Below are positions 1 through 64,000 of a stretch of DNA of 64,000 nt, one piece after another. The DNA comes from Dictyophora rubrovolvata (Eukaryota; Basidiomycota; Agaricomycetes; Phallales; Phallaceae). The notes below the pieces were generated by a model that had not been told where the DNA came from, searched no databases, and saw only the letters and a list, made by a program, of their open reading frames with translations. Every line of letters starts with the position of its first letter. Position 1 is the stretch's first letter. Location: the NCBI GenBank assembly GCA_029959195.1, contig CP114124.1, positions 868,001 to 932,000 of the forward strand, read 5' to 3'. Made by a program: the position numbers and the translations under genes.

Positions 1-250
1 CAGCATTTCTTTGGAATCACTGGTTGATAAGGGGGGAGATTGTGATGTCCCCGAGCGCGATTGTGTGGGATAATACCGATAACTTAACGATGGGTCGAGG
101 ACAATAGCAATTTTAAGTGACAGCAACGTTAAGCAAACTGATTGTTGTGATGTTATATTAGAAAGAAGCATCGCTGCGAGATCAGCCAATATGGAAGGCG
201 GGTGCTATAAGACTAAGATGAGTCAAATGAACTCGCCTCAACGATTAAAA
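1..250 (+). mobile_element. Possible 3' end of an LTR retroelement
   Basis: A purine run (about 29-39) is followed directly by TGTGATGTCC at 41, which is how a polypurine tract sits against the start of a 3' LTR in Ty3-type elements. No partner LTR, coding region or target duplication can be seen because the window begins here, and the LTR's right end is not clear. It is treated as a fossil fragment. It could be chance purine-rich sequence. Confidence 0.35.
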
Positions 251-785
251 TAGCTAACCAGGATGTATGAAACCAAAAAACCTAAAAAGGATTCATCTGA
301 AAGGGGTGCGATCCATAGGGGGGAATCAGTCAAATTGACAAGGGCGCGAAAAGCATCATGAGCGATAGCCTGAATGCCCAACCAATTATTCCATCTCAGT
401 AACAATACGACAAAGAATAACGTGCCAGCTGATCGCGACATAGTAATTTCAAATCCCTGCACAGTTCCGAATCTTTAAGTCCATTTTTCAAGTTCCCGCT
501 TTTGAAAAAAATATTCCGATGAGGTGAACCGACAGGTGTTTGACCCAGCAAATTTTCCAGAGCAATCTGTCTCACATTTGGATTTTTATCATGAAGGAAT
601 TGAAACAGCTAAAAACCAATTGCGAAACATGATATCAGTTGTCGAATAAGCAATCGGGACGTAGGACATTACCTCTTGCAATTGAGCGTCCATCTGATTG
701 AGTGTGATTACGTAACGTGAGCTGGTGTGACGTCGCGTTGACCGAGAACGATCAAAGCGTTTGGAGGTCGAAAGCCACTTGCTGA
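251..785. other. Region upstream of SPT20, no gene seen
   Basis: About 530 bp with no convincing coding region. Short open frames on the minus strand have no recognisable family features. It should contain the SPT20 promoter and 5' leader; no clear TATA box was seen. Confidence 0.5.
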
Positions 786-3475
786 ATGGCTCTTGTTTAC
801 AACCAGCCCGGATTCGCTCAGAGGCTACTAGAGAAGTACAAAAAGTCACCGCCGTCCTTTTCCATTGACTACTACGACGACCATTGGTTGCTGAACAAGG
901 CTCCGACCAAGTTCCTGTACACCCAACCGTTCTCGGTAAGTTTCTGCTATTTAAAGTACCTATTTGACTGATGCATTTGCATAGTCGTTATTGGATGATG
1001 TGAATTCATTGAGAATACCCGTGGATTTTATAGAACTATTCGATGCTGCCAATGTCTCGTACTATGAAGGTTTGGAATGCCCTTGACCACAATAGCGCCG
1101 ATCTCTGACGCTTTGTAGGCTGTATGATTGTGGAAAACATTGACCATAGGAAACCCCGAACACACCATCAACAGTCATCTAACAAAGAACCGGAGTCCGT
1201 TCGAGTTGTGCTGCATCCCAGTCCCGAGACCCTATATGCCGATATTTGTTTGCTGAACGCCAAATACGGGAATACCTGGACAGATATAGAGGCCCTAGAT
1301 ATAGAATCTAAGATTTTAGTACGGCCGTCATTTTTGGCCTCTTTGTTTTTTTCCTCACAAATCATTTGTAGAACGCCGTTACCCCGCCACTTCACTTAAA
1401 TCCCGATCCAAACCACACTCGGATCGTTAATTCGGTTATCCAAGCGACTACCTTACCAGAAACTGTATTGCAGAAGCGGAAACTAAGCCACGACTCGGAA
1501 GAAAACGAGAGCGAAAAAGCCAAGCGTGCAAAGCTTTGGAGCCAGTATATGCATCCCCGGCATGGGAAATCATCTATATCGTAAGTTATCATCCCTCGTT
1601 TCTAGGGATAGGTGATTTTATTTCATTTACAGACAAAAGCGATCTTTGTTTGATATCCTTGGCGAAATTACTACCAAAGATCAGAAAGGCGTTTATACTC
1701 TCAAATACAAGCCTGTGCGACCGCCGAAAAAGGATCTTGCTGCTGCTACGCAACCTATCTCTTCTGCGGCGACTCCAGCACAAACGACAGCACCAGCCGC
1801 GCCCGTACCGGTCGCAATCACCTCAGTCATCCCTTCTCTTCCTCTTCCGGCTCAAGACGAATCCAAGTCGAAACAAGCGGCAAGCATAGCTAAACATGCT
1901 ACCGAAGTACCAGTCATGGTCAATGGGAATAAACACAAGTCGATTATCGCTCAACCGATGGCAGCGGGCTCTCCGCACGTTCCATCTCCAGTTGTCGATC
2001 AGCCTAGAACAAATGTACCCCCGCCTGTTATTCGTACACCTGTTGCTGCTGGAGCTATGCTTGCCAATTCTCCTACTCCCGTTCCTCAGCCTCCTCAACA
2101 TATACCTCCTCCTCAATTACCAGCGTCAAGCCCGCGGCCTCCTCATCCTCCTATTGATCTACCCTCGCTACCCAATAGACCTACTCCGCCGATCTCTGCT
2201 GCTTCTTCACCCGTTAAGCCAGAGGAACACCACCTTCCAGTTCCAGCACAAGGAGTTCAAGCACATGCCCAGCCACCGGCAATAGTTCCACCAGTCCCAG
2301 CAGTAAGTGAATTTAAATTCAAAAGTGTACTGTGTATTTATATATATTATGTTCTCCGTTAGAATGTGTCTGCGCAATGGCAATACTTCGCTGCCCAGAA
2401 TCATGCACAATTGCAACACCCCTTACCTCAACAACAACCTGTGCATCCACAAATGCAGGTTAAGCCTCAACAACTGCAACCCCAGCTTCCTGCATCATCT
2501 CCACGTCCACCACAAATATCACCCCGGGTACAACCCCAGCCTCAACTTCCGTCGGCAGCCCAGGCGTCGCCACAACCAGACTCTCAGCCTCAACGGGCAC
2601 CGTCACAGCAGCAATCTCCATCTCCATCATCGCAAGCTCAAGTACAACCCAAACCACAGTTACCGCTACAGGCGCAGAAGAAACAACCTCCGCCACAACC
2701 TCCGCAAGCAGTTGCGCATGCGCCCCAAGGACAGATGCATGGGTTTGCTAACCGTGCCGCTTATCCCCAGAACATGTACAAAGCGCCCGGTGTCGTACCG
2801 CAGTACCCAAATATGGCTGCTCAGAGGTCGAGTCCCCTTGCACATCCACCACAGCAAAATATATCGCACGCGCAAACTCCACATCTTGCTGCAGCTCAGC
2901 AACAACAAGTGCAACAGGCAGCTGCTGCTGGCGCACAGATGCAGTCGCATGCAATGCCTATGAACCAGTGGACTTTACAGCAGCAGCAGCAAGCTCGTTA
3001 TTTACAGAGTCAGCAAGCTGCTGCTGCTGCTGGGCATCATCCACAGGTTATGCCTCAGCATGGACATGCTATCGGACAGCAACACCATGCTCAACAAGCA
3101 AACATGGCCCGACCCAGTCAAGGGCACGATCCTTCTCAGCAAGCAATGATGCATGCGCAAATGCAATATAATCCGATGTATTCGCACCAGATGCATCCGA
3201 ATATGCTAAATGGCATGCGAATGCCTCCGAATGCGGTGGCTCAAGCCTCGAATGCTCAATATATGGCGTATTGGCGAGCCGCTCAAGGGGCGGGACGCGG
3301 AGGTGCTCCGGTGGGAACGATGCCTGTGAATGCCCAATACCAACTACTCGCCGCCATGCGGGCTCAGCAGCAACAGCAACAACAACAGCAGCAGCAGCAG
3401 CAGCAGCAACAACAACAACAGCAGCAACAGCAACAGCAACAGCAAGCCCAAGTCCCTCAGGGAACACAGCGTTGA
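786..3475 (+). CDS. SPT20: SAGA complex subunit Spt20
   Basis: Spt20 is a structural subunit of the SAGA transcription coactivator in the nucleus. The first exon (786-935, 50 codons) begins MALVYNQPGFAQRLLEKYKK and continues with LLNKAPTKFLYTQPFS, typical of the fungal Spt20 N-terminus. After introns come the conserved stretches DFIELFDAANVSYYEG and CMIVENIDHRKP (near 1124) and RVVLHPSPETLYADI. A segment with KRKLSHDSEE and KRAKLWSQYMHPRHGKSS (about 1470-1580) looks like a nuclear localisation signal. The rest (1646-3475, at least two large exons) is low-complexity and rich in Pro, Gln, Ala and His, ending in a long polyglutamine tract before the TGA at 3473. At least four introns begin GT and end AG. 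The family call rests on the first 200 residues; exon borders in the middle are estimates. Confidence 0.85.
3364..3444 (+). repeat. CAG/CAA trinucleotide repeat (polyglutamine)
   Basis: An almost uninterrupted run of CAG and CAA codons encodes about 27 glutamines near the C-terminus of Spt20. Mixing of CAG and CAA is known to slow repeat slippage. The length is likely to vary between strains (inference). Confidence 0.95.
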
Positions 3476-3703
3476 TAGCCTTTTCCTTTCTTCTTTTTCT
3501 TTATTTTTGTCGGTTACCCTTGTATCGAATGTCGGTTATCTATTGGATGTAGAATATATAATTGGATTCCATATCACTATTCTCATCATTAGAAACGGGC
3601 GTCCGTTGCCGAAGACTTACGACTACAGTCAGGTGTGCAACTCTGAGGCAAACAGAGACAACGGCGGATACCGAACCTGTGAGACTTTGAGTGATTTTGT
3701 TCA

Positions 3704-6181
3704 ATGCCTGCCGATGAGGCCTTGAGAGGTCTAGCCGATGAGAATTCGAATGATCATCCGGTGCGAGGGCGAAAAAAGCAAACAATCGATTCTTTGCTAA
3801 CGAATGTCATGAAACTTCCGACTTCAATAACTACTCGTAAAGTCGACGACTTGAAACTATTGCTGCGCGAGGATGATACTAGGCCCAAACCGAGGCTAAG
3901 GTTGGAACTGAGACCACTGATCCTCTCCCTCTTCATATCCGTCGTTATCTCTTTTGGAAGCTTCCAGTCATGGACATGGACACACTGTAAACAGCCTTCA
4001 CAACAGAAGGATTACGATGTCGACTGGACGTCGTTACCGCCTGGGACAATTAAATGGTGGCCATGCGACCTTCAAGGCGACTTGGAAGGATCTGAATGTG
4101 GATTTATTATGCAAGTTGCTCCAGTATATCGCGTTTCTCCTGCTTCACTTTAGACGCCTTTAGCACACCTCTCGACTACTTCAATTCCAGCGCGGGAGTA
4201 GCCAAAGTCGCCTTGGGACGTTACAGAGCGACCAAATACCCTCGAAAGGGGTCTATCTTAATTAACCCAGGTCATTGTTTATTTTGTCTATTGACTCATA
4301 TATCCTTCTAATATGCCGATAAAGGCGGACCAGGAGGTTCCGGAAAGGCATGGGTGACTCAAATGGGGACAGCCTTTCAAGCCTTCATGGGCGAGAACTA
4401 CGACATTGTTGGTTTCGATCCTCGTGGTATTGGACTAACCGAGTACCTTTTCTACTTCAAACCTTTATTCATTGTTTAATCTCTTTCCCCAGACCTACTG
4501 TGCGCTGTTTTCGTCCTCAAGATGTCTCCCCCTTTGGCATAAACAGCGTTCTCCAAACAGGGTTCGACATTTTACCCAATATTTCTGATCCTAGGGCGCG
4601 CGATCATTTGATTGTTCAACAAAGACGAGCTCTTGCGTTTTATAAGACGGCCATGGAAGTTTGTAAATCCACGATGGGAGATACGTTGCGATATATGGGC
4701 ACTAGTACTATTGCTCGGGATGTTGATTTCATCACCACTGTTCTCGAAGGCCATGATGCTTTAATGTACGTGTCAAGGTGTTTCATAATATCGGATTATT
4801 TTTACACGTATTCAACAGTAATTTCTGGGGAATCAGTTATGGTTCTATTCTCGGGAGCTACATTGTTAATATGTGGGTTCAAGAGATTGAAACGCGGGAA
4901 TAAGTTTTAATATCCTTCTGTTCAGGTTTCCCGACCGTGTAGGTCGCGTAGTGATTGATGGCATAGCTCACTCTGGAAATTGGGCTTGTGAGTGCGTCTC
5001 GTATTTCAAAAGCTGTCATGCAAAAACCTTTTTCAGCTACACCGAGTTATAAATCCTATGGGCAGTGGCTTACGAATACCGAGGCAACTTATGATCTATT
5101 CCTTTCGGAATGTTCGAAAGTGCGTCCTTCTCGGTGAATAGCTTACTTTTACTGATGCTAATGTACAGTCGCACTGTGCTTTGGCAAAGCATGTTAATGA
5201 AGACCCCAGTCTGATCAAAACTCGTATCGCCGATTTCTTGGGGACGCTCTATTTTGAGCCTATGCCTGTACCAAATGCCGTTTTGCCCGGCTTGTTGACG
5301 CAGGGGATGTTGAGCAGTGAGTTGTCGCTCTCTAGATACTCTCACAAAAAAATCGATTTAATGTGTACCTTTAGAAGCATTTTTTTTAGCATTTCAAAAT
5401 CCATTAATATGGCCAGATTTTGCCAATTATCTACACGAAGCCATGAACGGCAACGCAACAATCCTCACTAATCAGAATCGCTTCGGTCATTTTGGGCATA
5501 ATTTATTCAGCAACGCAGTATCCTGCAATGATGTTGCAGCATTCGCACCTCCAACAGCCGAAGAACTGGTTGATGGGGGACTTGCCGTTTTGAAAAATGT
5601 TTCTCGCTTTGCCTTCGTCCTTGCATTTGCCGAACCTGAAACGGCGGGGTGTCAGTATTGGCCTGTTACCCCGCCAGAGAGATTCCAAGGCCCTTGGAAC
5701 CAGACCCTTCGCAATCCTATTCTTGTCATAAGCAACAAGGTAAGAAATGACTTTTCCTTGTCATCAATCGAGAGTTGACTTTTCTCGCTCCCAGCTGGAT
5801 CCTATAACTCCATTGGACAGCGGCCTATGGATACGAAACCAACTAAAAGAATCAGCCAGGATAATAATCCGCGATGGGCCCGGAGTTAGTAGTAGTCATT
5901 ATTTTTTTCACAGTTAACAATATTGATATTTCATTCTAACAGCACACAACCATCACTTTGCCTTCCATATGCAGTGGAAAGGCAACTCGCAATTATTTCT
6001 TACATGGCGTCCTTCCACCAGATGAGCACCCTTGTCCTGTCGATGCCCCCATTTACCCCTCTGAAGAGCCTCCAAAATCATTACCCAAAGATGATGAATA
6101 CATGTTAGCCAAGCTTCATGAACTGAGCGAATTTTATAATCGCTTCTTTCGTTGGCCGGTTGACCCTTCATGGCGAATTTA
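3704..6181 (+). CDS. TAP-like alpha/beta hydrolase, membrane-anchored
   Basis: Related to tripeptidyl-aminopeptidase-like serine hydrolases (alpha/beta fold with a C-terminal TAP domain). The N-terminus is cytosolic and basic (RGRKKQTIDSLL), followed by one hydrophobic segment (LILSLFISVVISFGSF, residues about 70-90), which suggests a type II membrane protein rather than a secreted one. Next come TPLDYFNSSAGVAKVALGRY, the oxyanion region INPGGPGGSGKAW across an intron near 4270-4325, and YDIVGFDPRGIG. The nucleophile elbow is GISYGS (about 4828-4845), the catalytic Asp lies in LDPITPLDSG (about 5798) and the His in GPG|HTTITLPS (codon 5943-5945), where the bar marks an intron. The C-terminal LPSICSGKATRNYF is typical of the TAP domain. 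About nine exons with 45-60 bp introns. The triad looks complete; the substrate is unknown. Confidence 0.8.
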
Positions 6182-6699
6182 ACTAATGAGCAGGTTGTAT
6201 ATTACGGAAAGAACCTCTTCCTATGTTCTTTTGTTAAAAAAAAAAAACAACTTTTCTCTTGATTTTTGCTTGAAATTACATTGGCCGCTTCCAGGAATTC
6301 TTTGACTGTTGTTATACACACCCGACGGCGTACAATTATTCAACCATTTCCCTTTTATTCCAGCACTGTGTTCCATGTTTACATCCAACCCAATCATTAT
6401 CGACTGATATTTCACAACACTACTCATCATACCACTCAAAACCCAAAACCAAAGCCGCAGACGAACGGTATCAATTCTTTTTTTTAGTAGAGCTTAAGAT
6501 TTGCAGGTTTCTACAAATCGAGCTATTATTTACAAGGCCGATGGTCTTACGTGTAAACATAGAGACATACATATTTATATGCATAGAGAGAAGAAGAGAT
6601 ATCATGCATTTAGGCAACGACGTGGATTCTGGTTCACCGAGAATAAATGCGTTATGCATACGCACACCCTTACGAACGGTATCATACACGAAGGCAAAA
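6182..6699. other. Convergent intergenic region
   Basis: The 3' ends of the TAP-like gene (+) and DBP9 (-) face each other across about 520 bp of AT-rich DNA with short A and T runs. No further gene or RNA was recognised. Confidence 0.6.
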
Positions 6700-9026
6700 C
6701 TACCTTGCCCCTTTTAAAGGGTCTTTTTTTCGTCTGCCCAAACTCGACTTTCCCCCTCTTCCCCTTCCCCTTCCCCTTCCCCTTCCCCTATGATTGCCAG
6801 TTTTCTTGAACGGAATGAATCCTATTTCTTCAGTTTCATTCGTTTTGTCAGCTCTTTCGCTAGCCTGAGGTACGGTCCCTTGTTTCATGTATTTAGGTAT
6901 GAATTTTAGGTGCGGCTGAATTCTAGTAGGATGAAGAGGTTTGTCGTGTCTGAGGTAATCCATAGTCCGGGGATTATCCTCAAAATAAACCTGAGAATAT
7001 GTCAGTCAACTAATCGTCCCGGGCGAATAACGAGACAAAGAATGAAATTACCTTTAATTTATCCGAATTCAGCATTTCGGTAGTAATCTCCTTAACTCGA
7101 GCTTCACCGATCGCACGTTTAGTTACACTTCTAAGCGCATCCTCCATCCGATACCGAAACGCTTCGACTTGTTTCTGATCAAAGGCCCACTCTTTAATCT
7201 CATGTCCTTTTTCCTTTTGCTTCCGAGATATGCGAGCAAAAATCTTTTCGTCTTTTTTCGTGCTTTCTAGGCAACCAACCACTTTTTCTTTTCCCCATTC
7301 ATCTTCGGGTACAACAAAAGATATCGCTATGCCCGACTTTCCGGCTCGTGCCGTACGACCTACTCTATGCACGTATGCGCGAGAGCTAGAAGGCAGATCA
7401 AAATTGAAGACGCATGAAACGGAAACAAAGTCAATCCCTCGAGATACGCCGTATTCACTATCTGATTTATGACCGCGCTTAGTTTTGGTCTTCTTACGTG
7501 AAGGGGGTGGTGTCGGCTCGCGTTTCCGTTTCTTACTCGTAGAGGCAGAATCCTCCGGCTTAGCATCTTCCATTTTTGGATCAGTTGATGCTACAAAAAA
7601 TTAGATAGAATCTTCAAAAAAAGAAAATTACTCACTAGTCGGAGCAGATTCTACAACCTCGTTAGGTTCTTCTTCATCTGAATCTACTTCTCCACGTGCA
7701 GCACTTTCATCAGTAGCTATGATATAATCATACACGCCCTTGTTGAATTCCTGAACAATATGATATCTGCAAAACCTATGAGATAGCCTCATCTTGTAAT
7801 ATAATATCGCTTACCGTGAATTTAGAGGCAACTCCGCATTCAAAACACAACTTTTTATGGAAAATTGCTCCAAGAATAGTTTTAGGCGGTAACACCGCTC
7901 GACGTTGTTAACAAATAATATGCATTTTCCTTTCACGAGCCTTAATTTCAGAATAACGTATGTGAGGAGGAACTTGTCAACTTCGGAGCAACTGATTTTT
8001 TTCATAAAAATAAATAAATAAATAAATACTAAAAATTATAATTTGCACTCACTGAATTGAATATTGACTAAGCAGGACAGCTGAGTCTTCATCCTCTTCC
8101 AATCGCAAGATTACCTGGAAAATTGTCCACTGAATAAATTCGAATAAAGTGTTCCACATCATTATAGGCTTACAGGATTTCGCAAAACAAGTCCTTTCAG
8201 GGTTTCCACGTCCTTAGTCATAGTGGCGCTCATAAGGAAGGATTGAAACACCTTCGGCAGGTATTTTCCGTTCAGTATTTTCCGAACATCTTCATCATGA
8301 CCGTATGACAAGATTAAATCTGCCTCATCAATAACCAAAGATTCTAACGCGACCAGTGAAAGTGTCTGTAAATCTCGGGGTGAAGCCGACGCTTTACTAA
8401 ATGATCCAAGAAAAATACCTCTGATTGAAGAACTGCCAGTGCTCTCGTTGGGGTAGCTATAACAATGTCAGGTTGATCCGATAGCAAGATACTATATATA
8501 AAGTGTTTCATAAATCAGTCAGATAGAGTGTACGAGCTGGTAAGAAGAAAAAAATGACACCGCACTTTTGCAATTGTGAGGTCCCTCCAGACGCAACATT
8601 GACAACAGTAATTTCATTCTCAAAGTACTTCAGAAGCAGATTCAGATGACCAGTGACTTGCTCCGCCAATTCGCGGGTGGGAACCAATATCAACGCTCTT
8701 GTTTGTTGTATTGAGTTTGCGAGACCAGGTGCCTAGATTTACTTCGTCACGACGAGAACAACAATGAAAGAAAGAAAAAACCACAATAAACATACTAGTT
8801 TTGAACTTGCAATCTTTTGAATAATAGGCATGCAATACGCTGCCGTTTTTCCACTTCCCGTTCTCGCTCTTGCCAGTATGTCTTTGCCATCCAACGCAAG
8901 AGGAATGGCCTTTGTTTGGATGAGAGTCGGACGAGCAAAACCCAAATCTGCCAATGCGCGCAATATACGTGCATCAAGAATGTTTGAGAAGGATGAGAAT
9001 GTTAATTTCTCTTCCACCAAGCTCAT
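6700..9026 (-). CDS. DBP9: ATP-dependent RNA helicase Dbp9 (DDX56 family)
   Basis: DEAD-box helicase acting in the nucleolus on 60S pre-ribosomes. The start [13 protein letters not shown] is followed by the Q motif ([15 protein letters not shown]), motif I ARTGSGKT, motif Ia PTRELAEQV, motif Ib TPTRAL, motif II DEAD (near 8310), motif III SAT (near 8230), motif [16 protein letters not shown], motif V SRGIDF and motif [13 protein letters not shown] charged insertion (acidic EEEPNEV, then [20 protein letters not shown]) lies between motifs IV and V, as is characteristic of Dbp9. The C-terminal exon has the diagnostic [18 protein letters not shown], then an RG-repeat tail and the basic end [12 protein letters not shown]. 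About ten exons. It shares a 119-bp divergent promoter with COQ6. Confidence 0.9.
6752..6789 (-). repeat. CCCCTT hexanucleotide microsatellite inside DBP9
   Basis: About six units of a hexanucleotide. Read on the minus strand each unit (AGGGGA) encodes Arg-Gly, giving an RG repeat in the Dbp9 tail. Because the unit is six bases, gain or loss of whole units keeps the reading frame. Confidence 0.9.
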
Positions 9027-9145
9027 CTTTGGGCCTGAGGTTGAAATTTGAAAACGTTCAGTGGTTGTCGGTAACTTCGAGTGCCAAGTTTTTAAGGTCA
9101 GACAGACTGGTGGTCACTCTCCCATATTTGCTTCCGCCAGAACTT
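9027..9145. promoter_or_regulatory. Divergent DBP9/COQ6 promoter
   Basis: Only 119 bp separate the start codons of DBP9 (-) and COQ6 (+), so both promoters must overlap here or extend into each other's leaders. No TATA box is evident. Confidence 0.55.
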
Positions 9146-11177
9146 ATGCACAAAGCTACACTTCGTTTAGTTGGTGGACATGGCTTTACACGAATTATAA
9201 ACTCCTGCAGCAAGACGTTACCGAGAATAAATTACTTCTCTACTCATGGAGACAATTTCGAATCTGTGGACATTGCAATTGTAGGAGGTGGACCGGCAGG
9301 ACTGGCTCTTGCTTGTGCGCTGTGTACGCAATCAATCACAACTCGCATTGACCTCGATACAGATGCTGATATAACTCATGCTTTTTTTTTTGAAGCATCT
9401 TCGAAACATGTTAGTGAGTCGCTGAGAATTGCTTTAATCGAAAGCAGCGACCTTTCGCGCGTTCGGACGTGGCAAAGTAACGGAGATAATTATTCGAACC
9501 GGGTCAGCTCAATTACGGGAGCATCTCAACAGTTTCTTGAAGGTTCGCTTCAGAGTCTTGGAGCATGAATTGACCATCTGATATCCGGCATAGATATTGA
9601 AGTATGGGATAAGGTCGAGCTGGAGCGTACAACGCCCATTGAGGAGATGCAAGTAAGTTCAAATGCCCTTGCGTTTTGATTGTTAAAGTAACAACTTCTT
9701 TTTTTTTCTTAAAAAAAGGTATGGGATGGGATATCCGACGCGAGAATAGTTTTTAATGCGGATGAGTTAACATCTTCGACTGCACAACCAATTTCCGAAA
9801 TGGCTCGACTAACGGAGAATTTGAATCTTCAACGTGCTCTTCTCCAACATCTCGATGATTTCCCCCATATTATTATGCTCGATAAAACAAAAGTCGAAGC
9901 AATAAATCGGACGGAGCACGGTTGGCCCGTTTTGAGTTTAGCGGATGGTAAAAACATTGAAACAAGGCTGCTCGTAAGTAATTTCTAACTCTAAATTCTC
10001 TCACCTCCGAATTAAACTATCCCATTAATGTGGTTTTCCAGGTTGGGGCTGATGGGTTCGGCTCCCCCGTACGGTCATTTGCTAAAATTCCCTCATTTGG
10101 GTGGTCGTACGACACTCAAGCCATCGTCGCCACTTTATCGCACATCCCCAGGACTTTGACAGAATACCAAAATGCAAATACAACTGCGTATCAGAGATTT
10201 TTAAAAACTGGACCTATCGCCTTTCTCCCCTTGTCTTCTACAGCATCATCCTTAGTTTGGTCAACATCGCCATCTATTGCAAAGACCTTGCTACAATCCG
10301 AGCCCGGCGTCCTAGCAGCTATGATTAATGCCGCTTTTCGTCTCCCTCACATCTCTTTGGACTACCTACATGATACAATTCTTGAAAATTATTCTAAGGG
10401 CATGCCGTTATCTGCTGAGACAGTATTGGAAGAAATTAGATGGAGAGAAAAGTCGCATGGAATTGATACTAGCTCGGCGTATTCTTCGTGTCAACTTCCC
10501 AGTGAACTTGTGGGAATTCCGCCGGTTGAAAATGATTTATTACCTCCTTTGGTCCTTTCCATTCAAGATGGGACGGCTGCCTCCTTTCCTGTGCGGTTTA
10601 ATCATGCAGAAGCTTATATCGGCGAGGGAGAAAATTCCCGTACAGCTCTTTTAGGAGATGCGGCGCATACTGTGCATCCTTTGGCAGGCCAAGGTCTTAA
10701 CCTAGGTTTGGCTGATGCACAGGCATTGGCACACTGTATTGAAACAGCAGTTCTGCGAGGTGGCGATATAGGTATTTAAATTTTGCTTTTCTGTGGCGGG
10801 AGTTTTTCTCAAACAGCTGTGCAGGTTCATATACCGCCTTGATGCCATATTTCAAAGAGAGATATTTTGAGAACCACAAGATTATGGCGGTTACGGATAA
10901 ACTGCATAAAATTTATCGCACCGATTTTGCTCCGGTTGTGTGGGCGCGTACGGTCGGCGTTGAAGTTCTACACGAGCTCTCATCACTCAAAACTGCGGTT
11001 ATGCTTTCTGCAGGTGCTCATCCAACAGAAAGACAGGGTCAGAGGGACTTGACAACTTTTAAACTGTTGACTCATGGCGTAGAAATTGCCAGTGGTGGAA
11101 TTGACACTGTCAGGTCGCTGGTGAAGAATATTTGGGGAAGTGCAAATAATTCTATATTTCAAAGCTCCAATAAATGA
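9146..11177 (+). CDS. COQ6: Ubiquinone biosynthesis monooxygenase Coq6 (in-frame TGA)
   Basis: FAD-dependent hydroxylase for C5 ring hydroxylation of the coenzyme Q precursor, on the mitochondrial inner membrane. The start MHKATLRLVGGHGFTRIINS is Arg-rich with few acidic residues, as expected of a mitochondrial presequence; translation could begin at other codons. Next come the Rossmann motif VDIAIVGGGPAGLALACAL, the NRVSSITGAS stretch, the DG motif LLVGADGFGSPVR across an intron, and the second FAD motif LLGDAAHTVHPLAGQGLNLG. The C-terminal exon (10.83-11.18 kb) has the family's helical end. At 9566-9568 the frame reads SLGA-TGA-IDHL where relatives have LGAW: a conserved Trp codon TGG has become TGA, and the frame stays open on both sides. 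Either this allele is broken by one nonsense change, or there is a base error, read-through or RNA editing. The rest looks intact. Confidence 0.87.
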
Positions 11178-11274
11178 GTGTTTATGTTCTGAATTATTTG
11201 TATGGGTTGTAATTTAGATTTAGTTTATATGCATAACTTTTTATATTATTATTTTCTTTCGGGCCATGTGGAAG

Positions 11275-12929
11275 ATGCCGGCTCGTCGGCGCCAAGGAGC
11301 TCTGACCCCGCGTTTTTCACGTACCCAGAAGGTAAACGTCAACTCATTTCACATCCGCCGCTTTAGCCATTCCACGTCGCCCGCGATGTCGGTGACACAC
11401 ACTACTACACCCATTCATGGCCGCATCTTCCTACGGCCCCGACCATACGCTCTTAATTCAGGACTTTTGGTCTTGGTTCCTCTAGGAATTTCAAACCCCC
11501 GGAAATCCCTGTCAACCCTTCCACCGGAGGTGCTGTCTCGCATTTTCGGGTTTGTTTTCGCAATACCATTTGCTGATGTTGATATACCGGAGCGGAAAGC
11601 CCGATTACAGCTTTTATGCTTGTCAAAATCGTTCAAGGTGAGATCATTTTTTGATTAACCTCGGGGGGTCGAATTCAGTCATCTTCATCTTGTCTTGCTT
11701 CGTCTTTGCTGCGAACGACACATTTGGTGAACTTTTTCTTAACCTCACGTGCAGCAGCAAACACCATCTGTTTTCCGTGAATTCGAGGCGTACGATGCGA
11801 TGCTAATAAAAACCTCTTATACTTCACTGCACAGAACATTATACACCCGCTCCTTTTTTCATACCCACCACTACAATCTCTTGACTCGTTCTCCGCGTTC
11901 ACGAATATACTCAAAATATCGGATAAAGCATGGGATTCCTTGAGACGAATACCATACTCTACGCCTGGCCGCTGGGTTCAAATCGTAGACCTCTCTCGCG
12001 TGACCTGCTGCACTCCAGTTGACCGACTTGTTATCGACAATCTTCTGGTGGATCTTTTCCCACTTCTGCCCTTCCTCTCTCAGCTGGTCGTGAACAGCAC
12101 AATTAAATTTAGCCGAAGAAGTTTCTCAGCATTGGCTTCGAAAGAAGGCATAGAATGCCTTAGAGTATTGAAGGGTCTCGAATGGGCACCTACGTTGCCC
12201 TCATATTTGCTCCCAGAAATGCCGTTTTTATCACTCCTTCAAGTGGCGAAGAGTCTAGAGCGGTTAGAAATGATCGGCCCTGGATTGCAAGACGACGACG
12301 TTGAATTACCAAACTCATCGGCACGCCAATTAATTACGCCACCTCCAACACCGCCTCCCCCATTAGCGCTTCCATCTCTACGTTCCCTGAAGTTAATATC
12401 GCTGCCCAATGGACCTATTATTGACGCATTTCTCAGAGCCTCTCTACCTCAGTTATGTTCTCTCACTGTTACACCATATGACGACGTTCCTTCGGCCTTA
12501 ACTTCACATATAATAGCTGCTCACGGGAGTAAGCTAAAGCATTTAACATTTTGCACCCCAAAGTCATGGCCCTCGTTTCGATTTTCAGCTCCGTCTGATA
12601 TCTTATCTATGGCTCCCTCGCTCGAAACGCTTTCATTAACAATTCCACTCCCCTTCTTATCTCTTCCACATATTCCCCATCCTGTTCGCCTTATCAGGCT
12701 TCCCCGACCAAACTCCCTCTATTTGAATCAATTGGAAGCTTGGCTACATATAGGTTTACTCCCGAATCTGAGGATTATACATATGCAAGAAGTGCGATGG
12801 ATCCGCTCAGGTCTTTCCAGTCGTGCTGCCGAAGCGGGGGTACAAGGTGAATTAAGAGAATGGAAACTGAGGCTTTCCCGATTAGGAGTTCACATATTGG
12901 ATATGAATGGTTTTGAAGAACCATTTTGA
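11275..12929 (+). CDS. F-box protein with LRR-like C-terminus
   Basis: Probable substrate adaptor of an SCF ubiquitin ligase. The first exon holds an F-box-like motif, STLPPEVLSRIFGFVF (about 11510-11560), ending SKSFK just before GT at 11639. The best acceptor is the AG near 11831, giving SKSFK|NIIHPLLFSYPPLQSLDS in frame, then AFTNILKISDKAWDSLRRI and a long last exon (to 12929) with repeated leucine-rich spacing (LRSLKLISLP, PQLCSLTVTP, LKHLTFCTP, LETLSLTIPL). A proline-rich loop (TPPPTPPPPLALP) interrupts it. The start is uncertain: ATGs at 11266, 11275 and 11383 are in frame. The target is unknown; such genes are numerous in basidiomycetes. Confidence 0.7.
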
Positions 12930-13160
12930 AACACTTTGATGATTTATTTGACGTCGTGTACTTGTATTTTTCTTCATTTTTTGGCTATGTGCTTTGGCTA
13001 TATGCTTATGTTCTGTTATATTCATATTTACCACTACTCTGTGCATGTAATTATATCATATCGGAATGTAAACATTCGGTGAAAAATCGAGCAAGTCGGA
13101 TTTCGAATCACAGCTCGAAAATAAAGGAGTACTAGTAGTAACTCCTGCCAACTGGTTATC

Positions 13161-14847
13161 TTATCCATTAAGGACCACCTTAGTAAAGTTCGTCTCCGCT
13201 AGTCCTACCAAGAGATTCTCATAGTCAAACACAAAATAGTAACGTTCCCTGCACGTTCATTTGCAATAATGAGAAAATAATGCCGAGTAAAGGACAAAAA
13301 GGAGATACATACATTGAAGTCCACCCTAACAAACACGGAAAATCATCATCACTATCGATCTCACCGAAGATGAGATATGTCATATTGTCTTGTCCACCAA
13401 TACCACTATTGAACCGTCTGGGCCATATTTGGGCATCAGGCATTAAGTCGTATGTATACTGAAAAATGTAGTTCAGAAACTTAGAATTGTCGTAAAAAAT
13501 CAGGTTAGACCATCGTACATTTCCAATATGAAAGGACAGCTTTTGCAATTTACTAGGATCATCGAGCCTCAGTAAACCCGTGCTCTTATCTGATACAGCA
13601 CCAACTAGCTCGATGTACTTGTTGTAGCTCGAACGGGGTAAATACGTTAATGACACCGCTACGGCAGATAGTGCAATCGGGTAAATAGAATAAAAAGGGG
13701 CATATTATCTTGAAGGGCTTACTTGAATCGGGAGCGCATTGTCCTTCGAGTACTGTTTGGTTTCCGTCACCATACCTAGGGCAGCATTTATTAGATTGAC
13801 TTGGATAGCAGTGTGTGTAGATCCTTACGTGATTGATACGTCAATACCCCAGGATGTGTTGAGCATGGCTTTTGAATTCGGGACAAAATTGATCTCTGAA
13901 ATTACCCCGTCGGTACTGAACCCGCCGATATCTAAACGCCCCGAAGTGTTCGTAACGAAAGGTGATATGAATACACCTGTCATATTTTTATGGGTTATAC
14001 CATTTTTGAACAGGTTGTCGATTACGGTAGGAACAATCCCGGTTCCATTGGGGTTTAAAGTACCATTGGTGGAAAGGGGCAGGCCCACACCCATGACACC
14101 GTCAACACCTAAAAAATACAAGAAAAAACTGATTGGAGCACCGATACATACCCGCGAAAAAATCAGCTGAGAAGTTTGCTGACCCGATGGATTGCATGAA
14201 TGGTTGTGAGATTTCCGGAAGCTGCACAATGTCGATAACTAATAATAAATAATATTTAAAATGGCAAGAACACTGTGATAGATTTCCTTTTTTTTTGCGC
14301 GAGAGTTTTTCTTACATTCTGTGCCGGTGAAGGATTCAACTTGAAAGTCATAAACGACACTAACATTCTGTCCAGTATTAATGGACAAGTTCGAAGGAAT
14401 ATAGGGTTTTGTCGGATTGGCTCCAACCCACGTATTCCCCCTTCTAGTGTCGAGAGCGACTGTGTACAACTCATTTCCGACTTGAATATCTATAGTAGTA
14501 AATAGGGCTGGTTCCTGATGCCTATTAGTCAGCGAAAACATTATTCTAGTAGACGTGAAACGAAGGCAATCATATGCTGCATTTACGTTGTTTTTCAACG
14601 GAACCCCCACGGCTTGGTCGCTCGATACAGAGCGAGCGCGTATGTGATCTCTTCTGATAAAACCACGATTAGTTAAGTTCGGGTCATGAAAGACGGAGCG
14701 TTTCTTTAGTTCTACAGAATGCGATTTTGAGCCTGTTGATGCTGGCTCGTCAGAAGCCCGACGAGAGTAACGTTGGTCATTACAAACTGCAAGATTGCTA
14801 ATGCATAGAGTAGAGAATAGAGTAAAGAGCAATGTATAGCCTTTCAT
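13161..14847 (-). CDS. Pepsin-fold (A1) aspartic protease-like protein, likely inactive (copy 1)
   Basis: Resembles secreted polyporopepsins. The start at 14847 (MKGYTLLFTLFSTLCISNLA) gives a signal peptide and is conserved in both paralogues at 54.7-58.7 kb; an in-frame ATG at 14904 is less likely. A charged propeptide with dibasic sites follows. The first catalytic loop reads VALDTRRGNTWVGA (DTR instead of DTG), the flap VVYDF keeps its Tyr, then come DVDGVMGVGLPL and WGIDVSIT. The second loop, across an intron near 13.65-13.72 kb, reads APDSTVSLTYLP (DST instead of DTG). The last exon gives RYYFVFDYENLLVGLAETNF, the standard A1 ending, with stop at 13161-13163. Six to seven exons. Both Asp are kept but the near-invariant Gly of each loop is lost, so activity is doubtful. 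The fold call is strong; the function is inferred. Confidence 0.78.
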
Positions 14848-15402
14848 GTGTGTAAGAGTTTGAGGAAGGAAACAAAGCGAGGTAGTGGACGAGCGCATTG
14901 CCAAGTTGTATTTATACTATGTAGCATAGTAGCAGCGCATACGCCGTTCAAGGAGTTTTAAGGCCATTTCCTGATGGTTTCACTGGTCCTATGCACACAG
15001 TAAAAACACCGTGTATTGTTTTATGCATCGCCTTGCCTGGATTCGGCTTGAATGTATCTCTGATTCGGACAGGGTCCACGGCCATGACCTCCCGTCATCA
15101 CGATGTGACAATTAGCGCTCGTCACGCCCATTCAAACGCGATGACAGAACGACTACTACGTATCTATCAACTATTACTTTCATAGATCTGGTAATTTGAA
15201 GTCCAATGGCGCGAGTGTGAGTTTTGTGTACTCGTTTTCCCCGTAAATGACAAGATGAGAACCATTCTTTAGAATTGATATTGTGTATCTCGTCGTGGTA
15301 ATTAATTTCGTGTATATGCGACAGATCCTCTTCAAAGTTGAACTCACCACAATCACAGACTCTTTCCGTTATTGGCGGCTCTGTAGGTTCGTGGGGTATC
15401 TC
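14848..15402. other. Intergenic region, partly shared with copies at 56.4-56.9 kb
   Basis: The first 150 bp upstream of the pseudoprotease gene (to about 15030) resemble the sequence upstream of the two copies in the 54-59 kb palindrome, including the tract around TTTCACTGGTCCTATGCAC. So the duplicated unit included its promoter. No gene was seen in the remainder. Confidence 0.55.
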
Positions 15403-15802
15403 ATGAAAGTCAAAGTGACAAACTCGCTTAACATCTTCATACTCTCAGCCGTAATCCTGTCTATTGTTAATGCCGCCAGTCGGGTTAAATCAAACACGAA
15501 AGAAAAACTAAAAGCGAAAGGATACGATATATCAGATCACGGCGTTGCTATTCAGACGAATAAACGAATGAACCGCGAAGACTACATGGATGCAACGCAA
15601 CGGTATGCTTACGCTCCATGCCGTTACTTTAAACAAATTTTCATCTAATATTCATGACAGGGGTATTGTAAAAGCACTACAGGCTTCGTCTTTCCAGAAA
15701 GGATCGGATTCTTCTGTACCAGTCAGTACTGGGAAAATCATTCTTCTATTGACTATTCTTAACTGCATTTAGGCGAGAAGAAAGCACGAAATCAATGGTT
15801 GA
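15403..15802 (+). CDS. Small secreted protein candidate
   Basis: Not recognised. From the ATG at 15403 the peptide MKVKVTNSLNIFILSAVILS followed by IVNAASR looks like a signal peptide cleaved after Ala. The mature part is short and basic, then GYDISDHGVAIQTNKR. The first intron is convincing: the donor follows CAACG at 15602, there is a branch-like CTAAT, and the acceptor AG ends at 15660; the frame continues R|GIVKALQASSFQKGSDSS. A second intron (about 15722-15774) ends in TTTAG, giving a short end ARRKHEING; another donor four bases on would give a longer end. About 95-125 residues with few cysteines. The 5' open frame extends upstream (15283), but the signal peptide argues for 15403. Confidence 0.45.
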
Positions 15803-16029
15803 TAGTGTGTTGTCCAAATGTCCCAATCTTCTTCTCCCGGACGACTACCTTCGATATTCTCTTATCTGCTCAATTTTCGAACCATGTACAGAATATATTC
15901 ATGTAAACAAAATTTATTTATCTATTTATAAATGAGTATTAGAAGCACTAAAATTAGTCTCATCATCATCGAATGTGCCACAAATTTGGTTCCGGTCACC
16001 GTCGCGTTCAGAGTTGCGTGTTCATCTCA

Positions 16030-16671
16030 ATGACGAGTGGCGTGAATAACGAAGAACCAACCCAGTCCCAAGCTTCAGGTTCGTCACAGTACCAACAACA
16101 ACAAAAACAACTTCCTCCTGGAGTAATTCTCGGACCGGATGGAAAACCTTGCAAAATTTGTACTGCTTTCCGACACTGGAAACCGCCAGCACTCAAAACC
16201 ACGAGCACCACATCCGTGAAAGATTCGAATCCGGATAATATCGAATACAACATCCGGGATCCAGTTTCTGCCTCTCTCGCCATCGCATCGGCTATACCAC
16301 CCATGATGGGCGATACTGTACCACGACCAGACAACTGTCCACCGGACGTCGAACAGCTCGGTCGCGCAACTTGGGCATTCTTACATACGACAGCGGCATA
16401 TTACCCTGAACGCGCAAATCCGAGTCAGGCGCGACATATGCACTCTTTGCTCTCGGCTTTGCCTACACTGTATCCCTGCAGTCATTGTGCCTCCCATCTT
16501 GGGCAGTGCATGAAGAGGAGTCCTCCGGACGTTACGGGAAGAGCTGCGTTGAGTCGCTGGTTGTGTGAACGGCATAATGAAGTCAATGAAAGACTTGGAA
16601 AACCGTTGTTTGATTGTCAAAAGACAGATGAAAGGTGGAAGGATGGTCCTGCGGACGGTAGTTGCGACTAG
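16030..16671 (+). CDS. ERV1: FAD-linked sulfhydryl oxidase Erv1
   Basis: Oxidises Mia40 in the mitochondrial intermembrane-space disulfide relay and passes electrons to cytochrome c. One uninterrupted exon of about 213 residues from MTSGVNNEEPTQSQ; an in-frame ATG at 15973 would add 19 residues. The N-terminal shuttle cysteines are in KPCKICTAFRHWKPP. The Erv/ALR domain starts at PPDVEQLGRATWAFLHTTAA, with YYPERANPSQARHMHSLLSA, the active-site pair YPCSHCASHL and the final structural pair CERHNEVNERLGKPLFDC (16 residues between cysteines). All expected cysteines are present. Confidence 0.93.
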   Translation: MTSGVNNEEPTQSQASGSSQYQQQQKQLPPGVILGPDGKPCKICTAFRHWKPPALKTTSTTSVKDSNPDNIEYNIRDPVSASLAIASAIPPMMGDTVPRPDNCPPDVEQLGRATWAFLHTTAAYYPERANPSQARHMHSLLSALPTLYPCSHCASHLGQCMKRSPPDVTGRAALSRWLCERHNEVNERLGKPLFDCQKTDERWKDGPADGSCD

Positions 16672-17561
16672 ACTTAGACTTGAAGTATTGCAATTTTCTT
16701 TTTCTTAAGGGTGGTTCACTTTGTTTAACATGCAGTTTGTAGATGATACGTGTAGTATCACATTGTTGTATTATACTCGACTCTCTTGAAAAAATTTACC
16801 CCGACTCCAACTGCTCCTTTCTTTTCCCAGCTGTTGCTTGCTGGCACTATCAAACCGATCAGTGGATTGACAATGTTTTTACCCGATTCGAAGCGTTAGT
16901 CCTCCATCAACGGGTCAACTCTTATGTTTTTAGTCGGACTACATTGACGTGAAATCGCGTTGATGGACTCTTCCGCAATCTATCCGATTTTCTTGTTTAA
17001 AATGCCCGTCAGAGGGAGTACACTAACTGTTGTAGGACCTCGATTTGGTTCTGGGTCGTCTTACAAGTTTTCACCGGTAAGGAGTATCGAGTCTTCACCA
17101 TCGGTGGTGCAATGATACGAGGCCTCGTCGACATCACCTCTCATATTGAATTGTATATCCGAAAGGCAAATTCTGTCACCGGCGACTGCGACATCTTCTT
17201 TCCCGAGTTTGAAAAGAAAGCAGGATGAAACAAGGCTTCTCATGATATTTGGAGGAATGAGTTGGGTTTGGGTTTGGAGTATCGATAGGTGCACAGGAAG
17301 AAAACGGCTTCGTGTGCGAGCTTCAAAAGCCATGTGGATACGTGATGGATGTAAAACATAGCGAGAATGTTCATGTTTGAAGCGCATGTTTAACCCTGGA
17401 CTGTCACCGTTTTTTGATATCTACTCATCGGTTTAGCGTAAATGTACAGATAAAGATTATAGTGGGGAATGTCCGAGTTGCAAAGTATGCTTTTTCAAGC
17501 GAGAAGGAAGGGTGCCAGATTTTTAAACCTCGACATTATGAAAGTCACGTCTTTCCCTACA
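16672..17561. other. Intergenic region, nothing recognised
   Basis: About 890 bp between ERV1 and the bL36m gene. Short open frames on both strands lack any known motif or plausible exon chain. Part of it is GT/GA-rich (17.24-17.35 kb). It may hold the 3' ends of both convergent genes. Confidence 0.5.
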
Positions 17562-17879
17562 TCACCCTTGTCGCTATAAACAATCAAAATGCGTGTTCCA
17601 CGTACCAAAAAAAAACCAAAAAAATATATATACCTGTTTATGTTTCGGATTCCGTGAACAAACGACGTAAACTCTGCCTTTTCTTATGACCACTGCACAT
17701 CCCTCACACATTCGTTTCACGGACGACCGCACTTTCATACCGCGGGCCAGAGGTGGCTGCACGATGGCGGGGGCATTGAATTGCGAATTATATGACCAAC
17801 TGAGTCGATTTAAATTTGAATTGAGGCGTAATCGCGATAAAACAGAAGGAGTATAGCTGGCGAATAGTTGTCTCAACAT
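17562..17879 (-). CDS. Mitochondrial ribosomal protein bL36m
   Basis: Zinc-binding protein of the mitochondrial large subunit (RTC6 in yeast). The start at 17879 gives [20 protein letters not shown], an Arg-rich presequence. The bL36 domain is [20 protein letters not shown] followed by [15 protein letters not shown] with the zinc-ligand pattern Cys-X2-Cys, Cys, His. The exon ends at AAACAG; a 60-bp intron (17574-17633, GTATAT...TAG) separates it from a final exon of only 12 nt (17562-17573) encoding Arg-Gln-Gly and stop, which restores the universal KHKQRQG ending. Without that intron the frame would run into an unrelated aromatic tail. Confidence 0.92.
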
Positions 17880-18044
17880 GGCTCAGCAGCGAAGAAGAGA
17901 ATGTGGTGATGATTACGTAAATAAAACATCTTTCTTTCGGCAGTAATCTGAGGATGCTCTCTGACCGTATTACACGATTTTCCGATTATTCGGGTACATA
18001 TCTCGTACATTGTTTTCCACTATTTTTTCATAAACGATGGCAGC

Positions 18045-19890
18045 CTAATCTTCTGCCAGTCTTATCTTTTTTGTAGCTCCTCGACTGCCTTCCGAAGTCC
18101 CGCCCGGACCTTTTTGTCTAATATGAGATTGCTTTTTTAAACGAGCTGCCATTTTGCCTGTGAGAGCGGGCACAGACGGTGCTGGTGTTGGTGTAGATGG
18201 TCGACTATTTGTTTCATTATTTATTTCATCGTCGTCGGGTCCATCTGGTCGTTTGGGAAGTAGCTCGAGTTCGTCGTAGAGACGCATCGCAGCAACTTCA
18301 TGTGGTGAAGCTGAACAACTATGAGTTACGCGAGTAACATAGTATGTAATTAGAAAAATACCTTGTTGCAGTGCGGGTCCATTGAGCGTCTCAATTAAAG
18401 GCAATGATTCATTTGATAGCTGAAACTAATCTCAAAATCAGAAATTTTCGCAAATTGAGGAGATAATATATGATACGAGCCTCGTTGCCATTCCACTCCA
18501 CCATAAATGCAGGTTTTGTTTCTTCTAAGACATCAGGTAATGACCAGTTAGGATCGACGATCACTAGAATGAGATTGTCGGGTGTTGGCTCAAAATCCAA
18601 GATTGGCTTGTTCAGATCCAGTAGCCTAACATCGGGACTAGATTCAGGGTCTTCTGTAAATCGACAATAGCATAATGCGGACCCCCTTAGGTCGAACCAG
18701 ATAAGTGTCGGTCAAATATCAAGCAATCCCTACGAACACACGTACCCAATAGCGCTAAAAACAATCCATTGATTGTCCCCTTCCATTTGCAAGGTTACAA
18801 TCTTCTTTACGGCCAGAATCACATCATCTGGTGGCTCTGCTTCCCCTTTGTCGCCGTCCTTAGGAGACTCGGGTTGCACTTCCACCGATAGTTCTACCTC
18901 CATTTCCTCCTCTAGCTCTGGTTCTTTTTTGTCTCGCCGTCGTTTAGTCGTCCGCCGACTCTTTTTTTTCTGCCATTTCGTGCGCGTCGGTGTACCTTTA
19001 AGGTATGGTTTGATGGCCTCTAAAATTTGGATCTGACATTTCTTTTTTCCCGTCTTCCAATCCCATATGCTCAGATAAGGATCGCCCCCACCGGATATCA
19101 AGACAGAGGGATTGAAAGGTGGGATGTTGATAGCCGACACAAAACTGGGATTACTCCGTAAGAAAGAAAGGAAAAGAAGGCAAGAATCCGATAGTTCTCA
19201 ACTGTTCGTGTCCTAAACAATACCGTTCGATAATATACCCGCGTGGAAACCAGCTAGCACGAATATGCTCGTCTCGATCGGCTGTGATGATGTATTTCCC
19301 ATCGGTACTGAATGAAAAACAAGTGATTATCGACGCATGACCTAAAATCAAATCGCCATGCGGGTTTTCGTGCGATGCAAGGGATTCACGACCGGATGTT
19401 TTGGTATCGGTAGTGGTACGGGGTATTAAAGGATAGCTGAAAACATCCCCAAATTTGTCTGCTACAATAATTGATGCGCCAACTCCGTTTTTTACGAAGC
19501 TTACTTGCGTTGCTTTTTTAGGCAATTCACTAATACCAAGTTTTTCGCAAGTGTTAAAGCGCGCTCTTCTACGTGTCTTGAAACGCACCGAGTACTTTCA
19601 GGCTGCAAAGTTGCAATGTCCCATACTCTCAATTTCTTGTCATCGCCAATCGTGACAAGATGATCAAATTTCTCGTCGACTGCGCTGGTGGTGACTACGA
19701 CATCGCCTCTAACTGTATGCGAGATTTGGCCTGTTCTTCCTTAAATCTGTCAATTGTTGAACTAGAACAAAGAAAGAACTAACAGTAAGAACTGAACTCA
19801 CTCTGAATTGATGACTTGAATAAATGGTCCAGCAATAATTATACTGTGCCGTGTCCCAATGTGCAGTGTCGTAAATGGCCATGAAGGCAT
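18045..19890 (-). CDS. TRM82: tRNA m7G46 methyltransferase non-catalytic subunit Trm82 (WDR4)
   Basis: WD40 partner that stabilises Trm8 for N7-methylation of G46 in tRNA. Start at 19890: MPSWPFTTLHIGTRHSIIIA followed by GPFIQVINSE, with a GTGAGT donor and continuation TGQISHTVRGDVVVTTSAVD. WD repeats: FDHLVTIGDDKKLRVWDI, then the basic GISELPKKATQVSFVKNG, ADKFGDVFSYPL, LILGHASIITCFSFSTDGKY, the diagnostic IITADRDEHIRASWFPRGYI, IIERYCLGHEQ and PSVLISGGGDPYLSIWDWKT. A Lys/Arg- and Glu-rich insertion (about 18.8-19.0 kb) follows. The C-terminal FEPTPDNLILVIVDPNW is near 18.5-18.6 kb and the basic end KKIRLAED at 18045. About six exons. Divergent from SEC6 across 249 bp. Confidence 0.88.
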
Positions 19891-20139
19891 TTTCTAGTAG
19901 TAGAAGCTGCATTGAATTAGCCGCCGGAGGCGTTTTACCTCATTTGGACAAAAGGGTTGGCCTCTCGTTTTAAAGAGCAACGGCGCATCTTTGTCATTTC
20001 TCCCGATTTTTTCTCGTGTTCGAGATAACCATTCACAGCCCATAGGTAATCCCGTGTCTAACTATCGAACTCGAAAACAAAGACAAAAGGCAGGGGACAC
20101 ACAGCACTGCAATTCTGATCAGGACAAAGCCGGCAAAAC
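19891..20139. promoter_or_regulatory. Divergent TRM82/SEC6 promoter
   Basis: 249 bp between the start codons of TRM82 (-) and SEC6 (+). It must hold both promoters; no specific element was identified. Confidence 0.5.
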
Positions 20140-22591
20140 ATGTCCGTCCTAACATCAGGTGCGAATGCAGCACAAGCTGTTGGAGAATATTTGCAATCTC
20201 CAGACGACCTCATGAAAATAATCGCGTTCAGAAAGAAACTCGAGAAAGAAAAGGCTTCTATCGATAACAAGCTGAAGAGTGGTGTTAAAGAACAGCTCGA
20301 TACCACCAGAGAAGGGCTGCGGAAACTGTTCAGCACTCGTGATGATGTTCAGGGTATCAAGGATGAAATGGCTGCTTTGCATAGACATTACAGCGATCCC
20401 CAGAATGCTGTCAGTACGTTTGACCAGATTAGTCGGGTACGCTCTTTTTTTATTATTATTGTTTGAGATAGTACGTGATTTACGGGAAGAACGGTTTTCT
20501 TTATAGGTATCTACCGTACACCGGAATTTTGAACAGGTAGAAGAAATGGTCCGGAACCTACAGGACATGTCTTCGAAACTAGACGACTTAGCTGAGATGC
20601 TCCACGCCGAACAGCAAAACATCTTGGGTCCGGCTATCAATCTACTCCCTATTCACCACCAGATCCGTCAGCTCGAGACATTCCGCAACGAAACATTACA
20701 CCAGGCCAAATCGGCTAAGTCACAGTCACTCAAAGTCTTGAACCAACGCTTTGAAAGACTGGACAAGGTCATCGCCGATTTCAACGTTTATATCACCGCA
20801 CTATCGCGTAATGTTCTGCCTATTGTTCGCGCAGGTCATCCAGAGGTGATTGTCAAACTTTGCAAAATTGCAGAACTGGAAGGCTTGGAAGATCAAAGAG
20901 TTGGGTTTTTCTTCCCATCTTTCCTATAGCTAGATTTAACCCTCGTCCATGGTTAATTTAGGCAATCGCTATCAAACTATTGAAAAAAGCAGGAAAGGCG
21001 GACGCCGCATCTAGGTTCAAGTCTTTACAGGCCAACGCTCGGCAGCTGAAGCACTACAGATCAAACATGATGAAAAATATGGCTGAATCGATTCGAAAGG
21101 CCTTCGAAACGGCTTACGCTGAAGACCAAAACAACCCCTCTGCTTTTATCGACGGTCTAGGATGGATATATCAAGATATCATTCGCATTGAAGAAGACGT
21201 CGTACCCTGTTTTCCTCCCGATTATGACATTTACAAGTTCTATATTCGGGAGTATCACAAGACTCTGAACAACATAATCAAGAAACTCGTCGCGCAAGAA
21301 CCCGAAGCGTCCGTCATTTTACAGCTTCACGCATGGATGAAGGATTACCGAAAAAGCATGAAAGAATTAAATGTCCCCTCTGAGCTGCTGGAACCGCCTT
21401 TACTCGATGGAAAGGAACAATCCCTGATAGATGACTACCGTAATTTGATCGTGAAGAAACTAGATGAATGGAGCGGAAATATCATGAAAACGGAACTCAA
21501 GGACTTCATTGCACGTGAACAACCGCCGGAAGTTGATCCTGACGGTCTTTATGGCATGCAGGGCGCTGTTATAATGTTCCAAATGGTCAATCAACAAGTC
21601 GATCTTGCAGCCGATAGTAGGCAGGGGGCTATTCTCGCCCAAGTTATCGAGGATTGTAATCGCGTTATGCGTCAAACACAGTTGCAATGGATCAAGACCA
21701 TCGAGAGCGAGTTCAAAAAGCAAGTCGAAAAACCGGAGGAAGCCAAAGGTGGTCTTGTCGAATACGTTATTGCGGTGGCGAATGATCAAATCAAGAGCGC
21801 TGATTATGCTGAAGCTCTCTCAGCACGTCTCGAACCTTTAGTTTCCGAGAAATATCAAGTAGTTATCGGCGAGCGGCTCAACAACGCCATCGACGGATAT
21901 CTCGACGTTGCGAAGAAATGTACTCAAACGCTGATCGACCTCATATTCCACGACTTAAAACCAGCGACAAAGCAATTATTCACATCGACGTGGTATAATG
22001 GGATCATGGCACAAATCATCGAGACATTCCGAGATTACATGACAGATTACCAAACATACCTCAACCCATCTATCTTCCAACTACTATTGGAAGATCTACT
22101 AGATACGTTCTTAATCACATACTTGACAGCACTCGGAAACGCCTCCAAATTACGCATTCCCTCCGGAATCGATCGGATAAAAACGGACATTGGAGAAGCT
22201 TACTCTTTTTTCTCGGCATTCAAATCGCCTGCTGAACTAGAAGACTACTTCAAAGTCGTTGATATGGCTTTGTCATTACTTGAGGCATCGCAGAGTTTCG
22301 TGTACTTGTCGTATTGGAATTTTGCAAAAGTCCATGGGCCTTGTTTGGCATTCGTGGAAGGTTTGATGAAAGCTCGTGAAGATTTGGACAGGTCGGCTGT
22401 CAATGACATTATGGATAGTGTTAAGCGTAGAGTCAAAGAGGAGAAAATCACGGATCGTATGTTGATATCTATTTAAGACTTCTCAAACGGATTTTGACAC
22501 ATGCTTTGCTCTAGCGGAGGAACCGACGATAATGAAAAAGGTCGTTGTTCAAGGAACGTTTGCCCGGTTACTCAACGTTGCTAAACAGTAA
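20140..22591 (+). CDS. SEC6: Exocyst complex subunit Sec6
   Basis: Part of the exocyst that tethers secretory vesicles to the plasma membrane. Start MSVLTSGANAAQAVGEYLQS, then a long coiled coil (MKIIAFRKKLEKEKASIDNK, VHRNFEQVEEMVRNLQDMSS, HHQIRQLETFRNETLHQAKS). A 1.5-kb exon (20.96-22.46 kb) holds the Sec6 C-terminal helical bundle with WIYQDIIRIEEDVVPCFPPD, YDIYKFYIREYHKTLNNIIK, AVIMFQMVNQQVDLAADSRQ, PATKQLFTSTWY and the final QSFVYLSYWNFAKVHGPC. A short last exon gives EEPTIMKKVVVQGTFARLLN and the stop at 22589-22591. About 750 residues in five exons, a normal length. No breaks seen. Its 3' end is 114 bp from that of QNS1. Confidence 0.93.
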
Positions 22592-22705
22592 ACCATCGTG
22601 TAAAGTATACCCCTTCTTTATTTATTTATAACAATATTTATGGACGACACAACATCACTGCATCGTATATGTATAATACAAACTTGACCTTGATATATAC
22701 ATATC

Positions 22706-25700
22706 TCATTCCATCTTTTCCTTTGATTGCGCATTAGAACGATCGGGTACAAGAGCCGCCACAGCATCTATCTTCTTAAACTGGAATGGGAAGCGAGACG
22801 GGTACAAGAAGGGTCTCAGGTCATAGCCTATAAAAAGTCTCAATAATTTCGAAGTGAACAATCAAAGCAAGATTCAACATACGATTGTCATCTGGACTGT
22901 ATGATTCCTAAACATTCAACACTTAATCCAACGTTCACCAAAGTCAATCGTCTTAAACACGTACAGCATGATACGCAGGCGTCAAAGTAGTCATCTTATG
23001 TCTGTTCCGAGCGTACTCGAAATAGAAAAGTTTGACCTTCGTCGCAATCTACAATCGCACCGTTAGTCAACGAAACGCACCAACAAATTACAATAATGAC
23101 TCCGAACCTGTTGCGGGGAAAGGAAAGTGCCCCATTCTTGCAATAGCTTAGTGAACATGCTATAAGGCCCACATTTCTCGACCTTCCTGAGTCGACCAAA
23201 CACCGATAATTCTTCGTATGTCATACCCATATCAGCCTATGCCAAAGATTCAGCTCTTTGTCTTCTCTTCTTTGATTTGTCGTTACTTACTTCATCAGAT
23301 TGCACATAGGATTCTGTAATAGGCTCCAATTCAGCCGTCGGGACGGCGGTCAAGAAGCTAAATGGGACGAATCGCTGACACAGTAAATTAGATCAGGGAA
23401 CATATGGTGCTTACTTATTCAATATGGGCAGTTTAAATGTTTCCGAAGCATACGCAATGAACTTTTTCAAGTCTGTTTTACTGATGCCTCCGATAGGGTT
23501 TATATCCGCTGGAAATACAGAGTCGAATGCATGTCAGGTGGCAATAAAGTGATTATTTTACCAGACGAGCAATCATATTTAGTTAAATAGCCCCGTAAAC
23601 TAGTCGTGCTGATCAGTGAACAAGAAGAGTGGCGACTAAAACGGCATCACCTTTCGTCAACATTCGCACTCCCCAGTACGAGTAAGCCACCGGAACGACC
23701 ACGAACCCATGGAAGTAACTGAGCAAACATATATGCGATAACCATTCTCAGCCGAGCCTATATCAACTCAAAAACAAGCCAAAGCGAATTAGCACGAAAA
23801 AACAATTTACTTGGATATTCTGGAGAGCCAAATTCTCAGCATTGGATCCTCCATGGACTTTATACCTCGGTTTTAAGCCAGTAACAAATGAGAAAAGTTG
23901 CCGCATGGCAGTTACAACAGAGCCCATGTTCAGATCAATGTGATAACTTCCAAGTCAAGAATATAAGTCTAAAACTCACACAAAACGATCGAGTCATGCG
24001 CACCTTCCGATTGCGTCCCCAAGAAGCTTAGCTCTGCCACGTGTATCCGCGCTGGAGTTTTCAGTTTCCATATAACACGTATGAAAGATACGTTTGCAGA
24101 ACTCTCGTGGATCAGACGGAATATAACCAGAATCTTCTGGCTCTCCAGCAATCCTTCGGGCATCTTGAATGACCTGCTCGTCTTGAGAAGGAAGTTGGAT
24201 AGAAGAAAGGAATCTACGGGGAAGTCAACATACCAGCTCTGTTGGCGGCTTCAGCGACCAATCGACACATGGAATATACAATGACTGCTGTCGCACAACT
24301 GTCGATACCTCCACTCAGAGGGACAAAGTAACCTTGTGTCCGCGAACGCCTGAGATAGTCCCAAAGCCAACATGCAGGTCCCAAGCTAAAATAAGCACCT
24401 TCATCAAACTCACAAACCAGTTAACACAAAACAGCGAACTTACGCAATCTCCTCTTCGGGTGAATGATATTTAAGTTCGAACGATCTAGCCCATTGTATA
24501 TCATGAACATGCTCCAACGTGCCCGAAGATAAAGCCTTGCCAATCTGAATCCGGTGATAATGTTCTGCATTTGCAGCTTGCATATTCCGACTCATAACAG
24601 CACGATGAGCACGGATATCTTCGACGTCTATCGTTGCAGTGATTACTTCAACGTCATTGAGAGAGAATTGGGACCCTTGAGCGATTATTTTTCCATTCAT
24701 GGCAATCATGGCGCAGCCATCATAGTAAAGTCGGTCTCCGTCGCAGCCTTGTTGATTGGCATATAAGTACACGCCGCCGAGCTATGATAACGAGTTTCAT
24801 CATAATTATAATTGTACAGGTGAAGAAATTGGCCTGCCTTCAACGTAGCTTCCTTGATGAGCTCTACCCGTGTGTAAAGCTTTCGTAGTTCGTGATGGCT
24901 GCCGCTTGAGTTTGTAAAAATTTCTACACCATCTAAGCCCATAAGAATATGTGGACTACCATATTCTTAGAACCTCGATATTAATTAATAGAACAGGGAC
25001 CAAACCTTCCTGGAGTGAAGAGTTCTTCACAAAGCTCTATGCCAATGCAAGTATCCAAGGTGCTGATAACAACGTCTCCAAATGGAACAGTGGACTGCAG
25101 AAGAATGACAAAAAGAACACGTGAATATTATGCCTATGAAAGCCACCTGTTTTGTAATTTCCCGAATAATTCTGGGCAAGAAATGCTCCTCCCATTGACG
25201 ATGCTTAGCCCACGGAGTGAAATACCTCATTTCACGATAATTTCCATTATTAGCTAGCCATAGCTTCGGACGAATAAGCAAAATTTCCCCGTCATTGATG
25301 ATGACACGGCAGTTGTATATCACGCTCTTGTGGACAACCGGCCTATGGTAAAAGGTTGCAGTCAGTTCCTTTCTTACCGTGACGAAAGTTTGAGGTGCTT
25401 CCGTACATCCCAATATCACACATGATCCCTCGAGCCTCTTCAGATGCAAGAATTTTGGCTAGAATTTCCCAGGAATGCAGAACGGTGTCGCCTGAAAAGG
25501 GATATCAGATACACAAGCAAGTTCTAATGACTTGACAGAGGAGAGCCAACCTTCCAAGAAATGATCAAGACAGCCATATCCACTATCAAAATAGAGAAAA
25601 TTAGAACACAAGCAAGAAAAGAGGCGCAACTCGGACGAACGGGATTTCCAATTCCGGACCCACACGAAGAGATGCGCCTCTTTCTTTCGCAATTTTTATG

Positions 25701-25953
25701 CTTTGCATAATTCGCGCATAGTTTCCCTGTTAAAAAGGTATCAGATAAGGTTGGAATATATGTTGTGAAGAATTACTTCAAAGTCCAAGGCCCACTGGTT
25801 TAATGAGCTGCGTTATGAATGAATAGTTGCGCTCTATAGATTATGCTTTGAATTAGTAGCACTGCTTACCATCTGGAAACGCGTCAGTAGGACTGCGATA
25901 TAATATAAGATACAAAACTGGACTTGCGTAGCAAGTGTAATAAGATGACCCAT
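22706..25953 (-). CDS. QNS1: Glutamine-dependent NAD(+) synthetase Qns1
   Basis: Final step of NAD biosynthesis: a nitrilase-type glutaminase domain supplies ammonia to a C-terminal ATP-dependent synthetase. The start MGHLITLAT at 25953 is followed, after the first intron, by [20 protein letters not shown]. Glutaminase triad: Glu in VGPELEIP, Lys in [18 protein letters not shown], Cys in [15 protein letters not shown] (near 25.04 kb). Further on are [40 protein letters not shown] and the synthetase motif [17 protein letters not shown] (near 24.33 kb). The C-terminal tail [20 protein letters not shown] ends at 22706. At least a dozen exons. The first splice donor appears to be GC (GCTAC|GCAAGT) rather than GT. 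Exon 1 and its surroundings are duplicated at 54.3 kb. Confidence 0.92.
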
Positions 25954-26484
25954 GGCTGAGAAGTTGCTCTCGTGGCCGTCGTTCGTCAAAGTCGGCGGAA
26001 ACAATTGATAGGGGGTTTCGCGTTAATTTACGTAGGCAGGTGCCGGCCCGGCACCAACGTCAATCTCTCCTTGTCTTTCATACCTTCTCTTTCACCATTT
26101 TCTCTCCCACCATCCCGTCCCAAATCCTTATTAATTATTCCTTCCTTCCTTTCTCATATTATAAGACAGTATTACTAGTTAATTTCCATTTCTCGTACGG
26201 TAGCACAGTACCACTCAGTAATAATAAAGTTCGCGTCTCTCCCTGAAGGTGGCGTCCGAATCCGCCAAGCAGGAGCCCGCCCACCCGCGTTCTGAGCACG
26301 TGCACAGCTCAACCCCCAACCTACCACGGACTCCATCTCGGGGAGCGAGACGAGACAGGACGTCTCTCGGTCACAAAATCTCTTTAAAGTACTCCTAAGC
26401 AATAATTCACGGCTATGTATACAACGTATTTATATAATAAATATCCGGCGAATACAAAGTTTATATACTTCAGTTGGGTTTGTA
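25954..26484. other. QNS1-GUT1 intergenic region
   Basis: About 530 bp between the QNS1 start and the GUT1 stop, both on the minus strand. It contains pyrimidine-rich tracts (26.06-26.16 kb). The part at about 26.05-26.38 kb is absent from the duplicated arm, so it was either inserted here or lost there. No gene recognised. Confidence 0.5.
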
Positions 26485-28699
26485 TCATTCGTCGTCAGCC
26501 GTTGCCTCAGCCCAGCCCTTAGATCGTTCAACAGCACGCTGCCATCCTTTATATCTTCTTTCCCTGTCACCATCGGAAATAGATTGTTGGAAGGTCCTGC
26601 TTCCCTGAGTGTTCACTTCAGCTAAAGTCTCAGGCTTCTCAATATCCCATCCTGAAAAACCGATAGCAGCTCCAGCAAGAATAGCAGCACCCAAAGCAGT
26701 TGATCTAGATTTATAAAGTCTATCAAAAAGAAACCATAGCATCAGTTACATTGACGTACTCTCGCATTTCAGGTCTCAAAACTTCAAACCCTCCGATATC
26801 CGCCAGAATTTGCATGGCCATATCACCATTGGTCATTCCACCATCAACTTTAAGATGTTTAAGATCAACCTTGGAATCGAGCTTCATGGCTTCGAGGATA
26901 GCCCTGGTTTGGTAAGCGTTGGCTTCCAACGTGGCACGGGCGATGTGGCCAGGTTTGGTGTAAGGGCTCAAGCCTGCCGTCGTCAAATCAGGCAAAAAAA
27001 AAGACGAGAGCAAAATCGGGGCGCGCCCCCTACCTATCAATAAGCCTCCTGCTCCCGGATCCCAGTACGGTGCAAGGAGACCATTAAATGCCGTAACAAA
27101 GTAAACACCACCGGTGTCTTCAGCGGAACTAGCCTGCGTATTAATTTCTGCCGCGGAGGAAATCAGACCCATTTGGTCACGAAGCCTGGTTATTAAGGTT
27201 TTATTTGGCAATCGATCAGACGACACCAATTTACGAACCATTTAATGGCGCTGCCAGCAACCGCGACTGTAAAACAGATTGAACCAGAAGTGAATGAACA
27301 CGAAAAAAAGCTAACTTACTACTGCCCTCCAAAGCATACACTGGTTTGGCATTTTGACCCGATAAATACGCAACCTGCAGTGTCATTTGAGATCCTGATG
27401 CATCAGCTATTGAAGAGGAATATTTACGGTACTAATGAGTCCATTTTGACTTTCGACGGGTTCATGCCCAGTGGTGAACAGTAAAAATGCACCTGAAAAC
27501 TGAATTCAGGACTCGTTGTGACAATAGCAGAGAAAGTTGCTTACCAGTTCCGTAAGTACATTTAGCTTCTCCTTGTTTAAAGCATTTATTTCCTACTAAG
27601 GCGCCTTGCTGGTCACCAACAACGCCCGAAACCTTGACGCCTTTCAATGCGCCCGAATGAATTGTACCATAAATTTCAGACGAGGACACAATTTTGGGAA
27701 GAATCGAGGGTCTAAACCCGAAAAACTGTAAGAGAGGCGAAGACCATTCCAGTGAACGGAGGTTCATCAGAAGGGTACGCGAGGCATTGGTAGGATCTGT
27801 TATATGAATGCCACCGTTCACACCACCGGTAAGGTTCTAAGATTGAACTAAGCCCAACAGTCCGGAATATTGCTGAATGGAAAACAAACATAAACTATCC
27901 AAGACTCGACTGTTCCAAACGCAAGATCGTCTGTATCATGCGCTTCCTTTACTTCAGGATGATGATCGATCATCCAGCGAACTTTGACACCAGAGAAGTA
28001 CGTAGAGAGGGGCAACCCACAACTTTGGAACAAAATTGATCAGTTTACTGCTGTATGAGATATGTCCATTTGTCCATTCAAGAAACACCTACATGTCACC
28101 GAGGGCATCTTTTCCTTTCTTAAACTCATTTGGTGATACCTCAATACCCTCTTCGTTTAATTTTCTCTCGAAATGGGCGACAATTCCTTTCGTACGACTG
28201 TCGGTCCAGACGATAGCACGGCAGAGAGGTTTACCGGTCTTGCGGCTCCAGACAACAGCGGTTTCTCGTTGATTAGTGATCCCTGAATTAAAGATAATCA
28301 GAGACGTCCCACTGAAACTGAAAAGGGAAGGCTGATAAAACCTATGGTTTTGATGCTGGCTCTGTCCCAGCCTTCGTTCTCAAGCTGTTTCACGGTCTCA
28401 TCGATACATTTCTCAGCTACTTCTTGAATTTCCGCGGCGTCATGTGAATGCCAACTGATTTGTAAAATGAAAATGAGTTTTTAACGCAAGTAAATGAAAA
28501 GTAACTTACCCAGGATGCTCATAGTGCTGAGTAAATTCAAGCTGGTGTTGGCAGATGATATTGGCATATTGATCAAATACCATAAATCGCACGGATCTGA
28601 AAGAAAGACGGCTAGGACGATATTTGACAAGACGAGAAGATGTAACGCACGTTGTTCCAGCATCTAATGCACCAATGAAGTTGCCTTGTTTGAGGGACA
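26485..28699 (-). CDS. GUT1: Glycerol kinase, copy 1
   Basis: FGGY-family kinase converting glycerol and ATP to glycerol 3-phosphate. Start [17 protein letters not shown]; the first intron restores [16 protein letters not shown]. Further motifs: [207 protein letters not shown] and [20 protein letters not shown]. The C-terminus [20 protein letters not shown] ends at 26485. About ten exons with roughly 50-bp introns, all ordinary GT-AG where checked. One intron contains a perfect GGGGCGCGCCCC palindrome. Appears intact. Confidence 0.93.
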
Positions 28700-29510
28700 T
28701 GACGGATAGCAGTGAAGAAGGAAACTGAGTGTCCCATCCCAGTTCCTTTCGAGACCGTTAATATGTAATAAGAATGCTCGTAATCTATGCCCACGTGACG
28801 CACGCGAAACGCGACGCTCTGTTTGTTGTTCTGACGGTCCGGTTTGGAACTGGCTGAATAAAGTCCGAGGACCGCTTTCCCATGTCTTCCGCAGGCCAAA
28901 AGCTCCTGTTGTCCAGCTGACTTGATATGAATTCAAAGGCGGCGACAGCTTAATGAACTCTGCTACGGAAGTACATATAACAAGTCGCTGAGAGAAATAT
29001 TTTTCTTCCAACTTGGAGTTTGCGTTCGATGTTCGATTCAAGAATTTAACCCTCGTCGGAAGCTTCTAGTAGCGTGCTTCATTTTGGACTTCATCGCTCG
29101 AATTCTTATTGACGTCGTGTGAGAGTTTGAGAAGGTTTGAGACTGAACAAATTCAGGAGTAAAAGCAACCATGTGGCTGGTCCTGTGACATTGTGACCAT
29201 GTTTCTATTCTTGGTCGATTCTTTATTCTCTGCGGCATATTCGACAGCTATAAAGAATCTCAATTTCACTAGCTATCACGGTATATATTTCATCTTATCA
29301 AGTTTTCTAAGTCAGTCTTGTTCTGAAGATGTCCTTAATTGCAAATTTCGACGCCTATACTTAGCCCCCATCAGTCTGAAATTCTTGTCAGGAACGCCTG
29401 CGGTCTTTATCTTTGCGCTCAGATTTTCCCATCCGGCCAGTCTATCATCCCCTCCAGACCATCTCACCTCCATGGTTTGTGTCCACGTTTAGTGGCAAGC
29501 GGTTCAAAAC
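28700..29510. other. GUT1 copy 1 / arrestin-like divergent region
   Basis: About 810 bp between two divergent genes. The part to about 28950 is the duplicated GUT1 upstream region, also found at 51.65-51.90 kb. No gene or clear regulatory motif was recognised beyond that. Confidence 0.5.
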
Positions 29511-31256
29511 ATGAACATCGACAACTCTGTCGTGCATGATTTGCCACAATATTCCCCTGCTCTAGAGTCCCCAAAGTATTCGGCTGAACCGGGTCCTGAT
29601 GAGCGCCGCCTGCAAATTACTCGACGTGTTAGACGAGAAGAATCAGGTGTATTCGTTGAGAAGACGAAACAAATGACTATTGCGCTGACAAATCAAATTC
29701 CAGACTGTAAAGTGCCTACCTATTCGCGAGCGGGGACGGTTCAAGGAGCCATAACGTTTTTTAAACCCGACAATCTGACCCAAGTGGAAGTGAAGGTATG
29801 CATCGTATTTTTTTCCGTCTTTAACTCGACAAACTATTTTCCTATCATCCCTGCCCAGCTCTGGGGAAACATAAACATCTCCGTGGCGTCTGCCGTTATT
29901 TCTGGTGAACGAGACATCGAAATTTTTGACGACACTGAGGTTCTATACCGCAAAGATTCTACTGAAAACGACAGCAAGCGTGGGATTCTTTTTTCACGAA
30001 ATGCGTCTTCCACTCCAGTTCTTTTACCTCCAAAATTCTCAGGGCAGCAGTGTCCAGCCACCGTGGTCTTTGCTCTACAATTCCCAAACACCTATCAGCA
30101 CGAAGGAATTGTCCGGGCGTTGCCGCCGTCATTTGACGCACAATTTGGTATAATCCCAGGTAAGTATTAATCACTGTACAGACTTTGTATAACTTTAATA
30201 TCTCGTATAGGAATAGCTTTGCATATAGCATACGCCTTGAAGGTAACGACAGTTAGAAGATCCTCATTGGGTGATAAACGATCAACGTAAAGTCGTGTGA
30301 CTCGTCAAAGTTTACTAAATCTCATCTACAGTCAAATAGGACGTCCATCTATTTGGAGTATAGTCCCCGTTCCCGACCCACACAGCCTTCTCTACCTTTG
30401 TCTATGACATTTTTATCGTCGCTAAAGTTAACTCCTGAAGAATGGGAATTACATGAAGACCAAACGCAACTTAAACAAGGTGTTAGCGAAAAGATTCCTC
30501 AATTATATTTTGCTGTAAACATAACTTTACTTCATTCACCTATCAACTCTTCCTGATATCGCTATGACTTATAGCTAGCTATCCCAAAATCTCGAATATT
30601 CCCATTAACTCAACCAGTACCATTCCATCTACAACTTCTGAGTTTATCCAACGAATTGCTGGCTCCATATGAGCTCGCAGTATCTCCAGGACCCAAGAAA
30701 ATCAAACAAGAAACTTCGATTCGTGGTCCGACCAACCACTCCTTAAGCGAGGTAGGACTCTCGAAAAACTTCGGCAGTAGTTTGGCTACTAGTAATTCCT
30801 GGAGCCGCGTCAAAGCACGTATATCCGTCTCAATCGAACGTAGTGTCTCGACCGAAACGCGTGGAGAGTGGGTTACAACAAAACAAACACTCACAGCCCA
30901 ACAACTGGTGCCCTCATCAGATATCGTGTCACTAAATAAAGACTTTCGGATGAAATGTCTAGCCTGGGACGGTCAGCTTCGATTCAAAGACGATTGTCAC
31001 TGTGGCTCCTTTTTTGGACCTGGATTCAGAGTAAAGGTCAGGAATGATTATTCGGTTGTTGTTTGTTCAACTTTGACTCTACGAAAATCAGGATTTTCTA
31101 CTTTTAACCATATACCCGCCCGATCCCGAAAGTTCCCCATTACGACCACTGTTTTATTCGATCCCCGTTCGATTATCTACTGATCCTTATACTGATGAGA
31201 TCATAGCCGGTATGGAAGTGATTCAATCAGCACCGCCTATGCAAGCTCGTTCGTAG
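29511..31256 (+). CDS. Arrestin-like domain protein
   Basis: Resembles basidiomycete arrestin-like (beta-sandwich) proteins of unknown role; in fungi such proteins often recruit ubiquitin ligases to membrane transporters. Start MNIDNSVVHDLPQYSPALES. The N-terminal half has strand-rich stretches (YSRAGTVQGAITFFKPDNLT, VEVKLWGNINISVASAV). The centre has FALQFPNTYQHEGIVRALPP and FDAQFGIIPGIALHIAYAL, an arrestin-fold pattern. The next exons include SIYLEYSPRSRP, then IPQLYFAVN and RIFPLTQPVPFHLQLLSLSN. The last intron (about 31035-31090) joins GFRVK to DFLLLTIYPPDPESSPLR and ends MEVIQSAPPMQARS with a stop at 31254-31256. About six exons. The family is inferred from pattern only. Confidence 0.6.
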
Positions 31257-31429
31257 CTTTCTGACCTCGATACATATTCACCTGATGGCGACTAATATGA
31301 ATATTGCTATTTTCTTGCTCCCATTTGTATATTTACCATGCTTTCCGGCATCATGCTGTCTCCCGAGTCATTATATACCTCATTCTGTTAATGGGTTGAA
31401 TTGATTGAATTACAGCAGTTTGCATTACA

Positions 31430-33025
31430 TATAATAAGTAAGGCCGGGGCCAAAATTTCAAGCATATTCGTCAAAATCTTGCGAACGCATGTCGCAAAAT
31501 CCAACAGTGGTCTGATCAGGCCTTCAGGCTCGGTCAGGAAGGGGTATTCTTGGGCTGATCAGGCCGAAGACTTAGATCCGGAAGGAGGCCAGACTGATCA
31601 GGATGGGGCTGCAAGTATCAGGATTCATATGCATAGGTGTCAAGATCCGAAATCATTTGAGATCGAGAAATCGAGTGAAACGAGGAATCTGGCTTCAACT
31701 TGTGTGTTGCACTGTCACGCTCCGCGTGCCCCGCAGTCCAAACCCGGACTACTCCGAACTCCGTACTACAAACCCCGCCCTTCCCCCTTAACTCCGAGAC
31801 CCGTACTCTCGTCCGTACCCCGTATCAAAGACTTTCCTTATGGGGAAGTCTATCCCGGTGTAATGATCCGAAGATAATAGCTAAAGAATATTTGCTCACT
31901 ACATGTACTCAACACGAGTGATATAATATTAGCATACCTAAAGAATATTTGCTAGGTACAGTAATTAATAATAGAAAGAGAAACTAAACTATAAAAGGAA
32001 CGTACCTCACTATGTGTACTCAATAATGAAATCCGTAAGGCTAGCAGGTACAAGATCATGAGATCCCTCTCTAGATGATAGTAGGGAGCAGTGTAGAGGG
32101 TATTAACCGGTGTATAGAACTAGGTTTACAGACAGCTATCTACAGTTGTACTAAAGCTAGTTATATACTATCTACTGGGGTCTGTGCGTGGGTGACTATA
32201 TACCAGAATATTCCATAAGGAGGTCCAGTATTGGACCTACATTGACCGCTGTGTAGTATACTACCGAATGCCTATCTAATCAGATCACGTGAAAACCAAC
32301 ACTCAACACGAGTGAGGAAATAGGCGCAGTGTTACGTACAGTGGCCCGAAGCTATTCCGGATAGTTCCGAAGAAGTCCAGACCACGGGGTCAGACGGGAG
32401 ATGGAGTACTGAAGTACGGGGTGAGGGACTTGGCTTCAACTTATATGTTGCACCCACTCGCCCAGCTTACGATATCCCTCGATTTCGGAATACGAGGAAG
32501 TACGCAAGTACGTACAAGTCCGACGACGTGTGATACGACGATGGAGTACAAGTCCACGTTGTCGAAGACGATGTGAACGATAAGTACGAGTTGACTCGAA
32601 TGTTAAGTCCAAGCCAAACTACGCAATACGGATTAAGAGTACGAGACGGACTAGAGATGAGAGAGTAACTGATTAAACTGATTATATTCAGACTGAGGAT
32701 CCACAGCTGAGGGAGCTGGGGTTTAAATGCAGGAGGGAGCGGAACTACATAAATGGGGATAATGACAAATAAGGGAAAGTGGGAATTGACTAGTGCAAGC
32801 CAAGATGACAACCAGGTACCTTATTACTAAGCAAGCAGAATACACATCCCCTTAAGGAAGATGTCTGATATGGAGTACAGATGGAGTACGGATGGAGTAC
32901 GGGTCTCGGAGTTAAGAGGAAATACGGGGTATGTAGTATGGGATTCGGGATAGTCCGGGTTTGGACTCTGGGGCACGCAGTGCGTGTATGTAACTATATA
33001 CACTGTGATGCAGTCACAGTGTGAC
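31430..33025. repeat. Mosaic of unclassified repeat fragments
   Basis: No host gene is visible. Seen: an inverted repeat of about 110 bp (31723-31835 against 32870-32985, sharing the AGTCCAAACCCGGACTA-type core); short direct repeats of AAAGAATATTTGCT (31.88 and 31.94 kb); a 15-bp direct repeat ACTCAACACGAGTGA at 31907 and 32301; and many GGAGTAC/GTACTCC words. It looks like a graveyard of LTR fragments at the left edge of the transposon island. Confidence 0.6.
32444..32865 (+). mobile_element. LTR-like fragment starting TGTTGCACCC
   Basis: Begins TGTTGCACCC after the word GGCTTCAACTTATA. Its middle resembles the 37459-37947 insertion (GATT...CAGA-CTGAGGA, then a TTTAAA or TTTATA box followed by a G-rich stretch), so it may be a diverged LTR of the same family. 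The right end and any target duplication are unclear. Fossil. Confidence 0.35.
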
Positions 33026-33610
33026 TGTAACTCAACAATAGCTATATGTCATAGCTAAATATATAATCAGAAAACTATGAAGATATTTGATTGAGGTTGT
33101 CTAGTCTCCATGGAGCGGGTCCTGGTGCTGATTTTGTGAAGAGGAAGTTGTCAGGGCTACTCACTCAGACTAGAGGGAGGGGATCCTAAGCAAAATGTAT
33201 TTTGGAAAAATACTAACTCACCTAGAGGGAGGGGATCCTAAGAGAACAAACTTAGGGATCCTTCCTCTAGGGCTACTAACTATATACTATGAAAAAACGG
33301 TGAAGGCCATATGCAGCCTTCGGTTCATGGACTGGGCGCGGATACGCACCGGTCCTGGATCTTTAGCTGGGGCCTAGGCCGTGGCTCTGATGGGAACGGG
33401 CGCTCAGTACCCGTTGGAGGGAAAGAAGGGAATATGGAAGGAAGGGGGAATGCAGGAGATGGGATAAAATATGAGAAATAAGGAAATGAATAAGATAAAC
33501 CAGAACCGAAGATAAACGAAGGAAAATAAGGGGACGAAGCTAGCATACCCTGACAGAAGTAGTGGATAATATAGTGAGTGTGTGAGTGTGGATCTGTCAT
33601 GAGCTGATGT
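33026..33610 (-). mobile_element. Fragment of a TGT...ACA two-ORF element (terminal part)
   Basis: 33026-33149 and 33556-33610 match the ORF-distal end of the family described at 38238-40884 (TGTAAC start, TATGTCAT, then GGGTCCTGGTGCTG). The two parts are separated by a solo LTR. Only the end of the element is present. Fossil, heavily truncated. Confidence 0.65.
33150..33555 (-). mobile_element. Solo LTR of the Ty3/gypsy family
   Basis: 406 bp in reverse orientation, bounded by TGTCAGGG and CCCTGACA and flanked by the 5-bp target duplication GAAGT (33145-33149 and 33556-33560). Same family as the LTRs at 33872, 42164 and 48295. It interrupts the older element fragment at 33026-33610. Confidence 0.93.
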
Positions 33611-33871
33611 TGCACACCAAAATCTATATTTGGCAAAAATTAGGGTAAACATTCCGAAGATTCCCTAATCCCATGATATGTCCCTCGGAGCTTGAATTCA
33701 CCTTTGCAACTACTCAAAACCTATGTCCAAACATTTTTTTATCCCAAAAATGTTGATACAAAAGATATGTCCTCACTCCAAATTCACTCTTCTTGTTCCC
33801 TGCCATCCCTTCATGCTCCTTCTATCAATGACTCTGATTGTTTTCATTTTGTCCCTCCTACTCCTGATATC
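33611..33871 (+). mobile_element. Truncated two-ORF element, ORF-proximal end
   Basis: Begins TGTTGCACACCAAAATC and runs, on the plus strand, through the leader and the first codons of ORF1 (MSSLQIHSSCSLPSLHAPS). It is cut off where the chromovirus LTR begins at 33872. Its orientation is opposite to the three longer copies downstream. Fossil fragment. Confidence 0.8.
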
Positions 33872-34268
33872 TGTCAGGGTATGCTAGCATTGTCCCCTTC
33901 TTTCCCTCTGTTTATCTTCAGTTCTGGTCTATTTTATTCATTTCCATATTTTATCCCATCTCTTGCTTTCCCCTTTCCTTCTGTATTCCCATTTTTCCCT
34001 TCAATGGGCGCTGAGTGCCTGTTCCCATCAGCGCCATGGCCTAGGCCCCGGCTAAAAGTCCGGGACCAGCGTGTATCCACACCCAGTCCATGAACCGAGG
34101 GCCACATATGACCTTCGCTGTTTTTTATAGTATATAGTTAGTAGCCCTAGAGGAGGGATCCCTAAGTTTGTTCTCTTAGGATCCCCTCCCTCTAGGTGAG
34201 TTAGTATTTTTCCAAAATACATTTTGCTTAGGATTCCCTCCCTCTAGTCTGAGTGAGTAGCCCTGACA
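33872..34268 (+). repeat. 5' LTR of the chromovirus
   Basis: 397 bp, TGTCAGGG...CCCTGACA. It contains a TATA-like TATATAG (34131-34137), a near-perfect hairpin (34146-34195) and, 33 bp after the TATA box, the likely transcript start AAGTTTGTTCT (34164-34174). That 11-mer is the exact complement of the sequence just downstream of the LTR (34271-34281). Confidence 0.9.
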
Positions 34269-34270
34269 GT

Positions 34271-34281
34271 AGAACAAACTT
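34271..34281 (+). promoter_or_regulatory. Predicted self-priming primer-binding site
   Basis: AGAACAAACTT lies two bases after the 5' LTR and is the reverse complement of AAGTTTGTTCT at the predicted 5' end of the transcript. In Tf1/sushi-type elements the RNA's own first 11 nt prime reverse transcription this way, instead of a tRNA. The match length and position fit; no tRNA-complementary site was seen. Confidence 0.75.
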
Positions 34282-34808
34282 CTACCCCTGGACCGGTCAT
34301 TTCTATCGACGTTCACCTTCAGAAAATTGTCCTCGACAACAACTCATTCCATCTCGAGTCCTTCCTTGTGCTCTGTCTATAACTTGACCCTTCCCATCCT
34401 TCCTTCTGTGCACCTAGGCTATTTTTACTATCATGGAACCCGACCAGGCTACTCTGAATCTGGGGCAACGCCTTGTGGCTATGGAATAAAATTTCCTTAC
34501 ATGCACCACTCGATGTCGCCAACTCCCAACCCTGTCAATTCCTAATCTCTTGATGATGGCTCCTATGTCTTGTCCTAGACCAGCACCCCTCCTGCCTCTA
34601 AGACCCACTATCCCTCAGTATCAACCTCCTCCATTCCCACCTCCTAGGCCAGCTGCTCCTGGGTTTGCTGCTGCCCCATCTAGGCCATCGATTCCGGTTC
34701 AACCTCCTCAACTACATCATGACCTGATGGACGTTAATGCCACACATCGATGGATGACCGCGGAATCCTCTAGATATTACCGTTGTGGACAAGCTGGGCA
34801 TCTCATGC
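34282..34808 (+). other. Chromovirus gag, 5' segment
   Basis: Contains a Pro-rich linker (PPPFPPPRPAAPGFAAAPSR) and the start of a CCHC-type zinc knuckle (YYRCGQAGHLMRD), where the next element is inserted. The N-terminal capsid region is much reduced. Fossil. Confidence 0.85.
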
Positions 34809-35613
34809 GTGATGTAAGCTTCACTATGCGCAAAAGGAAAAATAATACGCCTAGCGAAATACACAAGAAAAGAATGAGTGAGGTAGTCAATCTCCGCGGA
34901 GCGAGTCCAGGTGCTGCTTAGTGCGAAATAAAAAGGGGGGAGGTGATGGAAAACAACAACAAACAACAACAACCAAAAGACGGTTATTGTTAACAAATCA
35001 AAGATTGCTTGTAAGGCAAAGTACGATAATCGCAATAACTCAGATCGTAAGTTTATACTCTAAAATGTATGGTCTCAGAGTTTTCCAAAGGTAAAGATGT
35101 GAGTGTAGAGATAGACAAGAGGCAAAACCAAAAACACTAAACAAAAACCACAAACTTAAACTTGAGTCAAACCAACATAGGTATTGCTGCTGTTATAGGT
35201 ATTTACATGCAGTATTTATATGTTTTGGAACAATAAGAATGTTTTTGGGCTTTGAGTGGCAACACAATTAGTAATTGTGAGCCAGATTTGTAATAGGGAA
35301 GAAAAGAAACAAAGAGAAAAGCGAGTAAAATAAAAAAAAGGGGCATATGAGTCAGTGAGACTATACTATTATAAAGAGCGAACAAAAGAATTTCAAGGCA
35401 ATGACAAACAAAAAGAAAGAAAGGAGCAACATAAAAGAATGGATTTAGAATCAATACAAGTACAAAAGGAAAGAAAAAGGAGCAAACAAGAAAGGAAATG
35501 ATGAGAATAGGAGGTCATTTTATTCATCCTTACTAATTTTCCCAAAATAGACATCACCATCGATAAACGCTTCACAGCCTCAGATTTTCAATCTTCATCT
35601 CCTTCCTTTAACC

Positions 35614-36195
35614 TCAGAATCGATGTGCATTTGCCACTGCCATATGTATCCGTGTATTTCGTTGTTGAACTCTTGTTAAAGAGCTCCAATCGTACGGAAC
35701 TAAAGGCCTCCGCTCAAGGTACTCGGGAAGCGGTTGGGAAGTATCAACCTCTAGCGGACAGCAGTCAGGGGCAGGATGATTGTCGATCACATTAGTGGGA
35801 GCATCCATGAAAAGAAATTCATCATGATAAAGAAGTGGTTGATGGAATATGAACCGCCAAACAGGTTGTTCGCTACGATGAAACTGGCAAACCCAAACCA
35901 ATTCATATGAACAAGTGAGTATGTTAATATGGATTATTTCGTTCACTTTTGGATTCTCTGGGAATTTCAGTTTCTTGTAGGGTACCTGGTATTCTTGAAT
36001 GGGGACTAGAGAATGCGGCCATAACGTACTTCTGTCTACCTCGATGTTTGTACCAGAGATGCGATAAATCCATATTGTTGATTCAAAGTTGGCATATCGT
36101 TCGTCCAAAGTTATCCCTGTGAAAGGATAAAAGGGGTAAGGAAGGAAGGAAGTGGGGGCAAGTGATTCGTAGCCAAGAGGTTGTACGAGGCTCAT
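35614..36195 (-). CDS. ORF2 of element B1, unknown function
   Basis: 193 residues, not recognised. Begins MSLVQPLGYESLAPTSFLPY. It has the family motif IEVDRSTLWPHSLVPI, a strand-rich core (IIHINILTCSYELVWVCQFH) and WRFIFHQPLLYHDEFLFMDA. It is homologous to the ORF2 region at 39388-40023 and shares the D-x-[ST]-T-x-x-P motif with ORF1, which suggests an ancient duplication of one fold. No signal peptide, membrane segment or nuclease motif seen. Confidence 0.6.
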   Translation of the reverse strand: MSLVQPLGYESLAPTSFLPYPFYPFTGITLDERYANFESTIWIYRISGTNIEVDRSTLWPHSLVPIQEYQVPYKKLKFPENPKVNEIIHINILTCSYELVWVCQFHRSEQPVWRFIFHQPLLYHDEFLFMDAPTNVIDNHPAPDCCPLEVDTSQPLPEYLERRPLVPYDWSSLTRVQQRNTRIHMAVANAHRF

Positions 36196-36560
36196 GATGG
36201 AAGAGAAGGATAAGAAAGGATGGAATTAATTTAGACTCCGAAAGAAAAGAAACAAGACAACAAAAGAGGGGAATAAAAAAATAAAGAAGTCCTTGTTTTT
36301 CGTTTTAATTAGTCCTGATTATTCAAATGAAGTACTTCCTATAGTGTTATCCCAGATGTCTTAAATATAGCCGAACAGAATTTCTGAAGTCGATGTAGCT
36401 TGGAGACAGTAGAAACAGGAGTTGTAGGACGAAAAGAAGGTGATGAAGGTTCGGTGGGAGGATCAAAGGTGGAGATAGGAGGTTTTGGAGTCATGGGAAA
36501 TTGCGGAGTACCAGAATCATAGAAAGGAAGGAAAAATTCAGGTTCTGGCATGTGCTGATA

Positions 36561-37007
36561 TCAACGATGGATCCATGAACAAGGGACATCAAATACAATG
36601 TGCCAGAATGCATGTCTGTGTTCAGCAGTAGCCCATATCCTAGTAACTGTGTCCAGTAGACCTATGTGAATTGTGTACATATTCACCACAATGAACCATT
36701 CTTCATATCCTTCTAACCATAATTGTGTTCCAAAAGAAACCTTCTTATCGCCCGCATCTGAATACAAGATCAGATTCGAAGCTTTATGTCGACCGATAAT
36801 AATGGGGTTCAGGTATAATGGTAATAAGGTGGAGGGATCGAGGTTGAGATGTGCATAGGATGTGAAGTAGACATAGTACTGAGTGTCCAAATCACAGAGA
36901 TTGACATCAGGAGTAGGAGAGACAAAATGAAAACAATCAGAGTCATCGATAGAAGGAGCGTGAAGGGATGGCAGGGAACGAGAAGAGTGAATCTGGAGTG
37001 AGGACAT
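36561..37007 (-). CDS. ORF1 of element B1, unknown function
   Basis: 148 residues, not recognised. Begins MSSLQIHSSRSLPSLHAPSI, about 150 bp inside the element end. The core is DLDTQYYVYFTSYAHLNLDP followed by STLLPLYLNPIIIGR, then WFIVVNMYTIHIGLLD and WHIVFDVPCSWIHR. It aligns along its length with the 196-residue ORF1 at 40171-40761. A Pro/Ser/Thr-rich open stretch lies just downstream (36339-36551). Conservation between copies is stronger in the protein than expected for junk, by eye. Confidence 0.6.
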   Translation of the reverse strand: MSSLQIHSSRSLPSLHAPSIDDSDCFHFVSPTPDVNLCDLDTQYYVYFTSYAHLNLDPSTLLPLYLNPIIIGRHKASNLILYSDAGDKKVSFGTQLWLEGYEEWFIVVNMYTIHIGLLDTVTRIWATAEHRHAFWHIVFDVPCSWIHR

Positions 37008-37161
37008 ATCTTTTGTATCAATGTTTTTGGGATAAAAAAATGTTTTGGACGTGGGTTTTGGGTAGTTGCAAAAGTGAATTCAAGCTTCGAGGGACATATC
37101 GTGGGATTAGGGAATCTTCAGAACATTTACCCTAAATATAGATTTTGGTGCGCGACAGCGA

Positions 37162-37342
37162 TTGTCCTCGCATGCATGACATTCATTTCGTGAACACAGA
37201 CGAGATTGACAACCTTGTCGAACTGCTCCTTGCCCAAAAGGACGTTGCAGAAGCACAGAGTCGTGCAAGGCCCGGACCAACAGAAGAAGAAGAGACTCCT
37301 GCACCAGTAGCAACAGAGGATTTTCAGGAAGGCAACAAGTGA
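37162..37342 (+). other. Chromovirus gag, 3' segment
   Basis: Continues the interrupted zinc knuckle with CPRMHDIHFVNTDEIDNLVE, the usual gag C-terminus of agaricomycete chromoviruses, then an acidic tail. Fossil. Confidence 0.85.
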
Positions 37343-37458
37343 AGGATGCACTGTTAAGTTCCTGAAGTTACCGAAGATACTGGGCTTCAGTTAATTCAGG
37401 CAGACTCGTGGGACCGATGTCACAGACAATCGGTGTACTGAGCAGGCTTCAACTTATG

Positions 37459-37947
37459 TGTTGTGCCACTTACTTGTACGTGCTCAGCAATTTGCTTTGC
37501 AACACTCCATGGATAGTGGATATATCGGTTAGAGGTTCGGGACAGAGTTCAGAGTGAGCCCGGATTTAGCGGTCAGATTTTAGAGATGAAAATATCAAAC
37601 AAGAATAGCCACGAGTCAGATGACTAGTTTGATTTCAGAACTGAGGAACTAGATACATGATTCGGGGTTATTTATACTATGGGAATGTACTAGTTTGTCA
37701 GCACTGATAAAAGCAGTTTAACAATAAAACACGATTCAGATTACAATAAAACAATAAGACTAAAACGGGAATGAGCGGATTTGGAATACAATCAGTTATT
37801 GTATTCTATTTCGGGTAATTCGGGTTTAATGGATTACTTCGGAGAAAACATAATCATAACAGATGTGACGTAAGTTTCATAATCTTTGGAGTCATAATTC
37901 GGAGTAATATCGGTTAGCGGGTTTATCGGCAGATCTGGATCTTGACA
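37459..37947 (+). mobile_element. Solo LTR-like insertion between gag and pol
   Basis: 489 bp starting TGTTGTGCC and ending CTTGACA, with a TATA-like TTATTTATACTA in the middle. It sits between GGCTTCAACTTATG and TGCACCCTCATTGCC, which reads naturally as one sequence when the insert is ignored; a short TATG/CATG duplication is likely. It is a different LTR family from the host element. Fossil. Confidence 0.65.
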
Positions 37948-38237
37948 TGCACCCTCATTGCCGACATTTAATAGATTTGACGTTTTGTACATAGATCATG
38001 AACAAAATGATGACAATGATTTGAATTCTATTACCCCTGCTGTACCTCCTAAAAACCCCCCTCTCCCTACACCTTCTACGCCACCACCTCCACGACTTTC
38101 GACTTCAAAGTGGAAGTCATTACCCTCTGAATATCGACTTGCAGCCACTGCCGGTACTTAGAAACTTGAAATCTCAGTAGAGCTCCAGAGTACTGACACA
38201 GGAGATCTGATCACCAGCAAAGCCATGCTTGATACGG
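37948..38237 (+). other. Chromovirus pol start / protease, first segment
   Basis: Contains LPTFNRFDVLYIDHEQNDDN and a Pro-rich linker typical of the pol N-terminus in this group, and ends inside the protease active-site codons (KAMLDT), where the next element is inserted. Fossil. Confidence 0.8.
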
Positions 38238-39387
38238 TGTAACGATTCTAACTAGATAACTTTATGTCATGGCTAGTCTAATTGGATATCTATGGAGATA
38301 TTTGTTTTGAGGTCCTTAGTCTTCCGTGGAGTGGGTCCTGGTGCTGCTTAGGTGAATGTGAAATAGAGTGAATAAATGATAGCAGGTGATGAGGAGTGTG
38401 TGTTGATGTCAAATCAACAGCAACAACAAACAAACAACACCACAACAGTTGACTAGTGAGTGTAGTGTGTGCGTGAGAGGTACAAATTGTCGATGGGGGA
38501 TAACTGGAGTAACGAGTAATGAGGACAAACATTGAGCTGTGTCAGAGATGACGAAACAATGACAATAAACAGTAAAGGTTAGTTAAGGCTTCAGTGACAA
38601 TACGAATCGCTGAGTTTATACTCCAAGGCCTCAATCGGAGTAATCCAAGAAATAGATATGAGCATAGAAATAGACGGGAGACGAAACACTAAAAACTTGA
38701 CTTGACTTGACTAAAACTTAACTCGAACAAAACTATGAGACAACTGTTCCGGTAGATTGCTGCTGTTACAATTATTTACATGCAGTATATATACCATTTG
38801 GAAACATAAAGGAAAGCGGAATGATCACTCATCATTCGCCATGATAACAAAAGGAAACAAAAAGAGAACAAAGAAACAAAAGAAAAAGGAGAAAATGATG
38901 GAGGATACAATTACAGAAAAAGGGGAATCACATATGTGGTTAGGGGGAATAGGAGAAATATGTTGAAACAAAAGAGAAACAAAAGAGAAACAAAAGAGAA
39001 ACAAAAAGAGATCAAAAGAAAACGATGAAACCGGATTCCCAGCATAGCTTTACCAAAATCACCATCTGGCACTTCTCGCGCTACCTCTTACCCAAAACTA
39101 TAACCTTACCATCTCAAACTTCTTACTGATCTGGTTCTTGTTGATGAGATCTTCTTCTTCATGGCTGTGACACAATAATAATGGCTATGGCAATGCTGAT
39201 GCGCGAGAGCAGGAGCTAAGCAGAGAGCTTCAGGGAATCAGTGAATGTGTATCTCACTCAAAAACAAGGGGGGAGCCAAAAGCTAATTTTATTCTAGTGT
39301 AAAGAGAATTTTTATATACATTTTTGATTATAAGTCTAATGCAAATTCGGAGTTTTAGTATTTGAAAGATGGGAAGGATTTGTGAGG

Positions 39388-40023
39388 TCATGGGAAAGCT
39401 GTGTCAGCACTTGGGAATGGGGACAGAGATGTGCGGAAAATAAAGAGTTTCTGAATTATAATAAAAATGAACTCAACAAAGGATTCTTCTTGTAAGCTAT
39501 CATAATCCTCAACAACGCTTAACAATATCAGATCTTGAACAAGATTGGATTGGAGATCGGAATAGGAAGGGAGGGTTTGATTTCTAACAGAGTAGTCGGG
39601 AGGGGATGGGATGGCAGATAGGGGTGTGTCTATGAATAAGAATTGAGTATAACTTCGAAATTGATGACGAAAGACCAGTCTCCAGATTGATTCTTCTTGA
39701 CGATTTGTTGAAAGGAACTCGACAAACTCATACGATTTGTCCATGACATTAACATTAGTTCGTTCGTACAGGGTTAAAGTTCATGGATATCCTATCTCCA
39801 GATCGTCATAAGGAATAGTAATCTCCATTAGTGGCTGTGGAGTAATTGGAAGCATTGTGGAGGGATCGACATCAATTTCAGAAACAAGAGTATTGTAAAT
39901 ACGAAGTCGTGAGAGGAAATTAGGGTTGGGTCCGAATCTGAGAGAAGAATGATATTCAAAAGAGAAGAAAGGGAGTTGAAAAAGGGGAATAGGGGAAGTA
40001 GGAGTATCGTTATTGTCCGACAT
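39388..40023 (-). CDS. ORF2 region of element B2
   Basis: Two open stretches, 39781-40023 and 39388-39744, correspond to ORF2 of B1. They have the family motif EIDVDPSTMLPITPQPL near one end and WRLVFRHQFRSYTQFLFIDT in the other. Unknown function. They are treated as a decayed coding region of a fossil element. Confidence 0.5.
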
Positions 40024-40170
40024 GATGATATGAGTTAACCAAAATTTTCAAGTGCTAATGAAATGTCCAGAAAGAAAGAAGGAGATGAAATACAAATCTC
40101 ATCGCTTATCCTAAACAAGCCTTTTGTCCTAATTTTGTCCAAGAAGGTTTGAGCAAACATGTCGGATCTT

Positions 40171-40761
40171 TCAGAAGGATCGTTTGGATGGAGAAGAGGG
40201 GAGAGATATTGGTTCTGGCGAATGGGGTGAAAAACGAGACACTTGAGGATTTACAGGAACAAGATTGGCCGGTCTATATGGGCTATGTTTTTGCATTTTC
40301 ATGTTTTTCATGACAACCCAACGACTTGGCACATCTAGAACCAGGAATGTAAATTCGAACCCTTCTTGTGTCACTAACCAAATCTGATACGAGTCTTTAA
40401 CGGCTGATTCGGGTGTAGAATAAATGTTGATAATTGTAAACCAGTCTAATCGTTCCTTGATATAAACCTTTTCTCCAAACATGAGACCGGGGTGAACCAA
40501 ATCCGAACTTCTGCATTGACGAATAATAAGAGGTGGAGGGAACTTCGGGAGGTACGTTTCTTCATCGATGTCGAGACTCGCATATTGGGAACTATAGATA
40601 TAAAGAGTCGTATACAGATCCAAATCATATGTCCTTGGACTGGAAGGCAAAAAACGAAAAGGTGATATAGATTCATCATCGGAAGGGGGTAATGACTCGG
40701 TAGGAGATGCTGGAATGGGCAAAGAGATTGATGATGTATAGTGAAATGAAAATGCAGCCAT
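40171..40761 (-). CDS. ORF1 of element B2, unknown function
   Basis: 196 residues, open throughout. Begins MAAFSFHYTSSISLPIPASP. The core is DLDLYTTLYIYSSQYASLDI followed by DEETYLPKFPPPLIIRQC, then WFTIINIYSTPESAVKDSYQ and FTFLVLDVPSRWV. The C-terminus is basic and Pro/Ser-rich. It is clearly homologous to ORF1 of B1 and of the copy at 42585. Not similar to any gag, integrase or transposase I know. Confidence 0.62.
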   Translation of the reverse strand: MAAFSFHYTSSISLPIPASPTESLPPSDDESISPFRFLPSSPRTYDLDLYTTLYIYSSQYASLDIDEETYLPKFPPPLIIRQCRSSDLVHPGLMFGEKVYIKERLDWFTIINIYSTPESAVKDSYQIWLVTQEGFEFTFLVLDVPSRWVVMKNMKMQKHSPYRPANLVPVNPQVSRFSPHSPEPISLPSSPSKRSF

Positions 40762-40888
40762 TTTTCATAAGGTTTTTGATTTCGAGAGGCTGTGGTGTAT
40801 CGGTTAAGTTTTTGGTAGTTTGAAACTCCGCTTTGAACCAAAAATCGGAATGTTTCCTTATTAGGAAGATTTTGGTGCGCGACAACGG

Positions 40889-42146
40889 GTGCTAGTGGTA
40901 TGTTCCTAGACTGTGATTTCGTTGAGAGACATTGATTCCTGACTGTCAAGCTCCTGAAACCTATTCCCGTATTCAATGTTGATGGTACACCCAACCAGGC
41001 TGATGCCATCACACATGTGGTCGATCTGGTTATGAGGTATCGATCCCACTCTGAACGCGTCCTATTTGCTGTTATTGCACTTGGAAAATATCCTGTATTA
41101 CTGGGGCTACCTTGGTTCAAGGCCCACAACCTGGTGATTGATTATACTGCTGGAGAAGTGGAACTGACACATTGTAGTCTCCAATGTCGTTCCTGTACGC
41201 CCAGCTGGCCTTCGGGTCGTCGCACTAAACATTCCTTTCGACAGATCCGAATGTCTGCAGATGTGAAGCTTGACAACACCGAGGCTGAAGATCCTGACAT
41301 GCCTGATCTGGCAGACATAGAAGATGAGCTCCAGCTAGAGGATAGTGATCGACTCTTTGGTATTTCGATGGTGGACACTGGACCCGAGGTCCATTGCGTT
41401 GGCGCAACCGAGACCATCTCACAGAGACTTGCTCAAGCTCACACCAAGAACTCAGATGCTCCAGCCCCAAAGGGTTTTCACGATATCATGCCTGAACAAT
41501 TCCATGGCTTTGATGATATCTTTTCCAAAGAATTATTTGATTCACTACCGATGTCAAAGAAGTGGGATCACCCAATAGAACTCGTCTCTGGTTCAGAGCC
41601 CAAATCCAGTAAGATCTACCTGCTGTCACTGAAGGAACAGACTGAGTTGGATACGTTTCTGGAGGAAAACCTCAAATCAGGACGGATCTGACTCTCGAAG
41701 TCTCCAATGGCCTCACCGGTCTTCTTTATCAAAAAGAAGGATGGTTCCCTTTGTCTCATTCAGGATTACCAGGCTCTGAATGCAATGACGATCAAGAACC
41801 GCTATCCATTGCCCTTTATCCCGGAACTCGTCAATAAGCTGCAGGATGCCCGCTACTTCATGAAGCTCGATGTTCGATGGGGCTACAACAATGTGTGGAT
41901 AAAGGAAGGCGATGAGTGGAAGGCTGCATTTCGTACTAACAGAGGCCTTTTCAAACCTTTGGTGATGTTTTTCGGCCTTACTAACAGTCCAGCCACCTTC
42001 CAGACGATGATGAACGAAATCTTTGAGGACATGATCTCAGAAGGTGTCGTTGCTGTGTATATTGACGATATCCTCATCTATACATGAGACTTGGAGGAAC
42101 ACTGTCATATTACTCAACGTGTACTTGAACGGCTTCGCGAGCACCA
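40889..42146 (+). other. Chromovirus protease/RT, central segment
   Basis: Resumes with the protease flank (VFNVDGTPNQADAITHVVDL, VLLGLPWFKAHN) and continues into reverse transcriptase: SPMASPVFFIKKKDGSL, QDYQALNAMTIKNRYPLPFI, ARYFMKLDVRWGYNNVWI and the polymerase box VAVYIDDILIYT (about 42050-42085). Interrupted at 42147-42151 by the next nest. Fossil, broken. Confidence 0.88.
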
Positions 42147-42163
42147 GCTATTGTCAGGGTATG

Positions 42164-42569
42164 TGTCAGGGTACGCTAGCGTCGTCCCCTTATTTTTCTA
42201 CATTTATTTTCGGTTCTGGTCTATTTTATTTATTTCCATATTTCTCGTATTCTATCCCATCTCTTGCATTTCCCTCTCCTTCCATATTCCCATTTTTCCT
42301 CCAACGGGCGCTGAGCGCCCGTTCTCATCAGAGCCATGGCCTAGGCCCCGGCTAAAAGTCCGGGACCGGCGTGTATCTGCGCCCAGTCCATGAACCGAAG
42401 GCCACGTGTGGCCTTCGCCGTTTTTCATAGTATATAGTTAGTAGCCCTAGAGGAGGGATCCCTAAGTTTGTTCTCTTAGGATCCCCTCCCTCTAGGTGAG
42501 TTAGTATTATTCCTAGAATATATCTTGCTTAGGATCCCCTCCCTCTAGTCTGAGAGAGTAGCCCTGACA
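42164..42569 (+). mobile_element. Solo LTR nested in an LTR
   Basis: 406 bp, TGTCAGGG...CCCTGACA, with a perfect 5-bp duplication GTATG (42159-42163 and 42570-42574) taken from bases 8-12 of the host LTR. Same family as its host. Confidence 0.92.
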
Positions 42570-43749
42570 GTATGCTAGTGCCATTGTAAGCTTCACTATG
42601 CGCAAAAGGAAAATAATACACCTAGTGAAATACACAAGAAAAGAATGAGTGAGGTAGTCAATCTCCGCGGAGCGAGTCCAGGTACTGCTTAGTGCGAAAT
42701 AAAGGGGGGGGAGGTGATGGAAACAACAACAAACAACAACAACCAAAAGACGGTTACTGTTAACAAATCAAGGGTTGCTTGTGAGGCAAAGTATGATAAT
42801 CACAATAACTCAGATTGCAAGTTTATACTCCGAAATGTACAGTCTCAGAGTTTTCCAAAGGTAAAGACGTGAGCGTAGAGATAGACAAGAGGCAAAACCA
42901 AAAACACTAAACAAAAACCACAAACTTAAACTTGAGTCAAACCAACATAGGTATTGCTGCTGTTACAGGTATTTACATGCAGTATTTATATGTTTTGGAA
43001 CAATAAGAATGTTTTTGGACTTTGAGTGGCAACACAATTAGTAATTGTGAGCCGGATTTGTAATAAAGAAGAAAAGAAAAGCGAGTAAATAAAAAAAAGG
43101 GGCATATGAGTCAGTGAGACTATACTATTATAAAGAGTGAACAAAAGATTTTCAAGGCGATGACAAAACAAAAAGAAAGAAAGGAGCAACACAAAAGAAT
43201 GGATTTAGAATCAATACAAGTACAAAAGGAAAGAAAAAGGAGCAAACAAGAAAGGAAACAATGAGAATAGGAGGTTATTTTATTCATCCTTACTAATTTT
43301 CCCAAAATAGATATTACCATCGATAAGCGCTTCACAGCCTCAGATTTTCAATCTTCATCTCCTTCCTTTATCCTTGGAAACGATGTGCGTTCGCCACTGC
43401 CATATGTATCTGCGTATTTTGTTGTTGAACTCTTGTTAAAGAGCTCCAATCGTACGGAACTAAAGGTCTCTGCTCAAGGTACTCGGGAAGCGGTTGGGAA
43501 GTATCAACCTCTAGCGGACAGCAGTCAGGGGCAGGATGATTGTCGATCACATTAGTGGGAGCATCCATGAAAAGAAATTCATCATGATAAAGAAGTGGTT
43601 GATGGAATATGAACCGCCAAACAGGTTGTTCGCTACGATGAAACTGGCAAACCCAAACCAATTCATATGAACGAGTGAGTATGTTGATATGGATTATTTC
43701 ATTCACTTTGGATTCTCTGGGAATTCCAGTTTCTCGTAGGGTACCTGGT

Positions 43750-44350
43750 TGTAAGGGATTTGTTTTAGATTTAGAATAAACTTGACTCCTAATAAAATAT
43801 AAAAGAGTTTTGTTTAGGGATTGTTCAGCAACTAAAAGTCCTGTTATTGAAGGTGAGACACTTGAAGGAATATTTGAACTTAAGAATTAAGTTCAAATTA
43901 GTAGAGATAGATAGAGACTTATTACTAAGTCCTTGAGAATAGAGAAAGATAAGAGGAAAAAAGACCAATTTGATTGGTAAGCACTTTGGTGCACAACAGT
44001 AGTTACAAGATAGATTATTTACAAGAAAAATGAGCTCCTATTTATACACCTTGAGCAAGTACAAATAGCTCCAAACATTAGTAAGAGAAACATCATGTGA
44101 AAGATAAGAAATTACTTAAAAAGGAAGTGAATGAATAATAGTGGATCAGGGAAAATTATAGTGAGACAGGGAAGTGGAGAGAGATGATAAGAAAATAAAG
44201 GGGTTCCTAGAACTAAGTCATCTGACTGTTCCTGAAAGATAAGATACATTACAAATAAAGGATTATTAAAGCAAGCAGGAACTAAAAAAAAGAATAAAGG
44301 AAATACTTGTTTTTGGGTAGATAAGGGAGGAAATCATGAAATACATGACA
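43750..44350 (-). mobile_element. 601-bp solo LTR-like insertion in element B3
   Basis: Bounded by TGTAAGGGATTTG and ACATGACA, with a perfect 5-bp duplication CTGGT (43745-43749 and 44351-44355). It contains ATTTATACACCTTGAG, a TATA-like box. No coding region. It is an LTR family different from the others here; the strand is uncertain. Confidence 0.75.
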
Positions 44351-44966
44351 CTGGTATTCTTGAATGGGGACTAGAGAATGTGGCCATAATGTACTTCTGT
44401 CTATCTCGATGTTTGTACCAGAGATGCGATAAATCTGTATTGTTGATTTGAAGTTGGCATATTGTTCATCCAAAGTTATCCCTGTAAAAGGATAAAAGGG
44501 GTAAGGAAGGAAGGAAGTGGGGGCAAGTGATTCATAGCCAAGAGGTTGCACGAGGCTCATGATGGAAGAGAAGGATAAGAAAGGATAGAATTAATTTAGA
44601 CTCCGAAAGAAAGAAACAAGACAACAAAAGAGGGGAATAAAAAAATAAAGAAGTCCTTGTTTTTCATTTCAATTAGTCCTGATTATTCAAATGAAGTACT
44701 TCCTATAGTGTTATCCCAGATGTCTTAAATATAGCCGAACAGAATTTCCGAAGTCGATGCAGCTTGGGGACAGTAGAAACAGGAGTTGTAGGACGAAAAG
44801 AAGGTGATGAGGGTTCGGTGGGAGGATCAAAGGTGAAGATAGGAGGTTTTGGAGTCATGGGAAATTGCGGAGTACCAGAATCATAGAAAGGAAGGAAAAA
44901 TTCAGGTTCTGGTATGTGCTGATATCAATGATGGATCCATGAACAAGGGACATCAAATACAATGTG

Positions 44967-45416
44967 TCAGAATGCATGTCTGTGTTCAGCAGTAGCCCAT
45001 ATTCTAGTAACCGTGTCCAGTAGACCTATGTGAATTGTGTACATATTCACCACAACAAACCATTCTTCATATCCTTCTAACCATAATTGTGTTCCAAAAG
45101 AAACCTTCTTATCGCCCACATCTGAATACAAGATCAGATCCGAAGCTTTATGTCGACCGATAATAATGGGGTTTGGGTATAGTGGTAATAAGGTGGAGGG
45201 ATCAAGGTTGAGATGTGCATAGGATGTGAAGTAGACATAGTACTGAGTGTCCAAATCACAGAGATTGACATCAGGAGTAGGAGAGACAAAATGAAAACAA
45301 TCAGAGTCATCGATAGAAGGAGTGTGAAGGGACGGCAGGGAACGAGAGGAACGAATCTGGAGTGAGGACATATCTTTTGTATCAATGTTTTTGGGATAAA
45401 AAAAATGTTTGGACAT
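44967..45416 (-). CDS. ORF1 of element B3
   Basis: 149 residues open, nearly the same protein as ORF1 of B1 (MSSLQIRSSRSLPSLHTPSI; DLDTQYYVYFTSYAHLNLDP; WFVVVNMYTIHIGLLD). The open frame extends a little upstream of the B1 start (MSKHFFYPKNIDTKD). Unknown function. Confidence 0.55.
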   Translation of the reverse strand: MSKHFFYPKNIDTKDMSSLQIRSSRSLPSLHTPSIDDSDCFHFVSPTPDVNLCDLDTQYYVYFTSYAHLNLDPSTLLPLYPNPIIIGRHKASDLILYSDVGDKKVSFGTQLWLEGYEEWFVVVNMYTIHIGLLDTVTRIWATAEHRHAF

Positions 45417-45924
45417 GGGTTTTGGATAGTTGCGAAAGTGAATTCAAGCTCCGAGGGACATATTGTGGGATTAGGGAATCTTCGGAACATTTACCCTAAT
45501 TTTTGCCAAATATAGATTTTGGTGTGCAACACCGTCCCCTTATTTTCCTACATTTATCTTCGGTTCTGGTCTATTTTATTTATTTCCATATTTCTTGTAT
45601 TCTATCCCATCTCTTGGATTTCCCTCTCCTTCCGTATTCCCATTTTCCCTTCAACGGGCGCTGAGTGCCTGTTCTCATCAGAGCCATGGCCTAGGCCCCA
45701 GCTAAAAGTCCAGGACCAGCGTGTATCTGCGTCCAGTCCATGAACCGAAGGCCACGTGTGGCCTTCGCCGTTTTTCATAGTATATAGTTAGTAGCCCTAG
45801 AGGAGGGATCCCTAAGTTTGTTCTCTTAGGATCCCCTCCCTCTAGGTGAGTTAGTATTATTCCTAGAATATATTTTGCTTAGGATCCCCTCCCTCTAGTC
45901 TGAGTGAGTAGCCCTGACAGCTAT

Positions 45925-48294
45925 ACCTTAAGGCGGAGAAATGCGAGTTCTGCAAGACCAAGATTGAGTACCTCAGGATGGTCATATCCGAGAATGCTGT
46001 TGAAATAGATCCTGTGAAAGTCTCGGGTGTTAGAGATTGGCCTGTCCCAAGAAACGTCACTGAAGTTCAATCCTTCCTCGGTTTCACTAACTTCTATCAT
46101 CGTTTCATCAAAGACTTCTCTCATATCGCACTCCTGATGTTTGGTCTGACCAAAAAGGACACCTTGTTCGTCTGGTCCGACAATTGTCAGCAAGCCTTCG
46201 ATGCACTCAAGCTCTCAATCACTTTGGCTCCCATCTTGCTCATCCCAGACCCTGCTAAACCCTACAAGGTGGAGGCAGACAGCTCCGACTTTGCTTCTGG
46301 CACAGTTCTCTTGCAGCTATCAGACGAGGACAGTAAATGGCACCCAGTCGTGTTCTTCTCGAAAGCTCTGAGCCCCGTAGAATGCAACTACAAGATTCAT
46401 GACAAGGAGATGCTGGTGATAATTCAAGCCTTGGAAGAATGGCGACACTTTCTGGAAGGCACAGGTCACCCCATCAACATTCACACTGACCATAAGAACT
46501 TAGAGTACTTTATGACCGCTCGCAACCTCAATTGTAGACAAGCTTGGTGGTCAGTCTATCTTGCCCATTTCGACTTCACCCTCCAGCACATCCCGGGTAA
46601 GTCAATGGGGAAGCCTGATAGCCTCTCTCGACATGCTGATCATGGATCGGGAAAGGACAATAACCAAGGGATCACCCTTATCCAACCCAAGATGTTTGTG
46701 ATCAATGCCCTGCAAACATTCCGTATCCGAGGAGAAGAGGAGGACTTCCTACGTCAGATTCGCAAGGCCAATCAAGAAAGCAAGCATGAGGATAGTGTTT
46801 CCAAAGCCGTTGCTTCTTTCCGAGCCCTCGGTGGTTGTTTGGTTCATACCAGCGAATAGTCTGAAGATCAGGACGTTCTCTACTACCGTGGTAAGATCTA
46901 CGTTCCAAATGTTGAAGATCTGCGACGAGAAATCGTTGCATGTCATCATAATACCAAGGTCAGTGGTCATTCTGGTCATTTCAAAACTCTGGAACTAGTT
47001 TCTTGAACCTTTTGGTGGCCAGGTGTGTCTCAATACATCCAACGGTACATTAAAGCCTGCGATCTCTGCTTGCGTACGAAAATAGCTTGCCACGCACCCT
47101 TTGGCAAGTTGCACCCCACTGAGACACCATACTGTCCTTGGGAGTTCATATCTGTCGATTTTATCATGGAACTCCCAGAATCTAATGGGTATGATGCCAT
47201 CCTCTCTGTGGTAGATTCGCTAACCAAACGAGTTCATTTCATTCCCATGTTCACCACCATTGACGCATCTGGTCTCATGAGTCTATACCTGCAACATGTG
47301 TGGAAGCTGCATGGCCTCCCTGACAAGATCATCTCCGACAGAGGGCCACAGTTTGTGGCACGCTTCACAAAGGAAATCTCTCGACTCCTTGGCATTCGAC
47401 TTGCCACATCCACAGCCTACCATCCCCAAACCGATGGTCAGACTGAGAGAGTTAATGTGGAAGTCAAACAGTACCTCCGACTCTTCACCTCAGAATGACA
47501 GGATGACTGGGATAGGCTGCTTCCCATGGCCGAGTTCGCATACAACAACCACGTACACTTGGCGACGCAAGTGACACCTTTTGAGTTGGATACAGGCCGT
47601 CAACCGCATATGGGCTTCGAACCTCATATCCCTGAATCAAAAATCGAGTCTGTCAACGAGTTCAAAGACTGTATGTCATTGACTATTGAAGAAGCCAGAG
47701 CTGCTATCATCAAGGCCAAGGATGACATGGCCAAGTACTATGATCATAAACGACTCCCGACTCCCGAGTATAAGATTGGTGACAAGGTCTATCTCAATGC
47801 CAGTGACATTCACACCACCAGGCCTTCTGTGAAGTTGTCCCATTGTTTCCTAGGGCCTTTTCCTATAGCAGCAAAAGTCAGCTCTCATTCATATCGTCTA
47901 CTCCTGCCCAAATCGGTGTCATAGCTTCATCCAGTCTTTCATGTCGTGAAGTTATGCCCAAGAACAGAAGATACCATCCCAGGTTGTCATTCTCGAGCCC
48001 CTCCTCCTCCCGAGATTCGCGATGATGGAGAACATTATGTTGTGGAAGAGGTCTTGGATAGTCGAGTCTAACAGAGCAAACTCGAATTTAAGGTTCATTG
48101 GGAAGGTTATGGCCCGGAGCATGATCAATGGGTACCAGAGAAGGACCTTGCAGCCCCCGATCTCTTGGGTAAATTCTATCAAGAGCATCCTGATGCACCA
48201 TGTGTGATAAATGGTCTGTTGTTCTGTCCACAGCCAATCTGACCTTGGGAGAGACTGCAGGTGTCGGGTCGACACCTGGTCGAAGGGGGGGTGG
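45925..48294 (+). other. Chromovirus RT end, RNase H, integrase and chromodomain-like region
   Basis: RT thumb (VQSFLGFTNFYHRFIKDFSH), RNase H (VEADSSDFASGTVLLQLSDE; INIHTDHKNLEYF), the integrase zinc-binding end (CDLCLRTK), the catalytic core with WEFISVDFIMELPESNGYDA and IISDRGPQFVARFTKEISRL, YHPQTDGQTERVN, and near 48.05-48.2 kb words typical of a chromodomain (FKVHWEGYGPEHDQWVP in one frame). The polypurine tract CGAAGGGGGGGTGG (48281-48294) directly precedes the 3' LTR. Several small breaks. Fossil. Confidence 0.88.
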
Positions 48295-48701
48295 TGTCAG
48301 GGTATGCTAGCGTCGTCCCCTTATTTTCCTTCGTTTATCTTCAGTTCTGGTTTATTTTATTCATTTCCTTATTTCTTGTATTTTATCCCATCTCCTGCAT
48401 TCCCCCTTCCTTCCATATTCCCTTCTTTCCCTCCAACGGATGCTGAGTGCCCGTTCCCATCAGAGCCATGGCCTAGGCTCCGGCTAAAGATCCGGGACCG
48501 GCACATATCTGTGCCCAGTCCATGAACTGAAGGCCATGTATGGCCTTCACCGTTTTTCATAGTATATAGTTAGTAGCCCTAGAGGAGGGATCCCTAAGTT
48601 TGTTCTCTTAAGATCCCCTCCCTCTAGGTGAGTTAGTTAGTATTTATCCAATACAGTTACTTAGGATCCCCTCCCTCTAGTCTGAGTGAGTAGCCCTGAC
48701 A
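48295..48701 (+). repeat. 3' LTR of the chromovirus
   Basis: 407 bp, TGTCAGGG...CCCTGACA. Same architecture as the 5' LTR (TATA-like box, hairpin, AAGTTTGTTCT). It differs from the 5' LTR by scattered substitutions and short indels, so it is not a very recent insertion. Confidence 0.92.
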
Positions 48702-49440
48702 TGTGCAGTAGTGCTTATGACTTAGAATAATAAAAATACGAAGACAACTAGTCTTTGTGCATATATGTAACGAATCCATTACAGGCTTCATACCATAGGC
48801 TGGAATGAGCTTGTTCAGATTGATAGAGTTTATACATAGAAAAAATAAAATATCAAGTTTTGATAGTGACAGAAGTTGTTGTTCTCATAATGAAAGAAAT
48901 CATTGCTCTGTAGTGATTTAAACTGCAGTCTTCGTAACCTGACGAGTATACTATCTATAGGATTTCTTTTAGAGCAACTGTTGTTAGTGACTTGGCTCAG
49001 TTGAATAGTGCCATTAGTTAGGCTCCCATGGTTGTTTGGTTCAATTCATATGCATGCCTGAATTTTTTACCGCCACTGGGCAGGTTCACTGTGGGACTTT
49101 TTTTGTTAATCCCGATAGTCTAGCCTTTATTTTCTAATATGCTATTCAGAGGACTTTTTATTAAGACACTATGTACAATAAAAGCGACTATTTCTAAGTT
49201 TTTTACTACTCCTTTTTAAGCGTCGGTGTCCGAGGTCTGCATTGATAGGCGAAAAACGCCCTCAGATCTATCAGATGAGTCGGAGTCATCGACTAAAAAC
49301 CCTCAGCTACCAGCATGAAAGGATAAGAAAAAGGGACAAACGTTCACAGCGAATCAACAGTAAAAACACACGTCTGAACCAACGACCAAGGAGTAGATGA
49401 AAGACAGTAAGGGAGGGGAAAAAGACGGTCGTGTTCGCGT
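48702..49440. other. AT-rich intergenic region, nothing recognised
   Basis: About 740 bp between the chromovirus 3' LTR and the trypsin-fold gene. A weak tRNA-like stretch on the minus strand near 48.92-48.96 kb was considered and not accepted. The last 200 bp probably hold the 3' UTR of the minus-strand gene. Confidence 0.5.
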
Positions 49441-51254
49441 TTAGTCGGAGAAGAAGGTCGTGCGGTTGAAGTCGGCATGCGGATAGTGTCCTTGGAGTTG
49501 CTCGACGGCCCACCAGGCAGGAGTGCCGTAGGTGACATGGCTGCTGAGACCTTTTGGCATGCCGGAGTGGAGGATAGCGAGCATACGACCATCGCCAGTG
49601 AAGATGAGCGAGCCCGAGTCGCCCTTTGCGGAAAAGTTGCCGGACGTCTTACTATAGTTGTAAACGGCCACTTCGATAGACTCTTTACCAAACTCATCGC
49701 AAAGATAAGCCTCCAGTCCGGAATAGCGTCCCACCGTAAAGTCGGTGGTGTTGCCATCCTTCCCGACGATGTAAAGGGGATACCCATTCTCGTCGTAACA
49801 GTCGGGCATAGCTAGGAGCTCGCGCGTAACAACACCCTGGATCTTGAGCAGGCCATTGGAGGGGAACTTGATCCCGGACGGATTGGAGTTATTAGGCCAG
49901 AAGATAGCGTCGAGTTCGTGGGAAGTAAATTTATTTCCTGAAGGTTATATTTAATGAGGCGAGGTAGATATTCATGAGAGAGATGAGACAAAAACACACC
50001 AAGTTCGACGACGTTGCCCTGGAAGTTATCCTTGAACTTCTGAGAATCAAGCTCGACGGTGCCGATGTCCCGAGTGTAATGGCGATCGTCGACATTGATG
50101 GAGATGCTGGGTGCCCAGTCAACGAAGCCGATGTTTCGACGCGCAATGTCGTGCCATTGAGTATTGACCTCCTTGAAGAACGCCTGGAGCTTGACGTTGT
50201 TCCTGTTCACCTTGTTTAACTGACCTTTCTTAATCTCCAAGGCATCCTCGTCCTCTTCCGCCTGCTCCTCGTTCTCGCTCTTCGGCTTGGCCTCCAGTCG
50301 CGCAATCTCTTCAGCCAAGCGGACGGCCTCGGCGACATTCTTAGTGACCAAGGCTCTGATCTCATCGATGGAGCGCTGGAATCGACGGAATCCGCAGACT
50401 CGAACGTATTGGCGAGGGGCGCCACCGCCCATAAACTGGTAGTTCACGGCCGTATCCTCGCGGAGGACGTGCTTGTTGCTGACGGCGAGGACTCTGGCAC
50501 TAGGCTCGCCATTCTTGTCCCGGTTCTCGTGGAAGAAGAAGGAGACGGAACCCTGAGCATCCGCTTCCTCCCTCTCCTTGGTAGCGATAGGCATTCCCAG
50601 CACGGCTGTGAAGGGGCGACGGACGTAGTGGGTTGGGTTGGTTTCGTCGGCGACGCGCATAAGGGCCGGACCCAACAGCTTCTGCACGGAGCCCTCGTAC
50701 CATTCGACAACAGCACGCTCGACCTTATGCTCCTTGAGAATATGGAGAATGTCGGGCGAAGCGTCACGGGCGTTCTCGGCACTGGTGGTGTGGGGACGGG
50801 TGGCAATCCAGATGACAATCGGGCCTAGAGTCTTCTTCCCGTCCTCGTCGCGGGTGGAGAAGCGAGCTGCCTTGAGGGCAGAGTACTTAATGCCGCGTTT
50901 CTTGAATAAGGCAACTATCATCGGGGCAACGATATGCCAGACCGCGTTGAGAGGCGTTCCGAAGACTCCTTCGGCGGTCTTGACAGGGAGCTCAGACCAC
51001 CTGGTCCCAGGAGGAGGAACCGGGAAGGGATTAGACTCGAGGTCCGAGCGGTAAAGAAGCTCGGGAGGGTCCATAGAGATGCCGTGCCAGTAATGAACCT
51101 TCTCGAATTCGGAGATAAGGTGGGGGGGGACAACGGTAGCATCCGAAGCGATGCTAAGCTGAGAGAAGGGTGTCGAAGCATCGCTCAAGGCGGGGGAGGT
51201 AGGGGAATATTTGAGAGTTCCTTGTTGGGCCGAGAGGCTTTGACACTCCAACAT
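49441..51254 (-). CDS. Trypsin-fold serine protease-like protein with charged helical insert
   Basis: Belongs to a basidiomycete family usually left hypothetical. The long first exon (to about 50000) begins near MLECQSLSAQQGTLKYSP (51254; an in-frame ATG at 51278 also exists). It contains KVHYWHGISMDPPELLYRSD, GPIVIWIATRPHTTSAENAR, a likely catalytic His in RVLAVSNKHVLREDTAVNYQ, a charged helix (VRLAEEIARLEAKPKSENEE, about 50.22-50.35 kb) and INVDDRHYTRDIGTVELDSQ with candidate Asp residues. One 50-60 bp intron joins VELG to NKFTSHELDAIFW. The second exon has GRYSGLEAYLCDEFGKESIE and the nucleophile motif FSAKGDSGSLIFTGDGRMLA, ending at 49441. About 590 residues. GC content and codon use are clearly higher in G/C than the neighbouring genes. 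The fold is inferred from the His and GDSGS context. Confidence 0.7.
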
Positions 51255-51278
51255 AAATAAGGTCAGCCCTAAACACAA

Positions 51279-51652
51279 AGTGGTAAGTGGGATAAATGCG
51301 GAAAGAAACTGAGAGAGACTCGCCTCCTAAAAGTTTGGGGTTTGCCCTCGTAGTCTCGATCGTCAGTCTGATGGACTCGAAAGCGCCTACAAGGGGGACG
51401 ATAAGTGAGGGATAGACGTGCACAATGACCAAGGGACTCGCCATCGCCCAGGAGGCCGGCCTTGGTCAAGTAGTCGTCGTCAAGTTGGATGACTTCTACA
51501 GAAAACGCTCAACGCTCGTAAGTGGAACAGACAAGAGGAAAGACTGGCAGCACCCACTCTTCTCATCTTCATCGTCATCCATGTTAGATATGTTCACGCT
51601 AGTGGCAAGACGAGTCGCCAGCGCTTAAATTCATGTTAAGTTTTACCAAGTT
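51279..51652. other. Upstream region of the trypsin-fold gene
   Basis: GC-rich on the left, changing to AT-rich near 51.6 kb. It could contain an extra 5' exon of the minus-strand gene, but no convincing start with splice sites was found. It ends at the border of the duplicated GUT1 segment. Confidence 0.4.
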
Positions 51653-51896
51653 CTGTCGCCGCCTTTGAATTCACATCAAGTCAGCTGGACAACAGGAACT
51701 TTTGGTCTGCGGAAGACATGGGAAGGCGGTCTTCGGGCTTGATTCAGCCAGTTCCAAACCGGACCGTCAGAACAACAGAGCGTCGCGTTTCGCGTGCGTC
51801 ACGTGGGCATAGATTACGAGCATTCTTATTACATATTAACGGTCTCGAAAGGAGCTGGGATGGGACACTCAGTTTCCTTCTTCACTGCTATCCGTC

Positions 51897-54112
51897 ATGT
51901 CCCTCAAACAGGGCAACTTCATTGGTGCATTAGATGCTGGAACAACGTGCGTTACATCTTCTCGTCTTGTCAAATATCGTCCTAGCCGTCTTTCTTTCAG
52001 ATCCGTGCGATTTATGGTATTTGATCAATATGCCAATATCATCTGCCAACACCAGCTTGAATTTACTCAGCACTATGAGCATCCTGGGTAAGTTACTTTT
52101 CATTTACTTGCGTTAAAAACTCATTTTCATTTTACAAATCAGTTGGCATTCACATGACGCCGCGGAAATTCAAGAAGTAGCTGAGAAATGTATCGATGAG
52201 ACCGTGAAACAGCTTGAGAACGAAGGCTGGGACAGAGCCAGCATCAAAACCATAGGTTTTATCAGCCTTCCCTTTTCAGTTTCAGTGGGACGTCTCTGAT
52301 TATCTTTAATTCAGGGATCACTAATCAACGAGAAACCGCTGTTGTCTGGAGCCGCAAGACCGGTAAACCTCTCTGCCGTGCTATCGTCTGGACCGACAGT
52401 CGTACGAAAGGAATTGTCGCCCATTTCGAGAGAAAATTAAACGAAGAGGGTATTGAGGTATCACCAAATGAGTTTAAGAAAGGAAAAGATGCCCTCGGTG
52501 ACATGTAGGTGTTTCTTGAATGGACAAATGGACATATCTCATACAGCAGTAAACTGATCAATTTTGTTCCAAAGTTGTGGGTTGCCCCTCTCTACGTACT
52601 TCTCTGGTGTCAAAGTTCGCTGGATGATCGATCATCATCCTGAAGTAAAGGAAGCGCATGATACAGACGATCTTGCGTTTGGAACAGTCGAGTCTTGGAT
52701 AGTTTATGTTTGTTTTCCATTCAGCAATATTCCGGACTGTTGGGCTTAGTTCAATCTTAGAACCTTACCGGTGGTGTGAACGGTGGCATTCATATAACAG
52801 ATCCTACCAATGCCTCGCGTACCCTTCTGATGAACCTCCGTTCACTGGAATGGTCTTCGCCTCTCTTACAGTTTTTTGGGTTTAGACCCTCGATTCTTCC
52901 CAAAATTTTGTCCTCGTCTGAAATTTATGGTACAATTCATTCGGGCGCATTGAAAGGCGTCAAGGTTTCGGGCGTCGTTGGTGACCAGCAAGGCGCCTTA
53001 GTCGGAAATAAATGCTTTAAACAAGGAGAAGCTAAATGTACTTACGGAACTGGTAAGCAACTTTCTCTGCTATTGTTACAACGAGTCCTGAATTCAGTTT
53101 TCAGGTGCATTTTTACTGTTCACCACTGGGCATGAACCCGTCGAAAGTCAAAATGGACTCATTAGTACCGTAAATATTCCTCTTCAATAGCTGATGCATC
53201 AGGATCTCAAATGACATTGCAGGTTGCGTATTTATCGGGTCAAAATGCCAAACCGGTATATGCTTTGGAGGGCAGTAGCAAGTTGACTTTTTTTCGTGTT
53301 CAATCACTTCTGGTTCAATCTGTTTTGCAGTCGCGGTTGCTGGCAGCGCCATTAAATGGTTCGTAAATTGGTGCCGTCTGATCGATTGCCAAATAAAACC
53401 TTAATAACCAGGCTTCGTGACCAAATGGGTCTGATTTCCTCCGCGGCAGAAATTAATACGCAGGCTAGTTCCGCTGAAGACACCGGTGGTGTTTACTTTG
53501 TTACGGCATTTAATGGTCTCCTTGCACCGTACTGGGATCCGGGAGCAGGAGGCTTATTGATAGGTAGGGGGCGCGCCCCGATTTTGCTCTCGTCTTTTTT
53601 TTTGCCTGATTTGACGACGGCAGGCTTGAGCCCTTACACCAAACCTGGCCACATCGCCCGTGCCACGTTGGAAGCCAACGCTTACCAAACCAGGGCTATC
53701 CTCGAAGCCATGAAGCTCGATTCCAAGGTTGATCTTAAACATCTTAAAGTTGATGGTGGAATGACCAATGGTGATATGGCCATGCAAATTCTGGCGGATA
53801 TCGGAGGGTTTGAAGTTTTGAGACCTGAAATGCGAGAGTACGTCAATGTAACTGATGGTATGGTCTCTTTTTGATAGACTTTATAAATCTAGATCAACTG
53901 CTTTGGGTGCTGCTATTCTTGCTGGAGCTGCTATCGGTTTTTCAGGATGGGATATTGAGAAGCCTGAGACTTTAGCTGAAGTGAACACTCAGGGAAGCAG
54001 GACCTTCCAACAATCCATTTCCGATGGTGACAGGGAAAGAAGATATAAAGGATGGCAGCGTGCTGTTGAACGATCTAAGGGCTGGGCTGAGGCAACGGCT
54101 GACGACGAATGA
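51897..54112 (+). CDS. GUT1: Glycerol kinase, copy 2
   Basis: Near-identical duplicate of the gene at 26485-28699, on the opposite strand. All exons and motifs are present ([57 protein letters not shown], same C-terminus ending at 54112). The few amino-acid changes include a Val/Leu change in [11 protein letters not shown]. At the intron after ALEGS the donor reads GCAAGT (53277-53282) where copy 1 has GTAAGT; GC-AG introns are a known functional minority class, so the gene may still be spliced. No premature stop seen. Whether it is expressed is unknown; it has its own duplicated upstream 240 bp. Confidence 0.9.
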
Positions 54113-54331
54113 TACAAACCCAACTGAAGTATATAAATTTTGTATTTGCCGGGTATTTATTATATAAATACGTTGTATACATAGGCATGAATTGCTCATG
54201 GGTGCTTTAGGGAGATTTCGCGAGATTCGCATTACTGTCCGAGTGTCCACCGAGAGACGGTAGACTAACGTGAAACTCCATATCAATTGTTTCCGCTGAC
54301 TTTGACGAATGGCGGCCACGACTTCCCAGCT

Positions 54332-54465
54332 ATGGGTCATCTTATCACACTTGCTACGCAAGTCCAGTCTTGTATCTTATATTATATCACAGTCTTACCG
54401 ACGCCCTTCAGAGGAGCAGCGCCACTAATTCAAAGTATAATCCATCGAGCACAACTATTCATTTA
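54332..54465 (+). pseudogene. QNS1: QNS1 5' fragment (first exon and intron)
   Basis: Copy of the QNS1 start: MGHLITLAT followed by the GCAAGT donor and most of the first intron, then the sequence diverges before the second coding exon. It cannot encode an NAD synthetase. It marks the breakpoint of the segmental duplication. Because QNS1 and GUT1 lie in tandem, the fragment sits just downstream of the GUT1 copy. Confidence 0.88.
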
Positions 54466-54479
54466 TGGAATTGTTGTTT

Positions 54480-56505
54480 CAGCATGAGCGTGTTCTTATT
54501 TTTGTATCGGTTTAATCCCTATTTTCTTGTCGTTGTCGGTTCGAATTTCAAAAGCAAGAGTAGAGATCGGTTCAATTATATCAATAAATTATCGGGACAG
54601 GACATTGCTTCTAACGAAATTTATAGTTAATGACAGGAAGGTTGCAACTGGCAATCAATTCTCAACAGAGCAAATTTACGGTTCCTATTAATTAAGGACC
54701 GCCAGGGTATATTTCGTATTAGCGATTCCTACCGAGTTACTGCCACCGTCTAACACCACAAAAAAACGTTGCCTGCACGTTCATTTGCAATAATGAGAAA
54801 ACAAAGCCGAGTAAAGGACAAAAATGAGATACATACACCCAAGGGGACCCAAGGTAACACAGATTGTCATCATTTGATGAAGTGCCGTTATCGACCATGA
54901 GAAATGTCCCGCCGTCCGCTCCACCAATTTGACTATTGTACTGTCTAGGCCATATTTGGGCATCAGGTGTGAAGGTGTACATTTGCTAAAAAGGGTGGTT
55001 CAAAGACTTGGGATTGTCGTGAAAGATCAGGTTAGACCGTCTTACATTTCCAATTTGAAAGTTCATGTTTTGCAATTTAGTGGGATCATCGACCCTCAGG
55101 TAACTCGTGTCGTCGTCGATTATAGCACCAGCTTGTTCGGCGTAAGTTTGAAAGGAATTGTTGGGTAAAGAAATGGATACCCCGGCTATGTTAGTGCAAT
55201 CAGGTAAATAAAGCGGCATGTTATCTTGAAGAGCTCACCCGAATTAAGAATGCATTGTCCTTCGAATATCTGTACTGATTGGTTTCCATCACCAAGCCTA
55301 AAGCAGCACATATTAAATTGACTTGAATTTCAGTACGTATATATCCTTACGTGATCGATACGTCAAAAGCCCAGAATTGTTCGAAACCGTTCGGAATCGG
55401 GACAAATTGGACTGGTGAAGTTAGCCCCTCGTCACTGAATCCACCCCAATCTATGCGCCCCAAATCGTTCGAAGCCAAAGGAGTTATCAATAAACTTGTC
55501 ATATTTTGCGGAACTATACCATTCTTGAGTAGGCTGTCCGGTATGGTAGGAATGATGCTTTCGTTGGGGCTTAAAGTACCAAAGCCTTGTACAGGCATGC
55601 CGATACCCATTACACCGTCGACGTCTAGAAAATAGAATTCAGAATTTGTAAAAATAATTAGAGCACCGGTGCATACCACCAACAATCCCGAATATGTCGG
55701 AGAAGTTTGCTGACCCGAAGGATTGTATGAATCGTCGATTGATACCCGGAAGCTCCATAGTGTCGGTAACTAGATATTCAGAAAAAGAACGTGATAGTCT
55801 CCCTTTTTTTTCGTGCGAGAGTTTTTCTTACATTCTGTACCCTTAACCGAAACGAGGAAGTCATATCCGAGGGAAAAAATCTGTCCAGTATTGGTGGACG
55901 AGTTCGAAGGAAGATAGGGAAGACCATCTCCAATCCATGTATTCGCATGTAGAGTGTCGACACCGAGTGTGTACATCCCGTTTCCGATTTTAACATTTAT
56001 GGTAGCACCCATGAAGAATATCTAATGCTTATTAGTTGGCGAAAACATTATTCTAGACAAGTTGAACGAAGGCAAATATGCTGTACTGACGGAGGTCTGC
56101 AACGGAGATTGGTCGCTCGATGAAGAGCGAGCGCGTATGGGATCTTTCCTGATAATATCACGCCCAGTTAATTTCCCGCCAGAAAGGTCGGAACGTGTCT
56201 TCGGGTCTACAGAGTACGAGCCTGAGGTTGATGCCGGCTCGTCAGAAGCCCGTTGGGCATTGCAGACTGCAAGACTGCTAATACATAGAGTAAAGAATAG
56301 GGTAAAGAGCAATGTATAGCCTTTCATGTGTGTAAGACTGATGAAGGGAACAAAGCGTGGGGGACGAACGCGTTGCTGGGCCTTGCATTTATTTATATTA
56401 TGTAGCATAGTAGCAGTGCATACGCCGTTCAAGACCGTTTCTTGATGGTTTCCTGGTGGTTTCACCGGTCTTATGCACAGTAAGGACACCATACTGTACC
56501 GGAAT
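54480..56505. repeat. Near-palindrome, left arm
   Basis: About 2.0 kb that is the reverse complement of 56855-58886, with scattered substitutions and small indels. It starts about 15 bp after the end of the GUT1 duplication arm. It contains pseudoprotease copy 2 with its promoter. Confidence 0.94.
54688..56327 (-). pseudogene. Pepsin-fold pseudoprotease, copy 2
   Basis: Paralogue of the gene at 13161-14847. Start MKGYTLLFTLFFTLCISSLA at 56327 (signal peptide). The exon carries an in-frame TAG after FSPTNKH where copy 1 has CAG (Gln), so translation would stop before the protease domain unless that piece is spliced out. The domain continues in frame: LGVDTLHANTWIGDGLPYLP (DTL in place of DTG), DVDGVMGIGMPVQG, WAFDVSIT, then across an intron ILNS|AGVSISLPNNSF, where the second catalytic Asp is Asn, and the C-terminal FFVVLDGG-type ending with stop at 54688. 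Same exon layout as copy 1. Shares the TAG with copy 3. Confidence 0.75.
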
Positions 56506-56854
56506 CTCAAAAAGTTCAAGTTTATTGCCAGTACCATATTTAATATTTATATACGTTTTCCTGGTTCGACCACGGCAGACTCAAAGCCGAAGCAGGAACC
56601 ATCGAATAAATAATATACCTCATCATCGTTGGCGATGTTGGTTGGGTGTCATAATATATATATAACAACGGGCTCGGGCTGTGAGCCATAACCCAAAAAG
56701 CGACTGGGTAGGTCTGACTATAACCTTTCTTTGGACTTTTCTATTACCTGTTTTTAGAAACCCTCTCGTGCTCGGAGGTCATGTCGTGGGGCAGCGATGC
56801 GCCCCTGTCCAAATCCGGGCAACGAGGGATTATAGGCGATGCATAAAACAATAT
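56506..56854. other. Palindrome spacer
   Basis: About 350 bp between the two arms, with an AT repeat (ATATATATATA near 56652). The right edge resembles the promoter of copy 1 at 14.99-15.04 kb more than the left edge does, which suggests the left arm was copied from the right. No gene. Confidence 0.6.
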
Positions 56855-58886
56855 ACGGTAGTATACGGTGTCCCTACTGTGCATAAGACCGGTGAAACCA
56901 TCAGGAAACCTCCAAGAAACGGTCTTGAACGGCGTATGCACTGCTACTATGCTACATAATATAAATAAATGCAAGGCCCAGCAACGCGTTCGTCCCCCAC
57001 GCTTTGTTCCCTTCATCAGTCTTACACACATGAAAGGCTATACATTGCTCTTTACCCTATTCTTTACTCTATGTATTAGCAGTCTTGCAGTCTGCAATGC
57101 CCAACGGGCTTCTGACGAGCCGGCATCAACCTCAGGCTCGTACTCTGTAGACCCGAAGACACGTTCCGACCTTTCTGGCGGGAAATTAACTGGGCGTGAT
57201 ATTATCAGGAAAGATCCCATACGCGCTCGCTCTTCATCGAGCGACCAATCCCCGCAATCTCCGTTGCAGAACTCCGTCAGTACAGCATATTTGCCTTCGT
57301 TCAACTTGTCTAGAATAATGTTTTCGCCAACTAATAAGCATTAGATATTCTTCATGGGTGCTACCATAAATGTTAAAATCGGAAACGGGATGTACACACT
57401 CGGTGTCGACACTCTACATGCGAATACATGGATTGGAAATGATCTTCCCTATCTTCCTTCGAACTCGTCCACCAATACTGGACAGATTTTTTCCCTCGGA
57501 TATGACTTCCTCGCTTCGGTTAAGGGTACAGAATGTAAGAAAAACTCTCGCGCGAAAAAAAAGGGAGACTATCACGTTCTTTTTCTGAATATCTAGTTAC
57601 CGACACTATGGAGCTTCCGGGTATCAATCGACGATTCATACAATCCTTCGGGTCAGCAAACTTCTCCGACATATTTGGGAATATTGGTGGTATGCACCGG
57701 TGCTCTAATTATTTTTACAAATTCTGAATTCTATTTTCTAGACGTCGACGGTGTAATGGGTATCGGCATGCCTGTACAAGGCTTTGGTACTTTAAGCCCC
57801 AACGAAAGCATCATTCCTACCATACCGGACAGCCTACTCAAGAATGGTATAGTTCCGCAAAATATGACAAGTTTATTGATAACTCCTTTGGCTTCGAACG
57901 ATTCGGGGCGCATAGATTGGGGTGGGTTCAGTGACGAGGGGCTAACTTCACCAGTCCAATTTGTCCCGATTCCGAACGGTTTCGAACAATTCTGGGCTTT
58001 TGACGTATCGATCACGTAAGGATATATACGTACTGAAATTCAAGTCAATTTAATATGTGCTGCTTTAGGCTTGGTGATGGAAACCAATCAGTACAGATAT
58101 TCGAAGGACAATGCATTCTTAATTCGGGTGAGCTCTTCAAGATAACATGCCGCTTTATTTACCTGATTGCACTAACATAGCCGGGATATCCATTTATTTA
58201 CCCAACAATTCCTTTCAAACTTACGCCGAACAAGTTGGTGCTGTAAACGACGACGACACGGGTTTCGTGAGGGTCGATGATCCCACTAAATTGCAAAACA
58301 TGAACTTTCAAATTGGAAATGTAAGACGGTCTAACCTGATCTTTCACGACAATCCCAAGTCTTTGAACCACCCTTTTAGAAAATATACAACTTCATACCT
58401 GATGCCCAAATATGGCCTAGACAGTACAATAGTCAAATTGGTGGAGCAGACAATGGGACATTTCTCGTCGTCGACAACCACACTTCATCAAATGATGACA
58501 ATCTGTGTTACCTTGGGTCCCCTTGGGTGTATGTATCTCATTTTTGTCCTTTACTCGGCTTTGTTTTCTCATTATTGCAAATGAACGTGCAGGCAACGTT
58601 TTTTTGTGGTGTTAGACGGTGGCAGTAACTCGGTAGGAATCGCTAACACGAAATATACTTTGGCGGTCTTTAATCAATAGGATCACCGTAAATTTGCTCT
58701 GTTGAGAATTGATTGCCAGTTGCAACCTTCCTGTCATTAACTATAAATTTCGTTAGAAGCAATGTCCTGTCCCGATAATTTATTGATATAATTGAACCGA
58801 TCTCTACTCTTGCTTTTGAAATTCGAACCGACAACGACAAGAAAATAGGGATTAAACTGTTATAAAAATAAGAACCGTTCATGCTC
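56855..58886. repeat. Near-palindrome, right arm
   Basis: Mirror of 54480-56505. Ends at ATGCTCAAA, matching the left arm's start. Contains pseudoprotease copy 3. Confidence 0.94.
57030..58680 (+). pseudogene. Pepsin-fold pseudoprotease, copy 3
   Basis: Mirror-image sister of copy 2. Start MKGYTLLFTLFFTLCISSLA at 57030; the same in-frame TAG follows TNKH near 57342; first loop VDTLHANTWIGNDLPYLP; second loop ILNS|AGISIYLPNNSF with Asn instead of the catalytic Asp. The final exon gives RFFVVLDGGSNSVGIANTKY and ends at 58680. It has a 6-bp (two-codon) insertion in the propeptide relative to copy 2 (QSPQSPLQ against QSPLQ). Introns look spliceable. Probably not a working protease. Confidence 0.75.
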
Positions 58887-58955
58887 AAACATCAAAGTAT
58901 GAAAATCAGATATGGTATCAACATATTCTTGTTTAAACGGGATGAATACATTATA

Positions 58956-61900
58956 TTACCCAAACCCCCCGGTTGACAAAGACGGCGGCAGAGTACCGCA
59001 TCCAATAGTCTCATCACTAGTTAATTCCAATTCAATAAGCCCTCCCTGAACAAATGTCTCGAATTCCAGATAACAATTTGATTTCCATGGTTGACCATTA
59101 ATAGTTACACTCTAAAATGAGTAGCAATCCTTGAATCATGTACCAGTGCCTCCAATCCGGATCTCTTACCTTAACATATAATTTCCCGATGCCCGATGCA
59201 GGATTTCCCAAAAAATTCTTAGTAGCAATTGTGGTGGTGGTATTAAAAAGCGGATTATAAAATGATATCGACGGGAAATAGGGGGAAGACAATAAATATT
59301 GCGTGGTGGCCGGGACCGGATAGAGACCCGCCATATAAAACAATACGTATGATCCCATCGCACCTAATTAAAAAAAATTACACGATGAAAAAAGACTTTG
59401 ACCTCGAGAAACATAAAGGTGATACCAGAATCTGTAACGCAACATGATTAGAAACTCAAATTGTGAAAACACCGGAATATTCTCACCATCATTCCCTGGA
59501 AGCCCCTCTCGCGTGATATTAAACTCTGCGGTGATGATTTGACGACTCCTTTGAGTACTTAGTGCTGGGCGATCGGCATAATGATACATATAAGGTATTT
59601 GTTGCGAAGGCTCATTTGTTGAGTCAAAATATTTCTGCCAGAGTAGATAAGTAATACGTATAACGAGTCCCATTTTACAGAGGTTTTTTTCGGCCTGAGC
59701 TTACTTGATCCAGAATATGATTTAAACGTTCTATGAACTTTTGAGGCCCTCCCTGAAGTGAAATCAACTTCGCAGTATCATGGGGCACATACTAGAGAAT
59801 TGATCTAAACACGTTCGGCAATGAAGCATGGGAAACTTACCTGTGAATACTATAGAAAAAGTTCAAAAGTTTTCGAGAAAAAGTCAAAAACAATTGTTCT
59901 TACAATCATGGGAGACGACTCGTAAAAACCGTCACGATTTCGTGAGTCCAAGTAGCACGTTGAGTGGGTAGGATCTTTGACCGAACAATGTCGAGGATCC
60001 GTATATGTAAAATTTCCATTGGAATTACGCAGCTAAATAAAAAGTAAAGTCGTTGCAGGTTTGGTATAATCTTTGTATTTTAGACCACCCACCTGCATGA
60101 ATCCGACTATATCTTCTACATGAGGTAGTACAACTGACGAATCCCCTAAGATATGTACACCTGTCAGAAGACTCGTATGAGCACTATAATGAACTCTAAA
60201 TACAGTTATTGATAAAATTCTTGGATCTTAACGTATACTAAAAACAGTCAGCAGGTAAACAAGTATCATGACATGATCAAAGCACCTTTTCAGCATCCTC
60301 AGTTTTTCCCAAAAGTTTTGCGACTTGAGCAATAGCAAAATCATCAAATGCATACTGTTACAAGACCATCCAGCGTTTTAGCGTGAATTTGAAAAAATCA
60401 ACAGTACCTCTAAAGCACGAGAAACCTGGCGAGTATTTGCACCGCCACGAGTAACAACGTCGGACGGTAAAAACCCTACTATTTCGTCAAAAACAATAGA
60501 AACTAACGAGGGGTGAAAACATAGTATACCATGTTTTATCCACAGCGAAGCTTGACGTCCTTGAAGATCCCAGTTGAATGGCTCTTTCTCTGCGTCTGCG
60601 ATAAGAGCATCGTATAGATCATTAGTGGAAACGTTGAGAGCTTCCGCTTGCTCGTGAAATCTACATGTAGCAGTAGCAGCCCATTGATTGGTTCACCACA
60701 AAAAAATCAATTTCCGCATACTTGACGAAAAATTCTCCCAGGATAGGATCCGCATCTATAGTACTGTGAGGACTCGGGGTATTCGCAGTTCATGGCAAAA
60801 GTCGAACGTACTGCTGCCACCTTGAATCCATTGTTGAACTGTTGCACTGCGACATTCGGGTAACCACCCTAAACTTTAGACATTAGGGAATGTCTTTTCC
60901 GATGGAAAGGTTTACCCACCTTCATGTTTTTGAATATCAATCATACCTCGAACAACTCTCGAAAAAGTAATCGGGTCGTGTAAAGACATCAATGGATATA
61001 GTGTACGGTAAGTATCCCACTTACAGGAAATCAGTTCCAATTAAATGTCATCCATAGTATGAAAAAATGCTTACATTGCAATAAAATGAATCGTAATAAG
61101 GTTCCGTTGACTTCCATGAAGGATTTTCACCCGTGTCTGAATTAAAGGCAAAAAATGGACAATTAAGAACGTCGGTCTTTTGATAGTTTTGAAGTGAAAA
61201 AAAAACCCTGACGTACAGTCGGCAGGAACTATATGAGTCCTATACAACTATTCTATTTTATAGGGAAAACGCGAGGAGGCTACACCATGACTCACTCACC
61301 GAAGAGTAGAACAAAATTGTAGTTTCGGGGTCAACAGCAGTAGTATCTATCTTAATTCGTCCTAGAAGCTCGTTCCACTGCTGCTGTGCCGCCTCTCTGA
61401 CAAAGTCAAAGTCAAATACAGGTATTTCCTCCTCAGCATTTCCACACGCTTGATCTGTTGAGATAAGTGATAGCCCGACACGAACGAGTATAGATGTTTG
61501 GGTGCCAATATTTGGATTTTTCCTAAAGCTTAAAATTCCTCCAACCTCGCGTGCTAGTGAATTACACAGTGAAGATTCACCGAGACGGCCATGATTTTAA
61601 CTCAAAAAGTATCGTACCAAATTTTTTGGATACTGCAGTATTGGGCTTTAAAACATCGTCCATCCATATACCGTATTCAATCGGTTTATCAAAGTGATAT
61701 CCCTCTCCTTGAAAATCAGCACAAAAATAGGCTGAATACATTGCGGCACCAAAGGACGATAAATAAACACCGCCTCCGGTCATACGACCTATATATAAAA
61801 TTGAATGGTGATGCTGGGGTCATTAGGGAACAAGCATACCGGTGGAAGGAGTGATGTTCACGGTGGGGATTTGGTTATACATTTGACCATCATTGGTAAC

Positions 61901-62747
61901 ATCAACAAGAATTCGAGGTACAGAGGTGTTAGGGGGAAAGGTATATCGGTGAAGAGCAGTTCGTCGAGTGGCTGTAAGCTCGGCTTTGATTCCTGTGGAC
62001 TGTATAGGAAACGTTAGGAAAGGTATCTATTAAAAAAACGGTATTGTTTAATACGTACCAACTCACTTGAAAAATATCCCGGGGAAGCTTCATCAGCAGG
62101 CGACCCTATTATTTAGAATTGAGGGAAGAAAAGGTTCTTGAACAAAATCGTATAGAAAGTTCACACCATCTGGAAGCACTTTTCGAAGCGTTTTACGAGA
62201 CTTCGCGGAGGGTTTGCAATTCGCCAAGCCCCCACGACAAGCAGCAATGGGCCAGACTTTGAAATTGGAAAGCGAGGCAGCCTTTGGTTATCTGATTAAG
62301 GAAAAGGGGACTACATAACGTATCAACGATTGACAACTTACACCCCCTGTACCATCGTCGTGAAGTTGGCTGAAGCCTGTTGCATTGTACATAGGATTCG
62401 AATCATATCCTGCTTGCTGAATTATACTTCAGACGAAGGAGTTGCATTATGTGTTAAAGTTAAATTACGTTTCCGGGAGAATCGGTGTCTAGCCCTGCTT
62501 TGACCATTCCGTGCGGCACCGTTGCCCCTAAGCAAGTAACGTGAAATATATTACACCTTTCTTTCGACAATGGACTCTTACCAGGAAAAACGTGACCATC
62601 ATTAGTCGTTCCAATGAAAAGGTTTACAAATTTTGTCCAGTCGACTTCCCAGTCATCGTCATCCACTTCAGACGAGGTAGGAGTGACTGCTAGACCCCTT
62701 GCGTAAAAAGCCAGGAAAATGAGGAAAATACATAGCTTCTGTCTCAT
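58956..62747 (-). CDS. GH92 family alpha-1,2-mannosidase, secreted
   Basis: Calcium-dependent exo-alpha-mannosidase of family GH92, expected in the secretory pathway or outside the cell. Start MRQKLCIFLIFLAFYARGLA (signal peptide), then WTKFVNLFIGTTNDGHVFPG and ATVPHGMVKAGLDTDSPGN, YDSNPMYNATGFSQLHDDGT and FKVWPIAACRGGL, with ATRRTALHRYTFPP further on. The middle has MTGGGVYLSSFGAAMYSAYF, TTILFYSSLYRTHIVPADY, PYYDSFYCNWDTYRTLYPLM, GWLPECRSATVQQWIQGGSN|ADPILGEFFV, EPFNWDLQGRQASLWIKHGY and GGANTRQVSRALEYAFDDFA. The C-terminal part has QIPYMYHYADRPALSTQRSR and GSYVLFYMAGLYPVPATTQY, ending SVTINGQPWKSNCYLEFETF and a stop at 58956. Fifteen or more exons, with 45-60 bp introns. No break was noticed, but each splice site was not checked. 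Confidence 0.88.
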
Positions 62748-63248
62748 AGTATCACCTCTGATGATCGGGTTTCATGCGAACAAAAAGGACTCAAGTGACG
62801 TGTTGTAAATCTTTTAAATACGATTGATTTGCCAAGACAAAGTATGATCACCAATGGCATAGTGTGTACTTCTCCGATGATATCCCAGGCTCGAATAGCA
62901 TTGTATTGACATTTGATTTTCCCATTTAGTGTAGTAATTTCATATGGAGAGTGAGCATTCCATGGTTTGAATTCCGCCATGTTGAAGAGATGACAGCGAA
63001 AACAGTTAAAATCTGAAATTATTCTGATCTCTCAGAAACCCCATTCCAGTCAGGTCATCATCAATCTACACTGCAATGTAGATGAAAGGTTTGTTGGGGA
63101 AAAGTTGGTGAAATAGCTCCATAGAACGGAAGAAATTCCGGCCAGCTGTGAGGCCTCGTGAGGTGTAGCAGTCGCGCGAGCGCCTATAATCCTTCGGCGG
63201 AGATTTCCCGAACATGCCGAGGATTCCAACTCCGAAAATTGAAGGACA
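62748..63248. promoter_or_regulatory. GH92 / LYC1-like divergent promoter region
   Basis: About 500 bp between two divergent starts. A minus-strand open frame (62744-62980) lies upstream of the GH92 start with no family resemblance. No specific site identified. Confidence 0.4.
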
Positions 63249-64000
63249 ATGTCAACCAGATCTACTGTGGAGCATCTCGCTCAGTTTACGCTAGTCAGAG
63301 CAACTTCAGAACAGGTGAATAATAATTTTTGATGCTTCTAGACAAGCTTACTCAAATTTTTAAAATAGATATATGTGTCCCGGAAGCGCCAATTAACAAC
63401 ATGGGCGCGAGGAATGACCGAAGAGGAATTTGTCAGACGGGAAGAATTTTTAGAGGTTCAAGAACATGCTGGCGACAAATATATTGCATGGTGATAATTA
63501 AAAATTGACAAAAGAAAAATTTTATTCATTATTGTAGGGTACTTGTTCCTAGAGACAACACAACAACTCTCGATTACCCATGTTCTTGTGAAACGTGCGT
63601 ATATTTTCGTTATCAACGAATCAATCTCAAATTCAGAAAAAACAAAATATTAGATTTCGTCGGAAAGTCTTAGTATCAAAATCAGGCGTTGTGGAAACAA
63701 AGATCGGCTATGGAATTGCCTCTGTCTTCTGTGGTGAAGAACACAGAGGGAAAGGTTATGCTTCGCACATGATGCGTCTCCTGCATTATGCTTTGGCACC
63801 CCCGCATTCTCTGCCCTCATTTCCTGAAGAATGGGGTACGCCACCCCAACATGACCTTGCATTATACGATGCCCAACTTTCGGTACTTTACAGCGATGTC
63901 GGAGATTTTTATTCGCAGTGCGGTCCATCGCCTGCTACACCGGGTTGGCTGGTCAAAGATCCTATTAGCACAATTTGGAAAATGGATTTCATTACAGGCG
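63249..64000 (+). CDS. LYC1-like GNAT acetyltransferase (cut by window end)
   Basis: Similar to fungal LYC1-type lysine N-acetyltransferases of the GNAT superfamily. Start at 63249: MSTRSTVEHLAQFTLVRATS; after an intron come RKRQLTTWARGMTEEEFVRR and EFLEVQEHAGDKYIAW, then VLVPRDNTTTLDYPCSCET and FRRKVLVSKSGVVETKIGYG. The acetyl-CoA loop is IASVFCGEEHRGKGYASHMM (R/Q-x-x-G-x-G/A type, about 63720-63775). Further on are LHYALAPPHSLPS and SVLYSDVGDFYSQCGP. The frame is still open at the last base, so the C-terminus is missing. At least four exons. Confidence 0.75.

Follow-up and report, generated by a model that had tools for sequence, protein, structure and literature searches.

Repeat units in the window

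The window, a 64,000-nt stretch of Dictyophora rubrovolvata contig CP114124.1, carries three long repeat units and one truncated 3′ part of such a unit (Table 1). The three units are real insertions, and the coordinates and TGT...ACA ends given for them in the earlier note are correct. That note took the three as one family. Copies 1 and 3 do belong together (family A), but copy 2 represents a different DNA family (family B), and A and B have little DNA in common besides the protein-level conservation of their ORFs. Copy 2 differs from the typical 2.27-kb B unit by a variant 5′ part and one additional stretch, and copy 3 owes its length to an LTR-like insert nested within it.

Two minus-strand ORFs, ORF1 and ORF2, were located in all three copies, as had been claimed, but in no copy are both whole: copy 1 retains ORF2, copy 2 most of ORF1, and copy 3 neither. 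The family A ORF1 is uninterrupted in the relatives L010 and L016, where it has 222 aa, and in a B copy nested in L034 ORF1 has 210 aa, compared with 196 aa in copy 2.

Table 1. Positions of the repeat units and their parts in the window
Feature	Position	Strand	Remarks
Family A 3′ part, truncated	33608..33871	-	88.7% to copy 1 bases 2091-2345
Copy 1, family A, 2345 bp	34813..37157	.	TGTAAGCTTCAC...GGTGCGCGACA; GTGA 34809-34812 / GCGA 37158-37161
TATA-like block, copy 1	35202..35219	-	conserved between A and B; points outward at the + 5′ end
ORF2, copy 1	35614..36195	-	193 aa, whole
ORF1, copy 1	36339..37007	-	split by a stop into 148 and 70 aa, same frame
Copy 2, family B, 2647 bp	38238..40884	.	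ACGG 38234-38237 / ACGG 40885-40888
TATA-like block, copy 2	38775..38792	-	same conserved block as copy 1
ORF2, copy 2	39388..40023	-	two pieces, 39781-40023 and 39388-39744
ORF1, copy 2	40171..40761	-	196 aa
Copy 3, family A, 2947 bp	42585..45531	.	with 601-bp nested insert; CCAT 42581-42584 / CCGT 45532-45535
TATA-like block, copy 3	42972..42989	-	same conserved block as copy 1
ORF2, copy 3	43368..44560	-	pieces 44282-44560 and 43368-43568, nested insert between
LTR-like insert in copy 3, 601 bp	43750..44350	.	TGTAAGGG...ATGACA; 5-bp duplication CTGGT 43745-43749, 44351-44355
ORF1, copy 3	44967..45416	-	broken

In family A the TATA-like block, which may act as a promoter, is situated some 390 bp inside the + 5′ end. 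The order in the unit is genes, outward-pointing block and end. A test of copies 1 and 2 found no terminal inverted repeats. This order and the absence of inverted repeats match an LTR more closely than they do a DNA transposon, and TG...CA-type ends with a duplication of fixed length are found here as in solo LTRs. These same features support the main rival to the interpretation given below, which is that the units are solo LTRs left by a retrotransposon whose very long LTRs carry ORF1 and ORF2 in U3. The ORFs would then be 3′-terminal accessory genes, the TATA-like block would be the U3/R promoter, and LTR-LTR recombination would have made full-length copies lost or very rare.

Copy number, target site duplications and empty sites

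A whole-genome search with the element ends, which the earlier note had proposed, shows that families A and B are both recurrent: 136 shared 3′ ends are found, and a reversed control gives 0. More than a hundred copies are present in the genome, forming a diverse set mostly of 2.2-2.65 kb. The list of 3′ ends contains 100 of the 136, that of B copies 40 of 201 candidates scored, and that of ORF2 matches 150 of 178 candidates scored. Mean pairwise identity in family B is 0.964 (21 units), with about half of the differences being of the CpG type, and by this measure the family is recent. B copies are found inserted within A copies, each with its own duplication, and a chimaeric A/B unit in L042 is flanked by CCGA/CCGA. 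Chimaeras of this kind could arise by template switching, a point in favour of solo LTRs. Some inverted pairs resemble large inverted duplications (L042/L043, 99.8% over 5029 bp).

The 4-bp duplications described for the window copies are confirmed, and the single mismatches in those of copies 1 and 3 are the expected outcome of deamination of an N-CG-N site. This is the pattern of the 56 two-ended units genome-wide (60 two-ended rows, from which three mispaired units and a duplicated locus were removed). Every flank is centred on CG, TG or CA (112/112, both flanks in 56/56 units). The centre is exactly CG in 70/112 flanks, against 0-6/112 at eight shifted positions. The duplications match in 49 of the 56 units, 21 exactly and 28 when CG to TG/CA changes are allowed, whereas permuted flank pairs give a mean of 5.2 matches and a maximum of 12 in 1000 permutations. 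The remaining seven do not match, as would result from recombination of one copy or LTR with another; they favour solo LTRs and count against the interpretation preferred below. Target sites of family B are mostly intact CpG and those of family A mostly decayed, and thus the duplications serve also as a record of CpG decay. In L030 and L033, B is present in opposite orientations at one TCGC-type site.

Empty sites, suggested earlier as a test, were found for all three window copies as gap-free paralogous sites with a single copy of the target. For copy 1 the site is in L036 (158 bp, 93.0%), and for copy 2 in L036 (158 bp, 94.3%) and L048 (157 bp, 93.0%). The sites for copy 3 are in L036 and at 42171-42265 of the window, the left flank being covered over 15 bp only. 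The notion that the units are host genes, or common repeats whose ends agree by chance, found no support and is refuted by these empty sites, by the 136 ends against 0 in the control, and by the 49 matching duplications against at most 12 in permuted pairs; its probability is negligible.

Two other kinds of LTR-like sequence were compared. LTRs of the TGTCAGGG type, one of which is on a Gypsy element in L036, have 5-bp duplications (ATGAG, ACTAT, GACAG, GTATG), in contrast to the 4-bp CG-centred duplications of the units. The 4-bp CG events thus look like the work of another enzyme, which speaks against solo LTRs.

Another LTR-like repeat (L034, L035) also displays apparent 4-bp duplications, and these are not CG-centred.

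Properties of ORF1 and ORF2

The motif D-x-[ST]-T-x-x-P had been proposed as common to the two ORFs. A common motif is indeed present, but it is better written D-x-x-T-x-x-P, since the B ORF1 reads D-E-E-T. An hhalign comparison of ORF1 with ORF2 (P 0.0014, probability 17%, 43 columns) hints weakly at kinship between them. Between subfamilies dN/dS is 0.14-0.42 for both ORFs, which indicates purifying selection at this level. The third codon position is the most changed in 12 of 15 comparisons; the excess is absent for B ORF2 with L042 and with L045, and for a 26-codon piece in L047. Within families dN/dS is scattered from about 0.2 to above 1, and this scatter counts against the preferred interpretation.

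As the earlier note had it, the ORFs resemble no known gag, pol or transposase: neither has a significant family match. Pfam searches up to E 5 and NCBIfam and PDB sequence searches found nothing for either ORF, and a PHROGs search gave a single match at E 0.2. A homologue search with P0003 alone found none. With profile A1 one relative was detected, P0008 (82% to B ORF1), and with profile A2 two, P0009 (58% to A ORF2) and P0010. No relative was found in viral contigs searched with both ORFs or in prokaryote contigs searched with ORF2. Of the profile and structure-prediction searches suggested for ORF1, the profile searches gave no family match, and the structure model (pLDDT 41) is too poor for judging the fold. 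For ORF2 a model of low confidence (mean pLDDT 59) predicts an all-beta fold that lacks the RNase H-like arrangement seen in DDE enzymes.

It should be considered whether ORF1 and ORF2 jointly encode a recombinase of an unrecognised kind, so that the units would be autonomous elements of a new sort. Both ORFs are conserved as proteins between A and B, whose DNA otherwise has little in common, and no other dedicated enzyme was identified. However, no catalytic acidic triad stands out in the alignments, and the predicted ORF2 fold lacks the DDE order; we regard this explanation as very improbable.

Search for a full-length form or an autonomous partner

To look for an LTR arrangement, units spaced 2.6-15 kb apart were compared for same and opposite orientation and for enclosed RT + rve. 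The 150 ORF2 matches listed form 34 same-orientation and 40 opposite-orientation pairs, of which 4 and 6, respectively, enclose RT + rve. The 100 ends listed form 23 and 26 pairs, of which 2 and 6 do so. Among the matches listed, same-orientation pairs are thus neither in excess nor more frequently associated with RT + rve, and the idea that close pairs are mostly inverted does not hold on these counts. For exact, un-decayed 3′ ends (n=56) the sole same-orientation pair within 15 kb consists of copies 1 and 2, which are of different families. No shared internal sequence was recognised beside the units at 134 flanks.

The search for two direct copies around an internal region, put forward in the earlier note, thus confirmed no full-length element, but it did yield two candidates, the same-orientation pairs C6:2088497/2103121 and C3:661083/674541, which enclose RT + rve. 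They may favour solo LTRs and count against units that move alone. However, the ORF2 scores of the C6 pair are unequal (61.0 vs 52.5 bits), and the C3 pair has one ORF2 match among those listed, which is degenerate; this argues against fresh LTR pairs. Because family B is recent, full-length copies would be expected if the units were solo LTRs, yet none is confirmed. With the pair counts and the flanks also against it, the solo-LTR explanation is possible but somewhat doubtful.

A larger relative with an integrase between the same ends was not found among the longer A copies examined (L030, L032-L039). These are instead A units interrupted by other sequence: B copies, LTR-like inserts, Gypsy (L036) and frames with weak tnp2 matches (L038). 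The genome was also searched for rve, RVT_1, RVT_2 and H2C2 domains. No same-strand RT is present within 6 kb of 7/69 rve matches and 8/61 H2C2 matches. Of the seven RT-less rve matches, five lie in open frames no longer than 224 aa. The remaining two, in frames of 763 and 934 aa, were considered as helpers and rejected, their scores being like those of Copia and Gypsy integrases that have RT; the 934-aa frame (C3:653231-653752), the sole long one with rve + H2C2, scores equal to Gypsy copies with RT. No RT-less rve unlike Copia/Gypsy remnants was found among these matches.

Comparison with known systems

Ginger1 transposons (PMC2836005) have TGTNR ends and duplicate 4 bp of target, CCGG or CCGT/ACGG. 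They are bounded by inverted repeats of 40-270 bp and encode a single 500-800-aa transposase related to Gypsy integrases, and the section consulted reports them from animals only. A Ginger2 vestige is reported from a fungus, Malassezia globosa. The units, as dispersed single copies with ends TGTAA and TGTCG (the reverse complement of CGACA) and CG-centred 4-bp duplications, resemble Ginger1, and 15 of the 49 matched units have CCGG, CCGT or ACGG. They could accordingly be non-autonomous members of the Ginger1 group, either derived from it or satellites of it, with its transposase as the mobilising enzyme. However, the target is broader (N-CG-N), copies 1 and 2 show no inverted repeats, and the two short ORFs have no integrase match in place of a single long transposase. 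The RT-less rve frames, being short or Copia/Gypsy-like, also offer no such enzyme. Thus of the earlier hint at Ginger the end pattern and the CG-centred target stand, and inverted repeats and a transposase in the element do not; membership of the units in Ginger1 is not supported, and mobilisation as its non-autonomous associates is unlikely.

Solo LTRs of Ty3/Gypsy elements are similar in their TG...CA ends, short fixed duplication, lack of inverted repeats and, here, a TATA-like block located as at the U3/R border. They differ in that the units contain two conserved genes and have two candidate pairs in place of a confirmed full-length element. In MMTV, sag is a 3′-terminal accessory gene in U3, a protein gene within the LTR and upstream of the promoter, an arrangement that the units would share if they are LTRs. 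The differences are that two weakly related proteins are present here, in a non-animal genome, and that no proviral internal region is seen. A search of titles and abstracts, with subscription literature mostly beyond reach, found no published description of such elements.

Interpretation

The earlier note left a choice between a non-autonomous element mobilised in trans and a very long, gene-bearing solo LTR. In the main the evidence leaves these two in contention without deciding between them. The explanation we prefer, at about even chances of being correct, is that the units are stand-alone and LTR-shaped, with TGT...ACA ends, two genes and, close to one end, a TATA-like block that points outward, and that a trans-acting enzyme of the integrase type inserts them at CpG. 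The whole unit would be joined to the target by strand transfer of the retroviral/Ginger-like type, and a cut with a 4-bp stagger across CpG would give the N-CG-N duplication. ORF1 and ORF2 would be the element's own proteins, maintained by selection, and a full-length LTR form would probably be lacking. Since ORF2 is predicted to be all-beta and neither ORF has an integrase match, cutting of the target is most likely the work of an enzyme supplied in trans. The proposed helper has not been seen, which counts against stand-alone units, as do the apparent 4-bp duplications of the L034/L035 repeat. Only tentatively can a more specific form be suggested, namely a mobile element of a new kind, a self-contained LTR-shaped unit without inverted repeats or internal domain, with two selected, related orphan proteins, placed at CpG by a foreign integrase and possibly directed to repeat DNA that is methylated.

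LTR retrotransposons and Ginger-type DNA transposons have a common integrase, and the origin of one from the other is an open question. If the units move alone, gene-bearing elements resembling bare LTRs would be an intermediate between the two. If they are solo LTRs, they would be a case of two selected genes within an LTR outside animal retroviruses, which is rare to our knowledge. The CpG-centred target is sharply defined and lends itself to direct testing.

Copy number and families

The window is C8:868001-932000 of a 28.24 Mb assembly (11 contigs). This assembly contains Gypsy, Copia, tnp2- and Tc1-type sequences and displays CpG-type decay, features that point to a fungus, probably a basidiomycete. 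Copies 1, 2 and 3 start with TGT and end with ACA exactly where the earlier note had placed them. A search with copy 1 DNA, in which 40 of 182 candidates were scored, gave at least 59 matches spread over every one of the 11 contigs, and many of the matches listed are 2.33-2.37 kb long with 87-96% identity. Copy 2 is a separate family, B, with at least 110 matches (40 of 201 candidates scored). It has in common with copy 1, of family A, a single short BLAST match near the 5′ end and likewise the terminal 17 bases. The end pattern GATTTTGGTGYRYRACA occurs 136 times genome-wide (100 places listed) and its reversed control 0 times.

Chimaeric units, in which the initial ~415 bp are family A and the remainder family B, are found at loci L042, L043 and L045. 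The L042 chimaera is flanked by a CCGA/CCGA duplication and thus appears itself to have moved; the flanks at L045 do not match (TCAG/CCGG). L042 and L043 are arms of an inverted duplication, and more inverted pairs with identical or near-identical search scores are present on contigs C3, C4, C7, C8 and C10. These hint at several large palindromes, either centromere-like repeats or assembly artefacts.

Target duplications and empty sites

From 76 rows located, 60 had both ends; 56 were kept after exclusion of three units with wrong pairing and of one duplicated locus. Their 4-bp flanks match exactly in 21, match with CG to TG/CA changes allowed in 28 and mismatch in 7; with partners permuted, the mean was 5.2 matches and the maximum 12 in 1000 permutations. 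Flank centres are CG, TG or CA in 112 of 112 cases and exact CG in 70, versus CG in only 0-6 of 112 at eight shifted control positions. The outer bases vary. Counted with a CG centre throughout, the 49 matched units include CCGC (8), CCGG (6), ACGG (5), CCGT, GCGC and GCGA (4 each), plus others. The one-base mismatches recorded in the earlier note are present, and are best read as CpG decay, because of these centres and because the duplications are mostly intact CG in family B and mostly decayed in family A. Two B insertions, at L030 and L033, show one target site used repeatedly.

The flanks of 60 units, joined minus one 4-bp copy, were queried against the collected loci. Junction-spanning matches were obtained for 30 of the 60; among these are an L019 self-hit, the two members of the duplicated locus L042/L043 and several alignments with gaps. 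For each window copy the empty sites are gap-free (see table). Gypsy gag and RT frames lie at or adjoin those in L036 and L048, so a Gypsy element is the host of copies 1 and 2. Copy 3 is hosted by a nested LTR of the TGTCAGGG...CCCTGACA kind.

Locations of units, empty sites and associated features
Feature	Location	Details
Copy 1 (A)	window 34813-37157	empty site L036: 158 bp, 93.0%, no gaps
Copy 2 (B)	window 38238-40884	empty sites L036: 158 bp, 94.3%; L048: 157 bp, 93.0%; no gaps
Copy 3 (A)	window 42585-45531	empty sites L036: 95 bp, 94.7%; window: 95 bp, 92.6%; no gaps, 15 bp on the left side
Nest of TGTCAGGG...CCCTGACA-kind LTR-like repeats	window 42152-42584 and 45532-45919	
LTR-like repeat	window 42164-42569	duplication GTATG; inside another such repeat, which also contains copy 3
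Exocyst Sec6 gene frame	window 21067-22476 (+)	Pfam E 1.3e-131; ordinary host gene
B copies, opposite orientations	L030 2240-4509; L033 3115-5380	one TCGC-type site in two A copies (A base ~1935-1939)
Inverted-duplication arms	L042, C1:870000-879900; L043, C1:896000-905900	99.8% over 5029 bp; flanks near-identical
Two adjacent ORF2-like frames	C1:2144500-2145562	no stops; 31% and 37% to P0009
~560-bp LTR-like element, TGTTGCG...TATCA	L034 ~977-1536; L035 562-1126	
Candidate same-orientation pair	C6:2088497/2103121	ORF2 B-like at both; minus-strand RT and rve enclosed
Candidate same-orientation pair	C3:661083/674541	RT and rve of 1186-aa frame between
RT-less rve hit	C4:2009388	763 aa
RT-less rve hit	C3:653444	934 aa

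Coding regions

Intact units carry two minus-strand ORFs, ORF1 of 222 aa in A and 210 aa in B, and ORF2 of 193 and 188 aa; A and B proteins are 34% (ORF1) and 32% (ORF2) identical. Applying our length criteria, we counted both ORFs as complete in 5 of 23 A units and in 11 of 21 B units. The proposed kinship of ORF1 with ORF2 is tentative. Searches of Pfam, NCBIfam and PDB sequences gave no match to the ORFs, and a PHROGs search gave a single hit at E 0.2. AlphaFold gave no usable model for ORF1, and for ORF2 an all-beta core of modest confidence (pLDDT 59, pTM 0.60).

Between subfamilies (L042-L045, L047, L048; stretches of at least 60 codons) dN/dS is 0.14-0.42 at dS 0.18-0.59. Of the three codon positions, the third is the most changed in 12 of 15 comparisons; B ORF2 versus L042 and versus L045, and a 26-codon B ORF1 piece in L047, do not follow this pattern. 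Within families dN/dS scatters from ~0.2 to above 1.

Three relatives were found beyond this genome: P0008 (82% to B ORF1), P0009 (58% to A ORF2) and P0010. A genome search with P0009 gave at least 150 matches (150 of 178 candidates scored). The matches, some of which are fragments of the same copy, comprise A-type, B-type and apparent further families at 27-39%. The adjacent frames on contig C1 are probably ORF1 and ORF2 of an additional, divergent family.

Comparison with LTRs

A TATA-like block, TTTACATGCAGTAT[AT]TAT (+ strand), is kept in both A and B and oriented outward on the ORF strand. Its distance from the + 5′ end is ~390 bp for copies 1 and 3 and ~540 bp for copy 2. The order on the ORF strand, genes, TATA and end, is that of U3-R-U5, as would be expected of solo LTRs from a retrotransposon with genes in U3. 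Copies 1 and 2, the two examined, have no terminal inverted repeats. However, were the units LTRs, one would expect a surplus of pairs in the same orientation enclosing RT and integrase, and among the matches listed there is no such surplus. Pairs of ORF2 matches (at least 150 listed) 2.6-15 kb apart number 34 in the same versus 40 in opposite orientation, with both RT and rve enclosed in 4 and 6; for 3′ ends (100 listed of 136) the numbers are 23 versus 26, and 2 versus 6. The two direct copies around an internal region that the LTR model calls for were reduced to two candidate pairs, on C3 and C6. Unequal ORF2 scores in the C6 pair (61.0 versus 52.5 bits) and, among the matches listed, a lone degenerate ORF2 in the C3 pair speak against fresh LTR pairs; both could be old ones.

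A test on 56 exact 3′ ends, which misses pairs with one decayed end, gave a single case of two ends in the same orientation less than 15 kb apart: window copies 1 and 2, which belong to different families. Copies 1 and 3 flank an RT fragment of the Gypsy hosting them, each with its own duplication. When 134 flanks were compared, similarity starting at the boundary appeared in eight comparisons (six locus pairs), which we interpret as target repeats that the loci have in common, or as the L042/L043 duplication, rather than as a common internal region. The solo LTR explanation is ranked second, at perhaps one chance in three.

The TGTCAGGG-type LTRs, one of them on the L036 Gypsy, leave 5-bp duplications (ATGAG, ACTAT, GACAG, GTATG), thus the 4-bp CG cuts were probably made by another enzyme. 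The LTR-like element at L034 and L035 has apparent 4-bp duplications, CAAG and AGGA, without a CG centre.

Helper enzyme and relation to Ginger1

Genome-wide profile searches gave 69 rve, 75 RVT_1, 24 RVT_2 and 61 H2C2 hits; same-strand RT is absent within 6 kb of 7 rve and 8 H2C2 hits. In five of the seven RT-less rve hits the open frame does not exceed 224 aa, and the other two score the same as Copia and Gypsy copies with RT. Thus, at the sensitivity of these searches, no gene for a Ginger-type transposase was recognised.

As described in PMC2836005, Ginger1 has 4-bp duplications (CCGG or CCGT/ACGG), TGTNR ends, inverted repeats of 40-270 bp and a transposase of 500-800 aa. The units have the target centre and ends in common with Ginger1 so described, but are without inverted repeats (copies 1 and 2 examined) and without such a transposase, and for this reason we do not place them in Ginger1. 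Our preferred reading, given an even chance and resting largely on absence of evidence among the matches listed, is that of stand-alone units, LTR-shaped and mobilised in trans. Their mechanism may still resemble that of Ginger1.
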